From: Maricaulis maris
GTDB taxonomy: Bacteria > Pseudomonadota > Alphaproteobacteria > Caulobacterales > Maricaulaceae
Length of the DNA: 64,000 nucleotides
Assembly: GCF_003634045.1 (NCBI RefSeq)
Contig: NZ_RBIM01000006.1
Span: 1 to 64,000 of the forward strand
Reading direction: 5' to 3'
The translations under genes and the position numbers were made by a program. Every line of letters begins with the position of its first letter. Positions within the stretch are counted from its first letter, which is position 1. The notes beneath the pieces are model-generated. The model was not told the origin of the DNA. It saw only the letters and a list, made by a program, of their open reading frames with translations, and did not search any database. Shown one piece after another: positions 1-64,000 of this stretch.

Positions 1-3000
1 TGATCTTCAATTGGATAGGGATTACCCACATTCGGGCCACTGCCGGTATTCGTTGTCGCCGTGTGGATATGAAAGCTGTCCCGCCAAGTGGTTGGCGTGA
101 CCTCAACAACCGCATCATCTGACCGGGTCACGAGCAGGCTGATCGCGTCTTTGAAACGGAAGTATTCATAGGAATTGGACTCGACCGAAATCTCGTATCC
201 GATGGAGACTTCGAGCAACGACCCTGGCTTCACCGGTATCGCTTCAGTGGTCAGGGTCAACGTGTGAAAATGACTCTCCTGGTTGACCGTGCCAGAGGCC
301 AGCGACACGAAATCAAACTCATCAAGATAAACGGCCGAGCGCGTGCCAAGCTGCCCATTAACGATGGAGCGGGCTGTAACCGTCTCCGCGACGACAGTAT
401 CAACAGCCAGACCGGGCGCACCCAGCACGCCGGTCTCGGTGTCAAACGTGAATCGCTCTTCACCCTCGATTACAAGGAAGTCGAAGGCGAAGTTGACGGT
501 CGCTGTCTCGCCATCGGAATGCGCCTGCATCCCATTGATCTTGCCGCCCACATCCAGCGTGAACCCATAGGTCGCTTCCAACCGGTTGTTCACATCAGCC
601 AGCGCGCCGGCATTCACAGAAACCGCAGACGCATTGTCCCCAATCGCGGCGTAGATCAGGTCCTCAGATTCCGAAAGCGCGGTCTCTGCGTTCAGCTCGA
701 CTTCATCAACGCGGGCAATGGTGGCACGCGCGAGGATATCCTCCTCGGCCGTCGTCTGGCGCGCATCGAGCGCGACAATGGCCGCCGCGTTGACCGCCAC
801 CCCATCCGTCCACGCGGTGTTTTCCGCAATGATCGCAGCCTCGGCATTGCCCAATCGGACAACCGCACCCTCGATCTCCACGAAGGCCGTTTCGGTTTCG
901 GCGGCGCGCACCTCCAGCTCAGCAGCATATCCCGCGAAGCCGGCCAGGACTTGCGCCGTCAAGCTGTCCAGCCCCCGCGACGCCGCGCGCAGGCCTTCGG
1001 TCGCATCAACCTCGACTTCATTGACCCGATCATTGGTCGCGCGGGTGAGGATATCACCCTCGGCATTGGTCATGCGACCTTCGAGCGTGACGATGTCACC
1101 CGCGTTGGCGCCGGTCTCGCTCGCCCGTGTGGTCTCTTCTGTCGCCAGATCGGCCGCGACGGCCGCCACCGCGTCGGCATTGTCGCTCGCCTCGCCTTCA
1201 ACCACGTCCATGCGGGCCGTGAGCAACAGCCGAGCCGCCGCCTCGGCCGCAACCGCGTCCGTCCACGCGGTGTTTTCCGCAATGATCGCAGCTTCGGCAT
1301 TGCCCAACCGGACAACCGCACCCTCGATCTCCACGAAGGCTGCCTCGGTTTCGTCGGCGCGCACCTCGCGCTCGGCAGCATAGCCCGCAAAACCGGCCAG
1401 CACTTGTGCCGTCAAGCTGTCCAGCCGCCGCGCCGCTGCACGCAGACCTTCGGTCGCATCAACCTCGACTTCATTGACCCGATCATTGGTGGCTCGAACG
1501 AGAATATCTTCCTCGGCATTGGTCATGCGGCCTTCGAGCGTGACGATGTCACCCGCATTGGCGCCGGTCTCGGATGCCCGCGTGGTCTCTTCCGTCGCCA
1601 GGTCGGCCGCGACGGCCGCCACCGCGTCGGCATTGTCGCTCGCCTCGCCTTCAACCACGTCCATGCGGGCCGTGAGCAACAGCCGAGCCGCCGCCTCGGC
1701 CGCAACCGCGTCCGTCCACGCGGTGTTTTCCGCAATGATCGCAGCTTCGGCATTGCCCAATCGGACAACCGCGCCCTCGATCTGGACGAAGGCGGTTTCG
1801 GTCTGGTCGGCGCGGAACTCGACCTCCGAGACCAGGCCGGTAAACCCGGCCAACATCTGCGCAAGGGTCGAAGACAGACGGCGCCGCTCGTGGTCGATAT
1901 CCGCCCGCGCCAGATCCAGCCGTGCATTGGCCTCGTCAAGCGAGACGCCCAAGCCCTCATCACCGTCGATGCGGTCGATCACCTCTTGCGCCAGACCGTC
2001 GAGTGCGGCGTCTACGTCGGCGAGGACGGCGGCGGCAGCCTCTCCTCCGACTGCATTTGTGTCCGTCGCAACCAGCGCATCCGGCACTGTAATGCCAGCA
2101 ACTTCCGTCCAGACCTGTGTCACCGCGCCGCGCTGGTCGCGATAGGCAAATCCGAAATCATACTCCCGGCCGGGCACCAGTCCCCGGATATCGCCCTGGC
2201 CGGCGCGCGGCGGTTCGGTGTCGACCACCACATATTCGTCGGCGTCGGCGCCGGCCACCTTGGCGTAAACCAGTAAATCGACCAGGCGTGGATCTTCCGC
2301 CGCCGTCCATTGCAGGCTCACCCCCGGAATGGAGGCCCCGCCCGGTCCGGTGAATGTCGCCGGCGTGACGTTGACGCCGGCGGGGGCAGACACGGCATCA
2401 GACGCCCCAATCTCTGTGACGAGCAACGGGTCAGACCCCCTGCCATCATCGCCCAGCGTGATGATCTCAACGTCATAGGTACGGCCGGGCACGCCGGGCG
2501 GCAGCACGGCCACGCGCTCATCACTGCGCAAGTCCGGCAGCCGCTCAAACCGGGCCGTTGATCCATCCTCTGGCGACTGCCGCCAGCGCACCTGGAAGCC
2601 GGACAGATTGTCGGCGTAGGCCTCCGGCACATCAAAGCGCACGAAGATCCCGTCATCGGTCACATGGGTTTCAGTGTGGGTCGGCGTCGGCGGTCGCGGC
2701 GCACGGGGCAATGTGATGCGGGTGTCGAAGGCCGGCACGGTGCCGCTGTCAGCATCGAAGCGTTCCGGCGCATAGGCCACCGCCTCGATCCGCGCCGCAA
2801 AATCGCGACCGGGCCGGATCCGCTTGATCAGAACCGGGAAGGTTTCCTTGCCGGATTCCCCGAACGCAACCAGCTGGCCGACCTTTGGCGCATCAGCTGG
2901 ATCAACCGGATCCGGCAATTGCAGGGCGGTGATCGGCCCGGCCACCGTCGAGACCGGCAACGCCGCCGTCACCGTAACCTTGTAGTTTCCTGATGACGGT

Positions 3001-5333
3001 CCGGTCTCAACCACTTCACGCCAGCGGATCGCATAGTCTTTGCCGGCTTCCATGACGAGAAGGCCGGACGACGCATCTGCCGCTTGATCGAGAGTGATCG
3101 CCGTAACATCGCCGGACTCGTCTAAGGTCAGCCCGGCAACCCGGGCCGAGCCCAAGCCGACAAGCATGACATCATGGGCGACCGCCGCCAGATCACCTGC
3201 CCGCGAGGCGACCGACTCAATATCGACGTCAAACTCGACAGTCTCGGTCTGGAGCAACGCCGTGTAGAGCCAGAACCGGCCAAGCTTCCAGACGACCTCC
3301 GGATCGGTAACACCAGGCAGCTCGAACTTCTCATAGGCGCTGGCCGCCAGTGTGCCTGTCGGGCCACCACCCGCCTCGCCCAATTCCGAATAACCATCGG
3401 CGAAGACCAGCATCTCGTCTTCACGATAGCCCTGCTCGCGATTTGTGAAAGCGACGCGCAGCGCGTGGACCGTGCCCGGGAAGGCCTTGCGCCAGCGAAA
3501 GCCGCGCGTCGATCGCGGCGTGAACAATTGGCGCTCACCATCGGCTCGCGGACCATCGATCACCACCGACAGTTTGCCATTGATCCAGATGGGGCGTGCA
3601 CGCCCAGCGGCGCACAGGAGCTGCGCCGCCTTAGCCCTGGTCATTGGCGTGTCGATCACATAGTCGACGGTGTAGCCATTATCCCGACACCAACGCCAGA
3701 AGGCAGCCCAGGCCGGCCAGTCGATCCGGCTATCCGCCAGCGGGACGGCAGTATGGCCGCCTCGATAAAGAAAGAGCGTGTTGTCAGCGACATTGCGTGT
3801 GGCTGCTTCACCATTCCAATCATCGACAGACACTTCAGAAAGGTCGGGATCATCGGCATCGGCGATCGCTGCATCGAGGGTGTGCGCGCGCCGCTTGGTA
3901 ACAAGATTAATCGCATCAACCACGCCAGACAATTGATCCGATGCCTTGATGAAGACGCCCATATAAGCGTAATCACCCAACGGCATCGGATCGCGCGACG
4001 ATATTGAGCGCAGCGCCGCCCATTCCAGCCGATCGAATTTCTGCTTGCTGTCGCCCTGGGCAGCGTTCGTGCGGCGCACTTCGACATCATACTGCCCTTT
4101 GGGCACCGCAGCGCGCAGCGCGACCCGAAACGGCCTGCCCGGCTCGGACCGGGTCTCGGTCTGCGCACCGGAGGCCGTGCCCTCCGGGAAATTGGACGTC
4201 CAATTGGACAGGTCGCCCTCGCCAACAAACCAGTCCAGACGATCACTGCCGCCGGCGCTTGCGGCGGCATTGCCCTGCGGGGCGGTCGGGCGGGCGGTGA
4301 CCCAGAGATCGCTGGATCCGGCCGGGCGGTAACGCATCTCGAAACTGGCCGAGAGGGATTTGTTGCGGCCCTGATCATCGACTTGCCCCAGGCCCTGGGG
4401 AAAGGCCAGCACCACAACAATTTCAGTCGTATCGGTCTGGGTAGAGCGGCTGACCCAGGCTCCGCCATCGAGAAGCGACCCCACGGATTCCGTGTAAGGA
4501 TCATCCCGATAGAGCGTGATCGGCGGATCCGTTGGCTTCGAGCGAACTTCGTATTCGACACCGACATATTCAGTGATCGGGGTCTCGCCGATGCGGATGT
4601 CAGCCACATCACAATCGAGCGGCATCGGACCCAGATTCAGCAGATAGCGCAGATAGACATCGTCGCCGACAATCTCCTGGACCGGAATGCCTTGAAGGGG
4701 CGGGTAGACCCTGTGCTCGCCGAACAGGACCGGCATGGGCCGATAGACCAGCCGTTGATTGCGAGCGCCATCTACCGAATAAGTCGGCGACGGCGCCTCG
4801 CCCTGGCCGAAATTAGGCTGCGGTGGCGGCACCAGGGCATTGACGATCAGACTGCCGACAATCTGTACCGTAGCAGCAGCAGCTGCTGCCCAGAATGCCG
4901 AAGCGATCGCGCCACCCGCACCACCGCCGACCCAGGTCGCCGCAGCGATGACAGCGACTTGAAGGATGGTGCGCAGGATCTTGGATCCATCATCGCCGGC
5001 AGGGCGAACGCGCAGGAGGAGGAATTCGCCCGGCTCGATGCGGGTGACATCCCAGCTGCCACGATCGACCTCAATTCCATCCAGCTCGACAACCAGATGC
5101 GCCCGCAAGATCGGGTCTGGCACATGGCGCTCGACGATGTCCGCCAGGGTGAACCCCGCCGGAGCGGTCACCGTTTGCACCGAGTCGGCGGTGAAGGGAT
5201 GCAGGGAAAGGGTGACCGGGCATTCGCCGCGGCGCAAACGCTTCAACGCCGTTCCGGGCTGGCCGGCGGGCGGAGCTGTGGTGACAGGAAGTTGCGACGG
5301 CCCAGGCGGCATGTCGTCACGCGGTGCTGTCAT
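1..5333 (-). CDS. Tail-tip / host-specificity protein (lambda J-like), 3' end outside window
   Basis: The frame opens at an ATG whose complement is at 5331-5333 and stays open to the left edge, giving at least 1,777 codons. No stop was met wherever I translated it. The start overlaps the NlpC/P60 gene by 17 bp. The N-terminal part has a small Gly/Ala-rich hydrophobic segment followed by a J-type region (motifs RLVYRPMPVLFGEH and VGDDVYLRYLLNLGP). Two fibronectin-III-like segments follow (about 2650-2100), then a long alpha-helical repeat region (about 1880-690), then a beta-rich distal part. In lambda-like phages this protein closes the tail tip and recognises the host receptor. Its place after tape measure, DUF1833 and NlpC/P60 fits. 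The C-terminus is missing from the window. Family assignment is by motif and gene order. Confidence 0.85.
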   Translation of the reverse strand, partial: MTAPRDDMPPGPSQLPVTTAPPAGQPGTALKRLRRGECPVTLSLHPFTADSVQTVTAPAGFTLADIVERHVPDPILRAHLVVELDGIEVDRGSWDVTRIEPGEFLLLRVRPAGDDGSKILRTILQVAVIAAATWVGGGAGGAIASAFWAAAAAATVQIVGSLIVNALVPPPQPNFGQGEAPSPTYSVDGARNQRLVYRPMPVLFGEHRVYPPLQGIPVQEIVGDDVYLRYLLNLGPMPLDCDVADIRIGETPITEYVGVEYEVRSKPTDPPITLYRDDPYTESVGSLLDGGAWVSRSTQTDTTEIVVVLAFPQGLGQVDDQGRNKSLSASFEMRYRPAGSSDLWVTARPTAPQGNAAASAGGSDRLDWFVGEGDLSNWTSNFPEGTASGAQTETRSEPGRPFRVALRAAVPKGQYDVEVRRTNAAQGDSKQKFDRLEWAALRSISSRDPMPLGDYAYMGVFIKASDQLSGVVDAINLVTKRRAHTLDAAIADADDPDLSEVSVDDWNGEAATRNVADNTLFLYRGGHTAVPLADSRIDWPAWAAFWRWCRDNGYTVDYVIDTPMTRAKAAQLLCAAGRARPIWINGKLSVVIDGPRADGERQLFTPRSTRGFRWRKAFPGTVHALRVAFTNREQGYREDEMLVFADGYSELGEAGGGPTGTLAASAYEKFELPGVTDPEVVWKLGRFWLYTALLQTETVEFDVDIESVASRAGDLAAVAHDVMLVGLGSARVAGLTLDESGDVTAITLDQAADASSGLLVMEAGKDYAIRWREVVETGPSSGNYKVTVTAALPVSTVAGPITALQLPDPVDPADAPKVGQLVAFGESGKETFPVLIKRIRPGRDFAARIEAVAYAPERFDADSGTVPAFDTRITLPRAPRPPTPTHTETHVTDDGIFVRFDVPEAYADNLSGFQVRWRQSPEDGSTARFERLPDLRSDERVAVLPPGVPGRTYDVEIITLGDDGRGSDPLLVTEIGASDAVSAPAGVNVTPATFTGPGGASIPGVSLQWTAAEDPRLVDLLVYAKVAGADADEYVVVDTEPPRAGQGDIRGLVPGREYDFGFAYRDQRGAVTQVWTEVAGITVPDALVATDTNAVGGEAAAAVLADVDAALDGLAQEVIDRIDGDEGLGVSLDEANARLDLARADIDHERRRLSSTLAQMLAGFTGLVSEVEFRADQTETAFVQIEGAVVRLGNAEAAIIAENTAWTDAVAAEAAARLLLTARMDVVEGEASDNADAVAAVAADLATEETTRASETGANAGDIVTLEGRMTNAEEDILVRATNDRVNEVEVDATEGLRAAARRLDSLTAQVLAGFAGYAAEREVRADETEAAFVEIEGAVVRLGNAEAAIIAENTAWTDAVAAEAAARLLLTARMDVVEGEASDNADAVAAVAADLATEETTRASETGANAGDIVTLEGRMTNAEGDILTRATNDRVNEVEVDATEGLRAASRGLDSLTAQVLAGFAGYAAELEVRAAETETAFVEIEGAVVRLGNAEAAIIAENTAWTDGVAVNAAAIVALDARQTTAEEDILARATIARVDEVELNAETALSESEDLIYAAIGDNASAVSVNAGALADVNNRLEATYGFTLDVGGKINGMQAHSDGETATVNFAFDFLVIEGEERFTFDTETGVLGAPGLAVDTVVAETVTARSIVNGQLGTRSAVYLDEFDFVSLASGTVNQESHFHTLTLTTEAIPVKPGSLLEVSIGYEISVESNSYEYFRFKDAISLLVTRSDDAVVEVTPTTWRDSFHIHTATTNTGSGPNVGNPYPIED
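690..1880. repeat. 453-bp (151-codon) tandem repeat in the tail-tip gene
   Basis: The block beginning CACGCGGTGTTTTCCGC recurs at 811, 1264 and 1717, exactly 453 bp apart, and whole 453-bp stretches are nearly identical. The period is a multiple of three, so the frame is kept and the protein carries near-identical 151-residue helical units (motifs TAFVEIEGAVVRLGNAEAA and NDRVNEVEVDATEGLRAA). A shorter, diverged third unit continues toward 690. Such repeats probably form a coiled-coil shaft and can expand or contract by recombination. Confidence 0.9.
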
Positions 5334-5757
5334 AGAAGCCTTCCAGGCGATTGGCCCAGACGGGATCGTCCAGGCGCTCAAGATGGGTGGCGGGGGTGCC
5401 GGGGCGATAACCGGCCGGGGCGATGGCATGCAGAAAACTGCCCTGCCCCAGATAAAGGCCGACATGGACCGGCTGACCGGCAATGCGGAACAGGATGGCA
5501 GCGCCCGGCCGTCGTTCGACCGGATGCCAATGAACCAGTTGCCGGCCGATCAGATCGGCCTGCAGGGCAAAGCGCTCGCCGCGCGTCGCAGGCGAGCTGA
5601 CCTCATAGAGATCCGCATGACTGTGCGCCGGGCGGCCGTAATGCTTCGACCGGCACCAATCGACCACGCCCCAACAATCCCAGCCGGCCGGATCCCGGCC
5701 ACGCCAGACATAGGGGGTCACCAGGTAAGGCCGGTGCCATCCGCGAGGCGGCGTCAT
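5317..5757 (-). CDS. NlpC/P60 family tail peptidase (lambda K-like)
   Basis: The protein is 146 residues. It has the NlpC/P60 pattern: a catalytic Cys in GWDCWGVVDWC near residue 27, a His in GQPVHVGLYLG and a following His in GSFLHAI. In siphophages this cysteine hydrolase is part of the tail tip and opens peptidoglycan during DNA entry, or processes tail components. I chose the ATG at 5757 rather than a TTG at 5802 because the conserved domain starts straight after it and the upstream gene stops at 5765. The 3' end overlaps the J-like gene by 17 bp. The function is well supported by motif and neighbours. Confidence 0.88.
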   Translation of the reverse strand: MTPPRGWHRPYLVTPYVWRGRDPAGWDCWGVVDWCRSKHYGRPAHSHADLYEVSSPATRGERFALQADLIGRQLVHWHPVERRPGAAILFRIAGQPVHVGLYLGQGSFLHAIAPAGYRPGTPATHLERLDDPVWANRLEGFYDSTA

Positions 5758-5764
5758 GTCCTTG

Positions 5765-6268
5765 TCAGAACAGCGCCGGCGCCGTGCGCGGCGTGAAATC
5801 AAAGGAGGTCACCGGCTCATCTTCATCGATATCGACCGAGAGCTGGCCAGTCACTTCCAGCGCATCCCCTTCGGCGCCAGTAAAGGAGAATTCAGGCAGG
5901 GATTGCTCCACCGTGTCCGGATCCGCTGCGAGAATAACTTCGACCAGGACAGTTGGGCGCGACTGCAAGGCACGCAGTGTCAACGCGATCCGGCGGTCCA
6001 CATTGTCGACTGTGAGGCTGGCCAGCATGCGCTCGCCTTCGCCCTGCCCCGGCGGCGTGAACTCAAACCCATAGGCCTTGAAGACATCGCCGCGACTGGT
6101 GATGTCGGCGTTATTGTTCACAAAGCGCAACGCACCATCGCTAATGCCCAGATCGGGATAGTCCAGGCCCAGCGCCGCCAGGTCCGGATGGGTGATGGTG
6201 AGCAAGACCAGGTAAATTTCATCGCCATCTTGCGCGATGGCCGATTCCAGAAACGCGCGAGAGGGCAT
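5765..6268 (-). CDS. DUF1833 family phage tail protein
   Basis: The protein is 167 residues and begins MPSRAFLESA. It matches the remembered DUF1833 pattern: an early LVLLTITHPDL, then ITSRGDVFKAYGFEF, then an LTVDNVDRRIALTLRAL segment and an acidic C-terminus. Members sit between tape measure and NlpC/P60 genes in many siphophages and are taken as minor tail or tail-tip components; the biochemical role is unknown. The start ATG overlaps the stop of the upstream gene as ATGA, which indicates translational coupling. An upstream in-frame extension to 6391 is rejected because it would overlap that gene extensively. Confidence 0.8.
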   Translation of the reverse strand: MPSRAFLESAIAQDGDEIYLVLLTITHPDLAALGLDYPDLGISDGALRFVNNNADITSRGDVFKAYGFEFTPPGQGEGERMLASLTVDNVDRRIALTLRALQSRPTVLVEVILAADPDTVEQSLPEFSFTGAEGDALEVTGQLSVDIDEDEPVTSFDFTPRTAPALF

Positions 6269-6633
6269 CAGATCACCCGCAACTTGACCGACACGACCAT
6301 ATTGTCGCCCGGCCCGATCGACGTGGTAACGCCCGCCGAACCCTTGATGATCGTCGCCGTGAAATCCTCGCCGGTCAGCGGTTCGGTCCACTCAAAGGCC
6401 AGCGATCCGTCTTCCAGATCATCTTCGAGAAAGGGCAGCCATTTGTCTTTCCAGTCGGCCACCGACCAGCGCCAGGACAGCTCGACAAAATGGGGAACAG
6501 ACGTGAAGCGCCGTCGCCGCTTGGCCGGGCCGGCATCGGTCTGGGTCTCCAACAGGTTTTCGCCCGCGCGTGGCGGCCTGTAGCCTTCCCGGCGCGGAGC
6601 AGAGGACAGGCCCTCGGGCCAGCTGACAGCCAT
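6268..6633 (-). CDS. Putative minor tail protein
   Basis: The protein is 121 residues and begins MAVSWPEGL. It lies between tape measure and DUF1833, and both junctions are ATGA overlaps. It has a basic RRRRFTSVPHFVELSWRW segment and a beta-rich C-terminus (IGPGDNMVVSVKLRVI). The position matches that of minor tail proteins at the tail-tip end of the tape measure. I do not recognise a named family, so the role is inferred from synteny. Confidence 0.6.
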   Translation of the reverse strand: MAVSWPEGLSSAPRREGYRPPRAGENLLETQTDAGPAKRRRRFTSVPHFVELSWRWSVADWKDKWLPFLEDDLEDGSLAFEWTEPLTGEDFTATIIKGSAGVTTSIGPGDNMVVSVKLRVI

Positions 6634-8918
6634 CACCGCCTCCCAGGATGTGGCGACAGCCCATAGCGCCCGAATTGATCATCAAAGGCACCCGCGCCGA
6701 TCAGGTCGCCGACCTGCTCTTCCAGCAGGATGCGCAGCTGCCGACCGCCATCCGACGAACGGCGCTCGCTTACCGAGGCCTTGCCGCCCTCCGTGCGCTT
6801 GTCTTCCAGCAGGATCTGCAGCGGAGGCAAAGCGAGCTGTTGCACGCTGCCCCCCCGGCCGCCGCCCATGGCGGACAGCGCCGGCACCACCGCGACATCC
6901 TCGCCGCGCGACACCTGGGCAAAGGGATTGCCATTGATCGACAACACATTGCGATCGATGCCAGCATTGCCCCGAACCGTGTAGTGGCCGCCCGTGTCAT
7001 TTTTGGGCAAAGGCAGGCCACTGCCACCCGAACTGGTGCCTTGGCTGGCGCCGAACGCGCCATCGAGGAAGGAATCAAACGCCCCGGCCAGCGGCCCGAT
7101 GATGAATCGCTGGGTCGCGATCTCAGCCAAGGTTCGCAGGATGCGGTTGCCCATATCCTCAAAGGCATCACCGACCGACCCGGCCCCGGTGACGATATCG
7201 GTGAGACCGTCGCCAATCCCGTCCAGCATCTCGGATCCGCCGCGATCGATCACATCATTCAGATTGGCGTATTCCTCAGCCATCTTGCGCAGGGTCGGGA
7301 AGCGATCATCCATTTCGACCACGCCGCTGCCATCCTCGCCGTGCAGCGCCTCCTTCACGCGCTCGATCTCGGCAATGATGATGTCGGCATCATCGGGGCT
7401 GGTGCGCCACAGCGCGAATAGACGATCCAGGCGTTCGGCCGCCTGCGTGGCCGGCGCCCGCAATTCCTCGAGCAGCGCCTTCTGGGCTTCCATCGGATCA
7501 GCGGCCGCAGCCATGGCACCGGCCAGCTTGATTTCGTCTTCCGTCAGCTGCTTGATCGGTTCGATCAGGCCCAGCACGCCGCGCTGATGCTCGAGAATCG
7601 CATCGATCTGGGCTTGGGTTATATCCAGCCCGGCTTCACGCGCCTCGTTCAATTCGGTTTCCAGCTCCGCCAGCCGTTCGAGCGGGGTCTGCATGGCCCG
7701 CAACTGGGCCTCGACCAACGCTTCCAGCTCGCGGCGGCGTTCGAGGTCCGGCCCGTCATCACCACCGGACTGGCCATCCCGCTCCCAGTCCGCCAGCATG
7801 GCCTGATAGGCTACGGCCGCATCTTCCGAGGAAACCGCCCTGTCATACATGGCGCGCTCGCGCAGGACTTCATTGAGCCGCGTGGCCTCTCGCAGCGAGG
7901 CTTGCTGTAGCCCCGGTATGATGCTCATCCATTGCGCGATATCCACCATCAGGTCGCGTTGCTCTTCCAACGCGGCCGTCTCGCGATCACGCTCATCGAC
8001 CATCAAGTTCAATGCGGCCGCAATCCGCTCGTCCAGATCGGCCCTGGCTTCTGTCAGGGACACTTCCAGCTCGAGGAAGCCGACCGATTGCAGGCGCTGC
8101 GCAGCCTCTCGGCGAGCCTCCGCCTCGCGGATACGCATGGCCCCTTCCGCCATCCGGGTGATCGTTGCATCAGAGAAGGCGGCGTTGATTTGATCGGCAG
8201 TACTGAGAATGCGCGCCATCTCGTCGCCGGTGCGCTGAAGCAGGGGCCCCGCCTCACGCAAGCCGAGCTTGTCACTGATCGCCAGTCGCCGCGATGGGTC
8301 TTCAATCTCCTGCAGCCGCTCAATCACGGCATCCAGCACGACATTCGCATCCGCGCCGCTGTCGGCCAGATCGACCAAGCCCAGCGCGGCGAGACCGTCA
8401 CGGGCCTCCCCCTGCCCTGTTGCCCGGAATTCCCCCAAACGCTTGGAAAATTCCTCCAGACTGTTCAGCGTGCCGTCGACCGTTCCGCCGGCAATTTCAA
8501 CCGCGGAACTCAGTGACAGAACGCGCGAGGCGGCGAGACCTGATGACCGTTCTACATTGGCCAGACGCTCGGCAAATTCGGCCGTTTCTCCCGCCCGCTC
8601 CATCAAGCGGAACACTTGCGTCGCGGCCAGCGCCACCGCACCAAGCCCCGCCGCTGCCGCCAGCCCCCACGGGCCAATCGATGTCAGGAAACTGCCCAGA
8701 GGCCCGGCGCGCGAGGCCAGATCGTCAATGCCGGATTGGACTTCCTTGCGGGCATTGTCGAAGGCCTTGAAGCCCTGCTTGGTCGACTGCGCCCCCCGCG
8801 ACATGTCGCGCCACATGCGCTCGCCGGCAGGGCCGAGCTCCTCGAGCCGGCGTTTCATCTCTTCCTGCCCACGCAGGTCGAGCTTGATGATGACGGAACC
8901 GGCCTTGCGATCAGCCAT
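6633..8918 (-). CDS. Tail tape measure protein
   Basis: The protein is 761 residues and begins MADRKAGSVIIKL. The N-terminal third has an Ala/Gly-rich hydrophobic stretch (PWGLAAAAGLGAVALAATQ, near residues 85-105). This is followed by long charged helical and coiled-coil regions and a C-terminal GAFDSFLDGAFGASQG segment with Gly/Ser-rich character, all typical of tape measure proteins that set tail length and are ejected into the cell. By the usual scaling of about 0.15 nm per residue the tail would be roughly 110 nm, which is only an inference. The upstream in-frame Met at 8981 is rejected because the preceding gene ends at 8920. Confidence 0.88.
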   Translation of the reverse strand: MADRKAGSVIIKLDLRGQEEMKRRLEELGPAGERMWRDMSRGAQSTKQGFKAFDNARKEVQSGIDDLASRAGPLGSFLTSIGPWGLAAAAGLGAVALAATQVFRLMERAGETAEFAERLANVERSSGLAASRVLSLSSAVEIAGGTVDGTLNSLEEFSKRLGEFRATGQGEARDGLAALGLVDLADSGADANVVLDAVIERLQEIEDPSRRLAISDKLGLREAGPLLQRTGDEMARILSTADQINAAFSDATITRMAEGAMRIREAEARREAAQRLQSVGFLELEVSLTEARADLDERIAAALNLMVDERDRETAALEEQRDLMVDIAQWMSIIPGLQQASLREATRLNEVLRERAMYDRAVSSEDAAVAYQAMLADWERDGQSGGDDGPDLERRRELEALVEAQLRAMQTPLERLAELETELNEAREAGLDITQAQIDAILEHQRGVLGLIEPIKQLTEDEIKLAGAMAAAADPMEAQKALLEELRAPATQAAERLDRLFALWRTSPDDADIIIAEIERVKEALHGEDGSGVVEMDDRFPTLRKMAEEYANLNDVIDRGGSEMLDGIGDGLTDIVTGAGSVGDAFEDMGNRILRTLAEIATQRFIIGPLAGAFDSFLDGAFGASQGTSSGGSGLPLPKNDTGGHYTVRGNAGIDRNVLSINGNPFAQVSRGEDVAVVPALSAMGGGRGGSVQQLALPPLQILLEDKRTEGGKASVSERRSSDGGRQLRILLEEQVGDLIGAGAFDDQFGRYGLSPHPGRR

Positions 8919-8919
8919 G

Positions 8920-9312
8920 TCAGCTCTCCCCTTGCGCCTCACGGGCAGCGGCAATGCCGGCGAAAACGCCGGCCTCTGCAAAGTCCAGTAATTCCAGCGC
9001 CAGCCAGTCCGGCAGGCGCGGTGTCATCTGTGCCAGGCGGCGCAGGGCGGTCTCGGCATCAAGGCCTTCAAAGCCCCACCCGCCGCGTTTCAGGCAGGCG
9101 CCGGACCGCACCAGACCCAGAACCAGCGCCCCCTCGAAAGATCGGGGCGCGTGTTCCTTGAAGGGGCAAAGATGTGCGGGCGCCGCATCGCGCGCGTCCG
9201 TGCGCGGATCGCGCGTGCGAGCGCCCCGGGCACAGGCTGCGCCCATCTCGACACAGTCATGACAGTTTTTCGCGCCGCCCCCGTGCAACCAGGCGAGAGA
9301 GGCGCTTATGCG
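8920..9312 (-). CDS. Tail assembly chaperone T domain, reached by -1 frameshift from the G-like gene
   Basis: This reading frame (130 residues) has no convincing ribosome site of its own. Read from the C of the slippery heptamer at 9312 it is open through to a stop at 8920. It would be joined to the G-like protein by a -1 slip, giving a GT-type fusion of about 290 residues, as in lambda. The segment contains a compact Cys cluster (NCHDCVEMGAAC) suggesting metal binding. GT chaperones keep tape measure soluble and recruit tail-tube subunits. The tape measure gene starts immediately after the stop. A TTG at 9288 could allow separate translation but is less likely. Confidence 0.75.
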   Translation of the reverse strand, partial: RISASLAWLHGGGAKNCHDCVEMGAACARGARTRDPRTDARDAAPAHLCPFKEHAPRSFEGALVLGLVRSGACLKRGGWGFEGLDAETALRRLAQMTPRLPDWLALELLDFAEAGVFAGIAAAREAQGES

Positions 9313-9797
9313 TTTCCCTCACGCACCACCCGGCCAAGCGCGACATTGATTTCCCGTTCAATGCGACGCGCGATCACCGGATGCCCCAGGATCAGGGCTT
9401 GCACGGCCTGCGGCGTCGGCTCGAGCGGAGCGCCGGTCTCCTGGTCTCCGAAATGCTCCCAGCTACGGATATGCAGCTGCACCATCTTGACCAGATCAAG
9501 GGCCTGAACCGCCGCCTGAATGCCATCCTGCAGGCCTGCGCGCTTGATCACATCGGTAAAACCCAGGGCCTGCATGATGGGCGTGGCCCGCACGGCGAAG
9601 TCTTCGTCGCTTTCATCCTGATCGGGCACAGGCACCGCCCGCCAGGCGGCCAGCTCCGCTGCCTTTCGCGATGGCGTGGTTGGCCGGTCCAGCGTGATGG
9701 ACGGGATGCAGCGCTGGCCGTCGCGTGTTTCAGCAAATTCCGGGAATGTGATGACGATTTCGCCGGTATCAGTCGGCCCGCTGGCAAGCCGGATCAT
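9306..9797 (-). CDS. Tail assembly chaperone (lambda G-like)
   Basis: The protein is 163 residues and helical, between the major tail protein and tape measure genes, which is the canonical place of G. It begins MIRLASGPTDTG and ends RVVREGNA just after a slippery sequence. Its start overlaps the stop of the major tail gene (ATGA). It is not conserved enough for family recognition by eye; the call rests on gene order and on the frameshift signal at its 3' end. Confidence 0.75.
   Translation of the reverse strand: MIRLASGPTDTGEIVITFPEFAETRDGQRCIPSITLDRPTTPSRKAAELAAWRAVPVPDQDESDEDFAVRATPIMQALGFTDVIKRAGLQDGIQAAVQALDLVKMVQLHIRSWEHFGDQETGAPLEPTPQAVQALILGHPVIARRIEREINVALGRVVREGNA
9312..9318 (-). 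promoter_or_regulatory. Programmed -1 ribosomal frameshift heptamer (G GGA AAC)
   Basis: In the zero frame the codons are GAG GGA AAC GCA TAA. The heptamer GGGAAAC is in the exact X XXY YYZ phase needed for tandem slippage, and is one base different from lambda's GGGAAAG. The -1 frame leads straight into the open T frame, while the zero frame stops 4 nt after the heptamer. Confidence 0.8.
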
Positions 9798-10762
9798 GAT
9801 TCACCCGCATAAGCGGCGATCGAATTGATCAGCGTGGCCGTGACAGCCGCCGCGGCCGCCGTTTGTTCGGCCCGCATGTCATAGCTTTCCGTGCGCAGGC
9901 CCTGGCCGGTGGCCGCGCGTTGCTTGGGCTCGAACCGCACGGCTGGCAGGGCGATGGTCAGCTTGTTGTCGGAATCGGTGGCGAAACTCAGAGCCAGATT
10001 GTCGACTGCACCGCCGGCGGCGATGTCAAACCAGGTATTGTCGACCGGGCGAATGTCCAGCGCGCCGCCGATGCGCGGATTGGCGTCGGGAATGAATTCC
10101 TTGGCCGTGCGATCGGGGCGCGGAATGGGCCGATCATCAACCAGCTGTCGCTCATAGAAGAATGACCCGCCCATGATGTTGGCCACGGCCACATCATTAT
10201 AGGTGATCGCGCAGCCGACCGCGCCCGGGAAGGTGTTCAGCGCCAGCTGGCTGTTCGGCGTGCCGGTCGGGTCGCTTTCCAGCGTGACGATATTGGACGC
10301 CTTGCCCTGCAACCGGATCCGGCGACGCCCGGCCTCGGGCGTGAAGCCGAATTCGAGGCGCGACCAGGTGACCGTGTTGGCAAGGCGCCAGTCCGGCCCG
10401 TCTGGCCAGGCAAATGAGCCACCGGCATGGGCGCGCGCGCCGGAGGAAAACACATGCGTGTAGGGATCGCTGCCCGAGGGCGCGGTGACGCCGAAAATAT
10501 GCGGCAAGACCCAGCCCAGCTGGTTGAAACACATGGGCAGGTCGATATCGAGGCCGGCTTCGACCAGGCCATTGGTCGGCGGTTGCGGATCCAGCACATT
10601 GGCCAGGGCCACACCGATCAACGGGTCGTCGACCAGCGGATCCGTGCGCCGGGGCGTGAAGCCATAATGCGAGATCGGATTGAAATCGCCGCTGGCGGCG
10701 GTTCCCGCCGCTGCCTGAGCAAGCGTGAACAGCTGGACCTCGCGGCCAATGAGATGCGCCAT
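9794..10762 (-). CDS. Major tail (tube) protein
   Basis: The protein is 322 residues and begins MAHLIGREVQLFTLAQ. It is rich in beta-strand patterns (ITYNDVAVANIMGGSF and LSFATDSDNKLTIALPAVRFE), with no signal peptide. Phage tail tube proteins of the gpV-like type are 150-350 residues and directly precede the G/GT chaperone genes, as here. A good ribosome site precedes the ATG. The assignment comes from order and composition rather than a diagnostic motif. Confidence 0.75.
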   Translation of the reverse strand: MAHLIGREVQLFTLAQAAAGTAASGDFNPISHYGFTPRRTDPLVDDPLIGVALANVLDPQPPTNGLVEAGLDIDLPMCFNQLGWVLPHIFGVTAPSGSDPYTHVFSSGARAHAGGSFAWPDGPDWRLANTVTWSRLEFGFTPEAGRRRIRLQGKASNIVTLESDPTGTPNSQLALNTFPGAVGCAITYNDVAVANIMGGSFFYERQLVDDRPIPRPDRTAKEFIPDANPRIGGALDIRPVDNTWFDIAAGGAVDNLALSFATDSDNKLTIALPAVRFEPKQRAATGQGLRTESYDMRAEQTAAAAAVTATLINSIAAYAGES

Positions 10763-10795
10763 GATATGTCTCCTGGCTGGATAAAATCACGCCAC

Positions 10796-10808
10796 CGAAC
10801 GGCGTTCG
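10796..10808. repeat. Dispersed palindrome CGAACGGCGTTCG, copy between tail genes
   Basis: It is one of six exact CGAACG(G/C)CGTTCG copies: 10796, 18628, 21515, 27700, 30777 and 34148. This one is non-coding, 34 bp upstream of the major tail gene start. The near copy at about 6757 in the tape measure gene has one mismatch. Confidence 0.8.
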
Positions 10809-10828
10809 GCGGGAAGAAAGAGGCGGGG

Positions 10829-11047
10829 TCAGCCCTGCCCGGCGATGCAAAGGTCGCGCGACGTGGCCTTGCGATAGTCCGTGCCGGCCTTCAGGCCCGC
10901 CTCCGACACCATCGCCGCATCGAACTGGACAATGGCGCCGTGCACGCCGATCCCGGCCACATCACGCAGCAGGACGGCCTTGAACGGCCGGCGATCGGCG
11001 ACAGCCGATGCAGCGGCCTTGGGAGCCTTGGTGGTTTTCGTGGCCAT
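10829..11047 (-). CDS. Small phage protein of unknown function
   Basis: The protein is 72 residues. It has a Lys/Ala-rich N-terminus (MATKTTKAPKAAAS) and a compact C-terminal half (GIGVHGAIVQFDAAMVSEAGL). It lies between the tail terminator-like gene and the major tail gene. The N-terminus resembles that of the 132-residue protein at 12628-13026 in being low-complexity Lys/Ala, possibly a flexible tether. No family is recognised. Confidence 0.6.
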   Translation of the reverse strand: MATKTTKAPKAAASAVADRRPFKAVLLRDVAGIGVHGAIVQFDAAMVSEAGLKAGTDYRKATSRDLCIAGQG

Positions 11048-11070
11048 GGCGGCCTCCTCTGGTGGTTGGG

Positions 11071-11544
11071 TCAGCCGGTTGGGGTGAGGCTGACGAATTC
11101 GACCTCGATGGTGAATGCGTTGAGCGTGGAGATTTCCACGCCCGTGGTCTTCAGGTGTTCCGGCTCAAAATCCGTGACCCCTGCATACAGACACCCGCCG
11201 CCGAGCCGGTAATCAGCGGTGATCGCCACAGCGATCGCTTGGCGAACCTCCGAAACCCGTGACTGGCGGTCAGCCGCTTCACCGCCCAGCGCCTCGACCA
11301 CGAAGGGAAACATCGCCTTCAAATCCCAGCTCGGCGCGAGGCCAATCAGTGGATCATCTCTGGTTTTGACGACCTTTCCATCGAGCAGAACGCCGCGAGA
11401 TCGCACGAAGTTTTCAGCCCGATCCACATCGAGATAGCTTGGATCGTTCACCACCCAATCCAGCGGATCATCCAGCTCGGCCAGGGCCGCACTGATGACG
11501 CTGACCAGGGCCGTGCGGACCTCGTCATGAATGAGTGTCGCCAT
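11071..11544 (-). CDS. Putative tail completion / terminator protein (lambda U-like position)
   Basis: The protein is 157 residues and begins MATLIHDEVRTALVSVISAAL, then a mixed alpha/beta body ending with beta strands (NAFTIEVEFVSLTPTG). Its length, N-terminal helix and place between the DUF6441 gene and the tail tube gene fit the tail terminator proteins that cap the tube and join it to the head. No diagnostic motif is visible, so this is a synteny-based call. Confidence 0.55.
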   Translation of the reverse strand: MATLIHDEVRTALVSVISAALAELDDPLDWVVNDPSYLDVDRAENFVRSRGVLLDGKVVKTRDDPLIGLAPSWDLKAMFPFVVEALGGEAADRQSRVSEVRQAIAVAITADYRLGGGCLYAGVTDFEPEHLKTTGVEISTLNAFTIEVEFVSLTPTG

Positions 11545-11555
11545 GATGGATCCTG

Positions 11556-12275
11556 TCAGTCGTCAGCGCCGAAGCGACGGGTTGCAATTTCGCGGAAGGC
11601 CCGGGAAAAGCGCTCTACGCCTTCGCGGCCGATGGCAGCGGCGATCCTGTCCGGGTTCACCGATTTCGGCATGGTCGCAGAGGGGACGAGGATGAACATG
11701 ACCACGCCATTTTCCTCACGACCGCGCCGCAGCGTTGTCTTGCTGGCCGGCGCGTAGCCGCGCTTATTCTTCTGGACCTTGTCGGCGACCATGAGGATCA
11801 GGTCTCGCCCCTTCACCTTCACATAGCGCAGCTTGCCGAAGCGCTTTTCCGCCTGGACCAGCGCATAGGATCTCGATTTGCGCATGCGGCCGGATTGGCC
11901 AAACCCGTAACCGGCCTGTGGCGCATTCTCGGTCGGGATGAGCAGATACTTGCCCGTGCCCGCCCGCATCGTCTCGCCATCGGCGAACGCCCGCACAATA
12001 TGCGGCGCGTTCGACCACCAGCCGATCGACGGCGCCATCGACGCCTGACCGCCCTTGTTCGGCCAGACGCGCGATCGCCAGGCATTGGCGACCTTGTCGC
12101 CCAGCGGGGCGCGGGTATCGGCCCGCAATTCCTGCTTGCCCCAGGCCTCAACCGAATCCGCCGCCGCCATGGCGGCATCAGCCAGTTCTTCTAGAGTGGC
12201 GTCGATATCGGCCGACAGGCTTTCGACGATGCCGGCATCAATCGTGAAATCCGGCTGGCCAGGGTCGAAGGACAT
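11556..12275 (-). CDS. DUF6441 family phage protein
   Basis: The protein is 239 residues and begins MSFDPGQPDFTIDAG. It has the family pattern as I recall it: an N-terminal helical stretch, then ANAWRSRVWPNKGG, APHIVRAFADGETM, YLLIPTENAP and a late VVMFILVPSATMPK segment. In alphaproteobacterial phages and gene-transfer-agent-like clusters it lies among neck and tail-completion genes; the function is not established. The start overlaps the upstream stop (ATGA), so the in-frame extension to 12305 is not used. Confidence 0.75.
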   Translation of the reverse strand: MSFDPGQPDFTIDAGIVESLSADIDATLEELADAAMAAADSVEAWGKQELRADTRAPLGDKVANAWRSRVWPNKGGQASMAPSIGWWSNAPHIVRAFADGETMRAGTGKYLLIPTENAPQAGYGFGQSGRMRKSRSYALVQAEKRFGKLRYVKVKGRDLILMVADKVQKNKRGYAPASKTTLRRGREENGVVMFILVPSATMPKSVNPDRIAAAIGREGVERFSRAFREIATRRFGADD

Positions 12276-12628
12276 CAGCCGATCTCGACCATGTCCAACA
12301 CCCATTCGCCATTATCATCGCGCGGGGCGCCATCGATCCGGCAGCGCTGGCCATTGGACCGGGTAAAGACACCGCCCCTGGCCGGGACCACGCCGGCCGC
12401 GACCAGTTTCGGATCCGCCTGTTGCACGCGCCAGATGCGGCTGGCCGAGCGGATCTGCCCAAAGCCATCGCCCGCATCATGCTCGCGATCGCTTTCATCC
12501 GGGATGATCACCACACCCGACACCGCCTCCCCGCCTGACGGCGTATAGCTCACAGTCTCACCGAATTGCGCGTAGAGCGCCGGCAGGGCCTGCTCATTGA
12601 AGGCGGTGTCGAAGTCGGACAGCGACAT
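12275..12628 (-). CDS. Head-tail joining protein
   Basis: The protein is 117 residues and begins MSLSDFDTAFNEQALPALYAQFGE. It is a small beta-rich protein with the pattern of phage head-tail joining/adaptor proteins (YTPSGGEAVSGVVII, then GVFTRSNGQRCRIDGAPRDDNGEWVLDMV). Both ends are coupled to neighbours by short overlaps. It probably forms a connector ring between portal and tail. Family membership is likely but not proven by eye. Confidence 0.65.
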   Translation of the reverse strand: MSLSDFDTAFNEQALPALYAQFGETVSYTPSGGEAVSGVVIIPDESDREHDAGDGFGQIRSASRIWRVQQADPKLVAAGVVPARGGVFTRSNGQRCRIDGAPRDDNGEWVLDMVEIG

Positions 12629-13026
12629 CAGATGCGTTCCAGCTCGCCGGCGGCAACGCGCTCAGCAGCGCGCGTATTGGCGAGACGGATCTCGGCGCCC
12701 GAGGCGACCACGCGATAACGGCCGACACCGCCAGCGAAGGCGGCAGGCGCGGGCAGGGGCTGCGAGTCCAGCCCGACAGCGACAATCAGACCCTCATCGA
12801 TCTGAGCGCCATCCGCTCCAGCCGGAGCTTCGACGGGGGCAGCGCTGGCTTCACCGCCCGCCGTCGTATCAGCGTCGGCCGACTGGCCCGTCGCCGCAGC
12901 CTCGCCTTCACCCTCACTGCCCAGCGACAGCTGATCGTCAGACTTGCTCTCGGCGGCAGCGGGTGGTGTGGCCTCAGCCTTCACGGTCTTGGCACGCTTG
13001 GTCGCGCCGGTTTTTCTGGTCGTCAT
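12628..13026 (-). CDS. Small head-region protein of unknown function (possibly FI-like)
   Basis: The protein is 132 residues. The first 75 are low-complexity Lys, Ala, Glu, Asp and Gly; the C-terminal 55 (GLIVAVGLDSQPLP to AAERVAAGELERI) are compact. A GGAGAG ribosome site precedes the ATG. It lies between the major capsid and the head-tail joiner genes, the position of lambda FI, but I cannot recognise a family. Confidence 0.55.
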   Translation of the reverse strand: MTTRKTGATKRAKTVKAEATPPAAAESKSDDQLSLGSEGEGEAAATGQSADADTTAGGEASAAPVEAPAGADGAQIDEGLIVAVGLDSQPLPAPAAFAGGVGRYRVVASGAEIRLANTRAAERVAAGELERI

Positions 13027-13097
13027 TGGGTCTCTCCATTTTCAACAAGGCCAATCGGCCCCTGACTGAAACCCTGGTCGAACGGCCAGCGCTTCAG

Positions 13098-13125
13098 AAA
13101 AGGGCCGGGCAAATGCCCGGCCCTT
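13098..13125 (-). terminator. Intrinsic terminator after the major capsid gene
   Basis: The inverted repeat AAGGGCCGGGCA / TGCCCGGCCCTT has a two-base loop. Read on the minus strand it is followed by TTTTC. It lies 22 bp beyond the capsid stop and upstream of the next gene, so it probably lowers downstream expression relative to capsid. Confidence 0.75.
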
Positions 13126-13147
13126 GTTGAGTTGGGTTAGGGGACGG

Positions 13148-14206
13148 TTAAGTCACCGTGCCCTTTACGAGCAATTCCGGGCGCCGGCAGATCGAGATCG
13201 GATTGGACTCTGTATAAATCTCGACACCCTTGCCGTGTTTGAGAATGTCCGGCGATGCGAACATTTGGGCCTCGCCACCGAAGTCCGGATCGCTGTGCAA
13301 CTCAGCGAGCGCATTGGCTGCGTCCAGCGTGTCCGGTGGCGCGAAATAGGTGGCAAAGGTTTCGGTGGTGCCGACCGGGTAAAACCGGCATTCCGAAGCC
13401 GCGATGAACGGCGTGCTGGAGCCGGTCGAAAGCGGCGCCGTGCCCTTGTATTCGATCAGGCGAAGCCCGCCAAATTCAAAGGTGCGGCCCCAATTTCCGC
13501 CCTGCTTGTTACGGTCGGGGTTGGCCAGCGCGGCGGCCGCCTGCCAGTTCTGATAGTATTTCTCGACATTGGCGTGCTGAACGAAGCTGTTGAAGAAGGT
13601 GGTGCCGCAAATCCCTTCCACCTCCGTCATGGTTTCGCCCTTGAGGTTCCGGCCGATATGGTCGGTGACCTCTTCGCACTTTTCCAACACCTTGGTGGTA
13701 TCGGAATCAAGGGCGAAGTCCACGACCTTTTCGACAATGGAGAATTCGTCGAACAGGTTGACCAGCTCGGTGGTGCCGTCGCCATCCAGCACAATGCCGG
13801 AGAGAGCGCCCACACGGTTCCATTCGAGCGTGATGTAGTGCTTGTTGGCCATCGAGATCAGAAGTTTGGCGACAAGATCTTCGACCGCTTCCGGCGTCTT
13901 CTCACGGCCGATCACCGCAAGACGATCCTGCACATCCTGGGGCGTGATCAGGTCTTCCAGCTCGAAATGGCCGGCCTGGATGACACGGGTCTTACCACGC
14001 TTGCGCTCATTGACCTGGGCACCGGACCCACGTGGGCGGTGATTGAGGACGGTCAGCGAGCCCTCTTCTTCGCGCACTTCAACCTTGGTCGAGCCGATAC
14101 CTTCGGAGGCGAAGATGCCGAGCGAGCCGACCAGACCGAAGCGGTTGGGCACGCGATTGATCAGACCGGTCAGCGCGGTCGAGTCGTAGAGAAAATCGAA
14201 CTCCAT
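13148..14206 (-). CDS. Major capsid protein (lambda gpE family)
   Basis: The protein is 352 residues and begins MEFDFLYDSTALTGLINRVPN. It matches the phage major capsid E family in length (lambda gpE is 341) and motifs: an early NRVPNRFGLVGSLGIF, the VEVREEEGSLTVL strand, a middle EWNRVGALSGIVLDGDGT, and the C-terminal AASECRFYPVGTTETFATYFAP and ESNPISICRRPELLVKG. It is preceded by the decoration and protease/scaffold genes, as in lambda. A strong AAGGAT ribosome site precedes the ATG, and terminator-like hairpins lie on both sides. Confidence 0.93.
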   Translation of the reverse strand: MEFDFLYDSTALTGLINRVPNRFGLVGSLGIFASEGIGSTKVEVREEEGSLTVLNHRPRGSGAQVNERKRGKTRVIQAGHFELEDLITPQDVQDRLAVIGREKTPEAVEDLVAKLLISMANKHYITLEWNRVGALSGIVLDGDGTTELVNLFDEFSIVEKVVDFALDSDTTKVLEKCEEVTDHIGRNLKGETMTEVEGICGTTFFNSFVQHANVEKYYQNWQAAAALANPDRNKQGGNWGRTFEFGGLRLIEYKGTAPLSTGSSTPFIAASECRFYPVGTTETFATYFAPPDTLDAANALAELHSDPDFGGEAQMFASPDILKHGKGVEIYTESNPISICRRPELLVKGTVT

Positions 14207-14260
14207 CGTATTATCCTTTCAGGAGTGGGTGGAGACGGGCGACCGCGCCGGCCGCGCATC

Positions 14261-14294
14261 AAAAACCCGGCCCCGGCACCACGCCGAGACCGGG
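14261..14294 (-). terminator. Terminator between decoration and major capsid genes
   Basis: On the minus strand an imperfect GC-rich hairpin (CCCGG...CCGGG with paired internal segments) is followed by TTTTTG. It sits 60 bp upstream of the capsid start and may be a partial terminator, since no distinct capsid promoter is obvious. Confidence 0.55.
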
Positions 14295-14319
14295 CATCAG
14301 GCCCGAATTTGACCGCGCG

Positions 14320-15012
14320 TCAGACGGCGGACTGGGCCTCGATATTCAGGGCTGCCAGTTCAGCCAGGGCCTGGGCTTTCTGATCGCTGGTTGCGCCGGA
14401 AGGCCAAGTCAGATCGACCGAATTGATGACCGCCGGGCCGCGTTTCAGGACCGACACACGCGCATCGACGCCATCAGGCGCGGTCGCCGACAAGGTCGCC
14501 ACCCCACAAGCCCGCTGCGAGCCATCAACGGCCGTGAAATCGATGGCCGTAACCTTGAGTGTGCCAACCGGCACAGTGACGGTGTGGCTATCACCGATCG
14601 CATACTCGGTATCGGTGGAGTCGGTGCCCACCGTGAACGCAATCTGCCCATTGTCATAAGCCACTGCTTCGACAGCATCCGCCAACCGGTTGCCGCTGGG
14701 ATCGAAGACCGCAAACGTCGCAGCACCGGTCGAGGCCGCAATGCACTCGAGCGAGTACACACCCAGCTGTGCACCCGCTTTCAGCGTGATGCTTTCGATC
14801 GTTCCCTCGCCAGTATTACCCTCATCGGACGTGGTGGTCGGCGTGCCGAACAAGGCCATGCCCAGCACGGCGCCCAGCGCTACGGTGCGCACAGCGCCAT
14901 CACCCGCCAAAAGGATTTCCTGCCCGCGGCAGAAAAGCGGCGATACTTCGTATTTGAGCACGTCCGTGAGCCGCATCGGCTCGGCGTACACATTGGATCC
15001 AAGAACGCTCAT
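14320..15012 (-). CDS. Head decoration protein (lambda gpD-like)
   Basis: The protein is 230 residues. The N-terminal segment EPMRLTDVLKYEVSPLFCRGQEILLAGDGAVRTVALGAVLG is the type seen in phage head decoration proteins. The central part has beta repeats, and the C-terminus (SDQKAQALAELAALNIEAQSAV) is helical. Decoration trimers bind the expanded capsid and stabilise it. At about twice the size of gpD it may carry an extra surface domain at residues 65-150. It lies between the protease and capsid genes, as in lambda. The ribosome site AAAGGA is clear. Confidence 0.75.
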   Translation of the reverse strand: MSVLGSNVYAEPMRLTDVLKYEVSPLFCRGQEILLAGDGAVRTVALGAVLGMALFGTPTTTSDEGNTGEGTIESITLKAGAQLGVYSLECIAASTGAATFAVFDPSGNRLADAVEAVAYDNGQIAFTVGTDSTDTEYAIGDSHTVTVPVGTLKVTAIDFTAVDGSQRACGVATLSATAPDGVDARVSVLKRGPAVINSVDLTWPSGATSDQKAQALAELAALNIEAQSAV

Positions 15013-15050
15013 GGGGATTTCCTTTCAGGTCCGGAGCGATTGACGAAGAC

Positions 15051-15590
15051 TCAGGCCTTGATGCCGAGCCGATTGTTCATCTTGGCCAGGACACGGTTTG
15101 CGTCCCCGCTCTTGGGCGCATCGACCGGCTTGGCCTGAGGTGCGCCACGACGACCACCCTTCATGGCCTTGTCGAACGGCGATGCTTCCGCACCGGCGGC
15201 GCGAAGCGTGCGCAAGGCGGCCTTGAAGCTGGTTTCACCGGCGGCGACATCCGCGGCCAGGGACGAGCCGAGGCGGGCCTTGTTGTCGCGCACGCCAATC
15301 CGGCCGATCTTGCGGCCGGCGGCGCTTTTCGACTTCGGCTCTTCCTCGTCATCGGCGGCGTTCGGATCGTCAGCGTCGTCAGCCGCTTCCGGATCGACGT
15401 CGTCTTCCTCTTCTTCAGGATCGACGTCGTCTTCCTCTTCAGGGTCAACCGGGTCAGTGCCCTTGGGATCCTCGCCCTCCGACTTGGGCGGTTTCACGGA
15501 AACGCCGAGACTGCCAAGTTTGGCAATCGCATCCGTGTTTCCTTTGGCAGCCTTGGCACGCAAGGCCGCGATCTCGGCTTCGATCGACAT
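15051..15590 (-). CDS. Nested scaffold protein (lambda Nu3-like), internal start within the protease gene
   Basis: An in-frame ATG (MSIEAEIAALRAKAAKG) at 15590 is preceded by AAGGAGGG with about five bases of spacing, one of the best ribosome sites in the window. It would yield a 179-residue protein made only of the acidic linker and helical C-terminus, without the protease domain. Lambda makes its scaffold Nu3 in this same way from inside gene C. The nested start is seen; the function is inferred by analogy. Confidence 0.75.
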   Translation of the reverse strand: MSIEAEIAALRAKAAKGNTDAIAKLGSLGVSVKPPKSEGEDPKGTDPVDPEEEDDVDPEEEEDDVDPEAADDADDPNAADDEEEPKSKSAAGRKIGRIGVRDNKARLGSSLAADVAAGETSFKAALRTLRAAGAEASPFDKAMKGGRRGAPQAKPVDAPKSGDANRVLAKMNNRLGIKA

Positions 15591-16616
15591 CGAACCCTCC
15601 TTCTTTCTGGTCGCGGCCGCTGGATCCGTATGCGAGGCAACGCGGCCGTCAGCCGCCTCGCTGGAAGGTGTCAGCCCGGCAAGGGCACGGGCGGCCTGGA
15701 AGGCCTCGTCTTCGGTGAGAACTGCATCGAGAAGACCGGCCGCGATGGGGTCGAGATCGCCCTCGCCGCCCGCCGTGAAGGTGCGCGCTTCCCAGCTGCG
15801 AACGGTGTCGACAGAAATGCCGCGACCGGTCGCAACCGCCTCGAAAAAGAAACCGGCATGGGAATCGATCTGGGCCTGGAACATGGCCCGCTCTTCCTTG
15901 GTGACTTCGCGGAAGGGCGAGCCCATATCCTTGAAGCGGCCGGACAGGAATTCTTCCCGCTTGACCTTGTCTTCCGCCATCATGCCGGACCAGTCGAACC
16001 AGCCCATGCGGACGCCGATCGATCCCAGCCCTGCCCCACGCGGGGCGAAACAGGCATCGCAGCTGGCGGCGATCTGTTGCGCGGCGCTGTAGGCCATGTG
16101 GCAGAAAGCGACGATGGGCTTGCCACCCGCCGCCATGCGATTGGCCTGGATCAGTTCGGACAGCTCGTCCGTGCCGTAGGAAAGTCCACCCGGGCTGTCG
16201 ATCACCAGAACCGAGGCCGCAATCCGCTCATCAGCGCGGGCCTCGACGATCGCATCACCGATATCGGCATAGCCGCTGACCCAGCAATCATCCCAATAAT
16301 CATAGTATCCGTTGCGGGCCAGCACGCCCTGGACCGGGATCACGGCGACATCGCCGGCGGCGAAATAGCCGGCGCGCTCCCATGTCAGGTCCGCATCAAG
16401 GGCGCTGGCTTCCGGCATGACAGGCCGGGCATCGCCGGACACCATGCGCCGCATCTTGTCGACGGCCCGATCCATCAGGCCGGGCGATTGATCCGGGTCG
16501 TAGCGCCAGCCATTGACCTTGGCGAGACGGCCCAGCTCCGGCTCGAAACCGGCATGCATGGCCAGCATGATGGCGCCCTGGGACGCATTCATCGAAAGGC
16601 GGCGGCGTTTGCTCAT
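15051..16616 (-). CDS. S49 family capsid maturation protease with C-terminal scaffold (lambda gpC-like)
   Basis: The protein is 521 residues. The S49 (SppA-like) domain spans about residues 85-320, with VAVIPVQGVLARNG, VLVIDSPGG and the nucleophile Ser about 177 in CHMAYSAAQQIA. The catalytic Lys probably lies in the KVKREEFLSG segment. After residue 343 comes an acidic linker very rich in Asp/Glu (about 395-440) and a basic helical C-terminus, as expected for a scaffold. In lambda, gpC carries Nu3 as its C-terminal part and both are needed for prohead assembly. It lies between portal and decoration genes with a GGAG ribosome site. Confidence 0.9.
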   Translation of the reverse strand: MSKRRRLSMNASQGAIMLAMHAGFEPELGRLAKVNGWRYDPDQSPGLMDRAVDKMRRMVSGDARPVMPEASALDADLTWERAGYFAAGDVAVIPVQGVLARNGYYDYWDDCWVSGYADIGDAIVEARADERIAASVLVIDSPGGLSYGTDELSELIQANRMAAGGKPIVAFCHMAYSAAQQIAASCDACFAPRGAGLGSIGVRMGWFDWSGMMAEDKVKREEFLSGRFKDMGSPFREVTKEERAMFQAQIDSHAGFFFEAVATGRGISVDTVRSWEARTFTAGGEGDLDPIAAGLLDAVLTEDEAFQAARALAGLTPSSEAADGRVASHTDPAAATRKKEGSMSIEAEIAALRAKAAKGNTDAIAKLGSLGVSVKPPKSEGEDPKGTDPVDPEEEDDVDPEEEEDDVDPEAADDADDPNAADDEEEPKSKSAAGRKIGRIGVRDNKARLGSSLAADVAAGETSFKAALRTLRAAGAEASPFDKAMKGGRRGAPQAKPVDAPKSGDANRVLAKMNNRLGIKA

Positions 16617-16624
16617 GGGAACTC

Positions 16625-18280
16625 CTATCGCGCGCCAGCGCGGCTATCGGTGCCGCGCTCTTCCGAGCGCGGATCATCGGTGGGGCCGGAGACGGCCAGG
16701 ATTTCACGCAGGCTGACCGGGACTTCACCGCGCCGCTCGAGACGGCGACGGAAACGGCGGTTGTCTTCGATCACATCATCGGGATCATTGCCGTCTTCCA
16801 TCGCGATCTGTTCGAGCGAGGAAGACAGATTGGCCGCACGCAGGGCACCGCCTTGCGGCTCCTTGACGGGATCCACATGACCACGCGGCGGGCCGATCCA
16901 CTCGCCACGCACATAGGCGCCCGGCTCATCCCAGAAGTCCGGCGCATTCACCGGCAGGGGCAGGCGCCCGGCGTAGAAAGCTTCCTCGAACACACACATG
17001 GCCAGCGGTGTGGCGAACTTCTTCGCGACCAGGGCGCGATCGACTTCAACGTCGCGCCAGGCCTCATTCAGGCTCATCCGACCAGATGAATAATTGTGGC
17101 GCGTAAAATCGCCGGTGACCATTTCGATGGTCCCGCCACCGCCGGCGGCGACCTGTGCCGCCAGCGAGAACACGAAGTCGGCATAGCCATCAGCCTTGCG
17201 GCCTTCCGTGTTCCATTCCAGGCGCTCGCCCGGGAAGGGCTGGATAACCTTGGAGCCACCGACCGCGATGCCGGCCGTCTCATAATACTGATTGCGCAGA
17301 TCGAGCAGCGCATTGGCTTGCTTGTCGTCGCCGAAAAGCTCGGCCAGATAGTCGCCTCCCATCTCGGAAGAAAAGCTGGCGACGACCAGGGCGTTGATCA
17401 CCTTCGAGCGCAGCTCTGCATCCGTGTAGGCCTCCAGAGTCTTGAGGCGGCGCAGGCTGGCGACAAGGTCGGAAACGCCGCGGTGCTGGCCTGCCCGCTT
17501 TTTGTCGAACAGATGGATGACGCGCGGGCGCCCCCAAGGTTCGCGCGCGGGGTAGTAATCGGTCTGAAGGCCCTTGAACGAGCCGGAGACATCGGCGGGA
17601 TGGCCGCGTGTCACATGATAGCCGGCTGTCCGCCCATCTTCTTCCAGCGCCACGCCACCGCGCAGCGTGTCACTGTCTGGCCGGCCCATCGGGTTTGCCA
17701 GGCGATCGGGATCGATCAGGTGAAGACAAGTGCCGTATTTGAAGCGGCCTATCCGATCCTCTTCCTCCCGGAAGCAGACCAGGCCAACAGCCTCGCCATC
17801 AATGATCCGGTGGCGAACCGCCAAGCCAAGCATCAGATCGAAATCCAGCTCGCTTTCCCAGTCGCACCGAAACAGCGGATCTTCCGCCCAGCGCCGCCAT
17901 TCGCGCTTGAGCGCATCTATCAGCGCATCAAATCGGGCCTCGTCGGCCTCGTCTTCCAGGTTGAAGCCGAGCGCCTCGGCATCGGGACGCGGCTTGAAGA
18001 TCCAGCCCCACCCAACTTCCAGCGCCTTGCGGCGACGAACCATCGACGCAGCCATTGGATCATTGCGAACGCTGTCGCGAATGCCCGCGACGGCGGACAA
18101 GCGGTTGTGAAGCCAGTCACGGTCCGCCGAGCCGCGTGAGCGCTGAATCCCGCCCAATGCCTGGTCGAGCGGATCGGCAGCGCGATAGGCGGGCCGGTAC
18201 TGTTCCGTCAGCGTGCCGGTCGAGGCCGGCTGCACACGCCGGGAACCGGCCTGGACGCGAACGCGGGGGCGCTGCTTCAT
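16625..18280 (-). CDS. Portal protein (lambda gpB family)
   Basis: The protein is 551 residues (lambda gpB is 533). Typical motifs are an N-terminal RAADPLDQALGGIQRSRGSADRDW, RRRKALEVGWGW, the central DGEAVGLVCFREEED, then HLIDPDRLANP, VIHLFDKKRAGQHRGVSDL and RMSLNEAWRDVEV. The dodecameric portal forms the DNA channel at one capsid vertex and is the docking point for terminase and connectors. It overlaps the gpW-like gene by four bases, and the protease gene follows after 8 bp. Confidence 0.93.
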   Translation of the reverse strand: MKQRPRVRVQAGSRRVQPASTGTLTEQYRPAYRAADPLDQALGGIQRSRGSADRDWLHNRLSAVAGIRDSVRNDPMAASMVRRRKALEVGWGWIFKPRPDAEALGFNLEDEADEARFDALIDALKREWRRWAEDPLFRCDWESELDFDLMLGLAVRHRIIDGEAVGLVCFREEEDRIGRFKYGTCLHLIDPDRLANPMGRPDSDTLRGGVALEEDGRTAGYHVTRGHPADVSGSFKGLQTDYYPAREPWGRPRVIHLFDKKRAGQHRGVSDLVASLRRLKTLEAYTDAELRSKVINALVVASFSSEMGGDYLAELFGDDKQANALLDLRNQYYETAGIAVGGSKVIQPFPGERLEWNTEGRKADGYADFVFSLAAQVAAGGGGTIEMVTGDFTRHNYSSGRMSLNEAWRDVEVDRALVAKKFATPLAMCVFEEAFYAGRLPLPVNAPDFWDEPGAYVRGEWIGPPRGHVDPVKEPQGGALRAANLSSSLEQIAMEDGNDPDDVIEDNRRFRRRLERRGEVPVSLREILAVSGPTDDPRSEERGTDSRAGAR

Positions 18281-18525
18281 CCGACCATACCTCGCGGCGA
18301 ATAGGGCCGGTGAGGCAGCGGGTCGCCCGTGAGGCGCGCACGCTCGACGGTGAGGGTGTGCAGGCGCTGTTTCAGTGCCTTCTCGGTGGCCGAGAAGTTC
18401 GAACCGAATTGGATCTCGCGGTCGCCATGCTTCAGCCCCTGCGGCCGGGTGCCCAGCAGCAGCTTGTCGTACGCCGCCTGAAACGTCGCGATATCTGCAT
18501 CGATCTCTTCGAGCGGGCGCGGCAT
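18277..18525 (-). CDS. gpW-like head completion protein
   Basis: The protein is 82 residues and begins MPRPLEEIDADIATFQAAYD. The pattern (helix, then a small beta hairpin with REIQFGSNFSATEKALKQRL, a second helix, and a basic tail RPYSPRGMVG) matches lambda gpW (68 residues), which binds the portal and prepares it for tail attachment. It lies between terminase and portal genes as in lambda and is coupled to portal by an ATGA junction. The longer in-frame extension to 18702 is rejected because it lacks conserved sequence and reads through the palindromic spacer. Confidence 0.75.
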   Translation of the reverse strand: MPRPLEEIDADIATFQAAYDKLLLGTRPQGLKHGDREIQFGSNFSATEKALKQRLHTLTVERARLTGDPLPHRPYSPRGMVG

Positions 18526-18622
18526 GGGCGTCTCCTGATTTATGAGTGAAAGCGGCGGGACGCCATATCGCGCTGGCGTCCCGCCTCTTCGCGGCTGGCT
18601 GGAGAGATGCCGCGAAGACGAA

Positions 18623-18645
18623 GCCACCGAACGGCGTTCGGTGGC
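18623..18645. repeat. 23-bp near-perfect palindrome (copy of the dispersed CGAACGSCGTTCG element)
   Basis: The arms GCCACCGAACG and CGTTCGGTGGC flank a single central base in the non-coding gap between the zinc-ribbon gene and the gpW-like gene. There is no T-run, so it is not a normal intrinsic terminator. It is the longest-armed copy of a short palindrome found at least six times in the prophage. Confidence 0.85.
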
Positions 18646-18656
18646 GTGTGTTGGTG

Positions 18657-18854
18657 TCAGTTGACGTGAATGCGCGACCACGTCTCGCCGCAATCGGAGC
18701 AACGCAACGCCTCGACCTTCAAGCCGCCTCGGCGGGTTCCGGCAACCATGCGGGGAACCGCGTCACAGCGCCCATTAAGGCAACCCATCAACGCGCGGTC
18801 ATTCTCGTCACGCTTCGCCACGGCGTCTTCAATTCGGCGTGTCGATGCTGGCAT
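18657..18854 (-). CDS. Small putative zinc-ribbon protein
   Basis: The protein is 65 residues and begins MPASTRRIEDAVAKRDE. Two Cys pairs (CLNGRC near residues 34-39 and CSDC near 55-58) about 15 residues apart suggest a small metal-binding ribbon. It lies between the terminase large subunit and the gpW-like gene. The ATG at 18854 follows an AGGA ribosome site. A longer frame up to 19130 overlaps terminase and is not used. No family name is recognised. Confidence 0.5.
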   Translation of the reverse strand: MPASTRRIEDAVAKRDENDRALMGCLNGRCDAVPRMVAGTRRGGLKVEALRCSDCGETWSRIHVN

Positions 18855-18891
18855 GCGTGCGTCCTGTTGCTGGGTGGCTAAGGCGCCGGTG

Positions 18892-21057
18892 TCAGCCCGC
18901 CCGATTTGCGGCCGCCATGGCGGCCAGAGCCGAGGGCAGATCCGATGACTTGCGAGCGGCTGCGCCACTGTTGGCGGCGGCTTCGGGTGCCCGGCGTTGC
19001 TGGTCGAACAGATCGCGCTGGGCCACGTCGAGAATGTCGCGGATCCGCTCCTCACGGGCGATCCAGTCTTCCAGCGTCCATGAACCGCGATCGCCTGGTG
19101 CACGGGCGCCCAGATAGCAAATGCCGGCAAAGCTGTAGATGTCGCAGTCGAAGAGGTGGTTTTCTTCTCCGGTTCGCACCTTCCAGGTGCGCACCATCAG
19201 CCCATCAGTCTTGCGGCGGGCGCTGTGCAGATACTCCGACGTGAGCTGACGGCACAGCGCTTCGTCCGCGTTCATCGGTAGCCAGCAATAACCCTTCGGG
19301 ACACCGGTCTCGTCAATCGCGCGATTGGCCGTCGTACGGCCATAGCGCGCCACGACGGCCGCCTTGGCCGACCAAGTTGAGACGTGCCACACGCGCGGGC
19401 CGAACTTCTTCTTTTTCCCGTTCTTGCCGACCTCGGTCCGCCGGGCCAGCTTGATGATGTCGGTGCCCCAACCCGGATCGCCATTAACGGCGATTGCGAG
19501 GGGGCGGCGGCCGACCCAGGCCTTGGCCGCGTCTGTGTTGTAATTGGTGTCGACCACCTCGACATCGAACGGCACGCGATTTCCGCCCGGCAGAGGCGCG
19601 CCACGTTCGGCGATCTTGTCCAGTTCTTTCCAGGCGCCCTCGCCCTTGATGTCGGTCTCGCCGGGGATCAGGCCCCAATCGAGATACCATTGCTCCTCAT
19701 TGGCGTTGTAGCCCTTGGACAGCCAGTAGAGGCCGTAACTCTGCACGTCGACCGAGAGCACAAAGACGCACGGGCCATAGGCCCCCTCGCCGCGCCTGAA
19801 CCCGTCTGATCGGCAGCCGTGGAGCGCCTCCCAGGTCGGTGTCTTGGACTCGATCTTGAAGGTGCGGCCCAGCACGGTGTTGTTGAACACCTTGAGCGCT
19901 TCCGGATCGGTTCCCGCGCGATCCTCGGCCTCGGCTATCGAGTCCCAGGTTTCGGCGAAATTCATGAAGCCGGTGATCCAGTAGCCCCGATGCTTGGTCA
20001 GGTGCTTCATGTCGCGATAACGCCAGCGATCGACATCAGCAGCGGCGATTACCTTGGGCGGGGCAATAACCACACCGTCTGCATCGTGTTCCCCGTCGAA
20101 TTCGGCCGTCGGGATCCACGCGCCGGTGATCTGCATGCGCTGCTTGTCGCCGTGGCGATGCTCTGTCTTGCAAGCCGGGCAGTTAACGTGTGACCGATAG
20201 GGCGGCTTTTCCGCCCGGACAACATCCTCCCAATCAAAGTCGATGATGGCCCGGCATTCCGGCGACTTGCAGCGATGATAGAAGCGCCGACGGTCCGAAT
20301 TGCCGTAATGCTTCATGATCCGCGACGACCCTTCCAGGAGGGGTGTCGAGACGCGAAGCGTTACCGCCAGGCCGCGGCGGCGATAAGTCTTGGTGCGCTG
20401 ATGCGCGAGGTTCTCCGGGTCGCCTTCCTCGGCGGCACTGAGTTCGAAGCCGTCCAGATCGTCGAGCGCCATGAAGCGGATCGACTTTTGCCGGAGGGTC
20501 GCGGCCGAATTGGAGCCGGCTCCGACGATCCACCCACCCTTGCGGAAGCGGATTCGCTTGCCGGTGGAACCGCCCGACTTCTTGTCCGTCCGGTCTCGGA
20601 CTTCACCGCCTCGGTCTGGATCGAGCGCCGGCGTGGCGTAGACGAACGGCCACCACTTTTCCTCTGCCCAATCCTCGAACGCCCGGATGGTCGGGTGCAC
20701 CAGCATCGCCGGTGCTGCGACCGTGGACAGGAGGCCTGCCTTGAAGCTCTCCAGGATCACCGTGCCGCCAGATTGCGCGCACTTGATGACGTCCAGCTCT
20801 TCGACGCCGGAACCTACCGACAACGCCTCGATCGGCTCGTTGAGATAGGGTGCCGTGTCCGGGTCGTAAGGCCCCGGGTTTGACGACATGTCATCAAAAA
20901 CCCGGTTGTTGCAGGTCCAATCCAGCAGATTTTGCGGCGGGTCGGGCGTGATGGCCTCGCGCAACAGGCGGCCATAGGTGACCCGCTGACCGTCCAGATG
21001 CGCATCGAACTCAGGCCAGTCCGCGAACTGATCGCCCGGTGCCGAGCCGTCAGGCAT
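18892..21057 (-). CDS. Terminase large subunit (lambda GpA family)
   Basis: The protein is 721 residues. It begins with a region typical of GpA (TPDPPQNLLDWTCNNRVF, then VIKCAQSGGTVILESFKAGL as the adenine/Walker-like region). MALDDLDGFE serves as the DExx Walker B. A four-Cys zinc-binding insert follows (CKSPEC ... CPAC). The nuclease part has VLSVDVQ and later VEVVDTNYNTDAAKAW acidic residues and a late HLFDCDIYSFAG. It cuts concatemers at cos and powers packaging. It overlaps the small-subunit gene by 8 bp. The GpA type suggests cos rather than headful packaging. Confidence 0.92.
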   Translation of the reverse strand: MPDGSAPGDQFADWPEFDAHLDGQRVTYGRLLREAITPDPPQNLLDWTCNNRVFDDMSSNPGPYDPDTAPYLNEPIEALSVGSGVEELDVIKCAQSGGTVILESFKAGLLSTVAAPAMLVHPTIRAFEDWAEEKWWPFVYATPALDPDRGGEVRDRTDKKSGGSTGKRIRFRKGGWIVGAGSNSAATLRQKSIRFMALDDLDGFELSAAEEGDPENLAHQRTKTYRRRGLAVTLRVSTPLLEGSSRIMKHYGNSDRRRFYHRCKSPECRAIIDFDWEDVVRAEKPPYRSHVNCPACKTEHRHGDKQRMQITGAWIPTAEFDGEHDADGVVIAPPKVIAAADVDRWRYRDMKHLTKHRGYWITGFMNFAETWDSIAEAEDRAGTDPEALKVFNNTVLGRTFKIESKTPTWEALHGCRSDGFRRGEGAYGPCVFVLSVDVQSYGLYWLSKGYNANEEQWYLDWGLIPGETDIKGEGAWKELDKIAERGAPLPGGNRVPFDVEVVDTNYNTDAAKAWVGRRPLAIAVNGDPGWGTDIIKLARRTEVGKNGKKKKFGPRVWHVSTWSAKAAVVARYGRTTANRAIDETGVPKGYCWLPMNADEALCRQLTSEYLHSARRKTDGLMVRTWKVRTGEENHLFDCDIYSFAGICYLGARAPGDRGSWTLEDWIAREERIRDILDVAQRDLFDQQRRAPEAAANSGAAARKSSDLPSALAAMAAANRAG

Positions 21058-21784
21058 TGATCAATTCGCCCGCTTCGACCCCGTCTGCGGAGGAGCTGAC
21101 GCCGAATTCGGGCAGATCCGCCACCGACTGACCGCTGACGATTTGCTCGATCTCGACACCGATCGCCGTCAGGCGCTTGTCGATCTCCTTCTGCATTTCC
21201 CGTCGCGCCAGCGCTGGGTCATCCGGATTGGCGCGCTCGCAACACTCCGCCGCGACAGCCTGCATCGAGTCGCGCAGCCGGCGCACCGATTGGAAAAGCG
21301 CATCCTGCATGTCCTGCAGCCGGCCCAGCTCCCCCATTTTTTCGCGGACCCGCATTTCGCGTTCACGCACTGCCAACCATTTGTCGCGAGCAACTGCTTC
21401 GGCAGCGCTCTGCTTGAACGGGTCGGCCTGGGGCGCGGGCTTGGCAGGCTCGGGAACCTCGTCAGGCGACGGTGCATCAGTTTCCGGCTCGAACAGCCCC
21501 TCCGCCTCGGCGGACGAACGGCGTTCGGTGGACGCCGCTGCACCAGGCGCAAGCCGCTTCAACGGGTTTGAATTGCCGGTTCGGCGCGCGTCACTCGCCA
21601 GGGCGTCGATCACGCGCTTGCCAGTGACCGGGCAGTCCGCAAACACGATGTGCCCGTCCCGGCTATTCCACATCGACGCGGCCTGGCGGGTCACCCCGCG
21701 CGCTTCGCCATAGCTCGAAAGCGATTTGAAATAGGCCGGTTCACCATTCTCGAGGGATCGCGCGAGCAGCGGAGTGTCAGGCAT
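21050..21784 (-). CDS. Putative terminase small subunit
   Basis: The protein is 244 residues. The N-terminal 60 residues (YFKSLSSYGEARGVTRQAASMWNSRDG) look like a winged or HTH DNA-binding domain. The middle is low-complexity Pro/Ala/Glu, and residues 130-210 form a long charged helix for oligomerisation. This plan and the position directly upstream of and overlapping the large subunit fit Nu1-like small terminases that bind cos. The ribosome site is weak at the ATG. An AGGAGG lies about 40 bp upstream, too far to serve it. The gene contains one copy of the CGAACG element. Confidence 0.65.
   Translation of the reverse strand: MPDTPLLARSLENGEPAYFKSLSSYGEARGVTRQAASMWNSRDGHIVFADCPVTGKRVIDALASDARRTGNSNPLKRLAPGAAASTERRSSAEAEGLFEPETDAPSPDEVPEPAKPAPQADPFKQSAAEAVARDKWLAVREREMRVREKMGELGRLQDMQDALFQSVRRLRDSMQAVAAECCERANPDDPALARREMQKEIDKRLTAIGVEIEQIVSGQSVADLPEFGVSSSADGVEAGELINA
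21515..21527. repeat. Dispersed palindrome CGAACGGCGTTCG inside the terminase small-subunit gene
   Basis: It encodes Glu-Arg-Arg-Ser in STERRSSA. The reading frame is the same as in the other coding copies. Confidence 0.8.
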
Positions 21785-21862
21785 CGTGTGTGAAACAGGC
21801 CACCGGCCGGCCGGGTGGAGCCTCCTAAATCGGTTGAAACGTCAACGAGACAAGGCCAAAGC

Positions 21863-21877
21863 GTCAACAATGTTGAC
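21863..21877. promoter_or_regulatory. Palindromic putative operator GTCAACA-A-TGTTGAC
   Basis: The two seven-base arms are perfect around a single central A. Further GTCAAC half-sites occur 22 bp to the left and about 200 bp to the right. It could bind a phage regulator or the terminase small subunit. The sequence is seen; the ligand is unknown. Confidence 0.5.
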
Positions 21878-21912
21878 CGGCCCTGTGTGTTCAAAAGCCA
21901 CGCGCTGAGATG

Positions 21913-21926
21913 CCCCGTATACGGGG
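21913..21926. repeat. Perfect 14-bp palindrome CCCCGTATACGGGG
   Basis: This is a perfect two-fold symmetric site without a loop, in the gap before the terminase genes. Its symmetry and location make it a candidate for terminase cutting or binding, but the cohesive-end sequence cannot be determined from sequence alone. Confidence 0.5.
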
Positions 21927-21977
21927 AAAGGCCAGGAAGGACCCGCTAAGCGTCTGATTTTGCTGGAATGGGGCATG

Positions 21978-22011
21978 AAAAGGCCCCGCGCCGGGTGTCC
22001 GGGCGGGGCCT
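21978..22011 (-). terminator. Intrinsic terminator at the end of the early leftward operon
   Basis: The stem is AGGCCCCGC / GCGGGGCCT with a 13-base GC-rich loop, followed on the minus strand by TTTTC. It would stop transcription coming from the replication genes before the terminase genes, implying that late genes have their own promoter or use antitermination. Confidence 0.7.
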
Positions 22012-22072
22012 GCCGAGGCGCAGTGACCTCATCTAAGCCAGATTGACATCACATAACCCGGTAGGATGTCAA

Positions 22073-22867
22073 CTAGCGTCGGACAAAATGTTGACAGAGT
22101 GCGCCCAGCCCCTGCTTGAGAAGCAAGCGCCTGCTGGCCTTGGCCTCGTTTTCGCCCTTCAATATCGCGTACTCGCCGAGGCTGAAATCATCGAGCGGCT
22201 GGCCACCATCGAGACAGACCCAGTCCACTATCCGACGAATCACCCGCCCCCAGACCGGCACGATCGACGATGTGACCAGTGCCAGCTCCGCCGCCTTGAA
22301 TTGTTCCGCCGCCTTCAAGCGATGGATCAGGGCCAGCTCGGTTGACCCGCCGCCCCCACCATCGACGCGAATGTCAGCCGGGTCGCGACCGGCCCCACCG
22401 ACCAGCAAGCTGTCGCGCAGTGAGGCGTAATCCGCCGCCGCGAGCATATCTTCCCGGCTGATCACGCCCGCCCGTCCATTGCCCGGGCGCCAGAGCTTGA
22501 GCACATGGACATTCGGCGCCAGCACGCGCATCACACCGTCCGTGATATCGAGACCCCGCACCGCCGCTGTATAGCTGTCGACATCGGCAAACCGGACAGA
22601 CCGCCCCAGCTGCTTGAGCGCCTCGAACTGCAGCGCCTGGCGATCCTGCGCGGCTTGAACCTCTGGCGACTGGTCCTCTTCCGCCTTGCGCTTGGCCGCA
22701 TACTTGGCCTTGGCCTCTCGCTTCTCCGCCTGGTCAACCTCGAACGCGGCCCAGCTGGAGAAGCCCCGCGCCTTGGCGATCTCATCCCGCCCGCTGGCAT
22801 CATCCAGCCGCTTGCGCTGGCTTGCCTGTCCACTGATCATTTCTGGGGATGCGGTGAGCTTACCCAT
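22073..22867 (-). CDS. Phage protein with a DUF6456-like C-terminal region
   Basis: The protein is 264 residues and begins MGKLTASPEMISGQ. The first 90 residues are highly charged helix (KREAKAKYAAKRKAEED). The C-terminal part (HRLKAAEQFKAAELAL, then GRVIRRIVDWVCLDG and SRRLLLKQGLGALCQHF) resembles the alphaproteobacterial DUF6456 pattern, which is helical and possibly DNA-binding. It is the last gene of the early operon, coupled by overlap to the replication initiator, and is followed by a terminator. Its function is unknown; a late-gene regulator is one possibility. An in-frame extension to 22951 is not used. Confidence 0.6.
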   Translation of the reverse strand: MGKLTASPEMISGQASQRKRLDDASGRDEIAKARGFSSWAAFEVDQAEKREAKAKYAAKRKAEEDQSPEVQAAQDRQALQFEALKQLGRSVRFADVDSYTAAVRGLDITDGVMRVLAPNVHVLKLWRPGNGRAGVISREDMLAAADYASLRDSLLVGGAGRDPADIRVDGGGGGSTELALIHRLKAAEQFKAAELALVTSSIVPVWGRVIRRIVDWVCLDGGQPLDDFSLGEYAILKGENEAKASRRLLLKQGLGALCQHFVRR

Positions 22868-24113
22868 GGGCGGTCTCCGTTGCAGGTACATGTCGCTCGA
22901 CAAGCGGTAGGGGTTTGATTTCAGGGTTCCATCCCAGCGCCTTGATGGCACCGATAAACACGCGCCCGACCTCCCGACTCGACATGCCGGTAGAGCGCAC
23001 GGCCCACTTGAAATCAGGGTCAGGGATCAGAACGAAACCATCTTCGCAGCAGGGCGCGAGATCAGTCTCCGAGCGCCCACATTCGATGGCTTGGTCAAAT
23101 AACTGCCCCAGCTCACCCACAGGCGGATTGTAGGGCATGGTGATCTCGGCCGTGAGGCGCGCCCAGTGCGCTTCAGTGCAGATTTGGACGCGACTACCCG
23201 AAGCATCGACAACCCCCTTGCCTAGCCCACGCAAGCGATCGCGGAGCGCTTGGGCATCTGCATGCATCGCAAAGATCATATTCCAACGCACAAAACCGCG
23301 CTCGATATAGGCCCTCACATCCATCTTCGCGGAATGCGTTGCTGCTTCGGCGCTGCCGAGCAGCTCGTTCAGCTGCCGAGTCACGTCCTGCTTCGCCTTG
23401 GCGTCATGCAGTGCTGTGGCCAGCTGAATATCCGGATTGAACCAGACGCCGGTCACCCGCTCGCCTCGCACCATCCGGCGCGCGCTGGTTCTCATAGAAC
23501 TCTTATCGATAAAAGAATCGACTCTGTTGTGATCGCAGTAGTCACACCCCCTGTGACCACAGTAGTCACACCCCCCCTGTGACGTCTCGATCACACCCCC
23601 CCCTGTGACGTCTCGATCACAAGGGGTATCGTCCAGCCCTTCACTGCCTTGCAAATCGGCAAGATCACCCGACAGATCGGACGCATCTGCCTGCGAGTCC
23701 GATTCGGCGTCGTCATTGACCTGCCCGACGTGATCCGCTTCACGCTCCTGGCTACTTGGAATATGGGCGCGACGCCGCTTGTAGGTTGGCGATTCTAGAC
23801 GCTCCCCTTCCGGGCCATAGGGCGGGTCCAACACCACGCGATAACACAGCAGCCCAGCCAGTTGGGCATATTGATTTCGGCTCTCATAAACCTCGACCCA
23901 ACCCAGCTCTTCCAGCTTGTTCAACGCTCGATTCACGGTCTCCCGCGCCAATCCCGCCTTGCGCGCGATCTTCTGCTGATTGGTGTCGGTCGCCCAGCCG
24001 TGCTTGTTCGTGCACGTTCCCAGGCCACACAAAACACGCAGGTGGGTCAGCGTCATTCGTTTCTCAGCGACGTCATCAAGCGCCGCCGCGGGGATCACCG
24101 ACAACCGGCTCAT
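22860..24113 (-). CDS. Winged-helix replication initiator-like protein
   Basis: The protein is 417 residues and begins MSRLSVIPAAALDDVAEK. Residues 18-95 form a wHTH domain (MTLTHLRVLCGLGTCTNKHGWATDTNQQKIARKAGL then RETVNRALNKLEELGWVEV), like lambda O or GntR-type replication proteins. An acidic linker follows, then a segment encoded by four DNA iterons, then a C-terminal domain (about residues 215-410). An initiator gene that contains its own origin repeats is the lambda O arrangement. It lies downstream of helicase and nuclease genes. No lambda P or DnaC homologue was seen. Confidence 0.7.
   Translation of the reverse strand: MSRLSVIPAAALDDVAEKRMTLTHLRVLCGLGTCTNKHGWATDTNQQKIARKAGLARETVNRALNKLEELGWVEVYESRNQYAQLAGLLCYRVVLDPPYGPEGERLESPTYKRRRAHIPSSQEREADHVGQVNDDAESDSQADASDLSGDLADLQGSEGLDDTPCDRDVTGGGVIETSQGGCDYCGHRGCDYCDHNRVDSFIDKSSMRTSARRMVRGERVTGVWFNPDIQLATALHDAKAKQDVTRQLNELLGSAEAATHSAKMDVRAYIERGFVRWNMIFAMHADAQALRDRLRGLGKGVVDASGSRVQICTEAHWARLTAEITMPYNPPVGELGQLFDQAIECGRSETDLAPCCEDGFVLIPDPDFKWAVRSTGMSSREVGRVFIGAIKALGWNPEIKPLPLVERHVPATETAHG
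23528..23621. repeat. Four iterons, candidate replication origin inside the initiator gene
   Basis: There are four imperfect palindromes of 18-19 bp, TGTGA...TCACA, at 23528, 23552, 23578 and 23604, separated by runs of 5-8 C. The first two share TGTGAYC-N5-GTAGTCACA; the last two are identical to each other. The 24-26 bp spacing is about 2.5 helical turns. This is comparable to the iterons in lambda O. Confidence 0.75.
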
Positions 24114-24556
24114 GACCGACCCTCCGCCGCTACCACAGCGGCACGAAGCGCCTGCAACAGCGCTGCATCCCGAATTGGTCTCGGCCCGCCAGGGCATTCG
24201 GCCGGCAAGGATTGATCAAACACCACCGCGTGGCGAACGGGACGAACAAACCCGAAATAGCCGCCACCACCGTTTGAGCGCCGCTGTCGCCCCACTTTCA
24301 CCACCCCGACATAGCCACCAGGTGTCGGCAGGTCGCACTGGCTCTTTGGTAAAAAGGGTGGCGGGTGCAGACGCCGGACGCTCCGGTAATCCTCATCGCA
24401 CAAGCGATAATTGTCGCAGCACGGAACGTACAAGGCGACCCAGCCGGCGTAGCCATTCTCGCCCTGCGGCAACGGGCAACCGTGAAGCGCCAGTTGCGCC
24501 CAAACGGCCTTCACTGACATGCTCCACATCACACCAATTTCGTCGCTCTTGTTCAC
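24110..24556 (-). CDS. Phage protein of unknown function
   Basis: The protein is 148 residues. It begins at a GTG that overlaps the upstream stop as GTGA, and ends four bases into the initiator gene. It contains several Cys and aromatic residues (YVPCCDNYRLCDEDYRSVRRL) and a Gly-rich stretch (SNGGGGYFGFVRPVRH). The tight coupling on both sides supports it as a real gene. No family is recognised. Confidence 0.55.
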   Translation of the reverse strand: MNKSDEIGVMWSMSVKAVWAQLALHGCPLPQGENGYAGWVALYVPCCDNYRLCDEDYRSVRRLHPPPFLPKSQCDLPTPGGYVGVVKVGRQRRSNGGGGYFGFVRPVRHAVVFDQSLPAECPGGPRPIRDAALLQALRAAVVAAEGRS

Positions 24557-25059
24557 GCGCCGCCCCCCGCCTGCATCTGCAATCCTCGATAAGCCCGCGT
24601 CCCGGGCGGGATGCGGCGGTGCTGGATCGGTCCCGTCGCCGGCGATCCCTCGAACCGCACAGCGGCGCGGAACGGCGCCTGTTGCGCCGGGTGGATGGCC
24701 AGCCGATCAGCCATCCGCAGCAGCCCGCCATCGGGCCGTGTCAGGATCCAGCCCCAAGCGCCCAGCGCCCGGTCCAGACCCGCCGCCAGGGCGGCCACAG
24801 CGCGCGCCACGCCGCCCGCCTGCCCCCATCCCCCCGGCAGTCCCGCATCAAGGCTCACAGCCGCCTCGCACAGCGCCACAGGGCCGCGCGCCAGGCAGAC
24901 AGCCAGCACGGCTTGCGCGCGGTCGAGACCCCACTCAAACGGCACACAGGGCGCCGCCGGGTCCGCCGCCAGCAGGGCGTGCTGCAGCCGCGCCTCAAGG
25001 TCCGTGATCCGGTCGCGCAAGAGGGTGTCGAACACATCGCGGGTGCGAGGCTCACTCAT
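24553..25059 (-). CDS. Phage protein of unknown function, Ala/Arg-rich
   Basis: The protein is 168 residues and begins MSEPRTRDVFDTLLRDRITDLEARL. It is largely helical with a hydrophobic Ala/Gly-rich middle (GGVARAVAALAAGLDRALGAWGW) that is not long or hydrophobic enough to call a membrane span. Its start overlaps the upstream gene by 8 bp. The in-frame extension to 25230 reads into the upstream gene and is not used. No family is recognised. Confidence 0.5.
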   Translation of the reverse strand: MSEPRTRDVFDTLLRDRITDLEARLQHALLAADPAAPCVPFEWGLDRAQAVLAVCLARGPVALCEAAVSLDAGLPGGWGQAGGVARAVAALAAGLDRALGAWGWILTRPDGGLLRMADRLAIHPAQQAPFRAAVRFEGSPATGPIQHRRIPPGTRAYRGLQMQAGGGA

Positions 25060-25414
25060 CGCCCACCCCCTTGCGCAACAGCGCCGGATCGGTGCGAAAC
25101 TCGCCGCCTTCCAGATGCCCGGACCATCCCGCGCAGCTGCCGTGAGGTGCAAAGCGCAGCCGGCCATAAATGGTCGGCGCCGGCACAGTGCCATCCCAGC
25201 GCAGCGTGTCAGCGGCGCCATGGCGATCACCGGCCGCTGCCAATTGGCGCTCTACCGCCCGGCCACAGCGCGGGCAGGCCAGCTCGACCCGCCAGGCCGA
25301 CAGACGGCCCCGCGTCACATTCCAGTTATGGTCCAGAAACTGAAACTCGCCGGGCTCGCTGACATCCTGAGTATCGCAGATCAGGCGGCCGGGGATGGTG
25401 GCTGGAATTGACAT
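25052..25414 (-). CDS. DUF6527-like small metal-binding protein
   Basis: The protein is 120 residues. It has a CPRCG motif near residue 47, then LRWDGTVPAPT and a late SCAGWSGHLEGGEF. The order (Cys motif, RWDG-x-APT, then C-x-W-x-G-x-L-x-x-G) resembles DUF6527 proteins common in phages and often near toxin-like genes, but the match is from memory. The ATG at 25414 overlaps the upstream stop (ATGA), so it is preferred over the TTG at 25417. Confidence 0.5.
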   Translation of the reverse strand: MSIPATIPGRLICDTQDVSEPGEFQFLDHNWNVTRGRLSAWRVELACPRCGRAVERQLAAAGDRHGAADTLRWDGTVPAPTIYGRLRFAPHGSCAGWSGHLEGGEFRTDPALLRKGVGDE

Positions 25415-25605
25415 CAATGCACCACCTTGCGGGGCCGCTGTTTTGGCACCCGCATCAAGGTCAGCGCGTAATCGACACCCTCGATCTCGACAATGATCGC
25501 CGCCGACCTGTCATCCAGTCGCAAAACCACTGGAGATAACGTGCTGCCTTCATCATTCACGCGCTCGGCTACAAGGACAGCCGGCCTTTCTACGGTCCAG
25601 ATCAT
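25414..25605 (-). CDS. Small phage protein of unknown function
   Basis: The protein is 63 residues, mainly beta-strand in pattern (LSPVVLRLDDRSAAIIVEIEGVDYALTLMRV), with a basic end. It is coupled by ATGA overlaps both to the helicase gene upstream and to the next gene, which supports its reality. No family is recognised. Confidence 0.5.
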   Translation of the reverse strand: MIWTVERPAVLVAERVNDEGSTLSPVVLRLDDRSAAIIVEIEGVDYALTLMRVPKQRPRKVVH

Positions 25606-27257
25606 CCCGTCCCCCCTTTCAGATAGCGCCCCACCAGGGCCTGCAACCGCGTGCGATCCGTGCTCGCCGCTTGTGCGACCCCGCGATCGGTGATGCCGGC
25701 CGCCTGGCTGGCCTTCAGGCCGTTCAATTCCATCATCGGCGGGTCCGACCCATCACTGGCCACCGGGAAGATGGCGGTGACCGGCTGGGTCTGCCCTTCC
25801 CGGTCCAGGCGCCCGATGATTTGGGTGTGCGTCGCCGGAGACCAGTCCAGCTCGCCGATGATCATGGTCGAACAGCGCAGCTGCAGCCCGTCCACGCCGG
25901 CGCCCGAACGCAGGGACATGAACATCAGATTGGTCTCACCCGAGACGAAGCGATCCACTTCGCGCTGCTTGGCCGCAGCGGTCTCCGTGCCGGTGTAATA
26001 GGCCGGCTCGAGGTCATGCAGGGCCTCGCTCCAGATGTCGTAAACATCGCGGTGCCAGCCGGCCATGATCACCGGCTCGCCGGACTCGACCAGCACCCGC
26101 GCCATCGCTGCCACAACGCGGGCCTTGGCCACACCCGTCGCATGGCGCAGGCGCAGGTCCAGATCCCGCGCCGCCTGGCCGCGTTCATGAAAGCTGTCCG
26201 ACGTGGTCGCGGTCAGCGCCAGCCGGCGCGCGACATCCTCAATTTTGGCCAGCTCGCCGGCATCGTGTTCGATGTATTCGATGATGCGGCTGACCTTGGG
26301 CAGCTCCTGCCCCACATCGGCCTTCGTCCGCCGCAGGAAGACATGGCCATCGCGCAGGTAATCGCCCAGCGCCACCGGGTCAGCCACCCAATAGCCATAG
26401 CCACACCATTCCCGCTGAAACTCCATGAAGGGTCCCAGCACGTCGGGCGCCAGATACTGGTAGATCGTCCAGATCTCGGCGCCCTTGTTATAGATCGGCG
26501 TCGCCGACAGGCCGACGCGATAATCCGCCGACCGCACCAGCTCCAGCGCGGCACGGCCCTTCAAGGCTTCCTCGCCCTTGCGCAGCTCCTGGATCTCGTC
26601 AAAGGCCACCAGGCGCGGCGCCAGTTCCGGGAATTGCTCAACCCAGCCGGCCAGCTGCGTGTATCGAAACACCAGCACATCGGCCTTGGGCAGCGTGTAG
26701 GGCGAGGTTTTCTTCACCGCGTGCGCTTTCAGCGTGGTGAAGCTCTCAATCACCCGGCACCATTGCCGCTGCAAATGCGGCTGACACACCACCACGGCCG
26801 GCAAGGCCCCGGGCACCAGCATCGCCGCGCACGTGGTGAAGGTCTTGCCCAGCCCCACATCATCGCCCAGCAACAGCCCGCCCGACAGGCGCAGCATCTC
26901 CACAGCCTGGGCTTGATAGCGCCTCACCGTCTGGCCCGGCTGCAGCCCGGCATAGGTCGGCGGCTTGAAGCCATTCAGAAACAGGCGTTCGGTCTCGCTC
27001 TGGCGCTCTTCATGGGCCAGTCGGCCCCGGATCAGGGCCTGATTGGCTTCCGGCTCGATCAGGAAAGGATAGCGGTCGCGAAACCAGTCCAGATCCGCCG
27101 CCGTGACATCATCTCCGGGAAACTCGAACGTCCCGCGCGCCGCCTTGTCCAGGCGGGGGAATATCTGTTTCAGCCGCAGCGACACATGCGCCGGCACATC
27201 CTCCATGCGCCAGCCCGTCTCGGTGCGGATCAGCTTGCCATATTTCACAGCAGCCAC
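25602..27257 (-). CDS. SNF2/DEAD-like helicase
   Basis: The protein is 551 residues. It has Walker A at about residues 131-139 (GDDVGLGKT), a DEIQ Walker B at about 220-223, motif III SATP at about 251-254, and motif VI-like QIIGRLDREGQTQPV. This order and the GxGKT/DExQ/SATP set identify a superfamily 2 SNF2-type ATPase. Phage SNF2 helicases act in DNA replication or recombination or remodel protein-DNA complexes. The gene overlaps a PD-(D/E)XK nuclease gene, suggesting joint action. It appears to start at a GTG, with no better ATG in frame. Confidence 0.88.
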   Translation of the reverse strand: MAAVKYGKLIRTETGWRMEDVPAHVSLRLKQIFPRLDKAARGTFEFPGDDVTAADLDWFRDRYPFLIEPEANQALIRGRLAHEERQSETERLFLNGFKPPTYAGLQPGQTVRRYQAQAVEMLRLSGGLLLGDDVGLGKTFTTCAAMLVPGALPAVVVCQPHLQRQWCRVIESFTTLKAHAVKKTSPYTLPKADVLVFRYTQLAGWVEQFPELAPRLVAFDEIQELRKGEEALKGRAALELVRSADYRVGLSATPIYNKGAEIWTIYQYLAPDVLGPFMEFQREWCGYGYWVADPVALGDYLRDGHVFLRRTKADVGQELPKVSRIIEYIEHDAGELAKIEDVARRLALTATTSDSFHERGQAARDLDLRLRHATGVAKARVVAAMARVLVESGEPVIMAGWHRDVYDIWSEALHDLEPAYYTGTETAAAKQREVDRFVSGETNLMFMSLRSGAGVDGLQLRCSTMIIGELDWSPATHTQIIGRLDREGQTQPVTAIFPVASDGSDPPMMELNGLKASQAAGITDRGVAQAASTDRTRLQALVGRYLKGGTG

Positions 27258-27628
27258 CCCGCACCCAGCGAAACCCGGTACAGCGGCACACCGCGCAGCG
27301 CGGCCGGCAAGGCCATCGCCTTGTTCGAGGCCAGCACCAGCACATCAACGCTGGACGATCGGCTGTATCGTTCCAGCTGGCGCAGGATCGATCGCGGTGA
27401 ACCCGATCGGCGCTTCACCTCCACACCCACACGCCCGATCAGAAAGTCGATAATCCCCAGATCATCTTCCAGCCGCGCCTCGCGCTCCACGACAAGGCCA
27501 TCCGGCAGCGCCTTGACCAGCTCCCGTTCAATTTCGGCCTGTGTCCGCTTCTCATCCGACAGATCCACCCGGGCGGTGGAAAGGATGCGGCGGATATCGC
27601 CGGCCAGGCGCAGGGGTGACACGCTCAT
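27245..27628 (-). CDS. PD-(D/E)XK nuclease-like protein
   Basis: The protein is 127 residues and begins MSVSPLRLAGDIRRIL. It has the core PD-(D/E)XK pattern: a Glu-bearing helix (QAEIERELVKAL), an Asp in GIIDFLIG, then EVK in VGVEVKRRSGS, then a helix with a Gln (RQLERYSRS). The size fits VRR-NUC or restriction-endonuclease-like stand-alone nucleases. It overlaps the SNF2 helicase gene by 13 bp, a common phage pairing. The exact subfamily is not clear. Confidence 0.68.
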   Translation of the reverse strand: MSVSPLRLAGDIRRILSTARVDLSDEKRTQAEIERELVKALPDGLVVEREARLEDDLGIIDFLIGRVGVEVKRRSGSPRSILRQLERYSRSSSVDVLVLASNKAMALPAALRGVPLYRVSLGAGWLL

Positions 27629-28104
27629 CCCACCCCCCGATCCAGCACAAAATCCCAGCACACCGGCAGCGGCTCACCCTGATCATCCAGCATCGCCGCC
27701 GAACGCCGTTCGGCAGCCGCCGCTGCGATCCGATCCGGCTTCTCGCCAATGCCAAACCCGCCCGAAACCGAGCGGCGCGGCGGCGCCAGCGGCCCGCGCG
27801 AATTGGCGATCTTGATCAGCACATCGGCATGGCAGGGGTCGCAACCATCGCAAAAGCAGGCCAGATCCTTGCCGCGCAGTTCGGCGCGGATCTCTTCGAC
27901 GGTCACCCGGCCCTTTGGTCCTTCGATCCAGCCCTGTCGCCGCAGATCAATCCGGAACATCGAGACCGCCCGCTGCTGCCCCCAATCGGCCACCCGATAG
28001 GGATTGCCCCATCGCGTGGCGCGCGTGACGACGACAGCGCCAGCAGGCTTGCGCCACCCTTTCGTGCGTTTCAGCTGGATCCGGCGGGGTTTGGGCTTAG
28101 CCAC
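27625..28104 (-). CDS. DUF4326 family protein
   Basis: The protein is 159 residues. The N-terminal half has the DUF4326 hallmark: TRATRWGNPYRVADWG followed by LRGKDLACFCDGCDPCHADVL, with a Cys-rich cluster. The C-terminal 50 residues are not conserved and carry one copy of the CGAACG element (encoding AAERRSAA). DUF4326 proteins are frequent in phages; their activity is not established. Start and stop both overlap neighbouring genes. Confidence 0.78.
   Translation of the reverse strand: MAKPKPRRIQLKRTKGWRKPAGAVVVTRATRWGNPYRVADWGQQRAVSMFRIDLRRQGWIEGPKGRVTVEEIRAELRGKDLACFCDGCDPCHADVLIKIANSRGPLAPPRRSVSGGFGIGEKPDRIAAAAAERRSAAMLDDQGEPLPVCWDFVLDRGVG
27700..27712. repeat. Dispersed palindrome CGAACGCCGTTCG inside the DUF4326 gene
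   Basis: It encodes Glu-Arg-Arg-Ser in AAERRSAA, in the non-conserved C-terminal tail. Confidence 0.8.
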
Positions 28105-28333
28105 GATCGCACCCCCGCATCCAGCGGATCAGGCGGCGCCCCCCGACATGAACCATCCCGGCCAGCCAGCCGAGCGCGAACAGGGCCACAGGCACAAACC
28201 AGAGCCAGGCCCACAGGCGCCGCAAGGGCAGGTCGGTGGGCAACCAATTGAGTGCGAGGCGCACATTGCCCAGATACACAAACCCCACGCCCAGCCCGGC
28301 CACGCCCCATACGATCAATCCGGCTTCGGTCAT
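28097..28333 (-). CDS. Small membrane protein with two predicted membrane segments
   Basis: The protein is 78 residues and begins MTEAGLIVWGVAGLGVGFVYLG. Two hydrophobic stretches (residues 4-22 and 40-62, including AWLWFVPVALFALGWLAGMV) are followed by a basic tail. It is coupled by ATGA to the upstream gene. A holin role is conceivable from topology, but its place in the early operon argues against that. No family is recognised. Confidence 0.55.
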   Translation of the reverse strand: MTEAGLIVWGVAGLGVGFVYLGNVRLALNWLPTDLPLRRLWAWLWFVPVALFALGWLAGMVHVGGRRLIRWMRGCDRG

Positions 28334-28821
28334 CCCAGCCCCCTCCCCGGCATGAAGATCGCCGTGGCGGGATCCCATGGCCGGTCGCGCGTCGGCTCCG
28401 GCCCCTCGAAGATGACAGGCGGCAGGCTCGCCAGATCCCTCGGCACCGACATCAGGGGCAGGCCGTGCCGCAAAGCGTGGACGCGCACACCGTGAATGAC
28501 GGTCGCGTGATCCTTGCGCTGCAAGCGCCGCGCAATGTCGGGAAGGCTCATCCGGCCGGCCAGGGCGGCGTGATACATCACCCACTGCCGCGCCCGCACA
28601 ATCCGGGTCGGCTTGGCCGGTGACAGAATGTCATCGATCGCCACCGCATAGATCGCCGCTGCCTCATCCAGCAGGTCAGCAATGTAAGGCTGGGTCGACA
28701 GGGCGCGCAGGCGTTCGGCCGGGTCCAGCTGGGACAGGCGCGCCACCATCGCGCGCTCGCCCCGGGCATGAGCAAAGCCGATCAGGCAGCCCGTGATCTC
28801 GGATTGCTCCATGCCGATCAT
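28330..28821 (-). CDS. Stand-alone DnaA domain IV-like DNA-binding protein
   Basis: The protein is 163 residues. Residues 50-118 match DnaA domain IV: LSPAKPTRIVRARQWVMYHA, then MSLPDIARRLQRKDHATVIHGV. The last part is the DnaA signature region, with Lys-Asp-His-Ala-Thr in place of the usual Arg-Asp-His-Thr-Thr. There is no AAA+ ATPase domain, so it can bind DnaA-box-like DNA but not act as a loader. It lies in the early operon near the replication genes and may mimic or block host DnaA, or recruit the host initiator. The domain is seen; the role is inferred. Confidence 0.8.
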   Translation of the reverse strand: MIGMEQSEITGCLIGFAHARGERAMVARLSQLDPAERLRALSTQPYIADLLDEAAAIYAVAIDDILSPAKPTRIVRARQWVMYHAALAGRMSLPDIARRLQRKDHATVIHGVRVHALRHGLPLMSVPRDLASLPPVIFEGPEPTRDRPWDPATAIFMPGRGLG

Positions 28822-30107
28822 GACGCCCCGCCCGCCGGATCATCCGGCCAGTTGAAATGCTCGACACCATCGAGGAGGTGGCCGGCAGCTTTCTTGCCGA
28901 TCGCGAGCATGACTTCTGCATCAGCCACGTCAGACCGACCGAAAACCATGCGCGCGCCTGTCAAAACCTCGCCGTCCGGACAGACGACGCGGGCCGAACA
29001 TGTCCGCCCCTGCTCAGGGGTCCAATCCGGCGCCCACTCTCCCCACTGTTTGAAGAAAAACGGCACGCCCGCCGCCGCGCATTGATCGCGCAGGGACCGC
29101 GCCCAGACGGAATGCATGGGCCGGGCATCCGGGCCGGACTCGCCACCGGCGATGACCCAATCGAGCTTTGCGACAGGGTCAAATGATGCTGGCTCCCAGT
29201 GCTGCTGAAGATCGGGTCGAATATTTTCCCGCGTGACGTAGAGGCGCGGTTCACCGCGCTTGCCGTGCGCGTCGATGTGATCCAGCCGCACCAGCGGCGC
29301 GCCTTCCCGTCCGTCTTCCGCGACGTACCGTTTGCCGCAAACCCAGTTCAGCCCGCGCAGGCAATCAAGAACGCCGTCGGCGTCTTCATTCGGCTGCGCC
29401 AGCCATGTCAGGTCCACCGGCCCCAGAAGCGGCTCTGCCGAGATAAACCGGATCGCTGCCGGCGTTTCCAGCAGCAGCGGGATGCGCGCATCCGCGCTGG
29501 CCTGGTCTTCGACAGAGACGCCGAGCCAGACATTGGGGAGCGGCCACGCTTTTTTAGCAAACAAGGCTGTCGAGTGCCGGTCGTCTGAAAGTTCGTGCCA
29601 TCGAATGCCAGCGTCACTAAGAGTGCGGTCCAGCAATTCACCGGTGATGCGCATAAACACATCATTCCCCGGCTTACCGTTCGGGGAGACGCCTGCGCTC
29701 AAATATTCCCGCATCCGCTCCGGCCGTTTCGTCAGCACGATGAAGCGATGCTCCGGCGCCAGCGCCATCACCGCAAAGACCTGGTCAATCCATTCGTCCG
29801 GCACGCCCTCGGCAAACAGATCGCCCATCGAGTTGACGAAATAGCAGCGCGGATCGCGCGCGCGCAGCGGCGCCGTGAGTGTCGTCTCGCTCGCCCGCGC
29901 CACCTTACCGGTCCACACCGGCCCGGCCTTGCTGTCGGTCACGGTGCCGGCGTAGTGGCTGTCGCCACCGGTCATGCGCAAAATCCGCCCCGCCTGCTTC
30001 ATGGCGTAGCAGTTCGTGCAGCCCTTCGAGACGATCGCGCACCCCACAATCGGGTTCCAGCTCTCGCCCTTGAACCCGGGCAGATGCGTCCATTCAATCT
30101 GCGTCAT
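28818..30107 (-). CDS. Phage Gp37/Gp68 family protein (DUF5131)
   Basis: The protein is 429 residues. It begins with the family hallmark WTHLPGFKGESWNPIVGC followed by a Cys cluster KGCTNCYAMKQ, and has FVNSMGDLFAEGVPDEW, FIVLTKRPERM, LPNVWLGVSVEDQ, RFISAEPLLGPVDL and DWVIAGGESGPDARPM. The three-Cys cluster makes a radical-SAM-like iron-sulphur site likely, but no reaction has been established for the family as far as I know. It is common in phages and mobile elements. It overlaps neighbours at both ends. Confidence 0.88.
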   Translation of the reverse strand: MTQIEWTHLPGFKGESWNPIVGCAIVSKGCTNCYAMKQAGRILRMTGGDSHYAGTVTDSKAGPVWTGKVARASETTLTAPLRARDPRCYFVNSMGDLFAEGVPDEWIDQVFAVMALAPEHRFIVLTKRPERMREYLSAGVSPNGKPGNDVFMRITGELLDRTLSDAGIRWHELSDDRHSTALFAKKAWPLPNVWLGVSVEDQASADARIPLLLETPAAIRFISAEPLLGPVDLTWLAQPNEDADGVLDCLRGLNWVCGKRYVAEDGREGAPLVRLDHIDAHGKRGEPRLYVTRENIRPDLQQHWEPASFDPVAKLDWVIAGGESGPDARPMHSVWARSLRDQCAAAGVPFFFKQWGEWAPDWTPEQGRTCSARVVCPDGEVLTGARMVFGRSDVADAEVMLAIGKKAAGHLLDGVEHFNWPDDPAGGAS

Positions 30108-30313
30108 CGCACCACCTCCCAGGGCTTCAGCTGATCGCGCTCGATTTGCTCCCCGAGGAAGATGACCAGCAGCTCGACTTGCGCGATCGTCCAGCCGCGC
30201 ACCTCTTCCGGCGTCATCGCGTCAATCCCGGTGACCGGCAGCATGCGCTTCAGTCCGGCCTCAACCAGTTTCAGGGTGGCCAGGGCGCTGGCCTGTTGCG
30301 CGCACTCGCTCAT
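30104..30313 (-). CDS. Small phage protein of unknown function
   Basis: The protein is 69 residues and helical, starting MSECAQQASALATLKLVEAGLK and ending QVELLVIFLGEQIERDQLKPWEVVR. Four-base overlaps on both sides (with the ASCH and Gp37/Gp68 genes) support it as a real gene. No family is recognised. Confidence 0.5.
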   Translation of the reverse strand: MSECAQQASALATLKLVEAGLKRMLPVTGIDAMTPEEVRGWTIAQVELLVIFLGEQIERDQLKPWEVVR

Positions 30314-30744
30314 GGCACCGCCCTTTCCGGATCACCCGACGCGAAGGCCGCCCATGTCATCGCCGCGTGGATCTGCATCAGGTCGGTGTCGGCCGGCGTG
30401 AACAGGCCCAGCCGACCGGTCGCCGGGATCGGCGTGTCGAAGGCGACCACATCACTCAGCACAAAGCCGTAAGGCCCCTGCCACCAGCGGCTGTCGGATT
30501 GCGTGACCACATCCACCAGCCGCGCCGTGCCGACATAGGCACCCAGCCAGGCCGACCCGGCCTCAGAGCCGGGCAACGGATGGCCTTGCTCGAGGAAGGC
30601 GTGATGCGCGGTCTTGTCGACAGACTTGGCGGCATGCAGTGCCACCAGCCCGCGATAGCGCGTCGACCAGCTCCGATTCTCAACATCCTTGCCGGCATGC
30701 AGAATGGCCCAGACCCAGGGCTGTCGGATCGAGAGCGCTTTCAT
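30310..30744 (-). CDS. ASCH domain protein
   Basis: The protein is 144 residues and begins MKALSIRQPWVWAILHAGKDVENRSW, the classic ASCH start, continuing TRYRGLVALHAAKSV and a later WLGAYVGTARLVDVV. ASCH domains resemble PUA RNA-binding folds, and some members hydrolyse modified nucleosides such as N4-acetylcytidine. Phage members are frequent beside Gp37/Gp68 genes. The ATG overlaps the previous stop, so the upstream extension to 30963 is not used. Confidence 0.85.
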   Translation of the reverse strand: MKALSIRQPWVWAILHAGKDVENRSWSTRYRGLVALHAAKSVDKTAHHAFLEQGHPLPGSEAGSAWLGAYVGTARLVDVVTQSDSRWWQGPYGFVLSDVVAFDTPIPATGRLGLFTPADTDLMQIHAAMTWAAFASGDPERAVP

Positions 30745-31115
30745 CACACATCCTCCATTCCGGAAAGAAAGGCCGCCGAACGGCGTTCGCTCACGGCCTG
30801 GAATTCGTCGCGTTCGGCTTGGGCCAGCACACGCAACAGCGCCACAAAGGCGGTCTCGCCATAGGGTTTCAGCGCCTCGACCAGGTCGAACATCGCAATC
30901 AGCTGCTGCCCGTCCGGTCCCGGCGTGCGGAAATACCGGTCGGCCTGGATCACCGCGCCGCACATCTCGCCCAGCGCCTTGGCGGAATTGCGCCGGTCCC
31001 AGGGCAGGGTCACATCGCCCAGCGCCACCACCCGACCACTCGCGTCAAAATGCGCAGCCACGCGGAAAGCCACCTCGCGCCAGACAATCTCGAACTCGGC
31101 CACCCGCCCGCTCAT
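30744..31115 (-). CDS. Phage protein of unknown function
   Basis: The protein is 123 residues and begins MSGRVAEFEIVWREVAFRVAAHFDA. It has an alpha/beta mix with ADRYFRTPGPDGQQLIAMFDLVEAL. The C-terminal helix carries one copy of the CGAACG element (encoding VSERRSAAF). It is coupled by ATGA to the small membrane protein gene upstream and to the ASCH gene downstream. No family is recognised. Confidence 0.5.
   Translation of the reverse strand: MSGRVAEFEIVWREVAFRVAAHFDASGRVVALGDVTLPWDRRNSAKALGEMCGAVIQADRYFRTPGPDGQQLIAMFDLVEALKPYGETAFVALLRVLAQAERDEFQAVSERRSAAFLSGMEDV
30777..30789. repeat. Dispersed palindrome CGAACGGCGTTCG near the 3' end of an early gene
   Basis: It encodes Glu-Arg-Arg-Ser in VSERRSAAF, 11 codons before the stop at 30744. 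Confidence 0.8.
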
Positions 31116-31255
31116 GACAGCACCCAACGGATCAGCCAGAACACAGCGAGACCGCCCGCCAGCGCCAACGTCAGCCAGCCGGAGAAGGGCATGTTCAGGC
31201 CCAGCGGCTGGCCGCGCCGGTAAGAAGGGCCGCGACGAAACAGGGATCGCGCCAT
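31112..31255 (-). CDS. Small single-span membrane protein (47 residues)
   Basis: A short frame begins MARSLFRRGPSYRRGQPLGL and has one hydrophobic stretch (GWLTLALAGGLAVFWLIRWV). The basic N-terminus suggests N-in topology. It is bounded by ATGA overlaps on both sides, which is strong support for a real gene despite its size. No function is known. Confidence 0.6.
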   Translation of the reverse strand: MARSLFRRGPSYRRGQPLGLNMPFSGWLTLALAGGLAVFWLIRWVLS

Positions 31256-31770
31256 CAGTCGCCCTCCCCGCCGGTTGTTTCCGGCATCAGATCAGGGAAG
31301 GTGCGCTCAAGCGCGGTGTCATAGGCAAACAGGGCAATGATGGCCTCGCGCACTTCGCGCCGCACATGCGGCACTTCATGGCGTTCCACCTTGTTCTTGG
31401 TCGCCATCGCGGCCGAGATCGCCGTGATCGCCTCGGCCGCTTCCTTGATGGATCTCTGCTCCAGCCCTTCGCCGCGCATCTGCTCTGGCGACGGGATCAG
31501 GATGTATCCGGCCAGCTCGGCCAGCTCGGCCGTCACGAAAGGTCGGCCCGCCCTCACTTCCAGATCGGCGACCTGGTCAATGCCCAGCCAGTTGTCGGGA
31601 TATTCATGGCGCATCGCCTTGCGCAGCGTCTCGTCACTGCCGCGTGTACGGCTCGCCGCCCGCACGGTGCCGCCATTTTGTTCCATCACATCGGCGCTGG
31701 CCGACTTCAGCCGTGAATAAGCGATCGCCGGGTGGCAGCGATGCGCGGGTGATCGGGCAACACCGGTCAT
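31255..31770 (-). CDS. Phage protein of unknown function
   Basis: The protein is 171 residues and begins MTGVARSPAHRCHPAIAYSRLKSA. It is helical, with a middle segment YPDNWLGIDQVADLEVRAGRPF and a charged C-terminal helix (VPHVRREVREAIIALFAYD). Start and stop overlap adjacent genes. The GIDQVADLEVRAG stretch could be an HTH-like segment, but this is weak. No family is recognised. Confidence 0.5.
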   Translation of the reverse strand: MTGVARSPAHRCHPAIAYSRLKSASADVMEQNGGTVRAASRTRGSDETLRKAMRHEYPDNWLGIDQVADLEVRAGRPFVTAELAELAGYILIPSPEQMRGEGLEQRSIKEAAEAITAISAAMATKNKVERHEVPHVRREVREAIIALFAYDTALERTFPDLMPETTGGEGD

Positions 31771-32147
31771 GCGCGCGCCCTCCCCGTCCCGACAGCCAAA
31801 CCTTGGACGCCGTCCGTGCGCTCCAAACACACAGCCCCGCCGGCGCGATAGTCTCGCCCGGCGATACCGCAGCGAGGGAGTGCAAGATGGGCACGGGCAG
31901 CGAAACGGCCAGCGACACGATCACGCCGCAGCGATGCGCCGAACTGGCAGCTGAGATGGGCCTGCCGGCAGACCCGTCCCGCGATCGTGCCGTCGCCTTT
32001 TTCGTCAACGCTGAAACAGAAACGGCCCCCGCCGCGCCCGGTCAGGACAGCGCGGCGAGGGCCACCCCCGGCCCGGTTGGCCGGCAAGCGGAGGGGGACA
32101 AGCTCCACTGCCTTCGACCCGGGGAGTTTGAGGGATGACACGGTCAC
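31767..32147 (-). CDS. Phage protein of unknown function, early leftward operon
   Basis: The protein is 126 residues, starting at a GTG that overlaps the stop of the Cro-like gene (GTGA). It is Arg/Gly-rich with several Cys (FCFSVDEKGDGTIAGRVCRQAHLSCQ). Composition is close to that of a chance frame in GC-rich DNA, but the overlaps at both ends fit the operon pattern. Moderate doubt remains. Confidence 0.4.
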   Translation of the reverse strand: MTVSSLKLPGSKAVELVPLRLPANRAGGGPRRAVLTGRGGGRFCFSVDEKGDGTIAGRVCRQAHLSCQFGASLRRDRVAGRFAARAHLALPRCGIAGRDYRAGGAVCLERTDGVQGLAVGTGRARA

Positions 32148-32407
32148 GACGCCACCTTCGCGCTGGCATCACCGGCCCGCGCAAGGCGATCGTCATGATG
32201 GGCTTGGGCGAGCTCTTCGGCGGTGAGGCCGAGGGCTTTTTCGATGGCGATAAGGTTGCGGACAGAGCGAGGCGCCCAATCGTCCCGCAACATGTCATAA
32301 AGGGTGGTCGGCTTGACCTCAGCTTCACGGGCGATGGCCGAAAGGCTTCCGCCCCTCGCCGTTATCGCGCTTCGAAGCGCTTCAATGTTTTTCTCGGTCG
32401 GCGTCAT
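32144..32407 (-). CDS. Cro-like HTH repressor
   Basis: The protein is 87 residues. The HTH motif spans about residues 21-45 (GSLSAIAREAEVKPTTLYDM), followed by a third helix SVRNLIAIEKALGLTAEELAQ. It is the first gene of the leftward operon, divergent from the CI-like gene across the 32408-32502 operator region. Size and position fit Cro: repress the repressor promoter and tune the early operon after induction. Confidence 0.75.
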   Translation of the reverse strand: MTPTEKNIEALRSAITARGGSLSAIAREAEVKPTTLYDMLRDDWAPRSVRNLIAIEKALGLTAEELAQAHHDDRLARAGDASAKVAS

Positions 32408-32419
32408 GCCGCAATTGAT

Positions 32420-32435
32420 TCACGGTTTTTCGTAA
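32420..32435. promoter_or_regulatory. Repressor operator in the CI/Cro intergenic region
   Basis: The 16-bp site TCACGGTTTTTCGTAA matches TTACGATTTTTCGTAA (34019) at 14 of 16 positions. It lies 13 bp from the Cro-like ATG. A second, weaker TTCGG...CGAA palindrome is at 32451-32467, centred about 32 bp (three turns) away. Confidence 0.65.
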
Positions 32436-32450
32436 ATCTGTCAAGTCGAA

Positions 32451-32467
32451 TTCGGATTTTCCGCGAA
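32451..32467. promoter_or_regulatory. Weaker second operator candidate
   Basis: TTCGGATTTTCCGCGAA is an imperfect palindrome with the same T-rich centre. It overlaps an ATG at 32467, which argues that the repressor is translated from a downstream start (32503). Confidence 0.4.
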
Positions 32468-32502
32468 TGCCTATGAATTATCCGTGTGCTACCTCGTCAG
32501 GA

Positions 32503-33138
32503 ATGGTGAGCGAAAATGATATCCGGCGGGCCGCACTCCGCTCCGCAATGGAGCGAGCAGGAATAAATGTTCACGGCTGGTCCAAAGCCGCCGGCGTTCC
32601 CGCATCAACAATCTATTCTTATCTTGATGGAAAAACCCGCTCTCTTCGTGAGGACACCGCGCGTCGGCTAGCGACCGCTATCGGCCTTACTCTTGACCAA
32701 CTTTACGATGAACAATCTACTGCACACACCAAATGGGTTTGGGTGAAGGGATTGGTTGGGGCAGGAGCGGTTGTCACGGTGATGGATGGCGTTGGCCCGA
32801 ATGAAGGCCTCTACGAAGTGGCCCTGCCCCCCGGGGCACCGGCAGATTTTGACTACGTGGCCTTTGAGATCAGAGGCTTCTCCATGCCTCCCGCTCAAGA
32901 GCGCTGGATAATCTACTGCCTGGATCGCCAAGCCTTTCAGCCGGACGAGGTCTTAGGTCGCGCCTGCGTCGTCGAACTCGCTGATGGCAAGTTGATGTTC
33001 AAGGTCGTACGGCGGGGGTACAGCCCCGGCGCTTACAATCTGGAGAGTTGGGACGGCGCGCCACTTATTGAAGACGTTCAGATCATCCGCGCCATGCCAT
33101 TTGTCAGTATCGCGGATCCTCATATTGTCCGCAAATAG
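32503..33138 (+). CDS. CI-like phage repressor (HTH plus S24 peptidase-like domain)
   Basis: The protein is 211 residues from the ATG at 32503. The HTH is at about residues 15-45 (INVHGWSKAAGVPASTIYSYLDG). The S24-like C-terminal domain has VGAGA (possible Ala-Gly cleavage site), the nucleophile Ser in EIRGFSMPP and a general-base Lys in KLMFKVVRRG. Such repressors hold lysogeny and are inactivated by RecA-stimulated self-cleavage. Starts at 32467 or 32473 are possible but overlap the operator. Base composition here is more AT-rich than in neighbouring genes. It is convergent with the WYL/TerB-like gene. Confidence 0.85.
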   Translation: MVSENDIRRAALRSAMERAGINVHGWSKAAGVPASTIYSYLDGKTRSLREDTARRLATAIGLTLDQLYDEQSTAHTKWVWVKGLVGAGAVVTVMDGVGPNEGLYEVALPPGAPADFDYVAFEIRGFSMPPAQERWIIYCLDRQAFQPDEVLGRACVVELADGKLMFKVVRRGYSPGAYNLESWDGAPLIEDVQIIRAMPFVSIADPHIVRK

Positions 33139-33141
33139 CCA

Positions 33142-33951
33142 CTAACCAGGCATCAGATCTTCAACGCCGAGCCCCGTAAGCTCCAGCGCCAGGTCGTCAA
33201 GCATTGCAATCTCGTCGTCCTTGACCTTCCCGTCAGCCTTCACAACCGCAACCGCCGCCGCAATGAATGCCACTACTTGTGCCGGCGGCCGGCGGCGCAA
33301 CTCATCAAGCGCCGCATCAACACTATCGGGCGAAGGCCTCACACGCCGCACCCTGGTATGAACCCGCTTTATTTCATCATCTGAGAGACTCATGCAATCG
33401 GCGACGCTCAATACATGCCTCACGATTTCCGTCACTTCTGCCTTGTGCATGTAGTGATCGCACTTCGATAGCGCGCCCAGCAACACGACGTGCGGCCTAA
33501 TCATCGCGAAGACATGTTCCATTTTTTCGAGAGACACATCCTCTGCCGCCGCAAGCGCCAGTTTATCGAACCCTATCACTTCAAGCAGAAACGCCCGCGC
33601 CTCCGCGTACTCGCCGGTTTCTGCATCCCAACATTCCACGATCCGATCCATTCGAAACTCGCGATAAGCCTCCCGCTCGCAGCAAAAAGCACAAAGCAGG
33701 GGTATTCCATCGCGGTTGAACTTGATCTTGCGGGCGATGACCGCTCGCGTTGATTCAAAGCCGTCAGAATCCTCATAGACAATGCCGAAATACTGATCCT
33801 CCAAGGATACAGCATCGCGCCCGATCGATGTGTCGGGGGTAACGACCATACCATCTGCGTCAGGCAGCCGCGCCGGCCGTGCCGACACACTCGGCAAATC
33901 TCGCTCGAAAACATGCAGCAATGGCGTTACCTCCACGGCTTCCGGTTGCAC
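33142..33951 (-). CDS. WYL-like / TerB-like two-domain protein
   Basis: The protein is 269 residues. Residues 55-112 have a WYL-like beta-rich pattern (FGIVYEDSDGFESTRAVIARKIKF, then FCCEREAYREFRMDRIVECWD). Residues 150-265 resemble TerB: two acidic-loop repeats, each followed by a helix (CMSLSDDEIKRVHTRVRR, and VVKADGKVKDDEIAMLDDLAL). WYL domains usually sense ligands; TerB domains bind metal near membranes and occur in stress and phage-defence proteins. The gene stands alone, convergent with the repressor and divergent from the rightward operon across two CI-type operators. It may be a lysogenic-conversion gene. Domain calls are by pattern. Confidence 0.6.
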   Translation of the reverse strand: MQPEAVEVTPLLHVFERDLPSVSARPARLPDADGMVVTPDTSIGRDAVSLEDQYFGIVYEDSDGFESTRAVIARKIKFNRDGIPLLCAFCCEREAYREFRMDRIVECWDAETGEYAEARAFLLEVIGFDKLALAAAEDVSLEKMEHVFAMIRPHVVLLGALSKCDHYMHKAEVTEIVRHVLSVADCMSLSDDEIKRVHTRVRRVRPSPDSVDAALDELRRRPPAQVVAFIAAAVAVVKADGKVKDDEIAMLDDLALELTGLGVEDLMPG

Positions 33952-33989
33952 AACCAGGGAACACTAACAGTGCCCGCCAACCGCATCAT

Positions 33990-34005
33990 TTACGCTGTTT
34001 CGTAA
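33990..34005. promoter_or_regulatory. CI-type operator (distal pair, first)
   Basis: TTACGCTGTTTCGTAA has perfect five-base arms TTACG/CGTAA with a six-base centre, the same form as the site at 34019. It lies between the divergent 33951 and 34065 start codons. Confidence 0.7.
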
Positions 34006-34018
34006 TTTCTGATTGATT

Positions 34019-34034
34019 TTACGATTTTTCGTAA
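34019..34034. promoter_or_regulatory. CI-type operator (distal pair, second)
   Basis: TTACGATTTTTCGTAA has perfect six-base arms TTACGA/TCGTAA. The centre is 29 bp from the neighbouring site and 31 bp from the start of the rightward operon, well placed to block its promoter. Confidence 0.75.
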
Positions 34035-34064
34035 GTACGGTCCTCCCGAACCACGGAGGATTCA

Positions 34065-34439
34065 ATGGCCGACACACCCGACATCACCGCTTTCTGCCCC
34101 GCCGGCGGCGACCTGCCCGCATCCCTGCTGCGTCTCTTCGTGCCCGGCGAACGCCGTTCGGTGGGCGAGATTGCGGCGAACGATCACGCTGCCCTTGCCT
34201 CGCCCGAGCGCAAGCGCGAGCTGGACCTTCTGGTCATCGGGCGGCGCGTCGCCTTTATGCGCCAGCGCGATGGGGTCGAAGGCCACATCCAGCAGATCAA
34301 TCGCGAGGCCGGCCACGCCCTGGTCACGATCGCCACCGGCCCCCTTCGCGGCATCACCAGCCATGAATGCCTGATCAATCTCACCCCTATCTTTGCCAGC
34401 GGCCGCCCCATGGTCGCCAACCCGGGAGACGCCCAATGA
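34065..34439 (+). CDS. First gene of the rightward phage operon, unknown function
   Basis: The protein is 124 residues and begins MADTPDITAFCPAGGDLPASLL. It has a GGAGG ribosome site and follows the two CI-type operators. Near residues 28-34 it carries a CGAACG element (encoding GERRSV). The C-terminal half (GHALVTIATGPLRGITSHECLINLTPIF) looks beta-rich, possibly a small RNA- or DNA-binding fold. It is coupled to the ParB-like gene by ATGA. No family is recognised. Confidence 0.6.
   Translation: MADTPDITAFCPAGGDLPASLLRLFVPGERRSVGEIAANDHAALASPERKRELDLLVIGRRVAFMRQRDGVEGHIQQINREAGHALVTIATGPLRGITSHECLINLTPIFASGRPMVANPGDAQ
34148..34160. repeat. Dispersed palindrome CGAACGCCGTTCG in the first rightward-operon gene
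   Basis: It encodes Glu-Arg-Arg-Ser in GERRSVGE, about 290 bp before the ParB-like gene. Confidence 0.8.
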
Positions 34440-36592
34440 GCGCCCGCCCCAAACTGAAGCCTGCCGCCTTCAAGGTTGCCGATCCAGACATGATCGCCGC
34501 GCTGATCGCGCTGCAGGACAGCGGGGTCGAGACCCCCAACTGGGTCGAGCTTGGCGCCACCCTTGGCGGCCGCGACGGATCGAACACACGAAGGGCGGTC
34601 ACCCGCCTGGCCGCCACCGGCCTCGTCACGCTGGATCCGCTGCGCGTGTCCGACACCGCGCGCGCCCTGCACGCCGTCTGGTCCGGCAACGCGCCGGCCG
34701 CCGCTGGCGTGCCCGCCGCGCCCTTGCCGGAAGGCGCAGGCCCGGTCGCGCCCGGTGGCCTCTACGCCATCCCGCACGATCGCATCCATCCCAGCCCGCT
34801 CAATCCGCGCAAGAGTTTCGACGACGCCGCGCTGGACGAGTTGGCCGATGCCATCGCCGAAAAGGGCCAGTTGCAAAACATCGTCGTGCGGCCGCATCCG
34901 GACAAGCCTGGCGAGTTTGAAATCGCCGCCGGCGAGCGCCGCTGGCGCGCCATGGGCCGCACGCTCGAGCGCAATCCCGACACCGCACAGCAGAGCGTCC
35001 GCTCGCTCGTCCAGGACCTGACCGACAAGGACCTCCTGCTGGTCGCCCTCGCGGAAAACCGAGACCGCGTGGATCCGCCGGCGATGGAGGAAGCCCGCGG
35101 CATCGCCGCCTTCCGCGAGATGCGGATCAGGCAAATCCTCGCCGACATCTACAAGGGCGACCCGTTCGAGAAAGGCTTCACCGAGGCCGACATCGCCCCG
35201 GAAATCCGCCAGGCCACCGGCACGGCCATGCATGAATGCGCGGCGGCGATGGGCAAGACCACACGCTGGGTCGAGCTGCGCTTCAACCTGGTCGAAGACC
35301 TCGCCCCCGAACTGCAGGACGCGCTCGACCGCCACGCCATCACCCTCGCCCAGGCCCGCGCCATCCGCAAAGCCAGCCACGACCGCCAGCGCAATGCGCT
35401 GGAGTTGATGCAGAACTTGCAGCACGGCTGGCGCACCCATGATGAAATCCGCGACAGTCTCAAGGCCGCCGGCCTGCCCGCCAGCGAGGCCGGGTTCCAG
35501 CCCGAGGATTATGACGGAGAAACCCTGACCGACGAAGACAGCGGCGAGACCCTCTACATGGATCTGGCGCTGGTCACCACGCTGCAGCAAAGGGCCATCA
35601 AGCGCCGCGCGAAAGAGCTGCTGGCCGAAGGCGCGGCCTTCGTCGACCTTCCCGAATGGAACAGTCGCTACGACCACCCCAACGCCGAGGACTATCCTGA
35701 CCTGCCAGCCGGATACATCCTTCGCTTGGCCAACCACCGGATCGAGCAACGCCATGTTGTCCGCCGCGCCGATGTTGATGGCAGGAGCAAAGCGCCCATC
35801 CCGGTCAAGACGCCCCGTGACAGCGAAGCGCCCGCCACCAAGGAAGAGACCGTCCAGCCCTTCGAACGCCGCCACTTCCTGCAGGCCGCACAGATCCAGA
35901 GCCGCCGCTTGCGCGAGGCCATCTGCAACAGTGAAGCCACGCTGGCCATGGCCATTACCATCATCGGCCTGCTGCCATCTGACATCAATCTGACATGGGA
36001 CCATCGCGGCCCGGCCGGCTGGTTTCGCCGAGAACATCGCTCCGGCGATGACGCCACCATCAAGACCCCGCCCCAACTGGCCGAGCGGATCGCCGCGCTG
36101 GCCACCAGCGACAGCGAAGGCGGGCCGGCATCCCCACCCGGATTCGCCATCAAGCCCCCCGCCGTGATCGTCACCGATCCGGTCAAGGCCGTCGACACGT
36201 TGAACCGCGCCTCGCCCGATCAGGTCGCCGGCATCTTCGCGGCCCTGATCGCCGATCAAGCCGCCGTCTGGCCGAGCACCGCCCGCGATGGCGGCAGCGA
36301 TGCCTTCACCACCCGGCTGGCCCAGGGCCTCACCCGGCAGATGCCGGCCTTCGAGATGACAGCCGACTATCTCGCCCCCTTCACCGCCGCCCAGCGCCGC
36401 CAGATCGCCAAGGCCTGCGGCATCCCGGCCGACGAGGCCGACGCCATGCCCACCGCCAAGGCCGACGGCATTGCCTGGATCATGGATCACCCCAAGCGCA
36501 CCCCCGGCTGGACCCCGCCCGAGCTGCAATTCGCCGCCCCCGCCAAGGTCCAGGCCGATGTCCGCGCCATGCTCGCCGGGGAGGCGTCGTGA
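34436..36592 (+). CDS. ParB/Srx-domain protein with N-terminal winged-helix segment
   Basis: The protein is 718 residues. Residues 15-80 look like a winged helix (MIAALIALQDSGVETPNWVE, then RRAVTRLAATGLVTLDPLRV). The ParB N-terminal domain lies at about 112-225 with IHPSPLNPRKSF, DELADAIAEKGQLQNIVVRP and the GERRW box at 166-170. A ParB-like middle HTH follows (about 275-330). The long C-terminal half has no known motif. Large ParB-like proteins on mobile elements act in partition, as CTP-dependent DNA clamps or as nucleases. No ParA partner is seen, which argues against simple partition. Confidence 0.78.
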   Translation: MSARPKLKPAAFKVADPDMIAALIALQDSGVETPNWVELGATLGGRDGSNTRRAVTRLAATGLVTLDPLRVSDTARALHAVWSGNAPAAAGVPAAPLPEGAGPVAPGGLYAIPHDRIHPSPLNPRKSFDDAALDELADAIAEKGQLQNIVVRPHPDKPGEFEIAAGERRWRAMGRTLERNPDTAQQSVRSLVQDLTDKDLLLVALAENRDRVDPPAMEEARGIAAFREMRIRQILADIYKGDPFEKGFTEADIAPEIRQATGTAMHECAAAMGKTTRWVELRFNLVEDLAPELQDALDRHAITLAQARAIRKASHDRQRNALELMQNLQHGWRTHDEIRDSLKAAGLPASEAGFQPEDYDGETLTDEDSGETLYMDLALVTTLQQRAIKRRAKELLAEGAAFVDLPEWNSRYDHPNAEDYPDLPAGYILRLANHRIEQRHVVRRADVDGRSKAPIPVKTPRDSEAPATKEETVQPFERRHFLQAAQIQSRRLREAICNSEATLAMAITIIGLLPSDINLTWDHRGPAGWFRREHRSGDDATIKTPPQLAERIAALATSDSEGGPASPPGFAIKPPAVIVTDPVKAVDTLNRASPDQVAGIFAALIADQAAVWPSTARDGGSDAFTTRLAQGLTRQMPAFEMTADYLAPFTAAQRRQIAKACGIPADEADAMPTAKADGIAWIMDHPKRTPGWTPPELQFAAPAKVQADVRAMLAGEAS

Positions 36593-36798
36593 TGGACGTA
36601 CTTACCATCCTGATCGCCATCCTCGGACTGGCCCTCGCCTGGGGCGCCACACACCACGGCGCGCTCCTTTTCGCGGCCTTCACCCATTCAAAGGACCCCG
36701 CCTTTGCCAAGGCCCCTGTCGTCAAGTCCCACCTCTATCTGGCCCTGGGCTTGGCCATCGCCTTCGCGGTTGGGCTGATCGTCGGGGAGGTGGGCTGA
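36592..36798 (+). CDS. Small membrane protein
   Basis: The protein is 68 residues. Two hydrophobic spans (about residues 2-18 and 48-66, including LYLALGLAIAFAVGLIVG) flank a His/Lys-containing loop. The start overlaps the stop of the ParB-like gene by one base, and the end overlaps the next gene by ATGA. No family is recognised. Confidence 0.6.
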   Translation: MDVLTILIAILGLALAWGATHHGALLFAAFTHSKDPAFAKAPVVKSHLYLALGLAIAFAVGLIVGEVG

Positions 36799-37121
36799 TG
36801 GAAACCGAACGCCCCAACCCCGATGACTTCCAGCGGGACGAACAGACCGGACTCTTTTACGCCACCGTCAGGTTCTCTGGATCCGCGCGGATCCGGATCC
36901 AGGCCGACGATGCGGAAGATGCCAGGCAGCAAGCCGAGAACATAACCGCCGCGCCCGATCCTTCCGGCTGGCTCGGTCCAGATGACGTCGACGAGGCCGA
37001 GGTCGACCGCATTACGCCCGCGCCGACGATGTACCTGATCACCCGAAACGGGAAACCGATGAAGGCCACCTGGCTCGAGCCGGGCGACCTGCCTCGCGAA
37101 CCTGACGAGAGGGGCTTCTAG
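36798..37121 (+). CDS. Phage protein of unknown function
   Basis: The protein is 107 residues and begins METERPNPDDFQRDEQTGLFYA. It is acidic, with a short strand-rich start (ATVRFSGSARIRIQADDAEDA) and a C-terminal MYLITRNGKPMKATWLE. An ATGA overlap joins it to the membrane protein gene upstream; the next gene starts one base after the stop. A longer frame from 36471 reads through the ParB-like gene and is rejected. Confidence 0.55.
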   Translation: METERPNPDDFQRDEQTGLFYATVRFSGSARIRIQADDAEDARQQAENITAAPDPSGWLGPDDVDEAEVDRITPAPTMYLITRNGKPMKATWLEPGDLPREPDERGF

Positions 37122-37122
37122 G

Positions 37123-37644
37123 ATGAGCCAATACTACATAGCCGACCTGCGTCCGGAATGGCGCGCCAATCCCTACATCACCTTCTGGCGCGCCAATAAC
37201 AGTGGCTATGCCTACCCACTCTCCTGGGCGGGTCGCTATGGCCAGGCAGAGCTGATCGAGGCGATCAACTACTACTGGAAGCGTGACGGCCAGTCGCTGA
37301 TCCGCTTTCCAATCCACCACGCCCTGGTCAAGGCGCGCGGCACCGATCCGGCACCCGGCATCATCGACAGCAATGTCGGCCCGGTCGTGCCGAATACGCC
37401 CGCCAATCGCAGGATTTTGCGCCGCCGTGCCTTCATTCCGGAAGCCCTGCTGTCAAAATTCGAAGTGGTCACCGACCGGTTCAATCATCCGCCTCGCTGC
37501 TTTCGCGCCCGGTCTGCCGCCGCCGCACGCTGGGCCGACTACAGCGCCGCCCGGGAGGCGGGCTGGTACACCGATGGCTTCTACGCCTATCTGGCCGACA
37601 GCCCAAAGGTGACGGAAGTCGAAACCGGAAAGGTGACGCGATGA
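37123..37644 (+). CDS. Phage protein of unknown function
   Basis: The protein is 173 residues, rich in aromatic and basic residues (SQYYIADLRPEWRANPYITFWRANNSGYAYPLSWAG, shown here in part by its positions 2-37). The N-terminal part resembles small proteins found beside integrases in other alphaproteobacterial prophages, but I cannot name a family. It overlaps the next gene by four bases. Confidence 0.5.
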   Translation: MSQYYIADLRPEWRANPYITFWRANNSGYAYPLSWAGRYGQAELIEAINYYWKRDGQSLIRFPIHHALVKARGTDPAPGIIDSNVGPVVPNTPANRRILRRRAFIPEALLSKFEVVTDRFNHPPRCFRARSAAAARWADYSAAREAGWYTDGFYAYLADSPKVTEVETGKVTR

Positions 37645-38126
37645 CCAAGCACATTGAACTCGCTTGGCGCCGCCAGCGTGGCTTCATGCACCACCACGAC
37701 AGCGACTTTGCCCATACCTGCCCTGAGACACTCGCCAAGCTGGGCAAGCTGTCGATCGGCGAATGGCTTGCCCAGTTTCGCGCCTGGCAACGCCACAACG
37801 CGCTGGCGATGCGGGACTACATTTTCGAGTGCTGGCACACAGGCGCCATGCCAAGCATCGAGATCGGCAACACCCGGGCGGCGCTGATGAACGCCGCCGC
37901 GCGTTTCCAACCCGCGCAGACATTCCAGACGGGCGCCGGCCCGATCGACATGACCCGCGCCTGCCGCCAATGCGGCTGCACCGAGATCCGCGCCTGCGTC
38001 GACGAGCGCGGCCCGTGCTGGTGGGCCGAACCCGACCTGTGCAGCCATTGCGCCGCCCCGCACCCCAACCCCTGCCCGCCCGGCGATCTCAAGCCGGACG
38101 GCTATCAGGTCAACGAGGCCGACTGA
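37641..38126 (+). CDS. Phage protein with C-terminal Cys-rich (zinc-ribbon-like) motif
   Basis: The protein is 161 residues. The N-terminal half is helical (LSIGEWLAQFRAWQRHNAL). The C-terminal part has a metal-binding pattern of Cys pairs (CRQCGC, then AC, then CWWAEPDLCSHC). The signature CWW-x-x-PDLCS-x-C is seen in many phage proteins of unknown role. It is coupled to its neighbours by a short overlap on one side and a one-base gap on the other. Confidence 0.6.
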   Translation: MTKHIELAWRRQRGFMHHHDSDFAHTCPETLAKLGKLSIGEWLAQFRAWQRHNALAMRDYIFECWHTGAMPSIEIGNTRAALMNAAARFQPAQTFQTGAGPIDMTRACRQCGCTEIRACVDERGPCWWAEPDLCSHCAAPHPNPCPPGDLKPDGYQVNEAD

Positions 38127-38127
38127 C

Positions 38128-38484
38128 ATGACCGCCGCCGCATCCACACCGCCCCCCATGGCCGAGCGCTGGCGCGATGATGCTGTCGCGTCCGGCCTTA
38201 ACGTGTCGGTGGTTTGGCTTCGTCGGGAAATACTGGATAAGGTTCCCGGCACCTGTATGAAGATTGGCCGATCCCGCTATCTCACGCGCCGGCATATCGA
38301 CCTGGTCGAAGCGGTGATGGAGGCAGCGGCGTCGGAGAAAGCTGAGAATCAGCCATGCCGCTCAAACTCTATAAAAGGCCGTCCGGCCTCTATCACATCC
38401 GGGGCACGTTCAAAGGGATCCGCGTGGATCAAAGCGCTGGAACTCGCTCAAGGGACATCGCCGAAGACGAACGGCTCGCGATAG
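38128..38484 (+). CDS. Probable excisionase-like HTH protein
   Basis: The protein is 118 residues. Residues 20-65 (ASGLNVSVVWLRREILDKVP, then IGRSRYLTRRHIDLVEAVME) have the pattern of MerR/Xis-type winged helices. It lies directly upstream of, and overlaps, the integrase gene by 130 bp. Beyond about residue 75 the sequence is shaped by that overlap. Size and position fit an excisionase/recombination directionality factor, though it could be an integrase regulator. The start may be at 38128 or the ATG at 38158. Confidence 0.55.
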   Translation: MTAAASTPPPMAERWRDDAVASGLNVSVVWLRREILDKVPGTCMKIGRSRYLTRRHIDLVEAVMEAAASEKAENQPCRSNSIKGRPASITSGARSKGSAWIKALELAQGTSPKTNGSR

Positions 38485-39401
38485 AAAGCCGCATTTCGAA
38501 AGAAAGCATCCACGGTCGCGCTGCCGTGGTCGGCTTCGGCGAGGCGGCGATCGACTATATGGAAGAAACCGGCCAGCGCCGCTTCCTCGCCCCGCTCATC
38601 ACCTACTTTAAAGACACGCCGATCGCCAAGATCGGCCGGGAAGACATCGAGCGCGCCGCGCGCCAGCTCTATCCCAAGGTCGCCCCCGCAACGCGCCGGC
38701 GCCAGGCCATCACTCCGGCCAGGGCCGTGATCAGCCACGCCAGGGGCACACGGCCGCAACCACGCCCCAAGGAAGTCACCCGCACGCGCTGGCTGACAGT
38801 CGAAGAGGCCGACGCCTTGATCCTGCATGCCGGTCGGCTGGCGCCGCTCCTCACCTTCTTCCTCAACACGGGCGTGCGCACCAGCCAGGCGCTGGCCGTC
38901 GACTGGTCAGATGTGGATCTCGATGCCTGCCGCGCATGGGTCGGCCCGGCCAAGATGGATACGCACGGCCACTGGGCCCATTTCGGCCGACGCACACGCG
39001 CTGCGCTGGCAGCCCTGCCGCACCGCGAAGGCGCCGTCTTCCTCACTCCCAAAGGCAAACCCTATCGCCTGCCAAAAGGTGAGAGCGGCGGAAACCCCAT
39101 CAAGCGTGGCTTTAACCAAGCCAAGGCCAAGGCCGGGATGGGCGACGATGTGACGCCTCACATCCTGCGCCACACCTGGGCGACATGGGCCTATGCCGTG
39201 AATCCGGATCCGTATCGGATTGGCGAGCATGGAGGATGGGCGACGGGGGAAATGCCACGCCGATACGTCAAGCTGGCGCCGCCTGGTTACGGCCGGAAGG
39301 TGATCGAAGCGGGCTGGGAATTGTTCGGCCTGGAACAGCCAGAGAACGAATCTCCCCAATATCTCCCAAGCTCTTCCCAAACTTCACGCAATGTTCCGTA
39401 A
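38355..39401 (+). CDS. int: Tyrosine-type phage integrase
   Basis: The protein is 348 residues. Catalytic residues are visible: Arg175 (TGVRTSQAL), Lys about 200 (GPAKMD), His269 and Arg272 (PHILRHTWATW), His292 (GEHGGWATG) and Tyr304 (MPRRYVKL). The N-terminal arm-binding and core-binding parts are short but present. It would catalyse integration and excision at att sites. It lies at the right end of the prophage and ends 79 bp before a tRNA-Ser gene. Confidence 0.93.
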   Translation: MPLKLYKRPSGLYHIRGTFKGIRVDQSAGTRSRDIAEDERLAIESRISKESIHGRAAVVGFGEAAIDYMEETGQRRFLAPLITYFKDTPIAKIGREDIERAARQLYPKVAPATRRRQAITPARAVISHARGTRPQPRPKEVTRTRWLTVEEADALILHAGRLAPLLTFFLNTGVRTSQALAVDWSDVDLDACRAWVGPAKMDTHGHWAHFGRRTRAALAALPHREGAVFLTPKGKPYRLPKGESGGNPIKRGFNQAKAKAGMGDDVTPHILRHTWATWAYAVNPDPYRIGEHGGWATGEMPRRYVKLAPPGYGRKVIEAGWELFGLEQPENESPQYLPSSSQTSRNVP

Positions 39402-39480
39402 TTTCACGGCAGAACGGAAGGCAGCTCCCTATGCGATCCTCTCTTGTTTTTCTGATGCAGCATGGGCTATCCCGGTTAGT

Positions 39481-39571
39481 GGAGAGGTGGCCGAGTGGTC
39501 GAAGGCGCTCCCCTGCTAAGGGAGTGTGCGCCAAAAGCGTACCGTGGGTTCGAATCCCATCCTCTCCGCCA
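39481..39571 (+). tRNA. tRNA-Ser(GCU)
   Basis: It has the acceptor stem GGAGAGG (39481) / CCTCTCC (39561-39567), discriminator G and encoded CCA at 39569-39571. The anticodon stem CTCCC/GGGAG surrounds a loop with anticodon GCT at 39515-39517. A long variable arm typical of serine tRNA and the T-loop GGTTCGAATCC are present. It lies immediately beside the integrase gene with its 5' end facing the prophage. Confidence 0.93.
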
Positions 39572-39724
39572 CTCCTTTTCTCCTGTTCCGAAATCGAATT
39601 CGTTCCTTTTTTCGTGTTGGAACAGAGGCTTCTTGCGGGAAATGACGCCAGAAGGCGTACGGTGGGAGCGCGGTTCGGCCGCAACCGCGAGGCGGTCGGC
39701 TTGGGCTGGCGATCAGACAGCCTG

Positions 39725-39749
39725 CGGGCCTCCTACCCGGTTTTTTTTT
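39725..39749 (+). terminator. Weak terminator after tRNA-Ser
   Basis: A short CGGG/CCCG stem is followed by nine T residues. It overlaps the 3' end of the convergent methyltransferase gene. The stem is short, so the call is tentative. Between the tRNA and this site (39572-39724) I see no gene. Confidence 0.4.
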
Positions 39750-40449
39750 GCGCATACCAGCCGCGCGCCATAAAGGCCTGAAAGAAACAAACGGGCCGCG
39801 CGAATCCCGCATCACGCCACAGGTTTTCGGTTTCATCCGGGGCGATAACGGTCAACACGTTGCGAAGCGTTTCCGGAAGCGTCTTGAGACTGTCGGGGGT
39901 CGCTCCCATCCGCGATTGGATACGGCCCCAGTTTTCAAGCATGGACGGGTATTCCGGCGAAGCGAGGTCGTAGCTGATCTCGGTGCTGACGAAAAAGCCA
40001 CCGGGCCGCAACCTCGCGTGACTGGCTTGATAGAAGCGCTGTCGTTCTTCCCGGTCGATGAAATGCGCGACCATGATCGCGAGCACGGCATCGAAAGTGT
40101 CGCTCCCGGGAATGTCGTGCACATCACCCTGCACAAGCTCGCAGCGATCAATGACGCCCGCAGCCTCCAACCGTGTCCGACACACGTCGAGCATCGGCCC
40201 GGACGGGTCGACGGCCACAAACTGCCAACCGGGAAAGGTGTTCGACAGCGACAGGATTTCCGCGCCGGTCCCGGCCCCGACGCTCAAGATCCGTGCGTCC
40301 GGCGGGAGGTCCTCCAGAACCAGTCTGAAAAGGAAATGCATGCAGTCCGAGACCGGCGAGAGCTTGCTGTTTCTCTCATCATAGCGAGCCGCCATCTCCC
40401 GGTTGAAAAACTCGGTCGGCAAGGGGTGTTTCCCGGCATCTGAGGTCAT
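39733..40449 (-). CDS. Class I SAM-dependent methyltransferase
   Basis: The protein is 238 residues. Motif I is ILSVGAGTGAEILSL (about residues 54-68), the motif II acidic residue is in FVAVDPSGPML, and motif III-like sequence is CELVQGDVHDIP with a later DAVLAIMVAHFI. It is a small-molecule methyltransferase of the UbiE/CmoA-like superfamily; the substrate cannot be told from sequence. It is the first host gene right of the tRNA and convergent with it. Confidence 0.82.
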   Translation of the reverse strand: MTSDAGKHPLPTEFFNREMAARYDERNSKLSPVSDCMHFLFRLVLEDLPPDARILSVGAGTGAEILSLSNTFPGWQFVAVDPSGPMLDVCRTRLEAAGVIDRCELVQGDVHDIPGSDTFDAVLAIMVAHFIDREERQRFYQASHARLRPGGFFVSTEISYDLASPEYPSMLENWGRIQSRMGATPDSLKTLPETLRNVLTVIAPDETENLWRDAGFARPVCFFQAFMARGWYAQKKTG

Positions 40450-40550
40450 TGGCCTGTCTCCTGTGAGGTGCGGCGTTCAAGGTCTGCGGTGATTGCGGAT
40501 CGGGTTCAAACATCAGCCCGTCGGAGGGCCTGCCCGCGGCGGCGGCTCGG

Positions 40551-40919
40551 CTAGTGGCGATGCGCCCCGCTTGATCGTGCGGCGATCCAGGCCATCGAAT
40601 GGGACAGGGCAAGCAGGATTGCGCCGACAACCGTCACGCCTTGCTCCGCCAGCTCCGAAATGTCCGCCAGCGCGCCATAGAACAACAGGCCCACGGCGAT
40701 TGCGGCCATCCACCGCAAAACCATGCCCCGCACACCGCCAACCCAGTTTCGCATCGCGATCACGCTGACCAGAAGCGCCAGCATGGCAAGCCCGAAATGG
40801 GTCCACTCACTCTCGATCCAGAACAGCGCCGGACTGACCGAGATCAAAACCGGCAGGGCCAGACAATGGACCAGGCAAAGCCCGGACAGCCCAATTCCTA
40901 TCGCGTCGTGGCGGCGCAT
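40551..40919 (-). CDS. MerC domain membrane protein
   Basis: The protein is 122 residues. It has four hydrophobic spans and a MerC-type first helix with a Cys pair (GLSGLCLVHCLALPVLI), ending in a His-rich tail (GAHRH). MerC proteins move mercury, and related ones are linked to zinc or other metals. The gene is divergent from a zinc-linked ABC operon across a Zur-like box, which points to zinc rather than mercury (no MerR, MerT or MerA nearby). The in-frame extension to 41285 runs antisense to the DUF2796 gene and is rejected. Confidence 0.8.
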   Translation of the reverse strand: MRRHDAIGIGLSGLCLVHCLALPVLISVSPALFWIESEWTHFGLAMLALLVSVIAMRNWVGGVRGMVLRWMAAIAVGLLFYGALADISELAEQGVTVVGAILLALSHSMAWIAARSSGAHRH

Positions 40920-40971
40920 GGGGATCTCCTGAAAATGACAAAATTGAAATGACGGGATGCTTGGCGAATTC

Positions 40972-40993
40972 AATGTTACATAATAACGTATCA
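40972..40993. promoter_or_regulatory. Zur-like box between divergent metal genes
   Basis: AATGTTACATAATAACGTA has the form AATGTTA-N5-TAACRTA, close to the classical zinc uptake repressor site (AATGTTATA...TAACATT). It lies 53 bp from the MerC start and 44 bp from the DUF2796 start, so one site could control both. The match is visual, without a scored matrix. Confidence 0.65.
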
Positions 40994-41036
40994 TCAAATT
41001 GACAATGCATGAACTGAACAGGTCTGGAGGCTCGCA

Positions 41037-41552
41037 TTGGGACCGACTGAATTCTTTCTGGCGGGCATGATTGTCCTCACGGCGGACCATCACGCCGCCC
41101 CCGCGCACAGCGCCCATGTTCACGGCGTGGGCCATCTGACAATTGCCATCGATGCCGACGGGGTATTGTTGGCAGAGCTGCAAACACCCGGCGACAATCT
41201 GTTCGGCTTTGAAGGCGCGCCCCGGACAGCCGCGGAGCAGCGCATCGCCGATCTGGCCCGGTCGCAGCTTGCGGACGGGAACCACGTGGTCAGGTTCAAC
41301 AATGAGGCCGAATGCGTGTTCGAAGACGGGTCAATGGACGACGATGAATACCCGGATGACGACGCCCATTCGAATGTAAGGATCGTCTATCAATTCACGT
41401 GCGCCGAGCCGGACCGGCTGACCCGCATGGAGACGGACCTGTTCGAGGCATTCGAGCGGTTTGAAGAGATCGAGACCGTCTTCCTGTCACCGCGCGGACA
41501 GGAAGGATTCGCGCTCACCGCCGCCGCGCCACGCCATCGCCTTGCACGATGA
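41037..41552 (+). CDS. DUF2796 (ZrgA-like) zinc-binding protein
   Basis: The protein is 171 residues. The His-rich N-terminus (ADHHAAPAHSAHVHGVGHL) and the following LTIAIDADGVLLAELQTPGDNLFGFEGAP match DUF2796, with an acidic His-containing segment (EDGSMDDDEYPDDDAHSN). DUF2796 proteins are periplasmic and linked to zinc uptake (ZrgA of Vibrio). The start is a TTG behind a GGAGG site; the short hydrophobic N-terminus could be a signal peptide. It is the first gene of a four-gene operon with ABC ATPase, permease and DUF3299 protein. Confidence 0.8.
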   Translation: MGPTEFFLAGMIVLTADHHAAPAHSAHVHGVGHLTIAIDADGVLLAELQTPGDNLFGFEGAPRTAAEQRIADLARSQLADGNHVVRFNNEAECVFEDGSMDDDEYPDDDAHSNVRIVYQFTCAEPDRLTRMETDLFEAFERFEEIETVFLSPRGQEGFALTAAAPRHRLAR

Positions 41553-42247
41553 GTGTGCCCGCAATCGCCATTTCAAACCTGCGTTTCGCCTGGCCCGGCG
41601 GCCCCGACCTGCTGACCATTGACGCGTTCAAATTGGAAGCCGCCGAGAGCCTGTTCCTGGCCGGAGCCAGCGGCAGCGGCAAGAGCACATTGCTCGGCCT
41701 GATCGCCGGCATCACACCGTGCCTGTCCGGCGACGTGACCGTGCTTGGCGAAGTGATGGATCCGGACCGTCCGTCCCGCCGCGATGCCATTCGCGCCTCG
41801 CGCTTGGGGGTCATTTTCCAGCTCTTCAACCTGGTGCCCTATCTCAGCCCGCTCGAAAACGTGCTGCTGCCACTTCGCTTCTCGCCGGAACGCGCCAGCC
41901 GCCTGCGCGCGGCGGGTCTGAGCCCGGAGCAGGAAGCCGCCCGGCTGCTGGATGTATTGGGCCTGGACAGCGACGGTCTGGACCGGGCATCGACGGCCCT
42001 CAGTGTCGGCCAGCAGCAGCGGGTCGCGGCCGCCAGGGCCTTGCTGGGCCGCCCCGGCCTGGTGATCGCCGACGAGCCGACCTCGGCCCTCGATCATGAT
42101 ACCCGGGACGCTTTCCTGTCACTGCTTGCCGCCGAGTGCCGCGCCTCGGACGCCGCCTTGCTGTTCGTCAGCCATGACCGCAGGCTGGCGAACCGGTTTG
42201 ACCGCATGGTCGAACTGGACACCATCAATCATGCGGCAGCGGCATGA
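41549..42247 (+). CDS. ABC transporter ATP-binding protein (MacB/LolD type, Zrg-like)
   Basis: The protein is 232 residues. Walker A is GASGSGKST (about residues 37-45), the signature is SVGQQQRVAAARAL, Walker B is LVIADEPTSALD and the switch His is in LLFVSHDRRLA. It pairs with the FtsX-like permease encoded next, with a four-base overlap. In Vibrio the same gene order (DUF2796, ATPase, permease, DUF3299) forms the Zrg zinc system. The substrate is inferred from that. Confidence 0.88.
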   Translation: MSVPAIAISNLRFAWPGGPDLLTIDAFKLEAAESLFLAGASGSGKSTLLGLIAGITPCLSGDVTVLGEVMDPDRPSRRDAIRASRLGVIFQLFNLVPYLSPLENVLLPLRFSPERASRLRAAGLSPEQEAARLLDVLGLDSDGLDRASTALSVGQQQRVAAARALLGRPGLVIADEPTSALDHDTRDAFLSLLAAECRASDAALLFVSHDRRLANRFDRMVELDTINHAAAA

Positions 42248-43494
42248 GGGCGCCGCTTCTGACCTTGGCCTGGAAGAGCCTCGTCAACCGCAGCTTGTCG
42301 GCCGGCCTGACCATATTGGCGATCACGCTCAGCGTGACCCTGTTCCTCGGCGTCGAGAAAATCCGCACCGGAGTACGCGACAGCTTCAACTCGACCATCT
42401 CCGACACCGACCTGATCGTCGGCGCGCGGGGCGGCGCGCTGAACCTGTTGCTCTACTCGGTCTTTCGCCTGGGAGACCCGACCGCCAATATGAGCTGGGA
42501 CAGCTATCTGCTGATCGCTTCGGCGCCGGATGTGGACTGGGCGGTGCCGATATCACTGGGCGACAGTCATCGCGGCTATCGCGTGGTCGGGACGACACCC
42601 GACTATTTCCGGCACTACAGATATGGCCGCAGCCGCCCCTTGGTGCTCGCCACCGGGCGGACCTTCCAGGGCCGCCACGAAGTTGTTCTGGGCGCCGACG
42701 TGGCGCGGCGACTGAATTACGGGATCGGCGACAGGATCGCCTTGTCGCACGGGATCGGCGATGTCAGTTTTGCCGAGCATTCCGGGTATGAGTTTGCGGT
42801 TGTGGGCATCCTCGCCCGAACCGGAACGCCGGTCGACCGATCACTCCACGTGTCGCTCGAAAGCATCAAAGCCATACATGTCGGCTGGGACAGCGGGGCA
42901 CCGCCACGCACCGGCACCGCCAACATCTCGGCCCCATTGACCCCGGACAGCATCACGGCGGTGCTTGTTGGTGCGACCTCGCCAATTCGGGTGCTGAGCC
43001 TGCAACGCCAGATCAATACCTATGGCGGCGAAGCCCTGAGCGCCGTCATGCCGGGCGTCGCGCTGTCGCAGCTGTGGGAGGTGATCGGCGCCGCCGAAAC
43101 GGCCTTCACCGCAATTTCCTGCCTTGTGGTTGTGGTCGGCTTGTCCGGGATACTGACCGCCCTGTCCTCCGGCCTGAACGAACGCCGGCGCGAGATGGCT
43201 GTGCTGCGGGCTGCAGGGGCGCGACCGCGTGACATTTTCGCCCTGCTCATTCTTGAGGCCGCGTCCATCGCGGCAGCCGGCGCCATCATCGGCATTCTTG
43301 TCACCCGGATCGGCTTTGTCGCGGTCTCGGAAATTGTCAGAACCCGTTTCGGTTTGGAGCTGGGCGGCAATACCGGCCTGTCGGAATTGCTGCTTCTCGT
43401 CCTTGTCACCCTGGCCGGTGCGGCACTGGGCGCGTGGCCAGCCTGGCGCGCGCAACGCAACGCCCTGGCCGACGGGCTTTCCATCCGCTTGTGA
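42244..43494 (+). CDS. FtsX-like ABC permease (Zrg-like)
   Basis: The protein is 416 residues. TM1 is at residues 17-37. A large periplasmic MacB-type domain follows (DLIVGARGGALNLLLYSVF, a typical family motif). Three further spans lie at about 285-310, 340-365 and 385-405. It overlaps the ATPase gene by four bases. FtsX-like permeases usually move or energise periplasmic proteins rather than ions, so how this would contribute to zinc uptake is open. Confidence 0.85.
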   Translation: MRAPLLTLAWKSLVNRSLSAGLTILAITLSVTLFLGVEKIRTGVRDSFNSTISDTDLIVGARGGALNLLLYSVFRLGDPTANMSWDSYLLIASAPDVDWAVPISLGDSHRGYRVVGTTPDYFRHYRYGRSRPLVLATGRTFQGRHEVVLGADVARRLNYGIGDRIALSHGIGDVSFAEHSGYEFAVVGILARTGTPVDRSLHVSLESIKAIHVGWDSGAPPRTGTANISAPLTPDSITAVLVGATSPIRVLSLQRQINTYGGEALSAVMPGVALSQLWEVIGAAETAFTAISCLVVVVGLSGILTALSSGLNERRREMAVLRAAGARPRDIFALLILEAASIAAAGAIIGILVTRIGFVAVSEIVRTRFGLELGGNTGLSELLLLVLVTLAGAALGAWPAWRAQRNALADGLSIRL

Positions 43495-43502
43495 GGTCCT
43501 GC

Positions 43503-44147
43503 ATGATCCAATCCTTCCGCATCGTCGCAATCACGCTTGCCCTGGCCGCCTGCGGTGCCAACTCCGACGACGCCAGCGCCGCCCCGGACGAGGTGGTTGC
43601 AGCGAGCCAGCAAGCCGCGTCCCAAGCGAACAGCGTTGACGACAACGCGCCGCTTCACGCCACCCCGCCGCCGCCGGGTCCACGCCTGCCATCCCCGGAC
43701 GAAAACGGCATCACCACCATCAACTGGGATGATCTTTTGCCCGAAGGTGAGCTGGAACGGATCGAGGAACTCTATAATGCCTCGTCGGCAATCATGGAGA
43801 TGAACCATTTCGGTGGCCAGATGATGCAGATCGGCACCTTCAATGTCGAAGAAGGCCTGATCGGGCGCACCGTGCGCATGCCCGGCTACATCCTGCCCCT
43901 GGACTATCAACCTGGCGGCGACATCACCGAATTCCTGCTCGTGCCCTATTTCGGTGCCTGCATTCACACACCGCCGCCGCCCCCCAATCAGATCGTCTAT
44001 GTCACCGCCGCCGAACCGGTCCGCGTCGAACGGCTGTGGGCCGCCGTCTGGGTGACGGGTCAACTCTCATCCGACAGGCATATCAACGAATTGGGCGACG
44101 CGGCCTATACAATGGAACTGATCTCTCACGAACCTTACCGGCGCTAG
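43503..44147 (+). CDS. DUF3299 lipoprotein (Zrg-like operon)
   Basis: The protein is 214 residues. It has a lipoprotein signal peptide (MIQSFRIVAITLALAAC, lipid-modified Cys17). The DUF3299 region is INWDDLLPEGELERIEEL followed by VRMPGYILPLDY and FLLVPYFGACIHTPPPPPNQIVYV. It is the last gene of the zinc-linked operon, 8 bp after the permease. The family function is unknown. A longer frame from 43434 overlaps the permease and lacks the signal, so it is rejected. Confidence 0.85.
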   Translation: MIQSFRIVAITLALAACGANSDDASAAPDEVVAASQQAASQANSVDDNAPLHATPPPPGPRLPSPDENGITTINWDDLLPEGELERIEELYNASSAIMEMNHFGGQMMQIGTFNVEEGLIGRTVRMPGYILPLDYQPGGDITEFLLVPYFGACIHTPPPPPNQIVYVTAAEPVRVERLWAAVWVTGQLSSDRHINELGDAAYTMELISHEPYRR

Positions 44148-44149
44148 GC

Positions 44150-44770
44150 TCAGCGCTCATTGAACCCCTTGCCGGCAATGATCTTGCCACGGCAGCGCTC
44201 GATACGCGCCAGTCGGGTGGCGCTGGTCTTGGCAGAGGATAGGTGGATGACATAGCTGCGCTGGCGGCCCGGGGTCAGGGCATGAAAGGCTTCGGCGAGT
44301 TCCGGGTCAGCGTCGAGGGCATCGACCAGCTCGTCCGGCAGCACGATCTCGGCCGGTGCCTGCTGCGGCACCAGACCCTGCTCGGCATAATCCATCGCTT
44401 CGCGCAAATAGGCCCGCAGCACAGGTTCAAGCCGGGCCACATCGGCAGGACCGGCAAAGCGGATCGTGTCGGGATTGCGGGTATTGGGCCCCTGGCGTTC
44501 AAGCAGGCCTTCCGGGTCGGTCATCAGGGCCGACTTGAAGAAGTTGAGTCGGAAATCGCCTCGCAGCGCGCCGATCAGCACGATATTGCGGCCCGCATGC
44601 ATATAACAGGGGTGTCCCCATTTCACGGTCTCCGCGAGGCCGGCGTCCAAACAGATCCGGCGCAGGGCATCAAGACCCTCACTCCATATCCGGGCCACGC
44701 AATCAGGCGTCGCAAAGCGATCACAGCGGCCACAACCCTTGGCGAAGAAGTCCTCGATATCGGTGATCAC
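44150..44770 (-). CDS. YdeI/OmpD-associated family protein with DUF1801-like domain
   Basis: The protein is 206 residues. The N-terminal part has the DUF1801 pattern (ETVKWGHPCYMHAGRNIVLIGALRGDFRLNFFKSALM, residues 48-84). The C-terminal part is YdeI-like (IVLPDELVDALDADPELAEAFHALTPGRQRSYVIHLSSAKTSATRLARIERC). YdeI-like proteins are linked to envelope stress or antimicrobial tolerance, with no known enzyme activity. It is convergent with the zinc operon, with two bases between stops. Confidence 0.82.
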   Translation of the reverse strand: MITDIEDFFAKGCGRCDRFATPDCVARIWSEGLDALRRICLDAGLAETVKWGHPCYMHAGRNIVLIGALRGDFRLNFFKSALMTDPEGLLERQGPNTRNPDTIRFAGPADVARLEPVLRAYLREAMDYAEQGLVPQQAPAEIVLPDELVDALDADPELAEAFHALTPGRQRSYVIHLSSAKTSATRLARIERCRGKIIAGKGFNER

Positions 44771-44954
44771 CTGTTGGTCTCCGCGCCATCTTCATCGGTC
44801 TTTGGCCCGCCTTGCAGGATAGGAGACGCGTCCATCGCCGAAAACCTCCCGGCTGCAGCCTGTCGCAACCCGGCCGGACGGCCGTTAATTTTGTTGACGC
44901 TTCCGTTCGCGTCGGATTTCGGCTTAGCTCCCGACCAGACCGGGGGAGGTTGGA

Positions 44955-46013
44955 ATGCGCACGACTTTTATCATCGCGATCATGCTGGCCGCGCTTGTCG
45001 GCTTGGCGGCTTATGGCCCCGGCTCACTTGACGCCATGCGCTTCAACCCGCCGCCGGCCAATCCAGCCCTGGATGCGGTGTTCGAAACCGCGTCGTCTCC
45101 CGTCCGCACCGAGGCCGCGGGTTTGCACGGCGCCGAAGATCTGGAAGTCGGTCCCGACGGGCGGCTCTACACATCGCTGGCGGATGGCCGCATCATGGCC
45201 CGCACGCGCGATGGCGACTGGTCTGAATACGCCAATACCAGCGGACGGCCGCTGGGATTGAGCTTTGCACCCGACGGCAGCCTGTTTATCGCTGATGCCC
45301 TGCGCGGCCTGCTGCGCCACACGCCGGACGGTTTTGAGGTCTGGCTCGCCTCGGCCCAGGATGGCGGCTCGCTGGTCTTCACCGATGATCTCACCGTGCT
45401 CGCCGACGGCGGCATCATCCTGACCGATGCATCCTTGCGACACGGCTATGGCGCCCACCTCGATTCCTTCATGGAGGCCGAGCAGACCGGCCGCATCCTG
45501 CTTGTGACGGCCCCCGGTGAAATGACGGAACTGGCCGGCGGGTTGGGCTTCATCAATGGCGTCGACCATGATCCGGCGACCAGCCTGGTCTATGTCAACG
45601 AGACCTGGGCCGGCCGTATCTGGCAACTCGATCCCGACAACGGATCGCTGACAGTGCTGATCGATGGCCTGCCCGGCTATCCCGACAATCTGGAATTCGA
45701 CGCGGCCAGCGGCCTCATCTGGACCGCCATGCCCTCGCTGCGTTCGACCGATCTGGAAATGCTGCACGCGCGCCCCTTCCTGAAACGCCTGGTCTGGCGT
45801 TGGCTCCAGATCGCCGGCCTGCCGCCCCTTCCCGATCGCCCGGCCATGGCGATTGCAATCGATACCGACGGCCAACCCGTGTTCGGATTGCGCGGCCCGG
45901 TCGAGGATGCCGACGGCATCACCACGGCGCTCGTCTGGAACGGCGAGTTGTGGACATCGGGACTGGCCCGCGACGGCATCACCGTCTTCGCCGCGCCGGT
46001 GACCGCGGATTAG
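44955..46013 (+). CDS. SMP-30/strictosidine synthase-like beta-propeller protein
   Basis: The protein is 352 residues. It has an N-terminal membrane anchor or signal (residues 4-20) and then repeated propeller blades: GAEDLEVGPDGRLYTSLADGRI, GLSFAPDGSLFIADALRGLL, INGVDHDPATSLVYVNETW and YPDNLEFDAASGLIWTAMPS. The pattern matches periplasmic strictosidine synthase-like/gluconolactonase family proteins, usually lactonases. The substrate is unknown. It ends with a four-base overlap against the convergent M15 peptidase gene. The upstream gap of 184 bp shows no clear promoter. Confidence 0.8.
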   Translation: MRTTFIIAIMLAALVGLAAYGPGSLDAMRFNPPPANPALDAVFETASSPVRTEAAGLHGAEDLEVGPDGRLYTSLADGRIMARTRDGDWSEYANTSGRPLGLSFAPDGSLFIADALRGLLRHTPDGFEVWLASAQDGGSLVFTDDLTVLADGGIILTDASLRHGYGAHLDSFMEAEQTGRILLVTAPGEMTELAGGLGFINGVDHDPATSLVYVNETWAGRIWQLDPDNGSLTVLIDGLPGYPDNLEFDAASGLIWTAMPSLRSTDLEMLHARPFLKRLVWRWLQIAGLPPLPDRPAMAIAIDTDGQPVFGLRGPVEDADGITTALVWNGELWTSGLARDGITVFAAPVTAD

Positions 46014-46453
46014 TCCTCGGCGATCCCCCAGACGACCGGCGTGCCCGGCCCGCCTTTCTGGGTTTTCACCTCGCGGCGCATGCGCGGGTCGAAACTGATG
46101 TGATTGATCTTGCGCGAGGCCTCATAGATCAGCTGGTCAAAAGCCAGCGGTGACGCTTCCAGCGCCTTGGCCACATCGACCGGAGACATGTCCTTGACCG
46201 AAAAATCCGCAGCATAACCGAGCGCATGAGCCGAGTTCGGCACGCCCCCGACCTTGGCATTGACCGCCGGGTTGCGATAGCCTGAGGTGATGCTGATCGG
46301 CCTATCCCCGAGCACGCGGCGCACCTGCTCCATGCCGCAGGCCAGAGCATGCAGGGCGCGCATATGGCTCTCCTCCGGCGCGTTGGGATCGCCCATCGAC
46401 TTGGCAGTATCCGAGCGGGTGAACTCCTCGAGTGTGAAATTCCGGGTCAACAT
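46010..46453 (-). CDS. M15A-type D-Ala-D-Ala carboxypeptidase-like peptidase
   Basis: The protein is 147 residues and begins MLTRNFTLEEFTRSDTAK. It shows the peptidase M15A pattern: ISITSGYRNPAVNAKVGG, the zinc motif SAHALGYAADF and a late NHISFDPRMRRE with the third His. No signal peptide is seen. Such short forms are often phage endolysins or their relatives, yet this gene lies 7 kb outside the prophage. The frame extension to 46786 runs antisense to the next gene and is rejected. Confidence 0.8.
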   Translation of the reverse strand: MLTRNFTLEEFTRSDTAKSMGDPNAPEESHMRALHALACGMEQVRRVLGDRPISITSGYRNPAVNAKVGGVPNSAHALGYAADFSVKDMSPVDVAKALEASPLAFDQLIYEASRKINHISFDPRMRREVKTQKGGPGTPVVWGIAED

Positions 46454-46664
46454 GTCCTCATCCTCCAGCCAGAAACGGACACAGTGTAGCGCATTGCTCC
46501 GCGCGCAGAAGCTGTAAAACGCCAGCCCATGCGCGCGCCCGAAGCATTCCGACCACGTGGCCGCGCATGCCGCGCATGCCCCGCATGCATCGACGTGTGT
46601 GATCGCGGCTCGAACGTGACCGCCCGACGCACTAGCCTCGGGCAAAGGTTGAACGGACGATGAC

Positions 46665-47564
46665 ATGACCCAGCCCGCAGCCACGACCCGACCGGTGCGC
46701 TTTTCCCACGCCCTGCCCGATGGCCGCCTAGCCGGCCTCGCCTGGCCCAATCCCGGCAAGCCCCGGCTCGTCTTCATCCATGCCAACGGGTTCTGTGCCA
46801 GCGCCTATCAAGCCGTGTTGGGGCGACTGGTGACCGAGTTCGACATTCTCGCGCCTGATCTGCGTGGCCATGGCAGGTCGGAGCTTCCCGTCGACCCCGA
46901 CCATCACCGCAACTGGAATATCTATGCCGACGACATCACGGCCTGGCTGAGCGCGCTGGATCGGCCGGCTGACGCCTTTGCCGGTCACTCAATGGGCGCG
47001 ATCATCGCCCTTCTCAGCGCCAGCCGGAATGCGCCGTCAGCCCCACTCTGCCTGGTCGAGCCGGTCGTTTTGCCGGCGCCCTTCTACATGGTCGCGAGAA
47101 GCCCCTTTTATCGCTTGCTCCACGGCAAGGTCGGGATCGCACGCGCGGCCCGCAAACGGTTTGACGGTTGGGACCAGGCGGAGGAGGCAGCCGCCCGCTA
47201 TCAGCGCCATCCGACATTCCGGAACTGGGCCGATGGCGTGCTGACCGATTATCTGGACGATGGTCTCAAACAGGCCGCAGACGGGCAATTCCGTCTCGCC
47301 TGCGCGCCGCACTGGGAAGCGGCGAATTACGAGGCCCAGGGCCATGATATCGGCGCCGCGCTGCGCCGCCATGCCGGGCCGATACACGTCCTTGGCGCCG
47401 AGCGCGCCTCGACCATCGTCAATCGCCGGACGCTGACCCGACGCGGGATCCGGATCGACACCCTATCGGGAACCGGCCACCTTGCGCCGATGGAGGCGCC
47501 CGACCGGGTGGCCGATTGGCTTGCGGCCACTCTCACTACCCGCCTCGCCGGCCAGGCCAACTGA
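46665..47564 (+). CDS. Alpha/beta hydrolase
   Basis: The protein is 299 residues. The oxyanion motif is HANGF, and APDLRGHGRSELP follows. The nucleophile is in GHSMG (Ser about 108), and the late catalytic His is in SGTGHLAPMEAPDRVADWL. It has no signal peptide, so it is cytoplasmic. The substrate is unknown; lipase, esterase or haloalkane-type activities are all possible. The 211-bp gap upstream has no gene but holds three GCATGC motifs. Confidence 0.85.
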   Translation: MTQPAATTRPVRFSHALPDGRLAGLAWPNPGKPRLVFIHANGFCASAYQAVLGRLVTEFDILAPDLRGHGRSELPVDPDHHRNWNIYADDITAWLSALDRPADAFAGHSMGAIIALLSASRNAPSAPLCLVEPVVLPAPFYMVARSPFYRLLHGKVGIARAARKRFDGWDQAEEAAARYQRHPTFRNWADGVLTDYLDDGLKQAADGQFRLACAPHWEAANYEAQGHDIGAALRRHAGPIHVLGAERASTIVNRRTLTRRGIRIDTLSGTGHLAPMEAPDRVADWLAATLTTRLAGQAN

Positions 47565-47723
47565 TCACCGCTCGCGGGTCATCTCGATCTCCTGGTCACC
47601 CAACTCGATGCGGACAGTCTCCGACTGCGCGTCCTGCCAGAGAAAATATCCTGTCGCTGCGGCAGACACGGCGAGCGCGCAGAACAGGGCAATAATGATG
47701 AAACGGTCGCGCGAGATTTGCAT
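47565..47723 (-). CDS. Small single-span membrane protein under an EcfG-type promoter
   Basis: The protein is 52 residues and begins MQISRDRFIIIALFCALAVSAA. One hydrophobic span (8-28) is followed by a short acidic exposed tail (VRIELGDQEIEM). An EcfG-type promoter lies 50 bp upstream, so it should be stress-induced. It lies just downstream of the kinase gene of the stress locus, same strand. Its function is unknown. Confidence 0.65.
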   Translation of the reverse strand: MQISRDRFIIIALFCALAVSAAATGYFLWQDAQSETVRIELGDQEIEMTRER

Positions 47724-47772
47724 GATCAGCCTCCCGTTGGCGGGGTCCGGCAAAATTGCCGGCCCTGTCATC

Positions 47773-47797
47773 AACGCGCCGGGTACATGGACGTTCC
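47773..47797 (-). promoter_or_regulatory. EcfG-type promoter (GGAAC-N16-CGTT) for the 52-residue membrane protein
   Basis: On the minus strand GGAAC (47797-47793) and CGTT (47776-47773) are separated by exactly 16 bases. It lies between the kinase gene and the small gene. Confidence 0.75.
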
Positions 47798-47806
47798 CCG
47801 ATGATG

Positions 47807-49573
47807 TCAGGACGCTCTGCGCTTTTTCCGGCGCGCGGCCGCTTTGTCGGCACTCTCGACACCATCCGCCTGCGCCGGAAAGCTCAAACTGACACGGCAT
47901 CCGCGCTTGCCCGCCGTCTCGCGCACAAAGCGGCCGCCCAACTGCATCGCGAAGGCCTCCATCAGCGACGACCCTGTCCCGCCGCCGGGGCTTGTACCCG
48001 ACGTCTTGTCCGGCCCGGGTCCGTCATCCTCGATCACGACGCGGTAACCCGAACCGTCGGTCTCCCGGCTCAACGCCACGAGAACCTCGCCCTCGTCGCG
48101 CGCGTTGAAAGCATACTTGTAGGCATTGGTCACCGCCTCGGTGACAAAGAGCGCCACCGGGATCGCCTGGTCCGGCTCCAGCACGACCGGTTCGACCTGC
48201 GTCGTCAGGCGAATGTCGCGGCCCGGCTGGCTGGCGATCGCGGTGAGTTGGCTGGCCAGCAAGTCGAGAAACTCGCCCATGTCGACACTGCGCAGATCGT
48301 CCGCTTCGTAGAGCGTGCGGTGGATCATCGCGAGGGCATTGATCCGCCCGCGCATCTCGCGCAACACCTCATCGGCGACAGGGTCGGTCGCCCGTCCGGC
48401 CTGGATATTGATCAGGCTGATGATGATCTGGAGGTTGTTCTTCACCCGGTGGTGGATCTCACGCAGCAGGGCACCGCGCTCATCAACCCGCCGCTCAAGC
48501 TCGAGCGTGCGCTCATTGAGAGCAGACGCCATCGAGGCCATCGTCTCGGCAAAGGCCCGAACTTCCGACGGCGCTCCTGACGCCTTGACCGGCTGCGCAT
48601 CGAGCCGCCCGGCCCCATAAAGCCGGGCAAAGCGGCCCAGATAACTGATCCAGCGCAGGATGAAGACGTCGGTGGCAAAACCAACAGAGACCAGCGCCAT
48701 CACCCACATCAAGACCGGGATCAAGACCGTGCCGACGAGGTCAAATCCGGCCCAGCCGTCGAGCATCACGGTCGGGCCGTGCACCACCAGATAGATGCCC
48801 TCACCCGCCAGCGGCGTGATCATGACGGTGTGAGCGTCAGAACTTCGCAGTGTGACAGGCCCGCCGCGCTCGCGCGCCTGATTAAGTTGCTCGGGCGAGA
48901 GTTCGAAGTCCGGCAGTGGCGTCTCGGCTTCGGCCAAGCCGACGCGATTGCCTTCGCTATCACTCAGACCCAGCGCAAAACTGGCCGGAAAGCCGGAAAT
49001 GTCGACCCGCCCCAACGCGGTGCGGACATCAACACTCAAGGCAACCGCCCCGACCAGCTCACCGCGGTCACGGATTTCGTGGGCCGCGACAATCACCGGT
49101 TCGCCGGTCTTCGGACTTGTCTGGATATGGCTGAAAACTTCCGGCACGCCCGCTGACAACCGATCGAACCATTCCTGGTCTGCCTCGGAGATCCGCTCCG
49201 GTCCAGTGGTGGCCGCACAGGTAACTGCGCCGCCCGGATCGATCATCCTCACCGAGACATAGACTGGATCCGCGGTCGCGATCGACTGCAATGAGACTTC
49301 ACAGCGATACAGATGCAGGAGCCGCGATTGCGGATGGGCGGCAATTGCACTGGCCACGCCGGCCGCGCGTTCCAGAACCGCACCGAACTCCTCGGTCGCT
49401 TGGGCGCCGGCGGCATAGAGCCGGTCGCGCTGGGTGGCAACTTCCGAGCGGAATTCGACAACGCCCTGGGCAATCGCGAGCAGCAATAGCGGCAACAGGC
49501 TGAGGGCAAGCACCCCCAGCAATTGCAGGCGCAGGCCAACCGTTGACCGAAGACCGCGCCCGCCATTCCTCAT
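47807..49573 (-). CDS. HisKA_2 sensor histidine kinase of the general stress response (PhyK-like)
   Basis: The protein is 588 residues. TM1 is at 16-36. A periplasmic Cache-like sensor spans about 40-275 with two Cys (RCEVSL at 91, AVTCAA at 119). TM2 is at about 280-305, and a HAMP-like segment follows. The HisKA_2 box REIHHRVKNNLQIIISLINIQ holds the phospho-His at 374/375. The ATPase domain has the N-box (VTNAYKYAFN) and a Gly-rich lid (EDDGPGPD). In Alphaproteobacteria such kinases phosphorylate PhyR. It overlaps the sigma factor gene by four bases, which supports that partnership. Confidence 0.87.
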   Translation of the reverse strand: MRNGGRGLRSTVGLRLQLLGVLALSLLPLLLLAIAQGVVEFRSEVATQRDRLYAAGAQATEEFGAVLERAAGVASAIAAHPQSRLLHLYRCEVSLQSIATADPVYVSVRMIDPGGAVTCAATTGPERISEADQEWFDRLSAGVPEVFSHIQTSPKTGEPVIVAAHEIRDRGELVGAVALSVDVRTALGRVDISGFPASFALGLSDSEGNRVGLAEAETPLPDFELSPEQLNQARERGGPVTLRSSDAHTVMITPLAGEGIYLVVHGPTVMLDGWAGFDLVGTVLIPVLMWVMALVSVGFATDVFILRWISYLGRFARLYGAGRLDAQPVKASGAPSEVRAFAETMASMASALNERTLELERRVDERGALLREIHHRVKNNLQIIISLINIQAGRATDPVADEVLREMRGRINALAMIHRTLYEADDLRSVDMGEFLDLLASQLTAIASQPGRDIRLTTQVEPVVLEPDQAIPVALFVTEAVTNAYKYAFNARDEGEVLVALSRETDGSGYRVVIEDDGPGPDKTSGTSPGGGTGSSLMEAFAMQLGGRFVRETAGKRGCRVSLSFPAQADGVESADKAAARRKKRRAS

Positions 49574-50178
49574 CCGCGAGCCCGCAGCGCCGCCCCCATT
49601 GCGCCAACATCGGCGACCAGGGCCTCGGCGGCATCTCCGGCGCCGACCTTGTCGGAGCCGCTTTTCCGGTCCGGCCCCTGTTCGAGGATTTCAACCAGAT
49701 TGCGCCGGGCCCGGTTGGTCCGGCTTTTCACCGTCCCGACCGCACAGCCGCAGATTTCCGCCGCTTCCTCATAGGAATAGCCGCCGGCACCGACCAGCAT
49801 CAGGGCTTCGCGCTGATCATCGGACAGCTGGGTCAGCGCCCGCCGAACCTCGTCGAGCTCCATAAGCACGTCCAGATCGAGCGCGCTGGGCAGGGTCCGC
49901 TTGGCCTTTTCCTCATCCAAGGCAACCTGGCGCCAAGAGCGTCGTTTTTCCGAATAGAAGAGATTGCGGATAATGGTCAGCGCCCAGGCGCGGAAATTCG
50001 TACCGGCGCGAAACTGGCCGCGCTTGGCCCAGGCCCGCAACATGCCTTCCTGGGCGAGATCGTCAGCCGCTGCCGGATCACGAGCGAGACCGCGCGAAAA
50101 GGCACGCATCTGCGGGATCGCGTCCTGCAGCAATTGCTTGAACTCATCGTCCGGCACCGTGGTGGAGTCATGACTCAT
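49570..50178 (-). CDS. ecfG: EcfG-type ECF sigma factor (general stress response)
   Basis: The protein is 202 residues and begins MSHDSTTVPDDEFKQLLQ. Region 2 has DDLAQEGMLRAWAKRGQFRAGTNFRAW followed by LTIIRNLFYSEKRR. Region 4 has LTQLSDDQREALMLVGAGG, YSYEEAAEICGCAVGTVKSR and TNRARRNL. This sequence class, together with NepR and PhyR, identifies EcfG (SigT in Caulobacter). It directs transcription from GGAAC-N16-CGTT promoters, several of which lie here. Its start overlaps the nepR stop by 11 bp, so the upstream in-frame extension is rejected. Confidence 0.92.
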   Translation of the reverse strand: MSHDSTTVPDDEFKQLLQDAIPQMRAFSRGLARDPAAADDLAQEGMLRAWAKRGQFRAGTNFRAWALTIIRNLFYSEKRRSWRQVALDEEKAKRTLPSALDLDVLMELDEVRRALTQLSDDQREALMLVGAGGYSYEEAAEICGCAVGTVKSRTNRARRNLVEILEQGPDRKSGSDKVGAGDAAEALVADVGAMGAALRARG

Positions 50179-50380
50179 CAGTCGTCCCTCCCGTGTCAGT
50201 GGCCAAGCCCGTTGAACCATCAAGCTGATCGAGCAGGCTGGCGAACCGGTCCGGAACCCCCTCCTCCACGACATCGGCGTAGAGCTGGCGCAATTGTCGG
50301 CCGAGCAAGTCTTCGCGCACCCGCTCGATGGCAAGTTCGCTGAGCTCGGTCGGGTCGTGTTCCGGTGGTGAGTTGGACAT
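50168..50380 (-). CDS. nepR: Anti-sigma factor NepR
   Basis: The protein is 70 residues and begins MSNSPPEHDPTELSELAIERVR. The NepR core is LLGRQLRQLYADVVEEGVPDRFASLLDQL, whose two helices bind sigma regions 2 and 4. Under stress phosphorylated PhyR captures NepR and frees the sigma factor. It overlaps the start of ecfG, is divergent from phyR and is preceded by an EcfG promoter. Confidence 0.93.
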   Translation of the reverse strand: MSNSPPEHDPTELSELAIERVREDLLGRQLRQLYADVVEEGVPDRFASLLDQLDGSTGLATDTGGTTDES

Positions 50381-50429
50381 GGCAATTCCTGCTGTCTTGG
50401 CAATGAAAACCGGCTGCGTGCCCTCAAAC

Positions 50430-50454
50430 AACGTCTTGGCCGACAAATGGTTCC
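50430..50454 (-). promoter_or_regulatory. EcfG-type promoter for nepR-ecfG-phyK
   Basis: On the minus strand GGAAC (50454-50450) and CGTT (50433-50430) have 16 bases between them, 50 bp before nepR. It gives positive autoregulation of the sigma factor operon. Confidence 0.85.
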
Positions 50455-50473
50455 CGTCTTTGTATACGACAAT

Positions 50474-50498
50474 GGAACCAGGCGCCGATCCGTGCGTT
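50474..50498 (+). promoter_or_regulatory. EcfG-type promoter for phyR
   Basis: GGAAC (50474-50478) and CGTT (50495-50498) are separated by 16 bases, 33 bp before the phyR ATG. It is back-to-back with the nepR promoter. Confidence 0.85.
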
Positions 50499-50531
50499 TC
50501 TACGCGATGGAGTCTATGTGTGGGAGCCACA

Positions 50532-51338
50532 ATGTCCAACGCCGAACTGATCCGACCGCATATTCCGCTGCTGCGCCGCTATGCCCGCATCCTGTCTGGA
50601 TCGCAGGCGGTCGGCGATGCCTATGTATCCGGCGCGCTCGAGGCGCTGATCTCCGGCAAGCTGTCACTTCGCGCCGACCTGCCGGCGCGCGTCGCCTGCT
50701 ACAAGCTTTTCCAAGACAGCCTGCCGCTGCAACGCGGCCGGCTCGAAGTCCTGCCCGGACGCCCGGGCGATGTCGGTACGCCGAGCCAGCTTGATACGGT
50801 GTCCGCGGAAGCGCGACAGGCCTTGTTGTTGAGCGCCGTCGAGGAGTTTTCGCGGCGCGATATCGGTCTCATCCTCGACATTGCCTTCCCGCGTGTCGAT
50901 ACGCTGCTCGCCGAGGCCCATGCCAGCCTGCGCGCCGGCCTGGCCAGCGAGATCCTGATTATCGAGGACGAGCCGATCATCGCGCTCGATCTCAAGACCA
51001 TCATCGAGTCCGATGGCCACACCCACACCGGCATCGCGCGCACCCGCGACGAAGCCGTAGCGCTCGCCGCCGGGACCCGGCCACAGCTTATCCTGGCCGA
51101 TATCCGTCTCGCCGACGGTAGTTCCGGGGTTGATGCCGTGCAGGATATTCTGACCGAGTTCGAAGTACCGGTGATCTTCATCACCGCCTATCCGGAAACC
51201 CTTCTCACCGGCGAACGCCCGGAGCCGACCTATCTGATCACCAAGCCTTTCATGCCGGAAACCGTGCTGGCGACCATCTCCCAAGCCCTCTTCCTCGCCA
51301 AGCGCGAGCGGCAATCCGAACCGGCCGCCGCGGGCTGA
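50532..51338 (+). CDS. phyR: PhyR, response regulator with sigma-like domain
   Basis: The protein is 268 residues. The N-terminal sigma-like domain (1-135) mimics EcfG but lacks DNA-binding function. The receiver domain (about 140-262) has the acidic pocket IIEDEP, the phosphoacceptor Asp190 in ILADIRLADG, the Thr/Ala region FITAYPE and Lys238 in LITKPF. It is the central partner switch of the general stress response. The start at 50532 has a weak GGGAGCC ribosome site. A strong terminator follows at 51371. Confidence 0.94.
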   Translation: MSNAELIRPHIPLLRRYARILSGSQAVGDAYVSGALEALISGKLSLRADLPARVACYKLFQDSLPLQRGRLEVLPGRPGDVGTPSQLDTVSAEARQALLLSAVEEFSRRDIGLILDIAFPRVDTLLAEAHASLRAGLASEILIIEDEPIIALDLKTIIESDGHTHTGIARTRDEAVALAAGTRPQLILADIRLADGSSGVDAVQDILTEFEVPVIFITAYPETLLTGERPEPTYLITKPFMPETVLATISQALFLAKRERQSEPAAAG

Positions 51339-51370
51339 TCGCCACAGGCCAGCGTCGCCAAAAACGTCAA

Positions 51371-51397
51371 AGCCTCGCCAACCGGCGAGGCTTTTTC
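51371..51397 (+). terminator. Intrinsic terminator of phyR
   Basis: AGCCTCGCC-AACC-GGCGAGGCT is followed by five T residues, with a perfect nine-base stem. Confidence 0.9.
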
Positions 51398-51419
51398 CTG
51401 TCTGATATTCGACCCGTCA

Positions 51420-51599
51420 TCAATAAGGTCGGCGACCCGACGCGTTATGACGGTTGCCCAGCGCGGCCAGAGCGGCCAGCACCAGGCACAGCGCTGCCAA
51501 TATCCACAAGACGGGGGTGAGTGGACGCGCCGGCTCGACCATGGCGATCAGACTCGCCGCGGCAGCCAAGAGGGTGAAGAGTGAAGACCAGACAATCAT
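51420..51599 (-). CDS. Small two-span membrane protein under an EcfG-type promoter
   Basis: The protein is 59 residues and begins MIVWSSLFTLLAAAASLIAM. Two hydrophobic spans (3-20 and 29-48) and a short basic tail are present, with a GGAGG ribosome site. An EcfG promoter (51697-51721) lies about 100 bp upstream on the same strand. Its position by phyR and this promoter make it a probable stress-induced envelope protein. The longer frame to 52346 is rejected as antisense. Confidence 0.7.
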   Translation of the reverse strand: MIVWSSLFTLLAAAASLIAMVEPARPLTPVLWILAALCLVLAALAALGNRHNASGRRPY

Positions 51600-51696
51600 G
51601 TGCGCCTCCGTTGGGAAAGGCCGGTGCCGGACGTCTCGCCGACACTGTTCGGTAACACGGTCGGGCCCGGATGAAATCTCCTGCCCTCCCCACTGC

Positions 51697-51721
51697 AACG
51701 CCGACCATCGCCGCCGGTTCC
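51697..51721 (-). promoter_or_regulatory. EcfG-type promoter for the 59-residue membrane protein
   Basis: On the minus strand GGAAC (51721-51717) and CGTT (51700-51697) have a 16-base spacer. Confidence 0.75.
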
Positions 51722-51724
51722 ACG

Positions 51725-51749
51725 GGAACCGAACCGGAGCCGGAACGTT
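51725..51749 (+). promoter_or_regulatory. Upstream rightward EcfG-type promoter
   Basis: GGAAC (51725-51729) and CGTT (51746-51749) have a 16-base spacer. There is no gene start within 180 bp, so it serves the PRC-barrel gene from a distance or makes a non-coding transcript. Confidence 0.6.
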
Positions 51750-51850
51750 TCTGTCCTGTGCGTCGGCGCGAGCTTTTCGTCGCTGCGTTCCGCCTGCTTG
51801 GCGTCGGCGCACACTGCCTGCCCTCGGACCGGAAAATGACGAGGACAGAT

Positions 51851-51875
51851 GGAACCACCCCACAGCCCGCGCGTT
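51851..51875 (+). promoter_or_regulatory. EcfG-type promoter for the PRC-barrel gene
   Basis: GGAAC (51851-51855) and CGTT (51872-51875) have a 16-base spacer, 55 bp before the start codon. Confidence 0.8.
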
Positions 51876-51930
51876 GTGTTTTCGGATGCCACGGCATTCA
51901 CGGAACGCGCACAGAGCTTCAACGGAGCCC

Positions 51931-52323
51931 ATGATGAAAACCCTCACCCTTGCCCTCGCCGCCCTTCTCACCACGCCCGCCGTCCTGGCCGATGACAGCC
52001 AGCCGGCCAACATGGAAATGCCGGCGCCCGACCATGCGCTGATCGAAGCCGATGTCTTCGGTGAAACCGGCACCATGCTTGGCCAGGTCAGCCAGGTCGA
52101 ATTGGCCGAGGACGGCACGGTTGCCGCCCTTATCGTCGAGACGTCCGGCGCCACCGATGCCGAGATTCGCCAAGTCCGCATCATTGCGGACGATTTCCGC
52201 CTCGATGATCTCGAGCTCGGCTGGCGTGTGTCGGCCAATTTTACGGCCGAAGAATTCGCTGCCCTGCCGGACTTTGTCCCGGCTGGCGATGATGCGAATG
52301 CCGAAACCGGTTCGGATTCCTGA
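51931..52323 (+). CDS. Secreted PRC-barrel domain protein
   Basis: The protein is 130 residues. A signal peptide (MMKTLTLALAALLTTPAVLA, cleavage near residue 20) precedes a PRC-barrel-like domain: LIEADVFGETGTMLGQVSQV, then EDGTVAALIVET and IIADDFRLDDLELG. PRC-barrel proteins are common in alphaproteobacterial stress regulons. It has an EcfG promoter upstream and a terminator downstream, so it is a single-gene unit. The ATG at 51934 has better ribosome spacing than that at 51931. Confidence 0.78.
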   Translation: MMKTLTLALAALLTTPAVLADDSQPANMEMPAPDHALIEADVFGETGTMLGQVSQVELAEDGTVAALIVETSGATDAEIRQVRIIADDFRLDDLELGWRVSANFTAEEFAALPDFVPAGDDANAETGSDS

Positions 52324-52350
52324 TCCGGACGGATAACGCGATCCACATCA

Positions 52351-52388
52351 AGCGGGCGTCCCGAAGCCGGGGCGCCCGCTTTTTTTTT
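52351..52388 (+). terminator. Intrinsic terminator of the PRC-barrel gene
   Basis: The arms AGCGGGCG and CGCCCGCT, with further pairing inside, are followed by eight T residues. Confidence 0.88.
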
Positions 52389-52459
52389 GCTGAGGTGGCC
52401 TTGCAGTCAGGCGGCGGGAATCAGGAAATCCTGGGACCGGACATCTGGAGACCGTAGAA

Positions 52460-53266
52460 ATGCTGGACGAACGTTTTGCAGACCGTGTTGCGGTCCGGAT
52501 CGACGACCATGTCGCGGTGGTGGCCCTGGATCGACCCGACAAGCTCAACGCGATCGATCCGGCGATGTTTGAGGGGCTTCTGTCGGCGGGCGAATTCCTG
52601 GCCGGTCGCAGCGATGTCCGGGCCGTTGTACTGACCGGTGCCGGCCGCATGTTCTGCGCCGGGCTGGATTTTGCCAGTTTTGCAGCCATGGCGGGCGAGA
52701 GCGGCACGCCCGAGCCGCTGGAAACACGCACACACGGCCTGACCAACCGACCACAACAGGCCTGCCTGCAATGGCGCGACTTGCCCGTGCCGGTGATTGC
52801 GGCCATCCAGGGCGGCGCGCTGGGGGGCGGTCTGCAGATTGCGCTGGGCGCCGATATTCGCATCGTGACACCCGATGCGCGTCTGGCGATCGCGGAAATC
52901 CGTTGGGGCCTGGTGCCTGACATGGGCGGCTGCGTCGTCCTGCCCGGCCTGATGCGCGACGACCAGATCCGCGCCCTCACCTATGGCGGTCACGACGTCT
53001 CGGGCGAGGACGCAGTTGCCCTGGGGCTGGCCACGCAATGCGCCGGGGATCCACTGGCGGTCGCTCGGTCGATGGCCGCAGGCATCGCCACCCGCAGCCC
53101 GTCAGCGATACGCGCCAGCAAGCGATTGCTGAACCTTGCCGCCAGCGCCAATCCCGCCGCTGTCTTGCTCGCAGAATCCCGAGAGCAGTCGGCCCTCATG
53201 GGCGGTCCCGACCAAACCGAAGCGGTGATGGCACAACTGGAAAAGCGCGCGCCGGTCTTCGACTAA
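52460..53266 (+). CDS. Enoyl-CoA hydratase/isomerase family protein (crotonase)
   Basis: The protein is 268 residues. The crotonase pattern is VALDRPDKLNAIDPAM, oxyanion-hole segment one GRMFCAGLDF, segment two IQGGALGGGLQIALGADIRI, and the AEIRWGLVPDMGG region where the hydratase Glu normally lies. The exact reaction cannot be told. No other fatty-acid genes are adjacent. The start at 52460 follows a loose purine-rich stretch. Confidence 0.88.
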   Translation: MLDERFADRVAVRIDDHVAVVALDRPDKLNAIDPAMFEGLLSAGEFLAGRSDVRAVVLTGAGRMFCAGLDFASFAAMAGESGTPEPLETRTHGLTNRPQQACLQWRDLPVPVIAAIQGGALGGGLQIALGADIRIVTPDARLAIAEIRWGLVPDMGGCVVLPGLMRDDQIRALTYGGHDVSGEDAVALGLATQCAGDPLAVARSMAAGIATRSPSAIRASKRLLNLAASANPAAVLLAESREQSALMGGPDQTEAVMAQLEKRAPVFD

Positions 53267-53400
53267 TCGCGGCAACGGGCAGGCGGCAGCACCGAGATCG
53301 CGAAATTCTGTCCATATCGGCGGTCGAATTGTTCCAATTTGCGCCCTAATCGCTCCGGTGAACGACACCTAGATCTCCTGGCAACACAAAGGAGATCATT

Positions 53401-53547
53401 GTGCGCTTTGTCGGACTCATTCTTTCCCTCATGATCCTCGTTGGAACCGGTTTCCTAGTTTGGCAGGATTCCGCATCCGGAAGTTCGCTGACCGTACGGG
53501 CAGCCCCGGTCGCAACACTGGCCGACGCCCCGTCACGGGACGCCTGA
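53401..53547 (+). CDS. Small single-span membrane or secreted protein (48 residues)
   Basis: A short frame from a GTG with an excellent AAAGGAG site encodes MRFVGLILSLMILVGTGFLV and then a soluble 28-residue tail. It is followed 14 bp later by the GNAT gene, with an intervening GGAGA site, so the two are probably co-transcribed. No family is recognised. Confidence 0.6.
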   Translation: MRFVGLILSLMILVGTGFLVWQDSASGSSLTVRAAPVATLADAPSRDA

Positions 53548-53561
53548 GCAGGAGACATCCC

Positions 53562-53858
53562 ATGACAATCCGTTTCAGCCACGAAGAAAGCGGCTCGAAA
53601 GGTCGCTATGTCGCTCATGTCGAAGGACAGGCGGACAGCGGCGAGATGACCTATTCACGCCTGTCGGCGAACCGGATCATCGTCGACCATACCGGCGTTC
53701 CGGACAGTTTGCGCGGCATGGGCGTCGGCAGTGCCCTGGCCCATCACATCGTGGCAGAGGCCCGCGCCAAGGGATTCACCATTGTGCCGCTCTGCCCCTT
53801 CCTGAAAGCACAGGCCGACCGACATCCCGACTGGGCCGACGTCATCAAGGGCCTGTGA
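53562..53858 (+). CDS. Small GNAT-like acetyltransferase (YjdJ/COG2388 type)
   Basis: The protein is 98 residues. The pattern is GEMTYSRLSANRIIVDHTGVPDSLRGMGVGSALAHHIVAEARAKGFTIVPLCPFLK (residues 27-82), with the CoA-binding RGMGVGSAL and the typical late CPF. Such mini-GNAT proteins are widespread with no established substrate. A GGAGA site precedes the ATG. Confidence 0.85.
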   Translation: MTIRFSHEESGSKGRYVAHVEGQADSGEMTYSRLSANRIIVDHTGVPDSLRGMGVGSALAHHIVAEARAKGFTIVPLCPFLKAQADRHPDWADVIKGL

Positions 53859-53877
53859 CCGTCACAATCAGATCGCG

Positions 53878-54537
53878 CTAATCCTCTGCCCATTGCCGCA
53901 ACAGGTTGGCCTTCGTCTTCAGGACGAGATCGAGTTCGCGGGTCTTGCCGTACTGCTCGAATAACCGCGTCGCAACTTGGTCAAGGTCAAACAGGACTTC
54001 GCGCTGATCGGGGCGGCGCACCAGGCTGCGGACCCACCCGACCACCGCCAGACGCTCGCCGCGCGTCACGGTGGCAACATGGTGGATCGCGGTGGTGGCG
54101 TAAACAATGGCATCACCGGCCGCCAGCTTGATTTCGGTCTCGCCATCCGTGCCGTCCATGACCAGCGCACCACCATCATAATCTAGGGGGTCACTGAGGA
54201 AGAGGGTGAAGGAAAGGTCGGCCCGGCGCCCGCCCATTAGGGCGTCATCGACATGGGGCCCGTATTCCATCCCCGGCAGATAGCGTGACACCAAGATACG
54301 CGACAGCGTTTTGGGGCGTGCAAAACTGACAAAGCCGGCATGGGCCATCAAGGCCTTGCGGACTTCAGTGCGGACCGTGTCGATATGGGCACCGGTCTCC
54401 AATTGCTCGTTCGACTTGACCACCCGGGCGACGGCGCCAGCGGTCTTACCACCATCGGAAAACGCGCCCCCTTCAATGACCTTGCGTAGGTGTTCGACCT
54501 GTTCGGGCGGACAGACATTTTGCAGATGTATGAGCAT
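53878..54537 (-). CDS. PiuC/YbiX-type Fe(II)- and 2-oxoglutarate-dependent dioxygenase
   Basis: The protein is 219 residues and begins MLIHLQNVCPPEQVEHLR. It has the PKHD family pattern: SRYLPGMEYGPHVDDALMG with the His-x-Asp pair, DLSFTLFLSDPLDYDGGALVM, then AIHHVATVTRGERLAVVGWVRSLVR with the distal His and 2-oxoglutarate Arg. PiuC proteins usually sit near TonB-dependent siderophore receptors and are iron-regulated. A TonB receptor lies 5 kb away but not adjacent. The ATG at 54537 is preferred over the TTG at 54543. The divergent gap carries an imperfect dyad. Confidence 0.88.
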   Translation of the reverse strand: MLIHLQNVCPPEQVEHLRKVIEGGAFSDGGKTAGAVARVVKSNEQLETGAHIDTVRTEVRKALMAHAGFVSFARPKTLSRILVSRYLPGMEYGPHVDDALMGGRRADLSFTLFLSDPLDYDGGALVMDGTDGETEIKLAAGDAIVYATTAIHHVATVTRGERLAVVGWVRSLVRRPDQREVLFDLDQVATRLFEQYGKTRELDLVLKTKANLLRQWAED

Positions 54538-54630
54538 GGACAAACCTGCGACTAATTGTCATTTGCTTGAAAACCGGATAGGCGTTTATCGCATTGATAT
54601 GAGCGAAAGCCATCCGTGAAAGGGAGTTCC

Positions 54631-55491
54631 ATGGGTATCAAGCGTCGCACGCGCATCTGGACATCTGTCGGCACCGCCGCCCTGCTGGGAGGGTTGACCG
54701 GCTGCAGTGACCCGGCGGACGCGCCACCCAGCCCGGATACCCACACGGAAGCCGCCGCAATGCCGGCCACCGCACCAGGTTTTTCCGAAGGTGAAGGGGA
54801 AGGTGGCGAGGGCGGCGCGTCAGGCGGTGAGTTCGGCATTGATCCCGTCGAGGCCGAGACCAACCCAGTCATTTACCTCACCGCGCTGGAAGTCATGCGC
54901 GCTCACTATCTCGCCGGCATCGACGCTTTCCAGGCCGGCGAGCGGACGGCGGGCGCGGAAATGTTCGCCCACCCGATCTCGGAGATCTATATCGATTTCG
55001 AACCGGTTCTGGAGAGCCGTGGGGCGCCCCTGTTCGGCGATACCATGACGGACGCATCGGTCGCCCCCTATGGCGGTGAGAGCGATGAAGCGATAGCCGC
55101 CCGGGTCGCCGATGTGGTGGCCGCAATCGACGCTGCCTCAACCTTCGCGCCGCGCAACCAGCTCTCGCCGGCCGGTGTCCATGCCCGCGTGCTGACCGAC
55201 CTGATCGAGCGCGCAGCCCTGCAGTATGAAGTCCTGGCAAGCCAGCCGGACGCGCACGAACCCTATCTGGACGGTTATGGCTTTGCCCGCGCCGCGCAGC
55301 GTTATGCCGGCAATCATCTGGAACAAATCGCGGAAGGCGATCCCGACCTCGCGCTGCAGCTCGGCCGCGCCATTGCTGCAATCACGGCCGCCTTCCCGAC
55401 CGCAACGCGACCCGCGACGCTGTCCGGCGACAGCCAGAGCTTGCTGGCACTTGCCGCCAATGCCCGGGCCGGCGCCGACGCCCTGCGCTGA
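54631..55491 (+). CDS. Lipoprotein of unknown function
   Basis: The protein is 286 residues. A lipoprotein signal peptide ends in GGLTGC (Cys near 24), followed by a Pro/Ala/Gly/Glu linker and then a helical domain (LTALEVMRAHYLAGIDAFQAGERTAGAEMFAHPISEIYIDFEPVLE, residues 86-131) that continues in helices to the end. It is divergent from the PiuC-like gene. I do not recognise a family; the helical His-containing domain faintly recalls imelysin-type proteins but lacks a clear signature. The ATG at 54631 has an AGGGAG site. Confidence 0.65.
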   Translation: MGIKRRTRIWTSVGTAALLGGLTGCSDPADAPPSPDTHTEAAAMPATAPGFSEGEGEGGEGGASGGEFGIDPVEAETNPVIYLTALEVMRAHYLAGIDAFQAGERTAGAEMFAHPISEIYIDFEPVLESRGAPLFGDTMTDASVAPYGGESDEAIAARVADVVAAIDAASTFAPRNQLSPAGVHARVLTDLIERAALQYEVLASQPDAHEPYLDGYGFARAAQRYAGNHLEQIAEGDPDLALQLGRAIAAITAAFPTATRPATLSGDSQSLLALAANARAGADALR

Positions 55492-55728
55492 CATCCCGCC
55501 TTTGCGTGTGACGACGGACACGCGCGCGGCCCAACGATTTTGCGATGATCATTCAAGCAACCTCCCTCACCCCGTGAGGGGGGTTGAAAGTCTTGGAGGA
55601 ACAAAATGCTGGCATGGGCAGCCCGCATAACTTTAGGCAATCCATGACGGCGGAATCGACGAACAAATTCGGGTTGCTTGGCGTTTTGATGCAGAATTCG
55701 ACGTCCAGGCGCACACGGAGCGAAACAG
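55492..55728. other. 237-bp leader region before the ETR1-like gene
   Basis: There is no long gene. A small CCTCAC/GTGAGG inverted repeat lies near 55563-55580. It is followed by a well-placed GGAGG and a 13-codon frame at 55605 (MLAWAARITLGNP) ending about 80 bp before the next gene. This could be a leader peptide or chance. Confidence 0.4.
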
Positions 55729-56112
55729 ATGGGCTATTTCGACATCAATAATTTCATGCCCCACGGGATGTGTTTCCTCTGGCGACCAGAATTGGTCGGC
55801 ATGCATGTCATCGCCGATCTCGCCATTGCGCTCGCTTACTTCTCCATTCCGATCACCATCATGATTTTCCTGCGCCGGCTGGAACGTACCCCGCCCTTTC
55901 GCTGGGCGTTCATCATGTTCGGAATTTTCATTTTGTTCTGCGGCATCAATCACGTGATGAATATCATCGTGCTCTGGTACCCGCTTTACTACATCGAGGC
56001 CGTGCTCAAACTCTTCACGGCGGCAGCCTCGGTTGCCACGGCCGTCCTGATGTTGCCGCTCGTCCCGGTCTTGCTTGACCGGTTCACCCGACTTTCAGAC
56101 GCAGAAGGATAG
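55729..56112 (+). CDS. Stand-alone ethylene-receptor-like (ETR1-type) membrane sensor domain
   Basis: The protein is 127 residues with three membrane spans (about 25-48, 57-80, 88-115). It follows the plant ETR1 N-terminal domain closely: Asp30 in ADLAIALAYFSIP, aromatic and basic residues in FLRRLERTPPFRWAF, and the copper ligands Cys71 and His75 in ILFCGINHVMN. In plants and cyanobacteria this domain binds Cu(I) and ethylene and is normally fused to a histidine kinase. Here it ends after the third span, and the kinase is encoded separately 10 bp downstream. Ligand binding is inferred. Confidence 0.85.
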   Translation: MGYFDINNFMPHGMCFLWRPELVGMHVIADLAIALAYFSIPITIMIFLRRLERTPPFRWAFIMFGIFILFCGINHVMNIIVLWYPLYYIEAVLKLFTAAASVATAVLMLPLVPVLLDRFTRLSDAEG

Positions 56113-56121
56113 TCTCCAGCA

Positions 56122-57843
56122 TTGGCCGCCACCGCCAAACCTTCTTCGCCCCATCGTCATGGCGACGCCGATGAGTACGAGACACTGTCCGGACTGTTGC
56201 ACGCCTATCGCACACCGGTTGCGATCATCCTGTTCGGTATCATGGTTTCGCTGGCGCTCTTCTTTGCGGCCTTGGTCGGCCAGAGCCGGGACAAGGAGCT
56301 GGATTTCCGCAGCTATGCCCAGTCGCGCATCATCGAGCTGGACGGCGCCATCTCAACCCTCGACGTCGAGCTGCGCCAACTTGCCCAGGCCATTGACAGT
56401 GGCCTGAGTCCCGAAGCTGCGGTCCGGATTTTCGACGTCGCCGAAGTCTCGCAGCAAATCCCGATCATCCGTGACATGGGGATTGTTGAAAACGGGCGGC
56501 TGACAGGAGCGATTTCACCCGAGGTCGGGCGCCAGGCGCTGCAGGAAATCAATCTCCTGATCGCCCGCCAGCCGCCATCGGAACAACCGGTTGTCATTCC
56601 CCTGACCGACGCGGAAGGGCGCAACAGCCGGTTCGCCCTGGTCCAGGCCCTGCCGGACCGCCCGACGGCCCGCGCCTATATTGTCTCCGATTTCGACGTG
56701 ATGCTGGCCAGCCCCGTCGGACCGGTCGATCCGCTCTGGGTCGTGGTCAACATTACCGACCGGGCACCAACCCACGCCCTTGCCGGCACGCGAGAAATGC
56801 AGACGGCAGCCAATCCGACAGACATCAACATCAGCTTGGCACTGGAAAGTGCGCCCTTTCTCGTACACTGGATTGCCGCGCCACCCTATTCGGATATTCG
56901 CGCGACATTGCTCCCGCGCCGCTCATTCCTGATGCTGACTGGTCCGCTGCCATGGGTGGTTCTGTTCTCGTCATTCTTTGCAACGGCCACCATCGGGGCG
57001 ATCTCGTTGAAAGACGCCCGGCGGGCCGACGAAGTCCGGCGCGAAGTGACACGCAAGACTGCAGAACTGAGCCGGTCGAACGCCATTATCGCGGCCAAGA
57101 ATGCCGAACTGGACCGTTTTGCCTCCCACGCCTCGCATGATCTGCAGGCGCCGTTGCGCGCCATGAAGGGGATTTCCTCGCTCCTGGTCGAACGCCAACT
57201 CAACCTTGACCAACGATCCCGGGAAATGCTGGAGCGGATCAATCGCGGGGCCGACCGGGCCCAGCGCCTGGTCCAGGATCTGCTGACTTATACCCGCGCC
57301 GAACGCAAGGAAGCGCGCGTCGAACGGATCGAACCCGATGAAATTCGCAGCGAGATCGAAGAATTGCTGGGTGCCGTCATTGCCGATGCCGATGCCCGGC
57401 TCGAATGGGCGCTTGACGGCCCAATTCACGCCGATCGTTTCCTGTTGGTTCGCATGTTCCAGAACCTGATCGCCAATGCCATCAAATACCGTCGCGACGA
57501 GCGCCCGCTGGTGCGCATTGCCTCGCGCGATGCCGGTGACAACATTCTGATCAGCGTAAGCGACAACGGTATCGGCATCGACAAGGCCTATTTCGGGCGC
57601 ATTTTCGAGGTGTTTGAACGCCTGCATGGCGGCGATGCCTATGAAGGCACGGGTATCGGTTTGGCATTGTGCCAGCGCGCCGCCGAGCTTCACGGCGGCG
57701 ATATCAGCGTCGCCTCCTCACCGGGAGAAGGCTCCTGTTTCACCGTCCGCCTGCCCGCGAACCTCGCCCCGCAGATTGATGCCGGTGACAACGACGAAAC
57801 CGGTGGCGACAGGCCGCCACGTCTGGTGTCGAACGACCGCTGA
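56122..57843 (+). CDS. Membrane-bound sensor histidine kinase downstream of the ETR1-like gene
   Basis: The protein is 573 residues. TM1 is at about 31-53. A periplasmic region follows (54-270, CHASE-like by length and helix start, with LDVELRQLAQAIDSGL). TM2 is at about 272-293. The HisKA H-box is FASHASHDLQAPLRAMKG. The HATPase has the N-box NLIANAIKYRR, G1 DNGIGIDKAYFGRIFEVFERL and G2 GTGIGLALCQRAAELHGG. No receiver domain is present. It appears to start at a TTG. It probably works with the ETR1-like protein; no response regulator gene lies next to it. Confidence 0.87.
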   Translation: MAATAKPSSPHRHGDADEYETLSGLLHAYRTPVAIILFGIMVSLALFFAALVGQSRDKELDFRSYAQSRIIELDGAISTLDVELRQLAQAIDSGLSPEAAVRIFDVAEVSQQIPIIRDMGIVENGRLTGAISPEVGRQALQEINLLIARQPPSEQPVVIPLTDAEGRNSRFALVQALPDRPTARAYIVSDFDVMLASPVGPVDPLWVVVNITDRAPTHALAGTREMQTAANPTDINISLALESAPFLVHWIAAPPYSDIRATLLPRRSFLMLTGPLPWVVLFSSFFATATIGAISLKDARRADEVRREVTRKTAELSRSNAIIAAKNAELDRFASHASHDLQAPLRAMKGISSLLVERQLNLDQRSREMLERINRGADRAQRLVQDLLTYTRAERKEARVERIEPDEIRSEIEELLGAVIADADARLEWALDGPIHADRFLLVRMFQNLIANAIKYRRDERPLVRIASRDAGDNILISVSDNGIGIDKAYFGRIFEVFERLHGGDAYEGTGIGLALCQRAAELHGGDISVASSPGEGSCFTVRLPANLAPQIDAGDNDETGGDRPPRLVSNDR

Positions 57844-57916
57844 GAATGCCGCAGTGCTGCGGCCTGACAGCCCCCCTGTCGAGCTGGTATAGGCGGAGCG
57901 CCCCCAACGTCGACGG

Positions 57917-58855
57917 ATGCCCATGTCCCGCTTTCTGGTTGCCGCTCTCTACAAATTTGCCCCGCTCGTGCCGGATGCCGCACTACAGGCCCGTATCAAA
58001 GCCGCTTGCGAGGCACACAATGTGTTCGGCACGCTGCTGCTGGCGCCAGAGGGGATCAATGCCACGATCGCGGGCCCCGAGGCCGGTGTTCACGCAGTTC
58101 TGGCACTGCTGCGGTCCCTCCCCGGCTTTGCGGAGCTGGAGCACAAGGAAAGCCGAGCCGACGACCACCCCTTTCTGCGTCTGAAAGTCCGGCTCAAACG
58201 CGAGATCGTGACCATGGGTATCACCGACATTGATCCGGTCAGCGCCGTGGGCACCTATGTCGAGCCCGCCGACTGGAACGACCTCATCACGGCACCGGAC
58301 GTGGTCACCATCGACACCCGCAATGACTACGAAGTCCGGATCGGCCAGTTCGAAGGCGCCATCAATCCCGAAACCGTCTCTTTCCGGGAATTCCCGGACT
58401 GGTTCCGCCAATTCCGAGAAACCCGGCCGAATGCCAAGATTGCGATGTATTGCACCGGTGGTATCCGCTGCGAGAAAGCAACCGCCTTCGCGCGCATGGA
58501 GGGGCTGGACGATGTCTTCCACCTCAAGGGCGGCATCCTGAAATATCTCGAAGAGGTTCCCGAGGCCGAGAGCCGTTGGCGCGGTGAATGTTTCGTCTTT
58601 GACCGGCGCGTCGCAGTCAAACATGGCCTGCAAGCTGGCTCCCACACGCTGTGCCATGCCTGCCGCGAACCGCTGGGACCGGAAGACTTGCGCTCGCCAG
58701 ACTATGTCAGCGGCCTGTCCTGCCCACACTGTGCCGATGTCCGCACGCCTGAACAACGCGAGCGTTATGCTGAACGCCATCGCCAGGATGAATTGGCCCG
58801 GGCGCGCGGCGAATGGCATCTCGGCCAACCCGGCGCGCCGCGCGAGACCGGGTGA
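57917..58855 (+). CDS. trhO: tRNA uridine hydroxylase TrhO (rhodanese family, YceA)
   Basis: The protein is 312 residues. The UPF0176 N-terminal domain is [15 protein letters not shown], the [12 protein letters not shown] linker follows, and the rhodanese domain has [21 protein letters not shown] and the catalytic Cys in [12 protein letters not shown]. The C-terminal part has Cys pairs (CHAC, CPHC). TrhO hydroxylates U34 of tRNAs for cmo5U/mo5U formation. It overlaps the GST gene by one base. Confidence 0.92.
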
Positions 58856-59493
58856 TGCCGCGAGACCTGCCGATACTCTACTCCTTCCGTCGCTGCCCCT
58901 ACGCCATGCGTGCGAGGCTAGCCCTGCACGCCAGCGCGACCGCCGTCGAACATCGCGAAATCCTGTTGCGCGACAAACCGCAGGCCATGCTGACCGCCTC
59001 GCCGAAAGGGACTGTACCGGTTCTGGTTCTGCCGGATGGCCGCGTGCTCGAGGAAAGCCTGGCCATCATGCTGTGGGCACTGCGGCAGCACGACCCCGAC
59101 AACTGGCTGGCAGACGAGACCCTTGCCCTGGACCTGATCGACCGATGCGACACCCGGTTCAAGCCACACCTCGACCGCTATAAATACGCCACGCGCTATG
59201 AGGATGCCGACCCGCGAGAACACCGTGCCGAAGCCGCACGTTTTGTCCGCACACTCGACGACCGGCTCAGACAGGGCACAGCCCTGCTTGGCGCCGCTGA
59301 CGGACTCGCCGACATCGCCATTTTTCCCTTCATCCGGCAGTTCGCCCATACCGACCGCGACTGGTTCGCGGCCCAGGACTGGCCGGCCGCACACCGCTGG
59401 CTTGATCGCCATCTGCAATCAGACCGCTTCGCCGCGATCATGCAAAAACACCCGGTCTGGACTCCGCCACTCGATCGCGCCCCGGACAAGTGA
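58855..59493 (+). CDS. Glutathione S-transferase family protein
   Basis: The protein is 212 residues. The thioredoxin-fold N-terminus is LYSFRRCPYAMRARLALHA with a redox Cys. The cis-Pro glutathione site is KGTVPVLVLPDG, followed by LEESLAIMLW. The helical C-terminal domain has ADGLADIAIFPFIRQF. The CPYAM motif suggests an omega- or beta-like class. ATG overlaps the trhO stop (TGATG), so translation is coupled. Confidence 0.88.
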   Translation: MPRDLPILYSFRRCPYAMRARLALHASATAVEHREILLRDKPQAMLTASPKGTVPVLVLPDGRVLEESLAIMLWALRQHDPDNWLADETLALDLIDRCDTRFKPHLDRYKYATRYEDADPREHRAEAARFVRTLDDRLRQGTALLGAADGLADIAIFPFIRQFAHTDRDWFAAQDWPAAHRWLDRHLQSDRFAAIMQKHPVWTPPLDRAPDK

Positions 59494-59658
59494 TGCGCTG
59501 AATCCACACTACAGCGTTGAATTCTGCTGCAGCGCAACACCGGCCTGTCACAGAACCGCAATATCCGTTATCTGAAGGTCCATCTTGGCTGTACCCCCTC
59601 GCGGCGACCATGATTTCGCCTGGCACAGCCCTTACTGGTTGGCTCGAAAGATACCCTC

Positions 59659-61887
59659 ATGACCCTTGCTTCCTCCGTGCGCAAACGCGTCCAGCTCGCC
59701 GGTGTCAGCGCCCTTGCGCTCACCGCGTCCGCCCTCATGCCGGCCACGGCTTCGGCCCAATCCACACCGGCAACAACCTCGACCGTTGAAACCATCATCG
59801 TGACGACGACCCGCCGCGAGGAAAACATCCAGGACATCGCCAACTCGGTGACCGCCCAATCCGGCGAAGATCTGGCTCCGCTGACAGAGGGCGGCGCCGA
59901 TATTCTCAGCCTCGCCGCCCGCATTCCGTCCGTCTATGCCGAGAGCTCCAACGGCCGTGTCGCGCCGCGCTTCTACATCCGCGGTCTGGGCAATACCGAT
60001 TTCGACCTTGCCGCCTCACAACCGGTCTCGGTGATCATGGACAATGTGGTGATGGAAAACGTCATCCTGAAATCCTTCCCGCTTTTTGACGTCGCCCAGG
60101 TTGAAATTGCCCGCGGCCCGCAAGGCACGCTGTTTGGCCGCAACACGACGGCCGGCACGATCAAGTTTGACTCGGTCCGCCCGAGCCAGGAAACCGACGG
60201 CTATATCAGTGTCACGGCCGGGTCCTACGGCACCACCAATCTGGAAGCGGCCTTGGGCGGCCAAGTGGTCGAGGACGTGCTGAGTGCACGCCTCTCGCTG
60301 CTGTCACAGAACCGGGACGACTGGATCGACAATGCCTTTACCGGAGAAACCGATGCTCTGGGCGGCCATGAGGAAATGGCCGGACGCATCCAGCTCCTGT
60401 TCACGCCGAGCGAAACCGTCGAGGCCCTGTTCAATGTCCACGCCCGCTCGCTGACCGGAACCTCTGCCGTCTTCCGGGCCAATATCCTGACGCCGGGATC
60501 CAACGAGCTGAACAGTAATTATGTCCGCGACGAAGTCTATTTCGACAGTACTTTCAATAACCCGCAGGCCTACGACAATTGGGGCACGAGTGCCGCGGTC
60601 AACCTGTATCTCGACGGCGGATATACGCTGACCTCGATCTCGGCCTATGAGCACGCCGCCGGCTACAGCCTCGGCGATATCGATGGCGGCAATCTGGTCA
60701 CCGGCCCGGGCTTCATCCCCTTCCCGTCCGAGACACAGGACGGCATTGATGATCTGGACCAGTTCAGCCAGGAATTCCGTTTCGCTTCGTCTGACGATCA
60801 GACGACGAGCTGGCAGGTCGGTGCCTATTTCTTCGACAGTCAGTTCGACATCACCACAGTGGGGCCGAATGGCGGCTTCCCGCCGTCCACAACGGTTCGG
60901 CACACCAATGAACTGTGGTCGGTATTCGGCCAAGCCTCCCACCAACTCAATGAGCGTTTGGAATTGTCCGGCGGTCTGCGCTTCACTGTCGACCAGAAAA
61001 GCCTCGTCGGTGTGGTGACCTCTATTCCGGTGACCCCGGTCAGTGTCCAGGACGAGCAAATCAGCTGGGACCTGTCAGCCTATTACGACCTCGACGACAG
61101 CCAGGCTGTCTTCGCACGGATCGCCCGCGGCTTCCGTGGCCCGTCGATCCAGGCTCGTGATGTCGCCTTCTTCAACCCGCCGTCGATCGCCGACAGCGAG
61201 ACCTCGACCTCTTTCGAACTCGGCTACAAGTCCGAGCCGCTCGATGGTCGCGCCCGCTTCAACGCCACGGCCTTTTACTACCAGATCGACGACCTTCAGC
61301 TGTCGGCTGTCGGCGGCGGCGGGAACCTGGTCCAATTGATCAATGCCGACCGCGGCGTTGGTTACGGCTTCGAAATCGACAGCGAAATGTGGGTCACCGA
61401 CAACCTCTTCGTCACGGCCGGCTTCTCCTGGAACGAGACAGAGCTGCAGGATAGCGATCTGGAAGTTGGCGTCTGTGCCCAGTGCACCGTGCTGGATCCG
61501 GACGCAGACTTTGACGGCTTTGTCGAAGTTGACGGCAATCCCTTCCCGCAGGCCCCGGACTACATCCTGTCGTTCTCGGCACGCTACTCGATCCCGGCCG
61601 GCAATGGCGGCGAATGGTTCGCCTTCACCGACTGGTTCTACCAGGGCCGGACCAACCTCTTCCTCTACGAGTCGGAAGAATTCTACTCCGACGGCAATTT
61701 CGAAGGTGGCCTTCGGGTCGGTTATGCCGGCGAGCTGTCCGGTGGCCAGGACTACGAAGTCGCGCTGTTTGCCCGCAATATCACGGACGAAGACAATCTC
61801 GTCGGCGGCATCGACTTCAACAACAATACCGGGTTCGTCAACGAGCCGCGCATCATCGGCGCCTCCTTCCGCGCCAGCCTCAACTAG
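59659..61887 (+). CDS. TonB-dependent outer-membrane receptor
   Basis: The protein is 742 residues. A signal peptide (ending about residue 34 in ATASAQ) is followed by a TonB-box-like ETIIVTTTRREENIQDI. The plug domain has PRFYIRGLGN, PVSVIMDNVVM and EIARGPQGTLFGRNTTAG. A 22-strand barrel ends with the outer-membrane signature SFRASLN. These Caulobacterales receptors often take up carbohydrates or siderophores; the substrate is unknown. The 165-bp gap upstream shows no recognised box. A strong terminator follows. Confidence 0.93.
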   Translation: MTLASSVRKRVQLAGVSALALTASALMPATASAQSTPATTSTVETIIVTTTRREENIQDIANSVTAQSGEDLAPLTEGGADILSLAARIPSVYAESSNGRVAPRFYIRGLGNTDFDLAASQPVSVIMDNVVMENVILKSFPLFDVAQVEIARGPQGTLFGRNTTAGTIKFDSVRPSQETDGYISVTAGSYGTTNLEAALGGQVVEDVLSARLSLLSQNRDDWIDNAFTGETDALGGHEEMAGRIQLLFTPSETVEALFNVHARSLTGTSAVFRANILTPGSNELNSNYVRDEVYFDSTFNNPQAYDNWGTSAAVNLYLDGGYTLTSISAYEHAAGYSLGDIDGGNLVTGPGFIPFPSETQDGIDDLDQFSQEFRFASSDDQTTSWQVGAYFFDSQFDITTVGPNGGFPPSTTVRHTNELWSVFGQASHQLNERLELSGGLRFTVDQKSLVGVVTSIPVTPVSVQDEQISWDLSAYYDLDDSQAVFARIARGFRGPSIQARDVAFFNPPSIADSETSTSFELGYKSEPLDGRARFNATAFYYQIDDLQLSAVGGGGNLVQLINADRGVGYGFEIDSEMWVTDNLFVTAGFSWNETELQDSDLEVGVCAQCTVLDPDADFDGFVEVDGNPFPQAPDYILSFSARYSIPAGNGGEWFAFTDWFYQGRTNLFLYESEEFYSDGNFEGGLRVGYAGELSGGQDYEVALFARNITDEDNLVGGIDFNNNTGFVNEPRIIGASFRASLN

Positions 61888-61913
61888 GCCGACGCGACAA
61901 AGCTTAAGACTTG

Positions 61914-61948
61914 AAAAAGCCCCGGGCGGTTACCCGGGGCTTTTTTTA
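61914..61948 (+). terminator. Intrinsic terminator of the TonB receptor gene
   Basis: A long AT-GC stem (AAAAAGCCCCGGG / CCCGGGGCTTTTT) around a six-base loop is followed by a T-run. The A-tract also makes it a possible bidirectional terminator. Confidence 0.92.
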
Positions 61949-62011
61949 TTCACTGCATCCATCGCCGTGGTCAGGCATGTAGGGGGAAGAGACCGATCCC
62001 CCCGAGAGACT

Positions 62012-62040
62012 GAGGGCGCCCCGTAGGGCGCCCTCTTTTT
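62012..62040 (+). terminator. Second rightward terminator, 65 bp past the first
   Basis: GAGGGCGCCC-CGTA-GGGCGCCCTC is followed by five T residues. It has a T-run only for rightward transcription. It lies between the TonB receptor and the convergent amidohydrolase and may end a separate small transcript. Confidence 0.85.
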
Positions 62041-62073
62041 CTCTCCCGGTTCAGGAAGTCAGCGAGCTGGCGT

Positions 62074-64000
62074 CTATTCCCAGAAATAGGGTTGACGCTG
62101 ACGATCACCGGTCACGGTCTCATTCATCGTGTCGGCTTCGTAGAGACGGCCATTGAGCATCACGTATTCGATCTCGTCGGTATTGCCGATATCCTCAAGC
62201 GGATTGGCGGTCATGACGACCAGGTCGGCCAGTTTGCCAACCTCCAGAGACCCGATATCCGCGTCGAAACCGAGATGGCGGGCCGGTGCGATGGTCGCCG
62301 CCTCGAGCGCTTCCAGCGGCGAGAAGCCACCGCGCACGAAGGACCACATCTCCCAGTGCGCCGCGAGACCTTCCTGCTGGCCATGGGCACCAATGGAGAC
62401 CTCGACCCCGCGATTGCGTAATTGCAGCGCGGTGCGGGCATTGTCGTCATCGACGAAGTCTTCCTCCGGCGCCGTGGTCCGGCGTACCGATCCGGCCTGG
62501 AGAATGCGCGGCGGCACATGCTGCGACAGGATCGGGTGGAGCCAGACATCCATGGCCTGACGCCAATACGGATCACCAGCGAGGCCGCCATAAGTCACGA
62601 CAATGGTCGGCGTGTAGGCAACCTCGGTCTGGGAATACATCTGCAGCACATCTTCATAGATGGCCGAGAGCGGCAGGTTGTGCTCGATCGAGGTATTGCC
62701 GTCGGCCACCATGGCCATGTCCATGTGGTAGTTGGAGCCGCCCTCGGCGACCACTTCGACACCGGCCTCATGGGCGGCAGCGACCACTTGCTGGCGCTGG
62801 TCGCGGCGCGGCTGGTTGTAGTTCTTGATCGAATGCGCACCTTGCGAGGCCAGCCGGAAGACGTGTTCCTGGGCATCCTCGTAATTGTCGATCTGGGCAT
62901 AGACCGACGCCGCGCGAGCGCCATAGACAATCTCACCGGTCGAATAGATGCGCGGCGCCAACAGGCTGCCGGCCCGTTGGTATTCAGCCGCCGGGAAGAT
63001 CATGCTGGCCCGGCTCGACGGGTCGTGGATCGTGGTTACGCCCAGGGCGAGGTGGGCAATCACCGACCAGTTCTGCTCCGGAATGATGTCGCCCGTACCC
63101 TGAGGGCCGTGGGCGTGGGCATCGATAAAGCCCGGCGTGATGGTGCGGCCCGACATGTCGACCGTGCGGGCTCCGTCCGGCACGGCCACATCGGCGCCGA
63201 TGGCGGCGATGCGATTGCCGTCGATAACGATGGTGCCGCTTTCGATCACGCCGCCATCCTCTCCAGCCATGGTGACGATGCGGGCATTGGTCAGCGCGAC
63301 AACACCGGTCGGGCGGTCCGCCGTCGCGGTCATCGACAGGTTCACCCCTTCGGTCGGCGGCGTGTATTCGCGCTCGCCGGTCGGATCAGGACGAAACTCA
63401 TCAACCCGTGCCGTGAAGAAAGTCGGCCCCATCGACCAGTTGAGCGCGTCGCCGGATCCGCTCCAATGGAAGTAACTGGCACCATTGCCGGAAATTTCGA
63501 CTGTCGGCAGAGCCGAACTGCCGCGACCACCGGACACGGATTGCGGCCCGGGCAGCAATGGCTGAACGAAGACGTCGTAATTCTGGCGGAAGGCAACATG
63601 GCTGCCATCGGGCGAAACCTGATAGCCGGTGACCAGTTCGCCGGTGACATGGGTGCGCGCATTGCCACCGTCGAGATCGAGCGAAATGAGGCTTGCGCCA
63701 TCGCCGCCACGGGTCACGAAAACGCGGTCGTTTGAGGCCCCGAAATGCGGATCGGAACCGCTGTCGGTAATGCGGACCATGTCGCCACCATCCGACGGAA
63801 CACGATAAACACCCTCATCTTCCGACCATTCCGGCGCGGTCAGATAACCGCCAGACCCCTTCTCGAAGACGACAGTCGTGCCATCCGGCGAGAAGCGCGG
63901 ATTGCGATAATGGCCGGGCTCGCTGGTGAGAACCCTTTCGCGGCCACCGCGTGCGGAAACCGTGCGGATCGAACCAAGGTCCTGATCATCCCAGGTCGCA
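62074..64000 (-). CDS. TolB-like propeller / amidohydrolase fusion protein, 5' end outside window
   Basis: The frame is open from the right edge to a stop at 62074 (642 codons visible). The N-terminal visible part has propeller repeats (NPRFSPDGTTVVFEKGSG, QVSPDGSHVAFRQNYDV). The amidohydrolase part has GRTITPGFIDAHAHGPQG (HxH metal site), later EVVAEGGSNYHM, SIEHNLPL and VSIGAHGQQEGLAAHWEMW, and ends EDIGNTDEIEYVMLNGRLY. This architecture occurs in secreted dipeptidase or imidazolonepropionase-like enzymes of marine bacteria. The Met at 63780 is internal, not the start. Confidence 0.88.
   Translation of the reverse strand, partial: ATWDDQDLGSIRTVSARGGRERVLTSEPGHYRNPRFSPDGTTVVFEKGSGGYLTAPEWSEDEGVYRVPSDGGDMVRITDSGSDPHFGASNDRVFVTRGGDGASLISLDLDGGNARTHVTGELVTGYQVSPDGSHVAFRQNYDVFVQPLLPGPQSVSGGRGSSALPTVEISGNGASYFHWSGSGDALNWSMGPTFFTARVDEFRPDPTGEREYTPPTEGVNLSMTATADRPTGVVALTNARIVTMAGEDGGVIESGTIVIDGNRIAAIGADVAVPDGARTVDMSGRTITPGFIDAHAHGPQGTGDIIPEQNWSVIAHLALGVTTIHDPSSRASMIFPAAEYQRAGSLLAPRIYSTGEIVYGARAASVYAQIDNYEDAQEHVFRLASQGAHSIKNYNQPRRDQRQQVVAAAHEAGVEVVAEGGSNYHMDMAMVADGNTSIEHNLPLSAIYEDVLQMYSQTEVAYTPTIVVTYGGLAGDPYWRQAMDVWLHPILSQHVPPRILQAGSVRRTTAPEEDFVDDDNARTALQLRNRGVEVSIGAHGQQEGLAAHWEMWSFVRGGFSPLEALEAATIAPARHLGFDADIGSLEVGKLADLVVMTANPLEDIGNTDEIEYVMLNGRLYEADTMNETVTGDRQRQPYFWE

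Follow-up and report, generated by a model that had tools for sequence, protein, structure and literature searches.

The marine bacterium Maricaulis maris appears to carry an ethylene-receptor-like sensor that is divided between two genes. A small membrane protein resembling the ethylene-binding domain (EBD) of ETR1 is encoded directly ahead of a sensor histidine kinase, and the two probably make up a membrane sensor of two subunits that depends on Cu(I), in which the complex, the Cu(I), the ligand and the direction of the signal are inferred.

The gene pair and its membrane subunit

The pair lies within a 64,000-nucleotide stretch of the M. maris genome that was analysed as a whole and is called the window here (Table 1). 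The EBD stop and the kinase start are separated by a gap of 9 bp. A sequence-only reading of this DNA had counted 10 bp and was otherwise right that a kinase follows immediately. Both genes share a reading frame in the window, where one TAG and three sense codons stand between them. The ETR1_N family (PF25487) was the sole Pfam match of the small protein at E 0.001 (residues 22-116, 1.5e-33), and the score of 115.3 bits against a cut-off of 27 places the protein in this family; an NCBIfam search at E 0.001 gave no match. The earlier description of a 127-residue EBD-like open reading frame without a kinase is therefore borne out. The seven other Maricaulis copies show 80-94% amino-acid identity to the window copy, and seven comparisons within the genus gave dN of 0.03-0.12 and dS of 0.69-1.15. 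Because dN is far below dS and the pair is kept in the genus, the EBD gene can be regarded as a real, selected gene, beyond chance.

The ethylene site of ETR1 is taken here to consist of D25, Y32, I35, P36, I62, C65, and H69. The window protein has D30, Y37, I40, P41, I68, C71, and H75 at these positions, and K94 in helix 3 likewise matches its ETR1 position. PMC11819568 names D25, C65, H69, and K91 of ETR1 and refers to seven residues that are needed. The earlier placement of D30, C71, and H75 was confirmed by alignment to other EBDs, and the three membrane spans proposed at the same time were recovered by two kinds of prediction. These are the helices at residues 20-50, 58-83, and 87-108 in a model of the EBD joined to the kinase and the hydropathy segments at 30-48, 55-73, and 89-107. 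The N-terminal PHGxCxxW motif of bacterial EBDs is also represented. Its H12 is kept in 15 of 18 split EBDs (those encoded apart from their kinase) and in 88 of 89 other EBDs, and its C15 in 16 of 18 and 89 of 89, respectively.

The joined single-chain model, a proxy for the complex, reached a pLDDT of 75.4 and a pTM of 0.54. Among the 50 Foldseek matches listed for it, most were sensor domains and there was no recognisable EBD. A PDB sequence search with the EBD returned no resembling chain (none at E 0.1; the best was EmrB at E 0.11). Judged by its residues, the window EBD is predicted to be a three-helix membrane subunit of the ETR1 type and a putative holder of Cu(I) at C71 and H75. No response regulator gene stands next to the pair in the Maricaulis loci. 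A PhyR gene is located at 50328-51338, over 4 kb from the pair, and no link between it and the HisKA kinase was seen.

Table 1. Features of the gene pair in the window
Feature	Position	Strand	Remarks
GGAG, possible ribosome-binding site of the small gene	55717..55720	+	ATG 8 nt further; read off the sequence
Stand-alone ETR1_N (EBD-like) gene	55729..56112	+	127 aa; output domain absent
HGMC (H12, C15), from the PHGxCxxW motif	55762..55773	+	
D30 codon (ETR1 D25 position)	55816..55818	+	Residue alignment
C71 to H75, putative Cu(I)-ligand positions (ETR1 C65, H69)	55939..55953	+	Alignment; PMC11819568
AAGGA, possible ribosome-binding site of the kinase gene	56105..56109	+	Within the 3' end of the EBD gene; TTG 12 nt further
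Partner sensor histidine kinase gene	56122..57843	+	573 aa; TTG start
TM1 block, kinase residues 21-55	56182..56286	+	Conserved within Maricaulis; 18/35 residues invariant (n=8)
Presumed periplasmic PDC/Cache-like sensor domain, residues 56-268	56287..56925	+	Fast evolving; model and Foldseek
TM2 block, kinase residues 269-302	56926..57027	+	Conservation, hydropathy
HisKA domain	57109..57303	+	Pfam
HATPase_c domain	57433..57759	+	Pfam

Presence and absence of the pair in Maricaulis

The genus was sampled with 19 Maricaulis genomes, in which the ETR1_N profile and the window kinase were used as queries. An EBD above the cut-off was found in eight of them, and the same eight have a near-full-length kinase adjoining it. 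The EBD open frames are 127-255 aa long, the proteins proper about 125-131 aa, and the kinases of the other EBD-bearing genomes are 46-75% identical to that of the window. The remaining 11 genomes, two of which are only 65% and 69% complete, have neither gene, and their best kinase match spans the kinase core only. No orphan EBD and no orphan partner kinase occurred in the 19 genomes. The pair is thus present or absent as one unit. All eight pairs are split, five of them in different frames; in the window, L024, and L028, both starts lie in one frame. Within the genus, the split arrangement is stable. Since relatives keep both genes together, the receptor looks like a two-protein one, and the sequence-only reading, which had proposed a split ethylene-receptor-like pair and asked for it in relatives, is supported in this part.

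The surroundings of the pair are conserved as well. Genes for a PKHD hydroxylase, a 291-aa lipoprotein-like protein, a trhO-like rhodanese, and a GST flank it in all seven other Maricaulis loci, and a TonB receptor gene is near it in six of these seven stretches. M. alexandrii and M. parjimensis, available as cultured strains, are among the carriers of the pair. In the pair-free genomes L257, L258, and L261, only about 50-100 bp separate the lipoprotein gene from the rhodanese gene, and neither member of the pair is present there. For seven other pair-free genomes, no lipoprotein gene turned up in the stretch retrieved, and in L267 the contig ends within the rhodanese gene. Matches below the cut-off were set aside. 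Those in L021, L022, L044, and L045 (20.9-22.8 bits) have mutually alike translations from which the EBD site is absent, and the only sub-cut-off match with its open reading frame read (L048) belongs to another membrane protein, of 360 aa.

The partner kinase and its sensor domain

The kinase has a HisKA/HATPase_c core according to Pfam. It contains two hydrophobic segments, 34-52 and 269-287. The region between them was modelled from a 15-row alignment, with a best pLDDT of 79.7 (55.5-79.7 over five models) and a pTM of 0.65. When the PDB was searched with this model by Foldseek, KinD, PcrK (CHASE domain), LuxQ, and DctB were among the top matches. Their E values were between 3e-5 and 2e-3 at an rmsd of about 5-11, and the TM scores were 0.34-0.62 by target and 0.28-0.41 by query. 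Modelling therefore predicts a periplasmic PDC fold between the two transmembrane helices (TMs). No Pfam Cache or CHASE match was obtained for the window kinase at E 0.001. The kinase of a relative, L109, gave a sub-threshold dCache_1 match (27 bits against 45), and the partner kinase in L110 has CHASE3 as its sensor domain.

The claim that the kinase has its own periplasmic sensor is consistent with the two hydrophobic segments and the PDC/Cache-like model. The further claim, that the kinase receives two inputs, holds at the level of anatomy, in that the pair offers both an EBD and a periplasmic domain with a PDC/Cache-like model; as a statement about signalling it stays conditional.

In Maricaulis, the TM1 block of the kinase is conserved to nearly the same degree as HisKA, an indirect point in favour of a complex with the EBD. 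The mean pairwise identity in Maricaulis (n=8) is 0.85 for the EBD, 0.79 for TM1, 0.35 for the periplasmic region, 0.69 for TM2, and 0.80-0.81 for HisKA, by the range used. Two other kinases served as controls. The first (eight genomes, more conserved overall) has 0.85 in TM1, 0.74 in the periplasm, and 0.98 in HisKA; the second (six genomes, similar divergence) has 0.41 in the TM that enters the periplasm, 0.36 in the periplasm, and 0.78 in HisKA. Compared with these two controls, TM1 of the split kinase is unusually constrained relative to the second and less clearly so relative to the first.

Split and fused EBDs in other bacteria

In characterised ethylene receptors, the EBD and the kinase form one polypeptide; in the window, they are separate open reading frames. 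The distribution of both arrangements was followed outwards from the genus. Among 200 genomes of the same order, 20 had an EBD above the cut-off, namely seven Maricaulis (split) and 13 from other genera. All of these 13 are frames of 358-650 aa with the kinase in the same open reading frame; seven match the window kinase core, and six have HWE or HisKA_2 domains. At the level of the class, 28 of 385 genomes had an ETR1_N match. Beyond the window, the short frames in this set were split pairs in G338, G441, and G210, a gene resembling a broken fused one in G266, and a frame at a contig end in G399. A sample of 398 genomes of the phylum also gave 28 above the cut-off, and the sole short-frame case was the window genome, apart from a 48-aa fragment. 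Named genomes were scanned as well, and the best 80 of their 157 loci comprise 10 stand-alone EBDs (125-131 aa, counted from the start of the match), L130 with 200 aa, and 69 with frames of at least 331 aa.

Split pairs also occur in a second alphaproteobacterial order, that of G441. Matches were found in 13 of 142 genomes, at 14 places. At eight of these, a kinase follows a stand-alone EBD of about 130-175 aa, and at the other six the EBD is fused; G988 has one of each. The usual gene order, read by eye, is EBD, kinase, receiver protein, and receiver-kinase. Two lone lineages contribute one pair each, L108 (from G338) and L110 (from G210).

Altogether, 18 of the 21 short-frame EBDs that were read are split pairs with the kinase on the same strand. 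The other three are L107, a short EBD frame followed by a short kinase fragment, which looks like a broken fused gene; L111, at a contig end; and L130. The last, from Bdellovibrionales, has an EBD with a coiled coil (204 aa) followed by a HisKA kinase. It was kept as non-split and may be another kind of split. Stop and start codons overlap or touch in L023, L108, L109, L110, L118, L119, L208, L209, and L210. In each of the 18 partner kinases, a presumed periplasmic region is bracketed by two hydrophobic segments; L116 has a third, weak one inside the region, and in L205 the second is in two parts. A simple hydropathy scan of the 70 non-split loci among the best 80 of 157 found no second two-TM sensor after the EBD; five had one weak hydrophobic segment there.

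An EBD tree was computed from 104 sequences, 15 of them split, over few columns, and the most divergent ones (L110, L210, and L211) were left out. In this tree, 14 of the 15 split EBDs form one clade with an SH-aLRT of 97. L182, the named-record copy of L108, falls outside on a long branch. The likelihood improved when all 15 were constrained to one group (p-AU 0.74), so the data are compatible with a single origin. A constraint that joined the Maricaulis EBDs to the fused ones of that family was 20 log units worse but was not rejected (p-AU 0.21).

Copper neighbours and loss of the site

SCO proteins are established copper chaperones. An SCO1/SenC gene (PF02630) lies directly upstream of the EBD in three genomes of the second order, L118, L119, and L109/L120. 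The scores for PF02630 are 148 bits in L118 and 135 bits in L119, and L109 was assigned by its similarity to L118. The L118 protein has a CxxxC motif and a C-terminal histidine. Elsewhere, no SCO1 match was found among the 106 loci scanned, in which the window locus (L042) and the other Maricaulis are included and some genomes occur twice. Among 13 further loci, some with short flanks, SCO1 appeared only in L206 and L207, loci from the L118 and L119 genomes already counted. Two of the three cases belong to one genus, so the association may represent a single event. The surroundings of L108 contain what looks by eye like a metal-ABC-transporter/Zur-like cluster, with a DUF3299 gene upstream. 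The SCO1 neighbours suggest a possible route for the supply of copper to bacterial EBDs and lend indirect support to a role of Cu(I) in the EBD.

The site itself is retained in most split EBDs. Fifteen of the 18, all eight Maricaulis among them, keep all ten positions checked, including the seven of the ethylene site. C71 and H75 are invariant in the 89 non-split EBDs, rows that were picked by patterns and cut-offs favouring conserved ones. Three split EBDs depart from this pattern. L211 is changed at nine of the ten positions, D, Y, P, C71, and H75 included. Four positions are altered in L210, among them D (now E) and C71 (now G), and four in L110, among them D (now N) and K (now Y). All three retain a partner kinase. 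Their sites are altered and yet the kinase is kept, and therefore binding of Cu(I) or of a ligand would be dispensable in some pairs.

Proposed mechanism and rival explanations

According to the preferred reading, Cu(I) would be held at C71 and H75 of the EBD subunit, with H75 positioned by D30, and the loaded EBD would bind ethylene or another small pi or hydrophobic ligand. Having neither a coiled coil nor an output domain, the subunit may sit beside the two TM helices of the kinase and alter its autophosphorylation through helix-helix contact, in the first place with TM1. A single kinase could then combine two inputs, a membrane/Cu(I) one that arrives through the EBD and a periplasmic one that its PDC/Cache-like domain picks up. 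Isolated residues 1-130 of AzoEtr1, as a GST fusion, bind ethylene in yeast according to PMC11819568, and an EBD alone can therefore serve as a ligand module. A broader proposal is offered only tentatively. In bacteria, the EBD may be an ancient subunit for sensing Cu(I) at the membrane that is detachable, docks onto PDC/Cache kinases by TM-TM contact (a three-component, dual-input arrangement), is loaded by SCO1 in some lineages, and is able to lose its metal site while staying a kinase subunit.

It is conceivable, although rather unlikely, that the EBD senses or handles Cu(I) itself, such as copper status or a copper-redox/oxygen state, instead of ethylene, and reports this to the kinase. 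The SCO1/SenC genes of the second order and the metal cluster of L108 point in this direction. Against it, the SCO1 match is absent from the Maricaulis loci and the other split pairs (some flanks being short), the SCO1 cases may go back to one event, and 15 of 18 split EBDs conserve the whole ethylene site, beyond the copper ligands. The altered sites bear on another alternative, in which the EBD serves the kinase chiefly as a structural or chaperone subunit, while binding of a ligand is a secondary property that some pairs may lose. L211, without D, Y, P, C, and H, still has an intact frame and a kinase, and L210 has lost C; every checked position is nevertheless kept in 15 of 18, including all of Maricaulis, and we consider this alternative improbable.

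Adjacent genes can be functionally separate, so the two genes might merely be co-transcribed: the EBD would act by itself or with a different protein, and the periplasmic domain would be the kinase's only sensor. The comparison of TM1 between orders agrees with this. A shared TM1 pattern, first read by eye, had to be abandoned: the second-order kinases have identities of 0.20-0.31 to the window kinase in TM1 (0.08-0.14 in the periplasmic region, 0.33-0.41 in HisKA), no better than the 0.26 of the L110 kinase with its different sensor, and a cross-order TM1 interface is therefore unsupported by identity. On the other side stand the pairing of 18 of 21 short-frame EBDs across two orders and two lone lineages, the lack of orphans of either gene in the 19 Maricaulis genomes, and the conservation of kinase TM1 within Maricaulis, and mere co-transcription seems a poor bet. 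The shared frame in the window, L024, and L028 would fit a recent break of a fused receptor through a nonsense mutation, or an error of assembly. This idea can practically be discarded. It is refuted by the comparison of the Maricaulis pairs, which are all split and mostly in different frames, by the kinase architecture, in which two own TMs and a sensor are present that were unseen by hydropathy in fused EBD kinases, and by the strong purifying selection on the EBD.

Relation to known receptors and significance

Ethylene sensing in microorganisms was reportedly covered by Papon and Binder in 2019. The plant receptor ETR1, SynEtr1 of Synechocystis (slr1212), and AzoEtr1 of Azospirillum resemble the Maricaulis pair in the three-helix EBD and the Cu(I)/ethylene residues, and the two bacterial receptors also share its histidine-kinase output. 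The known receptors begin with the EBD and continue into the kinase within one polypeptide, whereas in Maricaulis the EBD stands apart as its own protein, beside a kinase with two TMs and a sensor of its own. AzoEtr1 is described in PMC11819568 as EBD-PAS-HK of 525 aa, and PMC7700396 states that bacterial EBD proteins carry a wide range of output domains. The PDC/Cache kinases KinD, PcrK, LuxQ, and DctB are alike in the modelled sensor domain and, unlike the Maricaulis kinase, lack an EBD subunit.

Separate accessory proteins that feed a sensor kinase are found in LuxP-LuxQ and LiaF-LiaS, which have this arrangement in common with the Maricaulis pair. We know of no accessory-protein kinase that uses an ethylene-receptor domain as a separate subunit. 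RegB/PrrB is a membrane sensor kinase encoded near a SenC/PrrC gene; an SCO gene is similarly near the kinase in L118, L119, and L109, but only the latter systems include an EBD. Among the open-licence papers found on ethylene receptors, on their domains, and on SCO/copper chaperones, the titles and abstract openings mention no split EBD-kinase pair.

If the proposed reading is true, ligand binding would be separated from kinase output within the ethylene-receptor family. A natural receptor subunit of 127 residues would be available for structural work, and EBD signalling would become accessible to genetics without a fused coiled coil. To our knowledge, Maricaulis is not a plant associate. Ethylene-receptor-like sensing would nonetheless be placed in this genus.

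Reading frames and upstream genes of the Maricaulis pair

At 55729–57843 of the window, the gene for the ethylene-receptor-like membrane domain (EBD; ETR1_N, PF25487) and the histidine kinase gene are in frame with each other, separated by a single TAG and three sense codons. The two genes are also in frame in the Maricaulis loci L024 and L028, whereas they lie in different frames in the remaining five of the eight Maricaulis pairs. The lipoprotein-like gene upstream, whose 291-aa product gave no matches in a Pfam search, precedes the pair in all seven other Maricaulis loci examined. In three Maricaulis genomes lacking both the EBD gene and its partner kinase, it adjoins a rhodanese gene.

Features near or within split and possibly split EBD loci
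Feature	Locus	Coordinates	Position
PhyR general stress response regulator gene	window	50328–51338	>4 kb upstream of pair
Conserved lipoprotein-like gene, 291 aa	window	54616–55491	upstream of pair
SCO1/SenC gene	L118	4352–4960	directly upstream of split EBD gene
SCO1/SenC gene	L119	4358–4945	directly upstream of split EBD gene
SCO1/SenC gene	L109	5326–5889	directly upstream of split EBD gene
Split EBD with altered ligand site	L211	4911–5373	
EBD with coiled-coil-like tail, then separate HisKA kinase	L130 (Bdellovibrionales)	721–2821	

Split and possibly split pairs in other bacteria

In a second alphaproteobacterial order, the predicted ligand site of the L211 split EBD no longer has its D, Y, P, C and H, but the EBD frame and the downstream kinase are retained. 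The predicted site is kept in L208 and L209, which carry the same genus code.

Three alphaproteobacterial genomes carry a SCO1/SenC copper-chaperone gene directly ahead of the split EBD gene. By eye, a small receiver protein and then a receiver-kinase follow the second-order pairs (L109, L118, L119, L205–L211), and additional single receiver proteins lie near many of them.

In L130, the EBD protein (204 aa) ends just ahead of the kinase, which has a single, N-terminal hydrophobic stretch. This arrangement is possibly another route to splitting the receptor.
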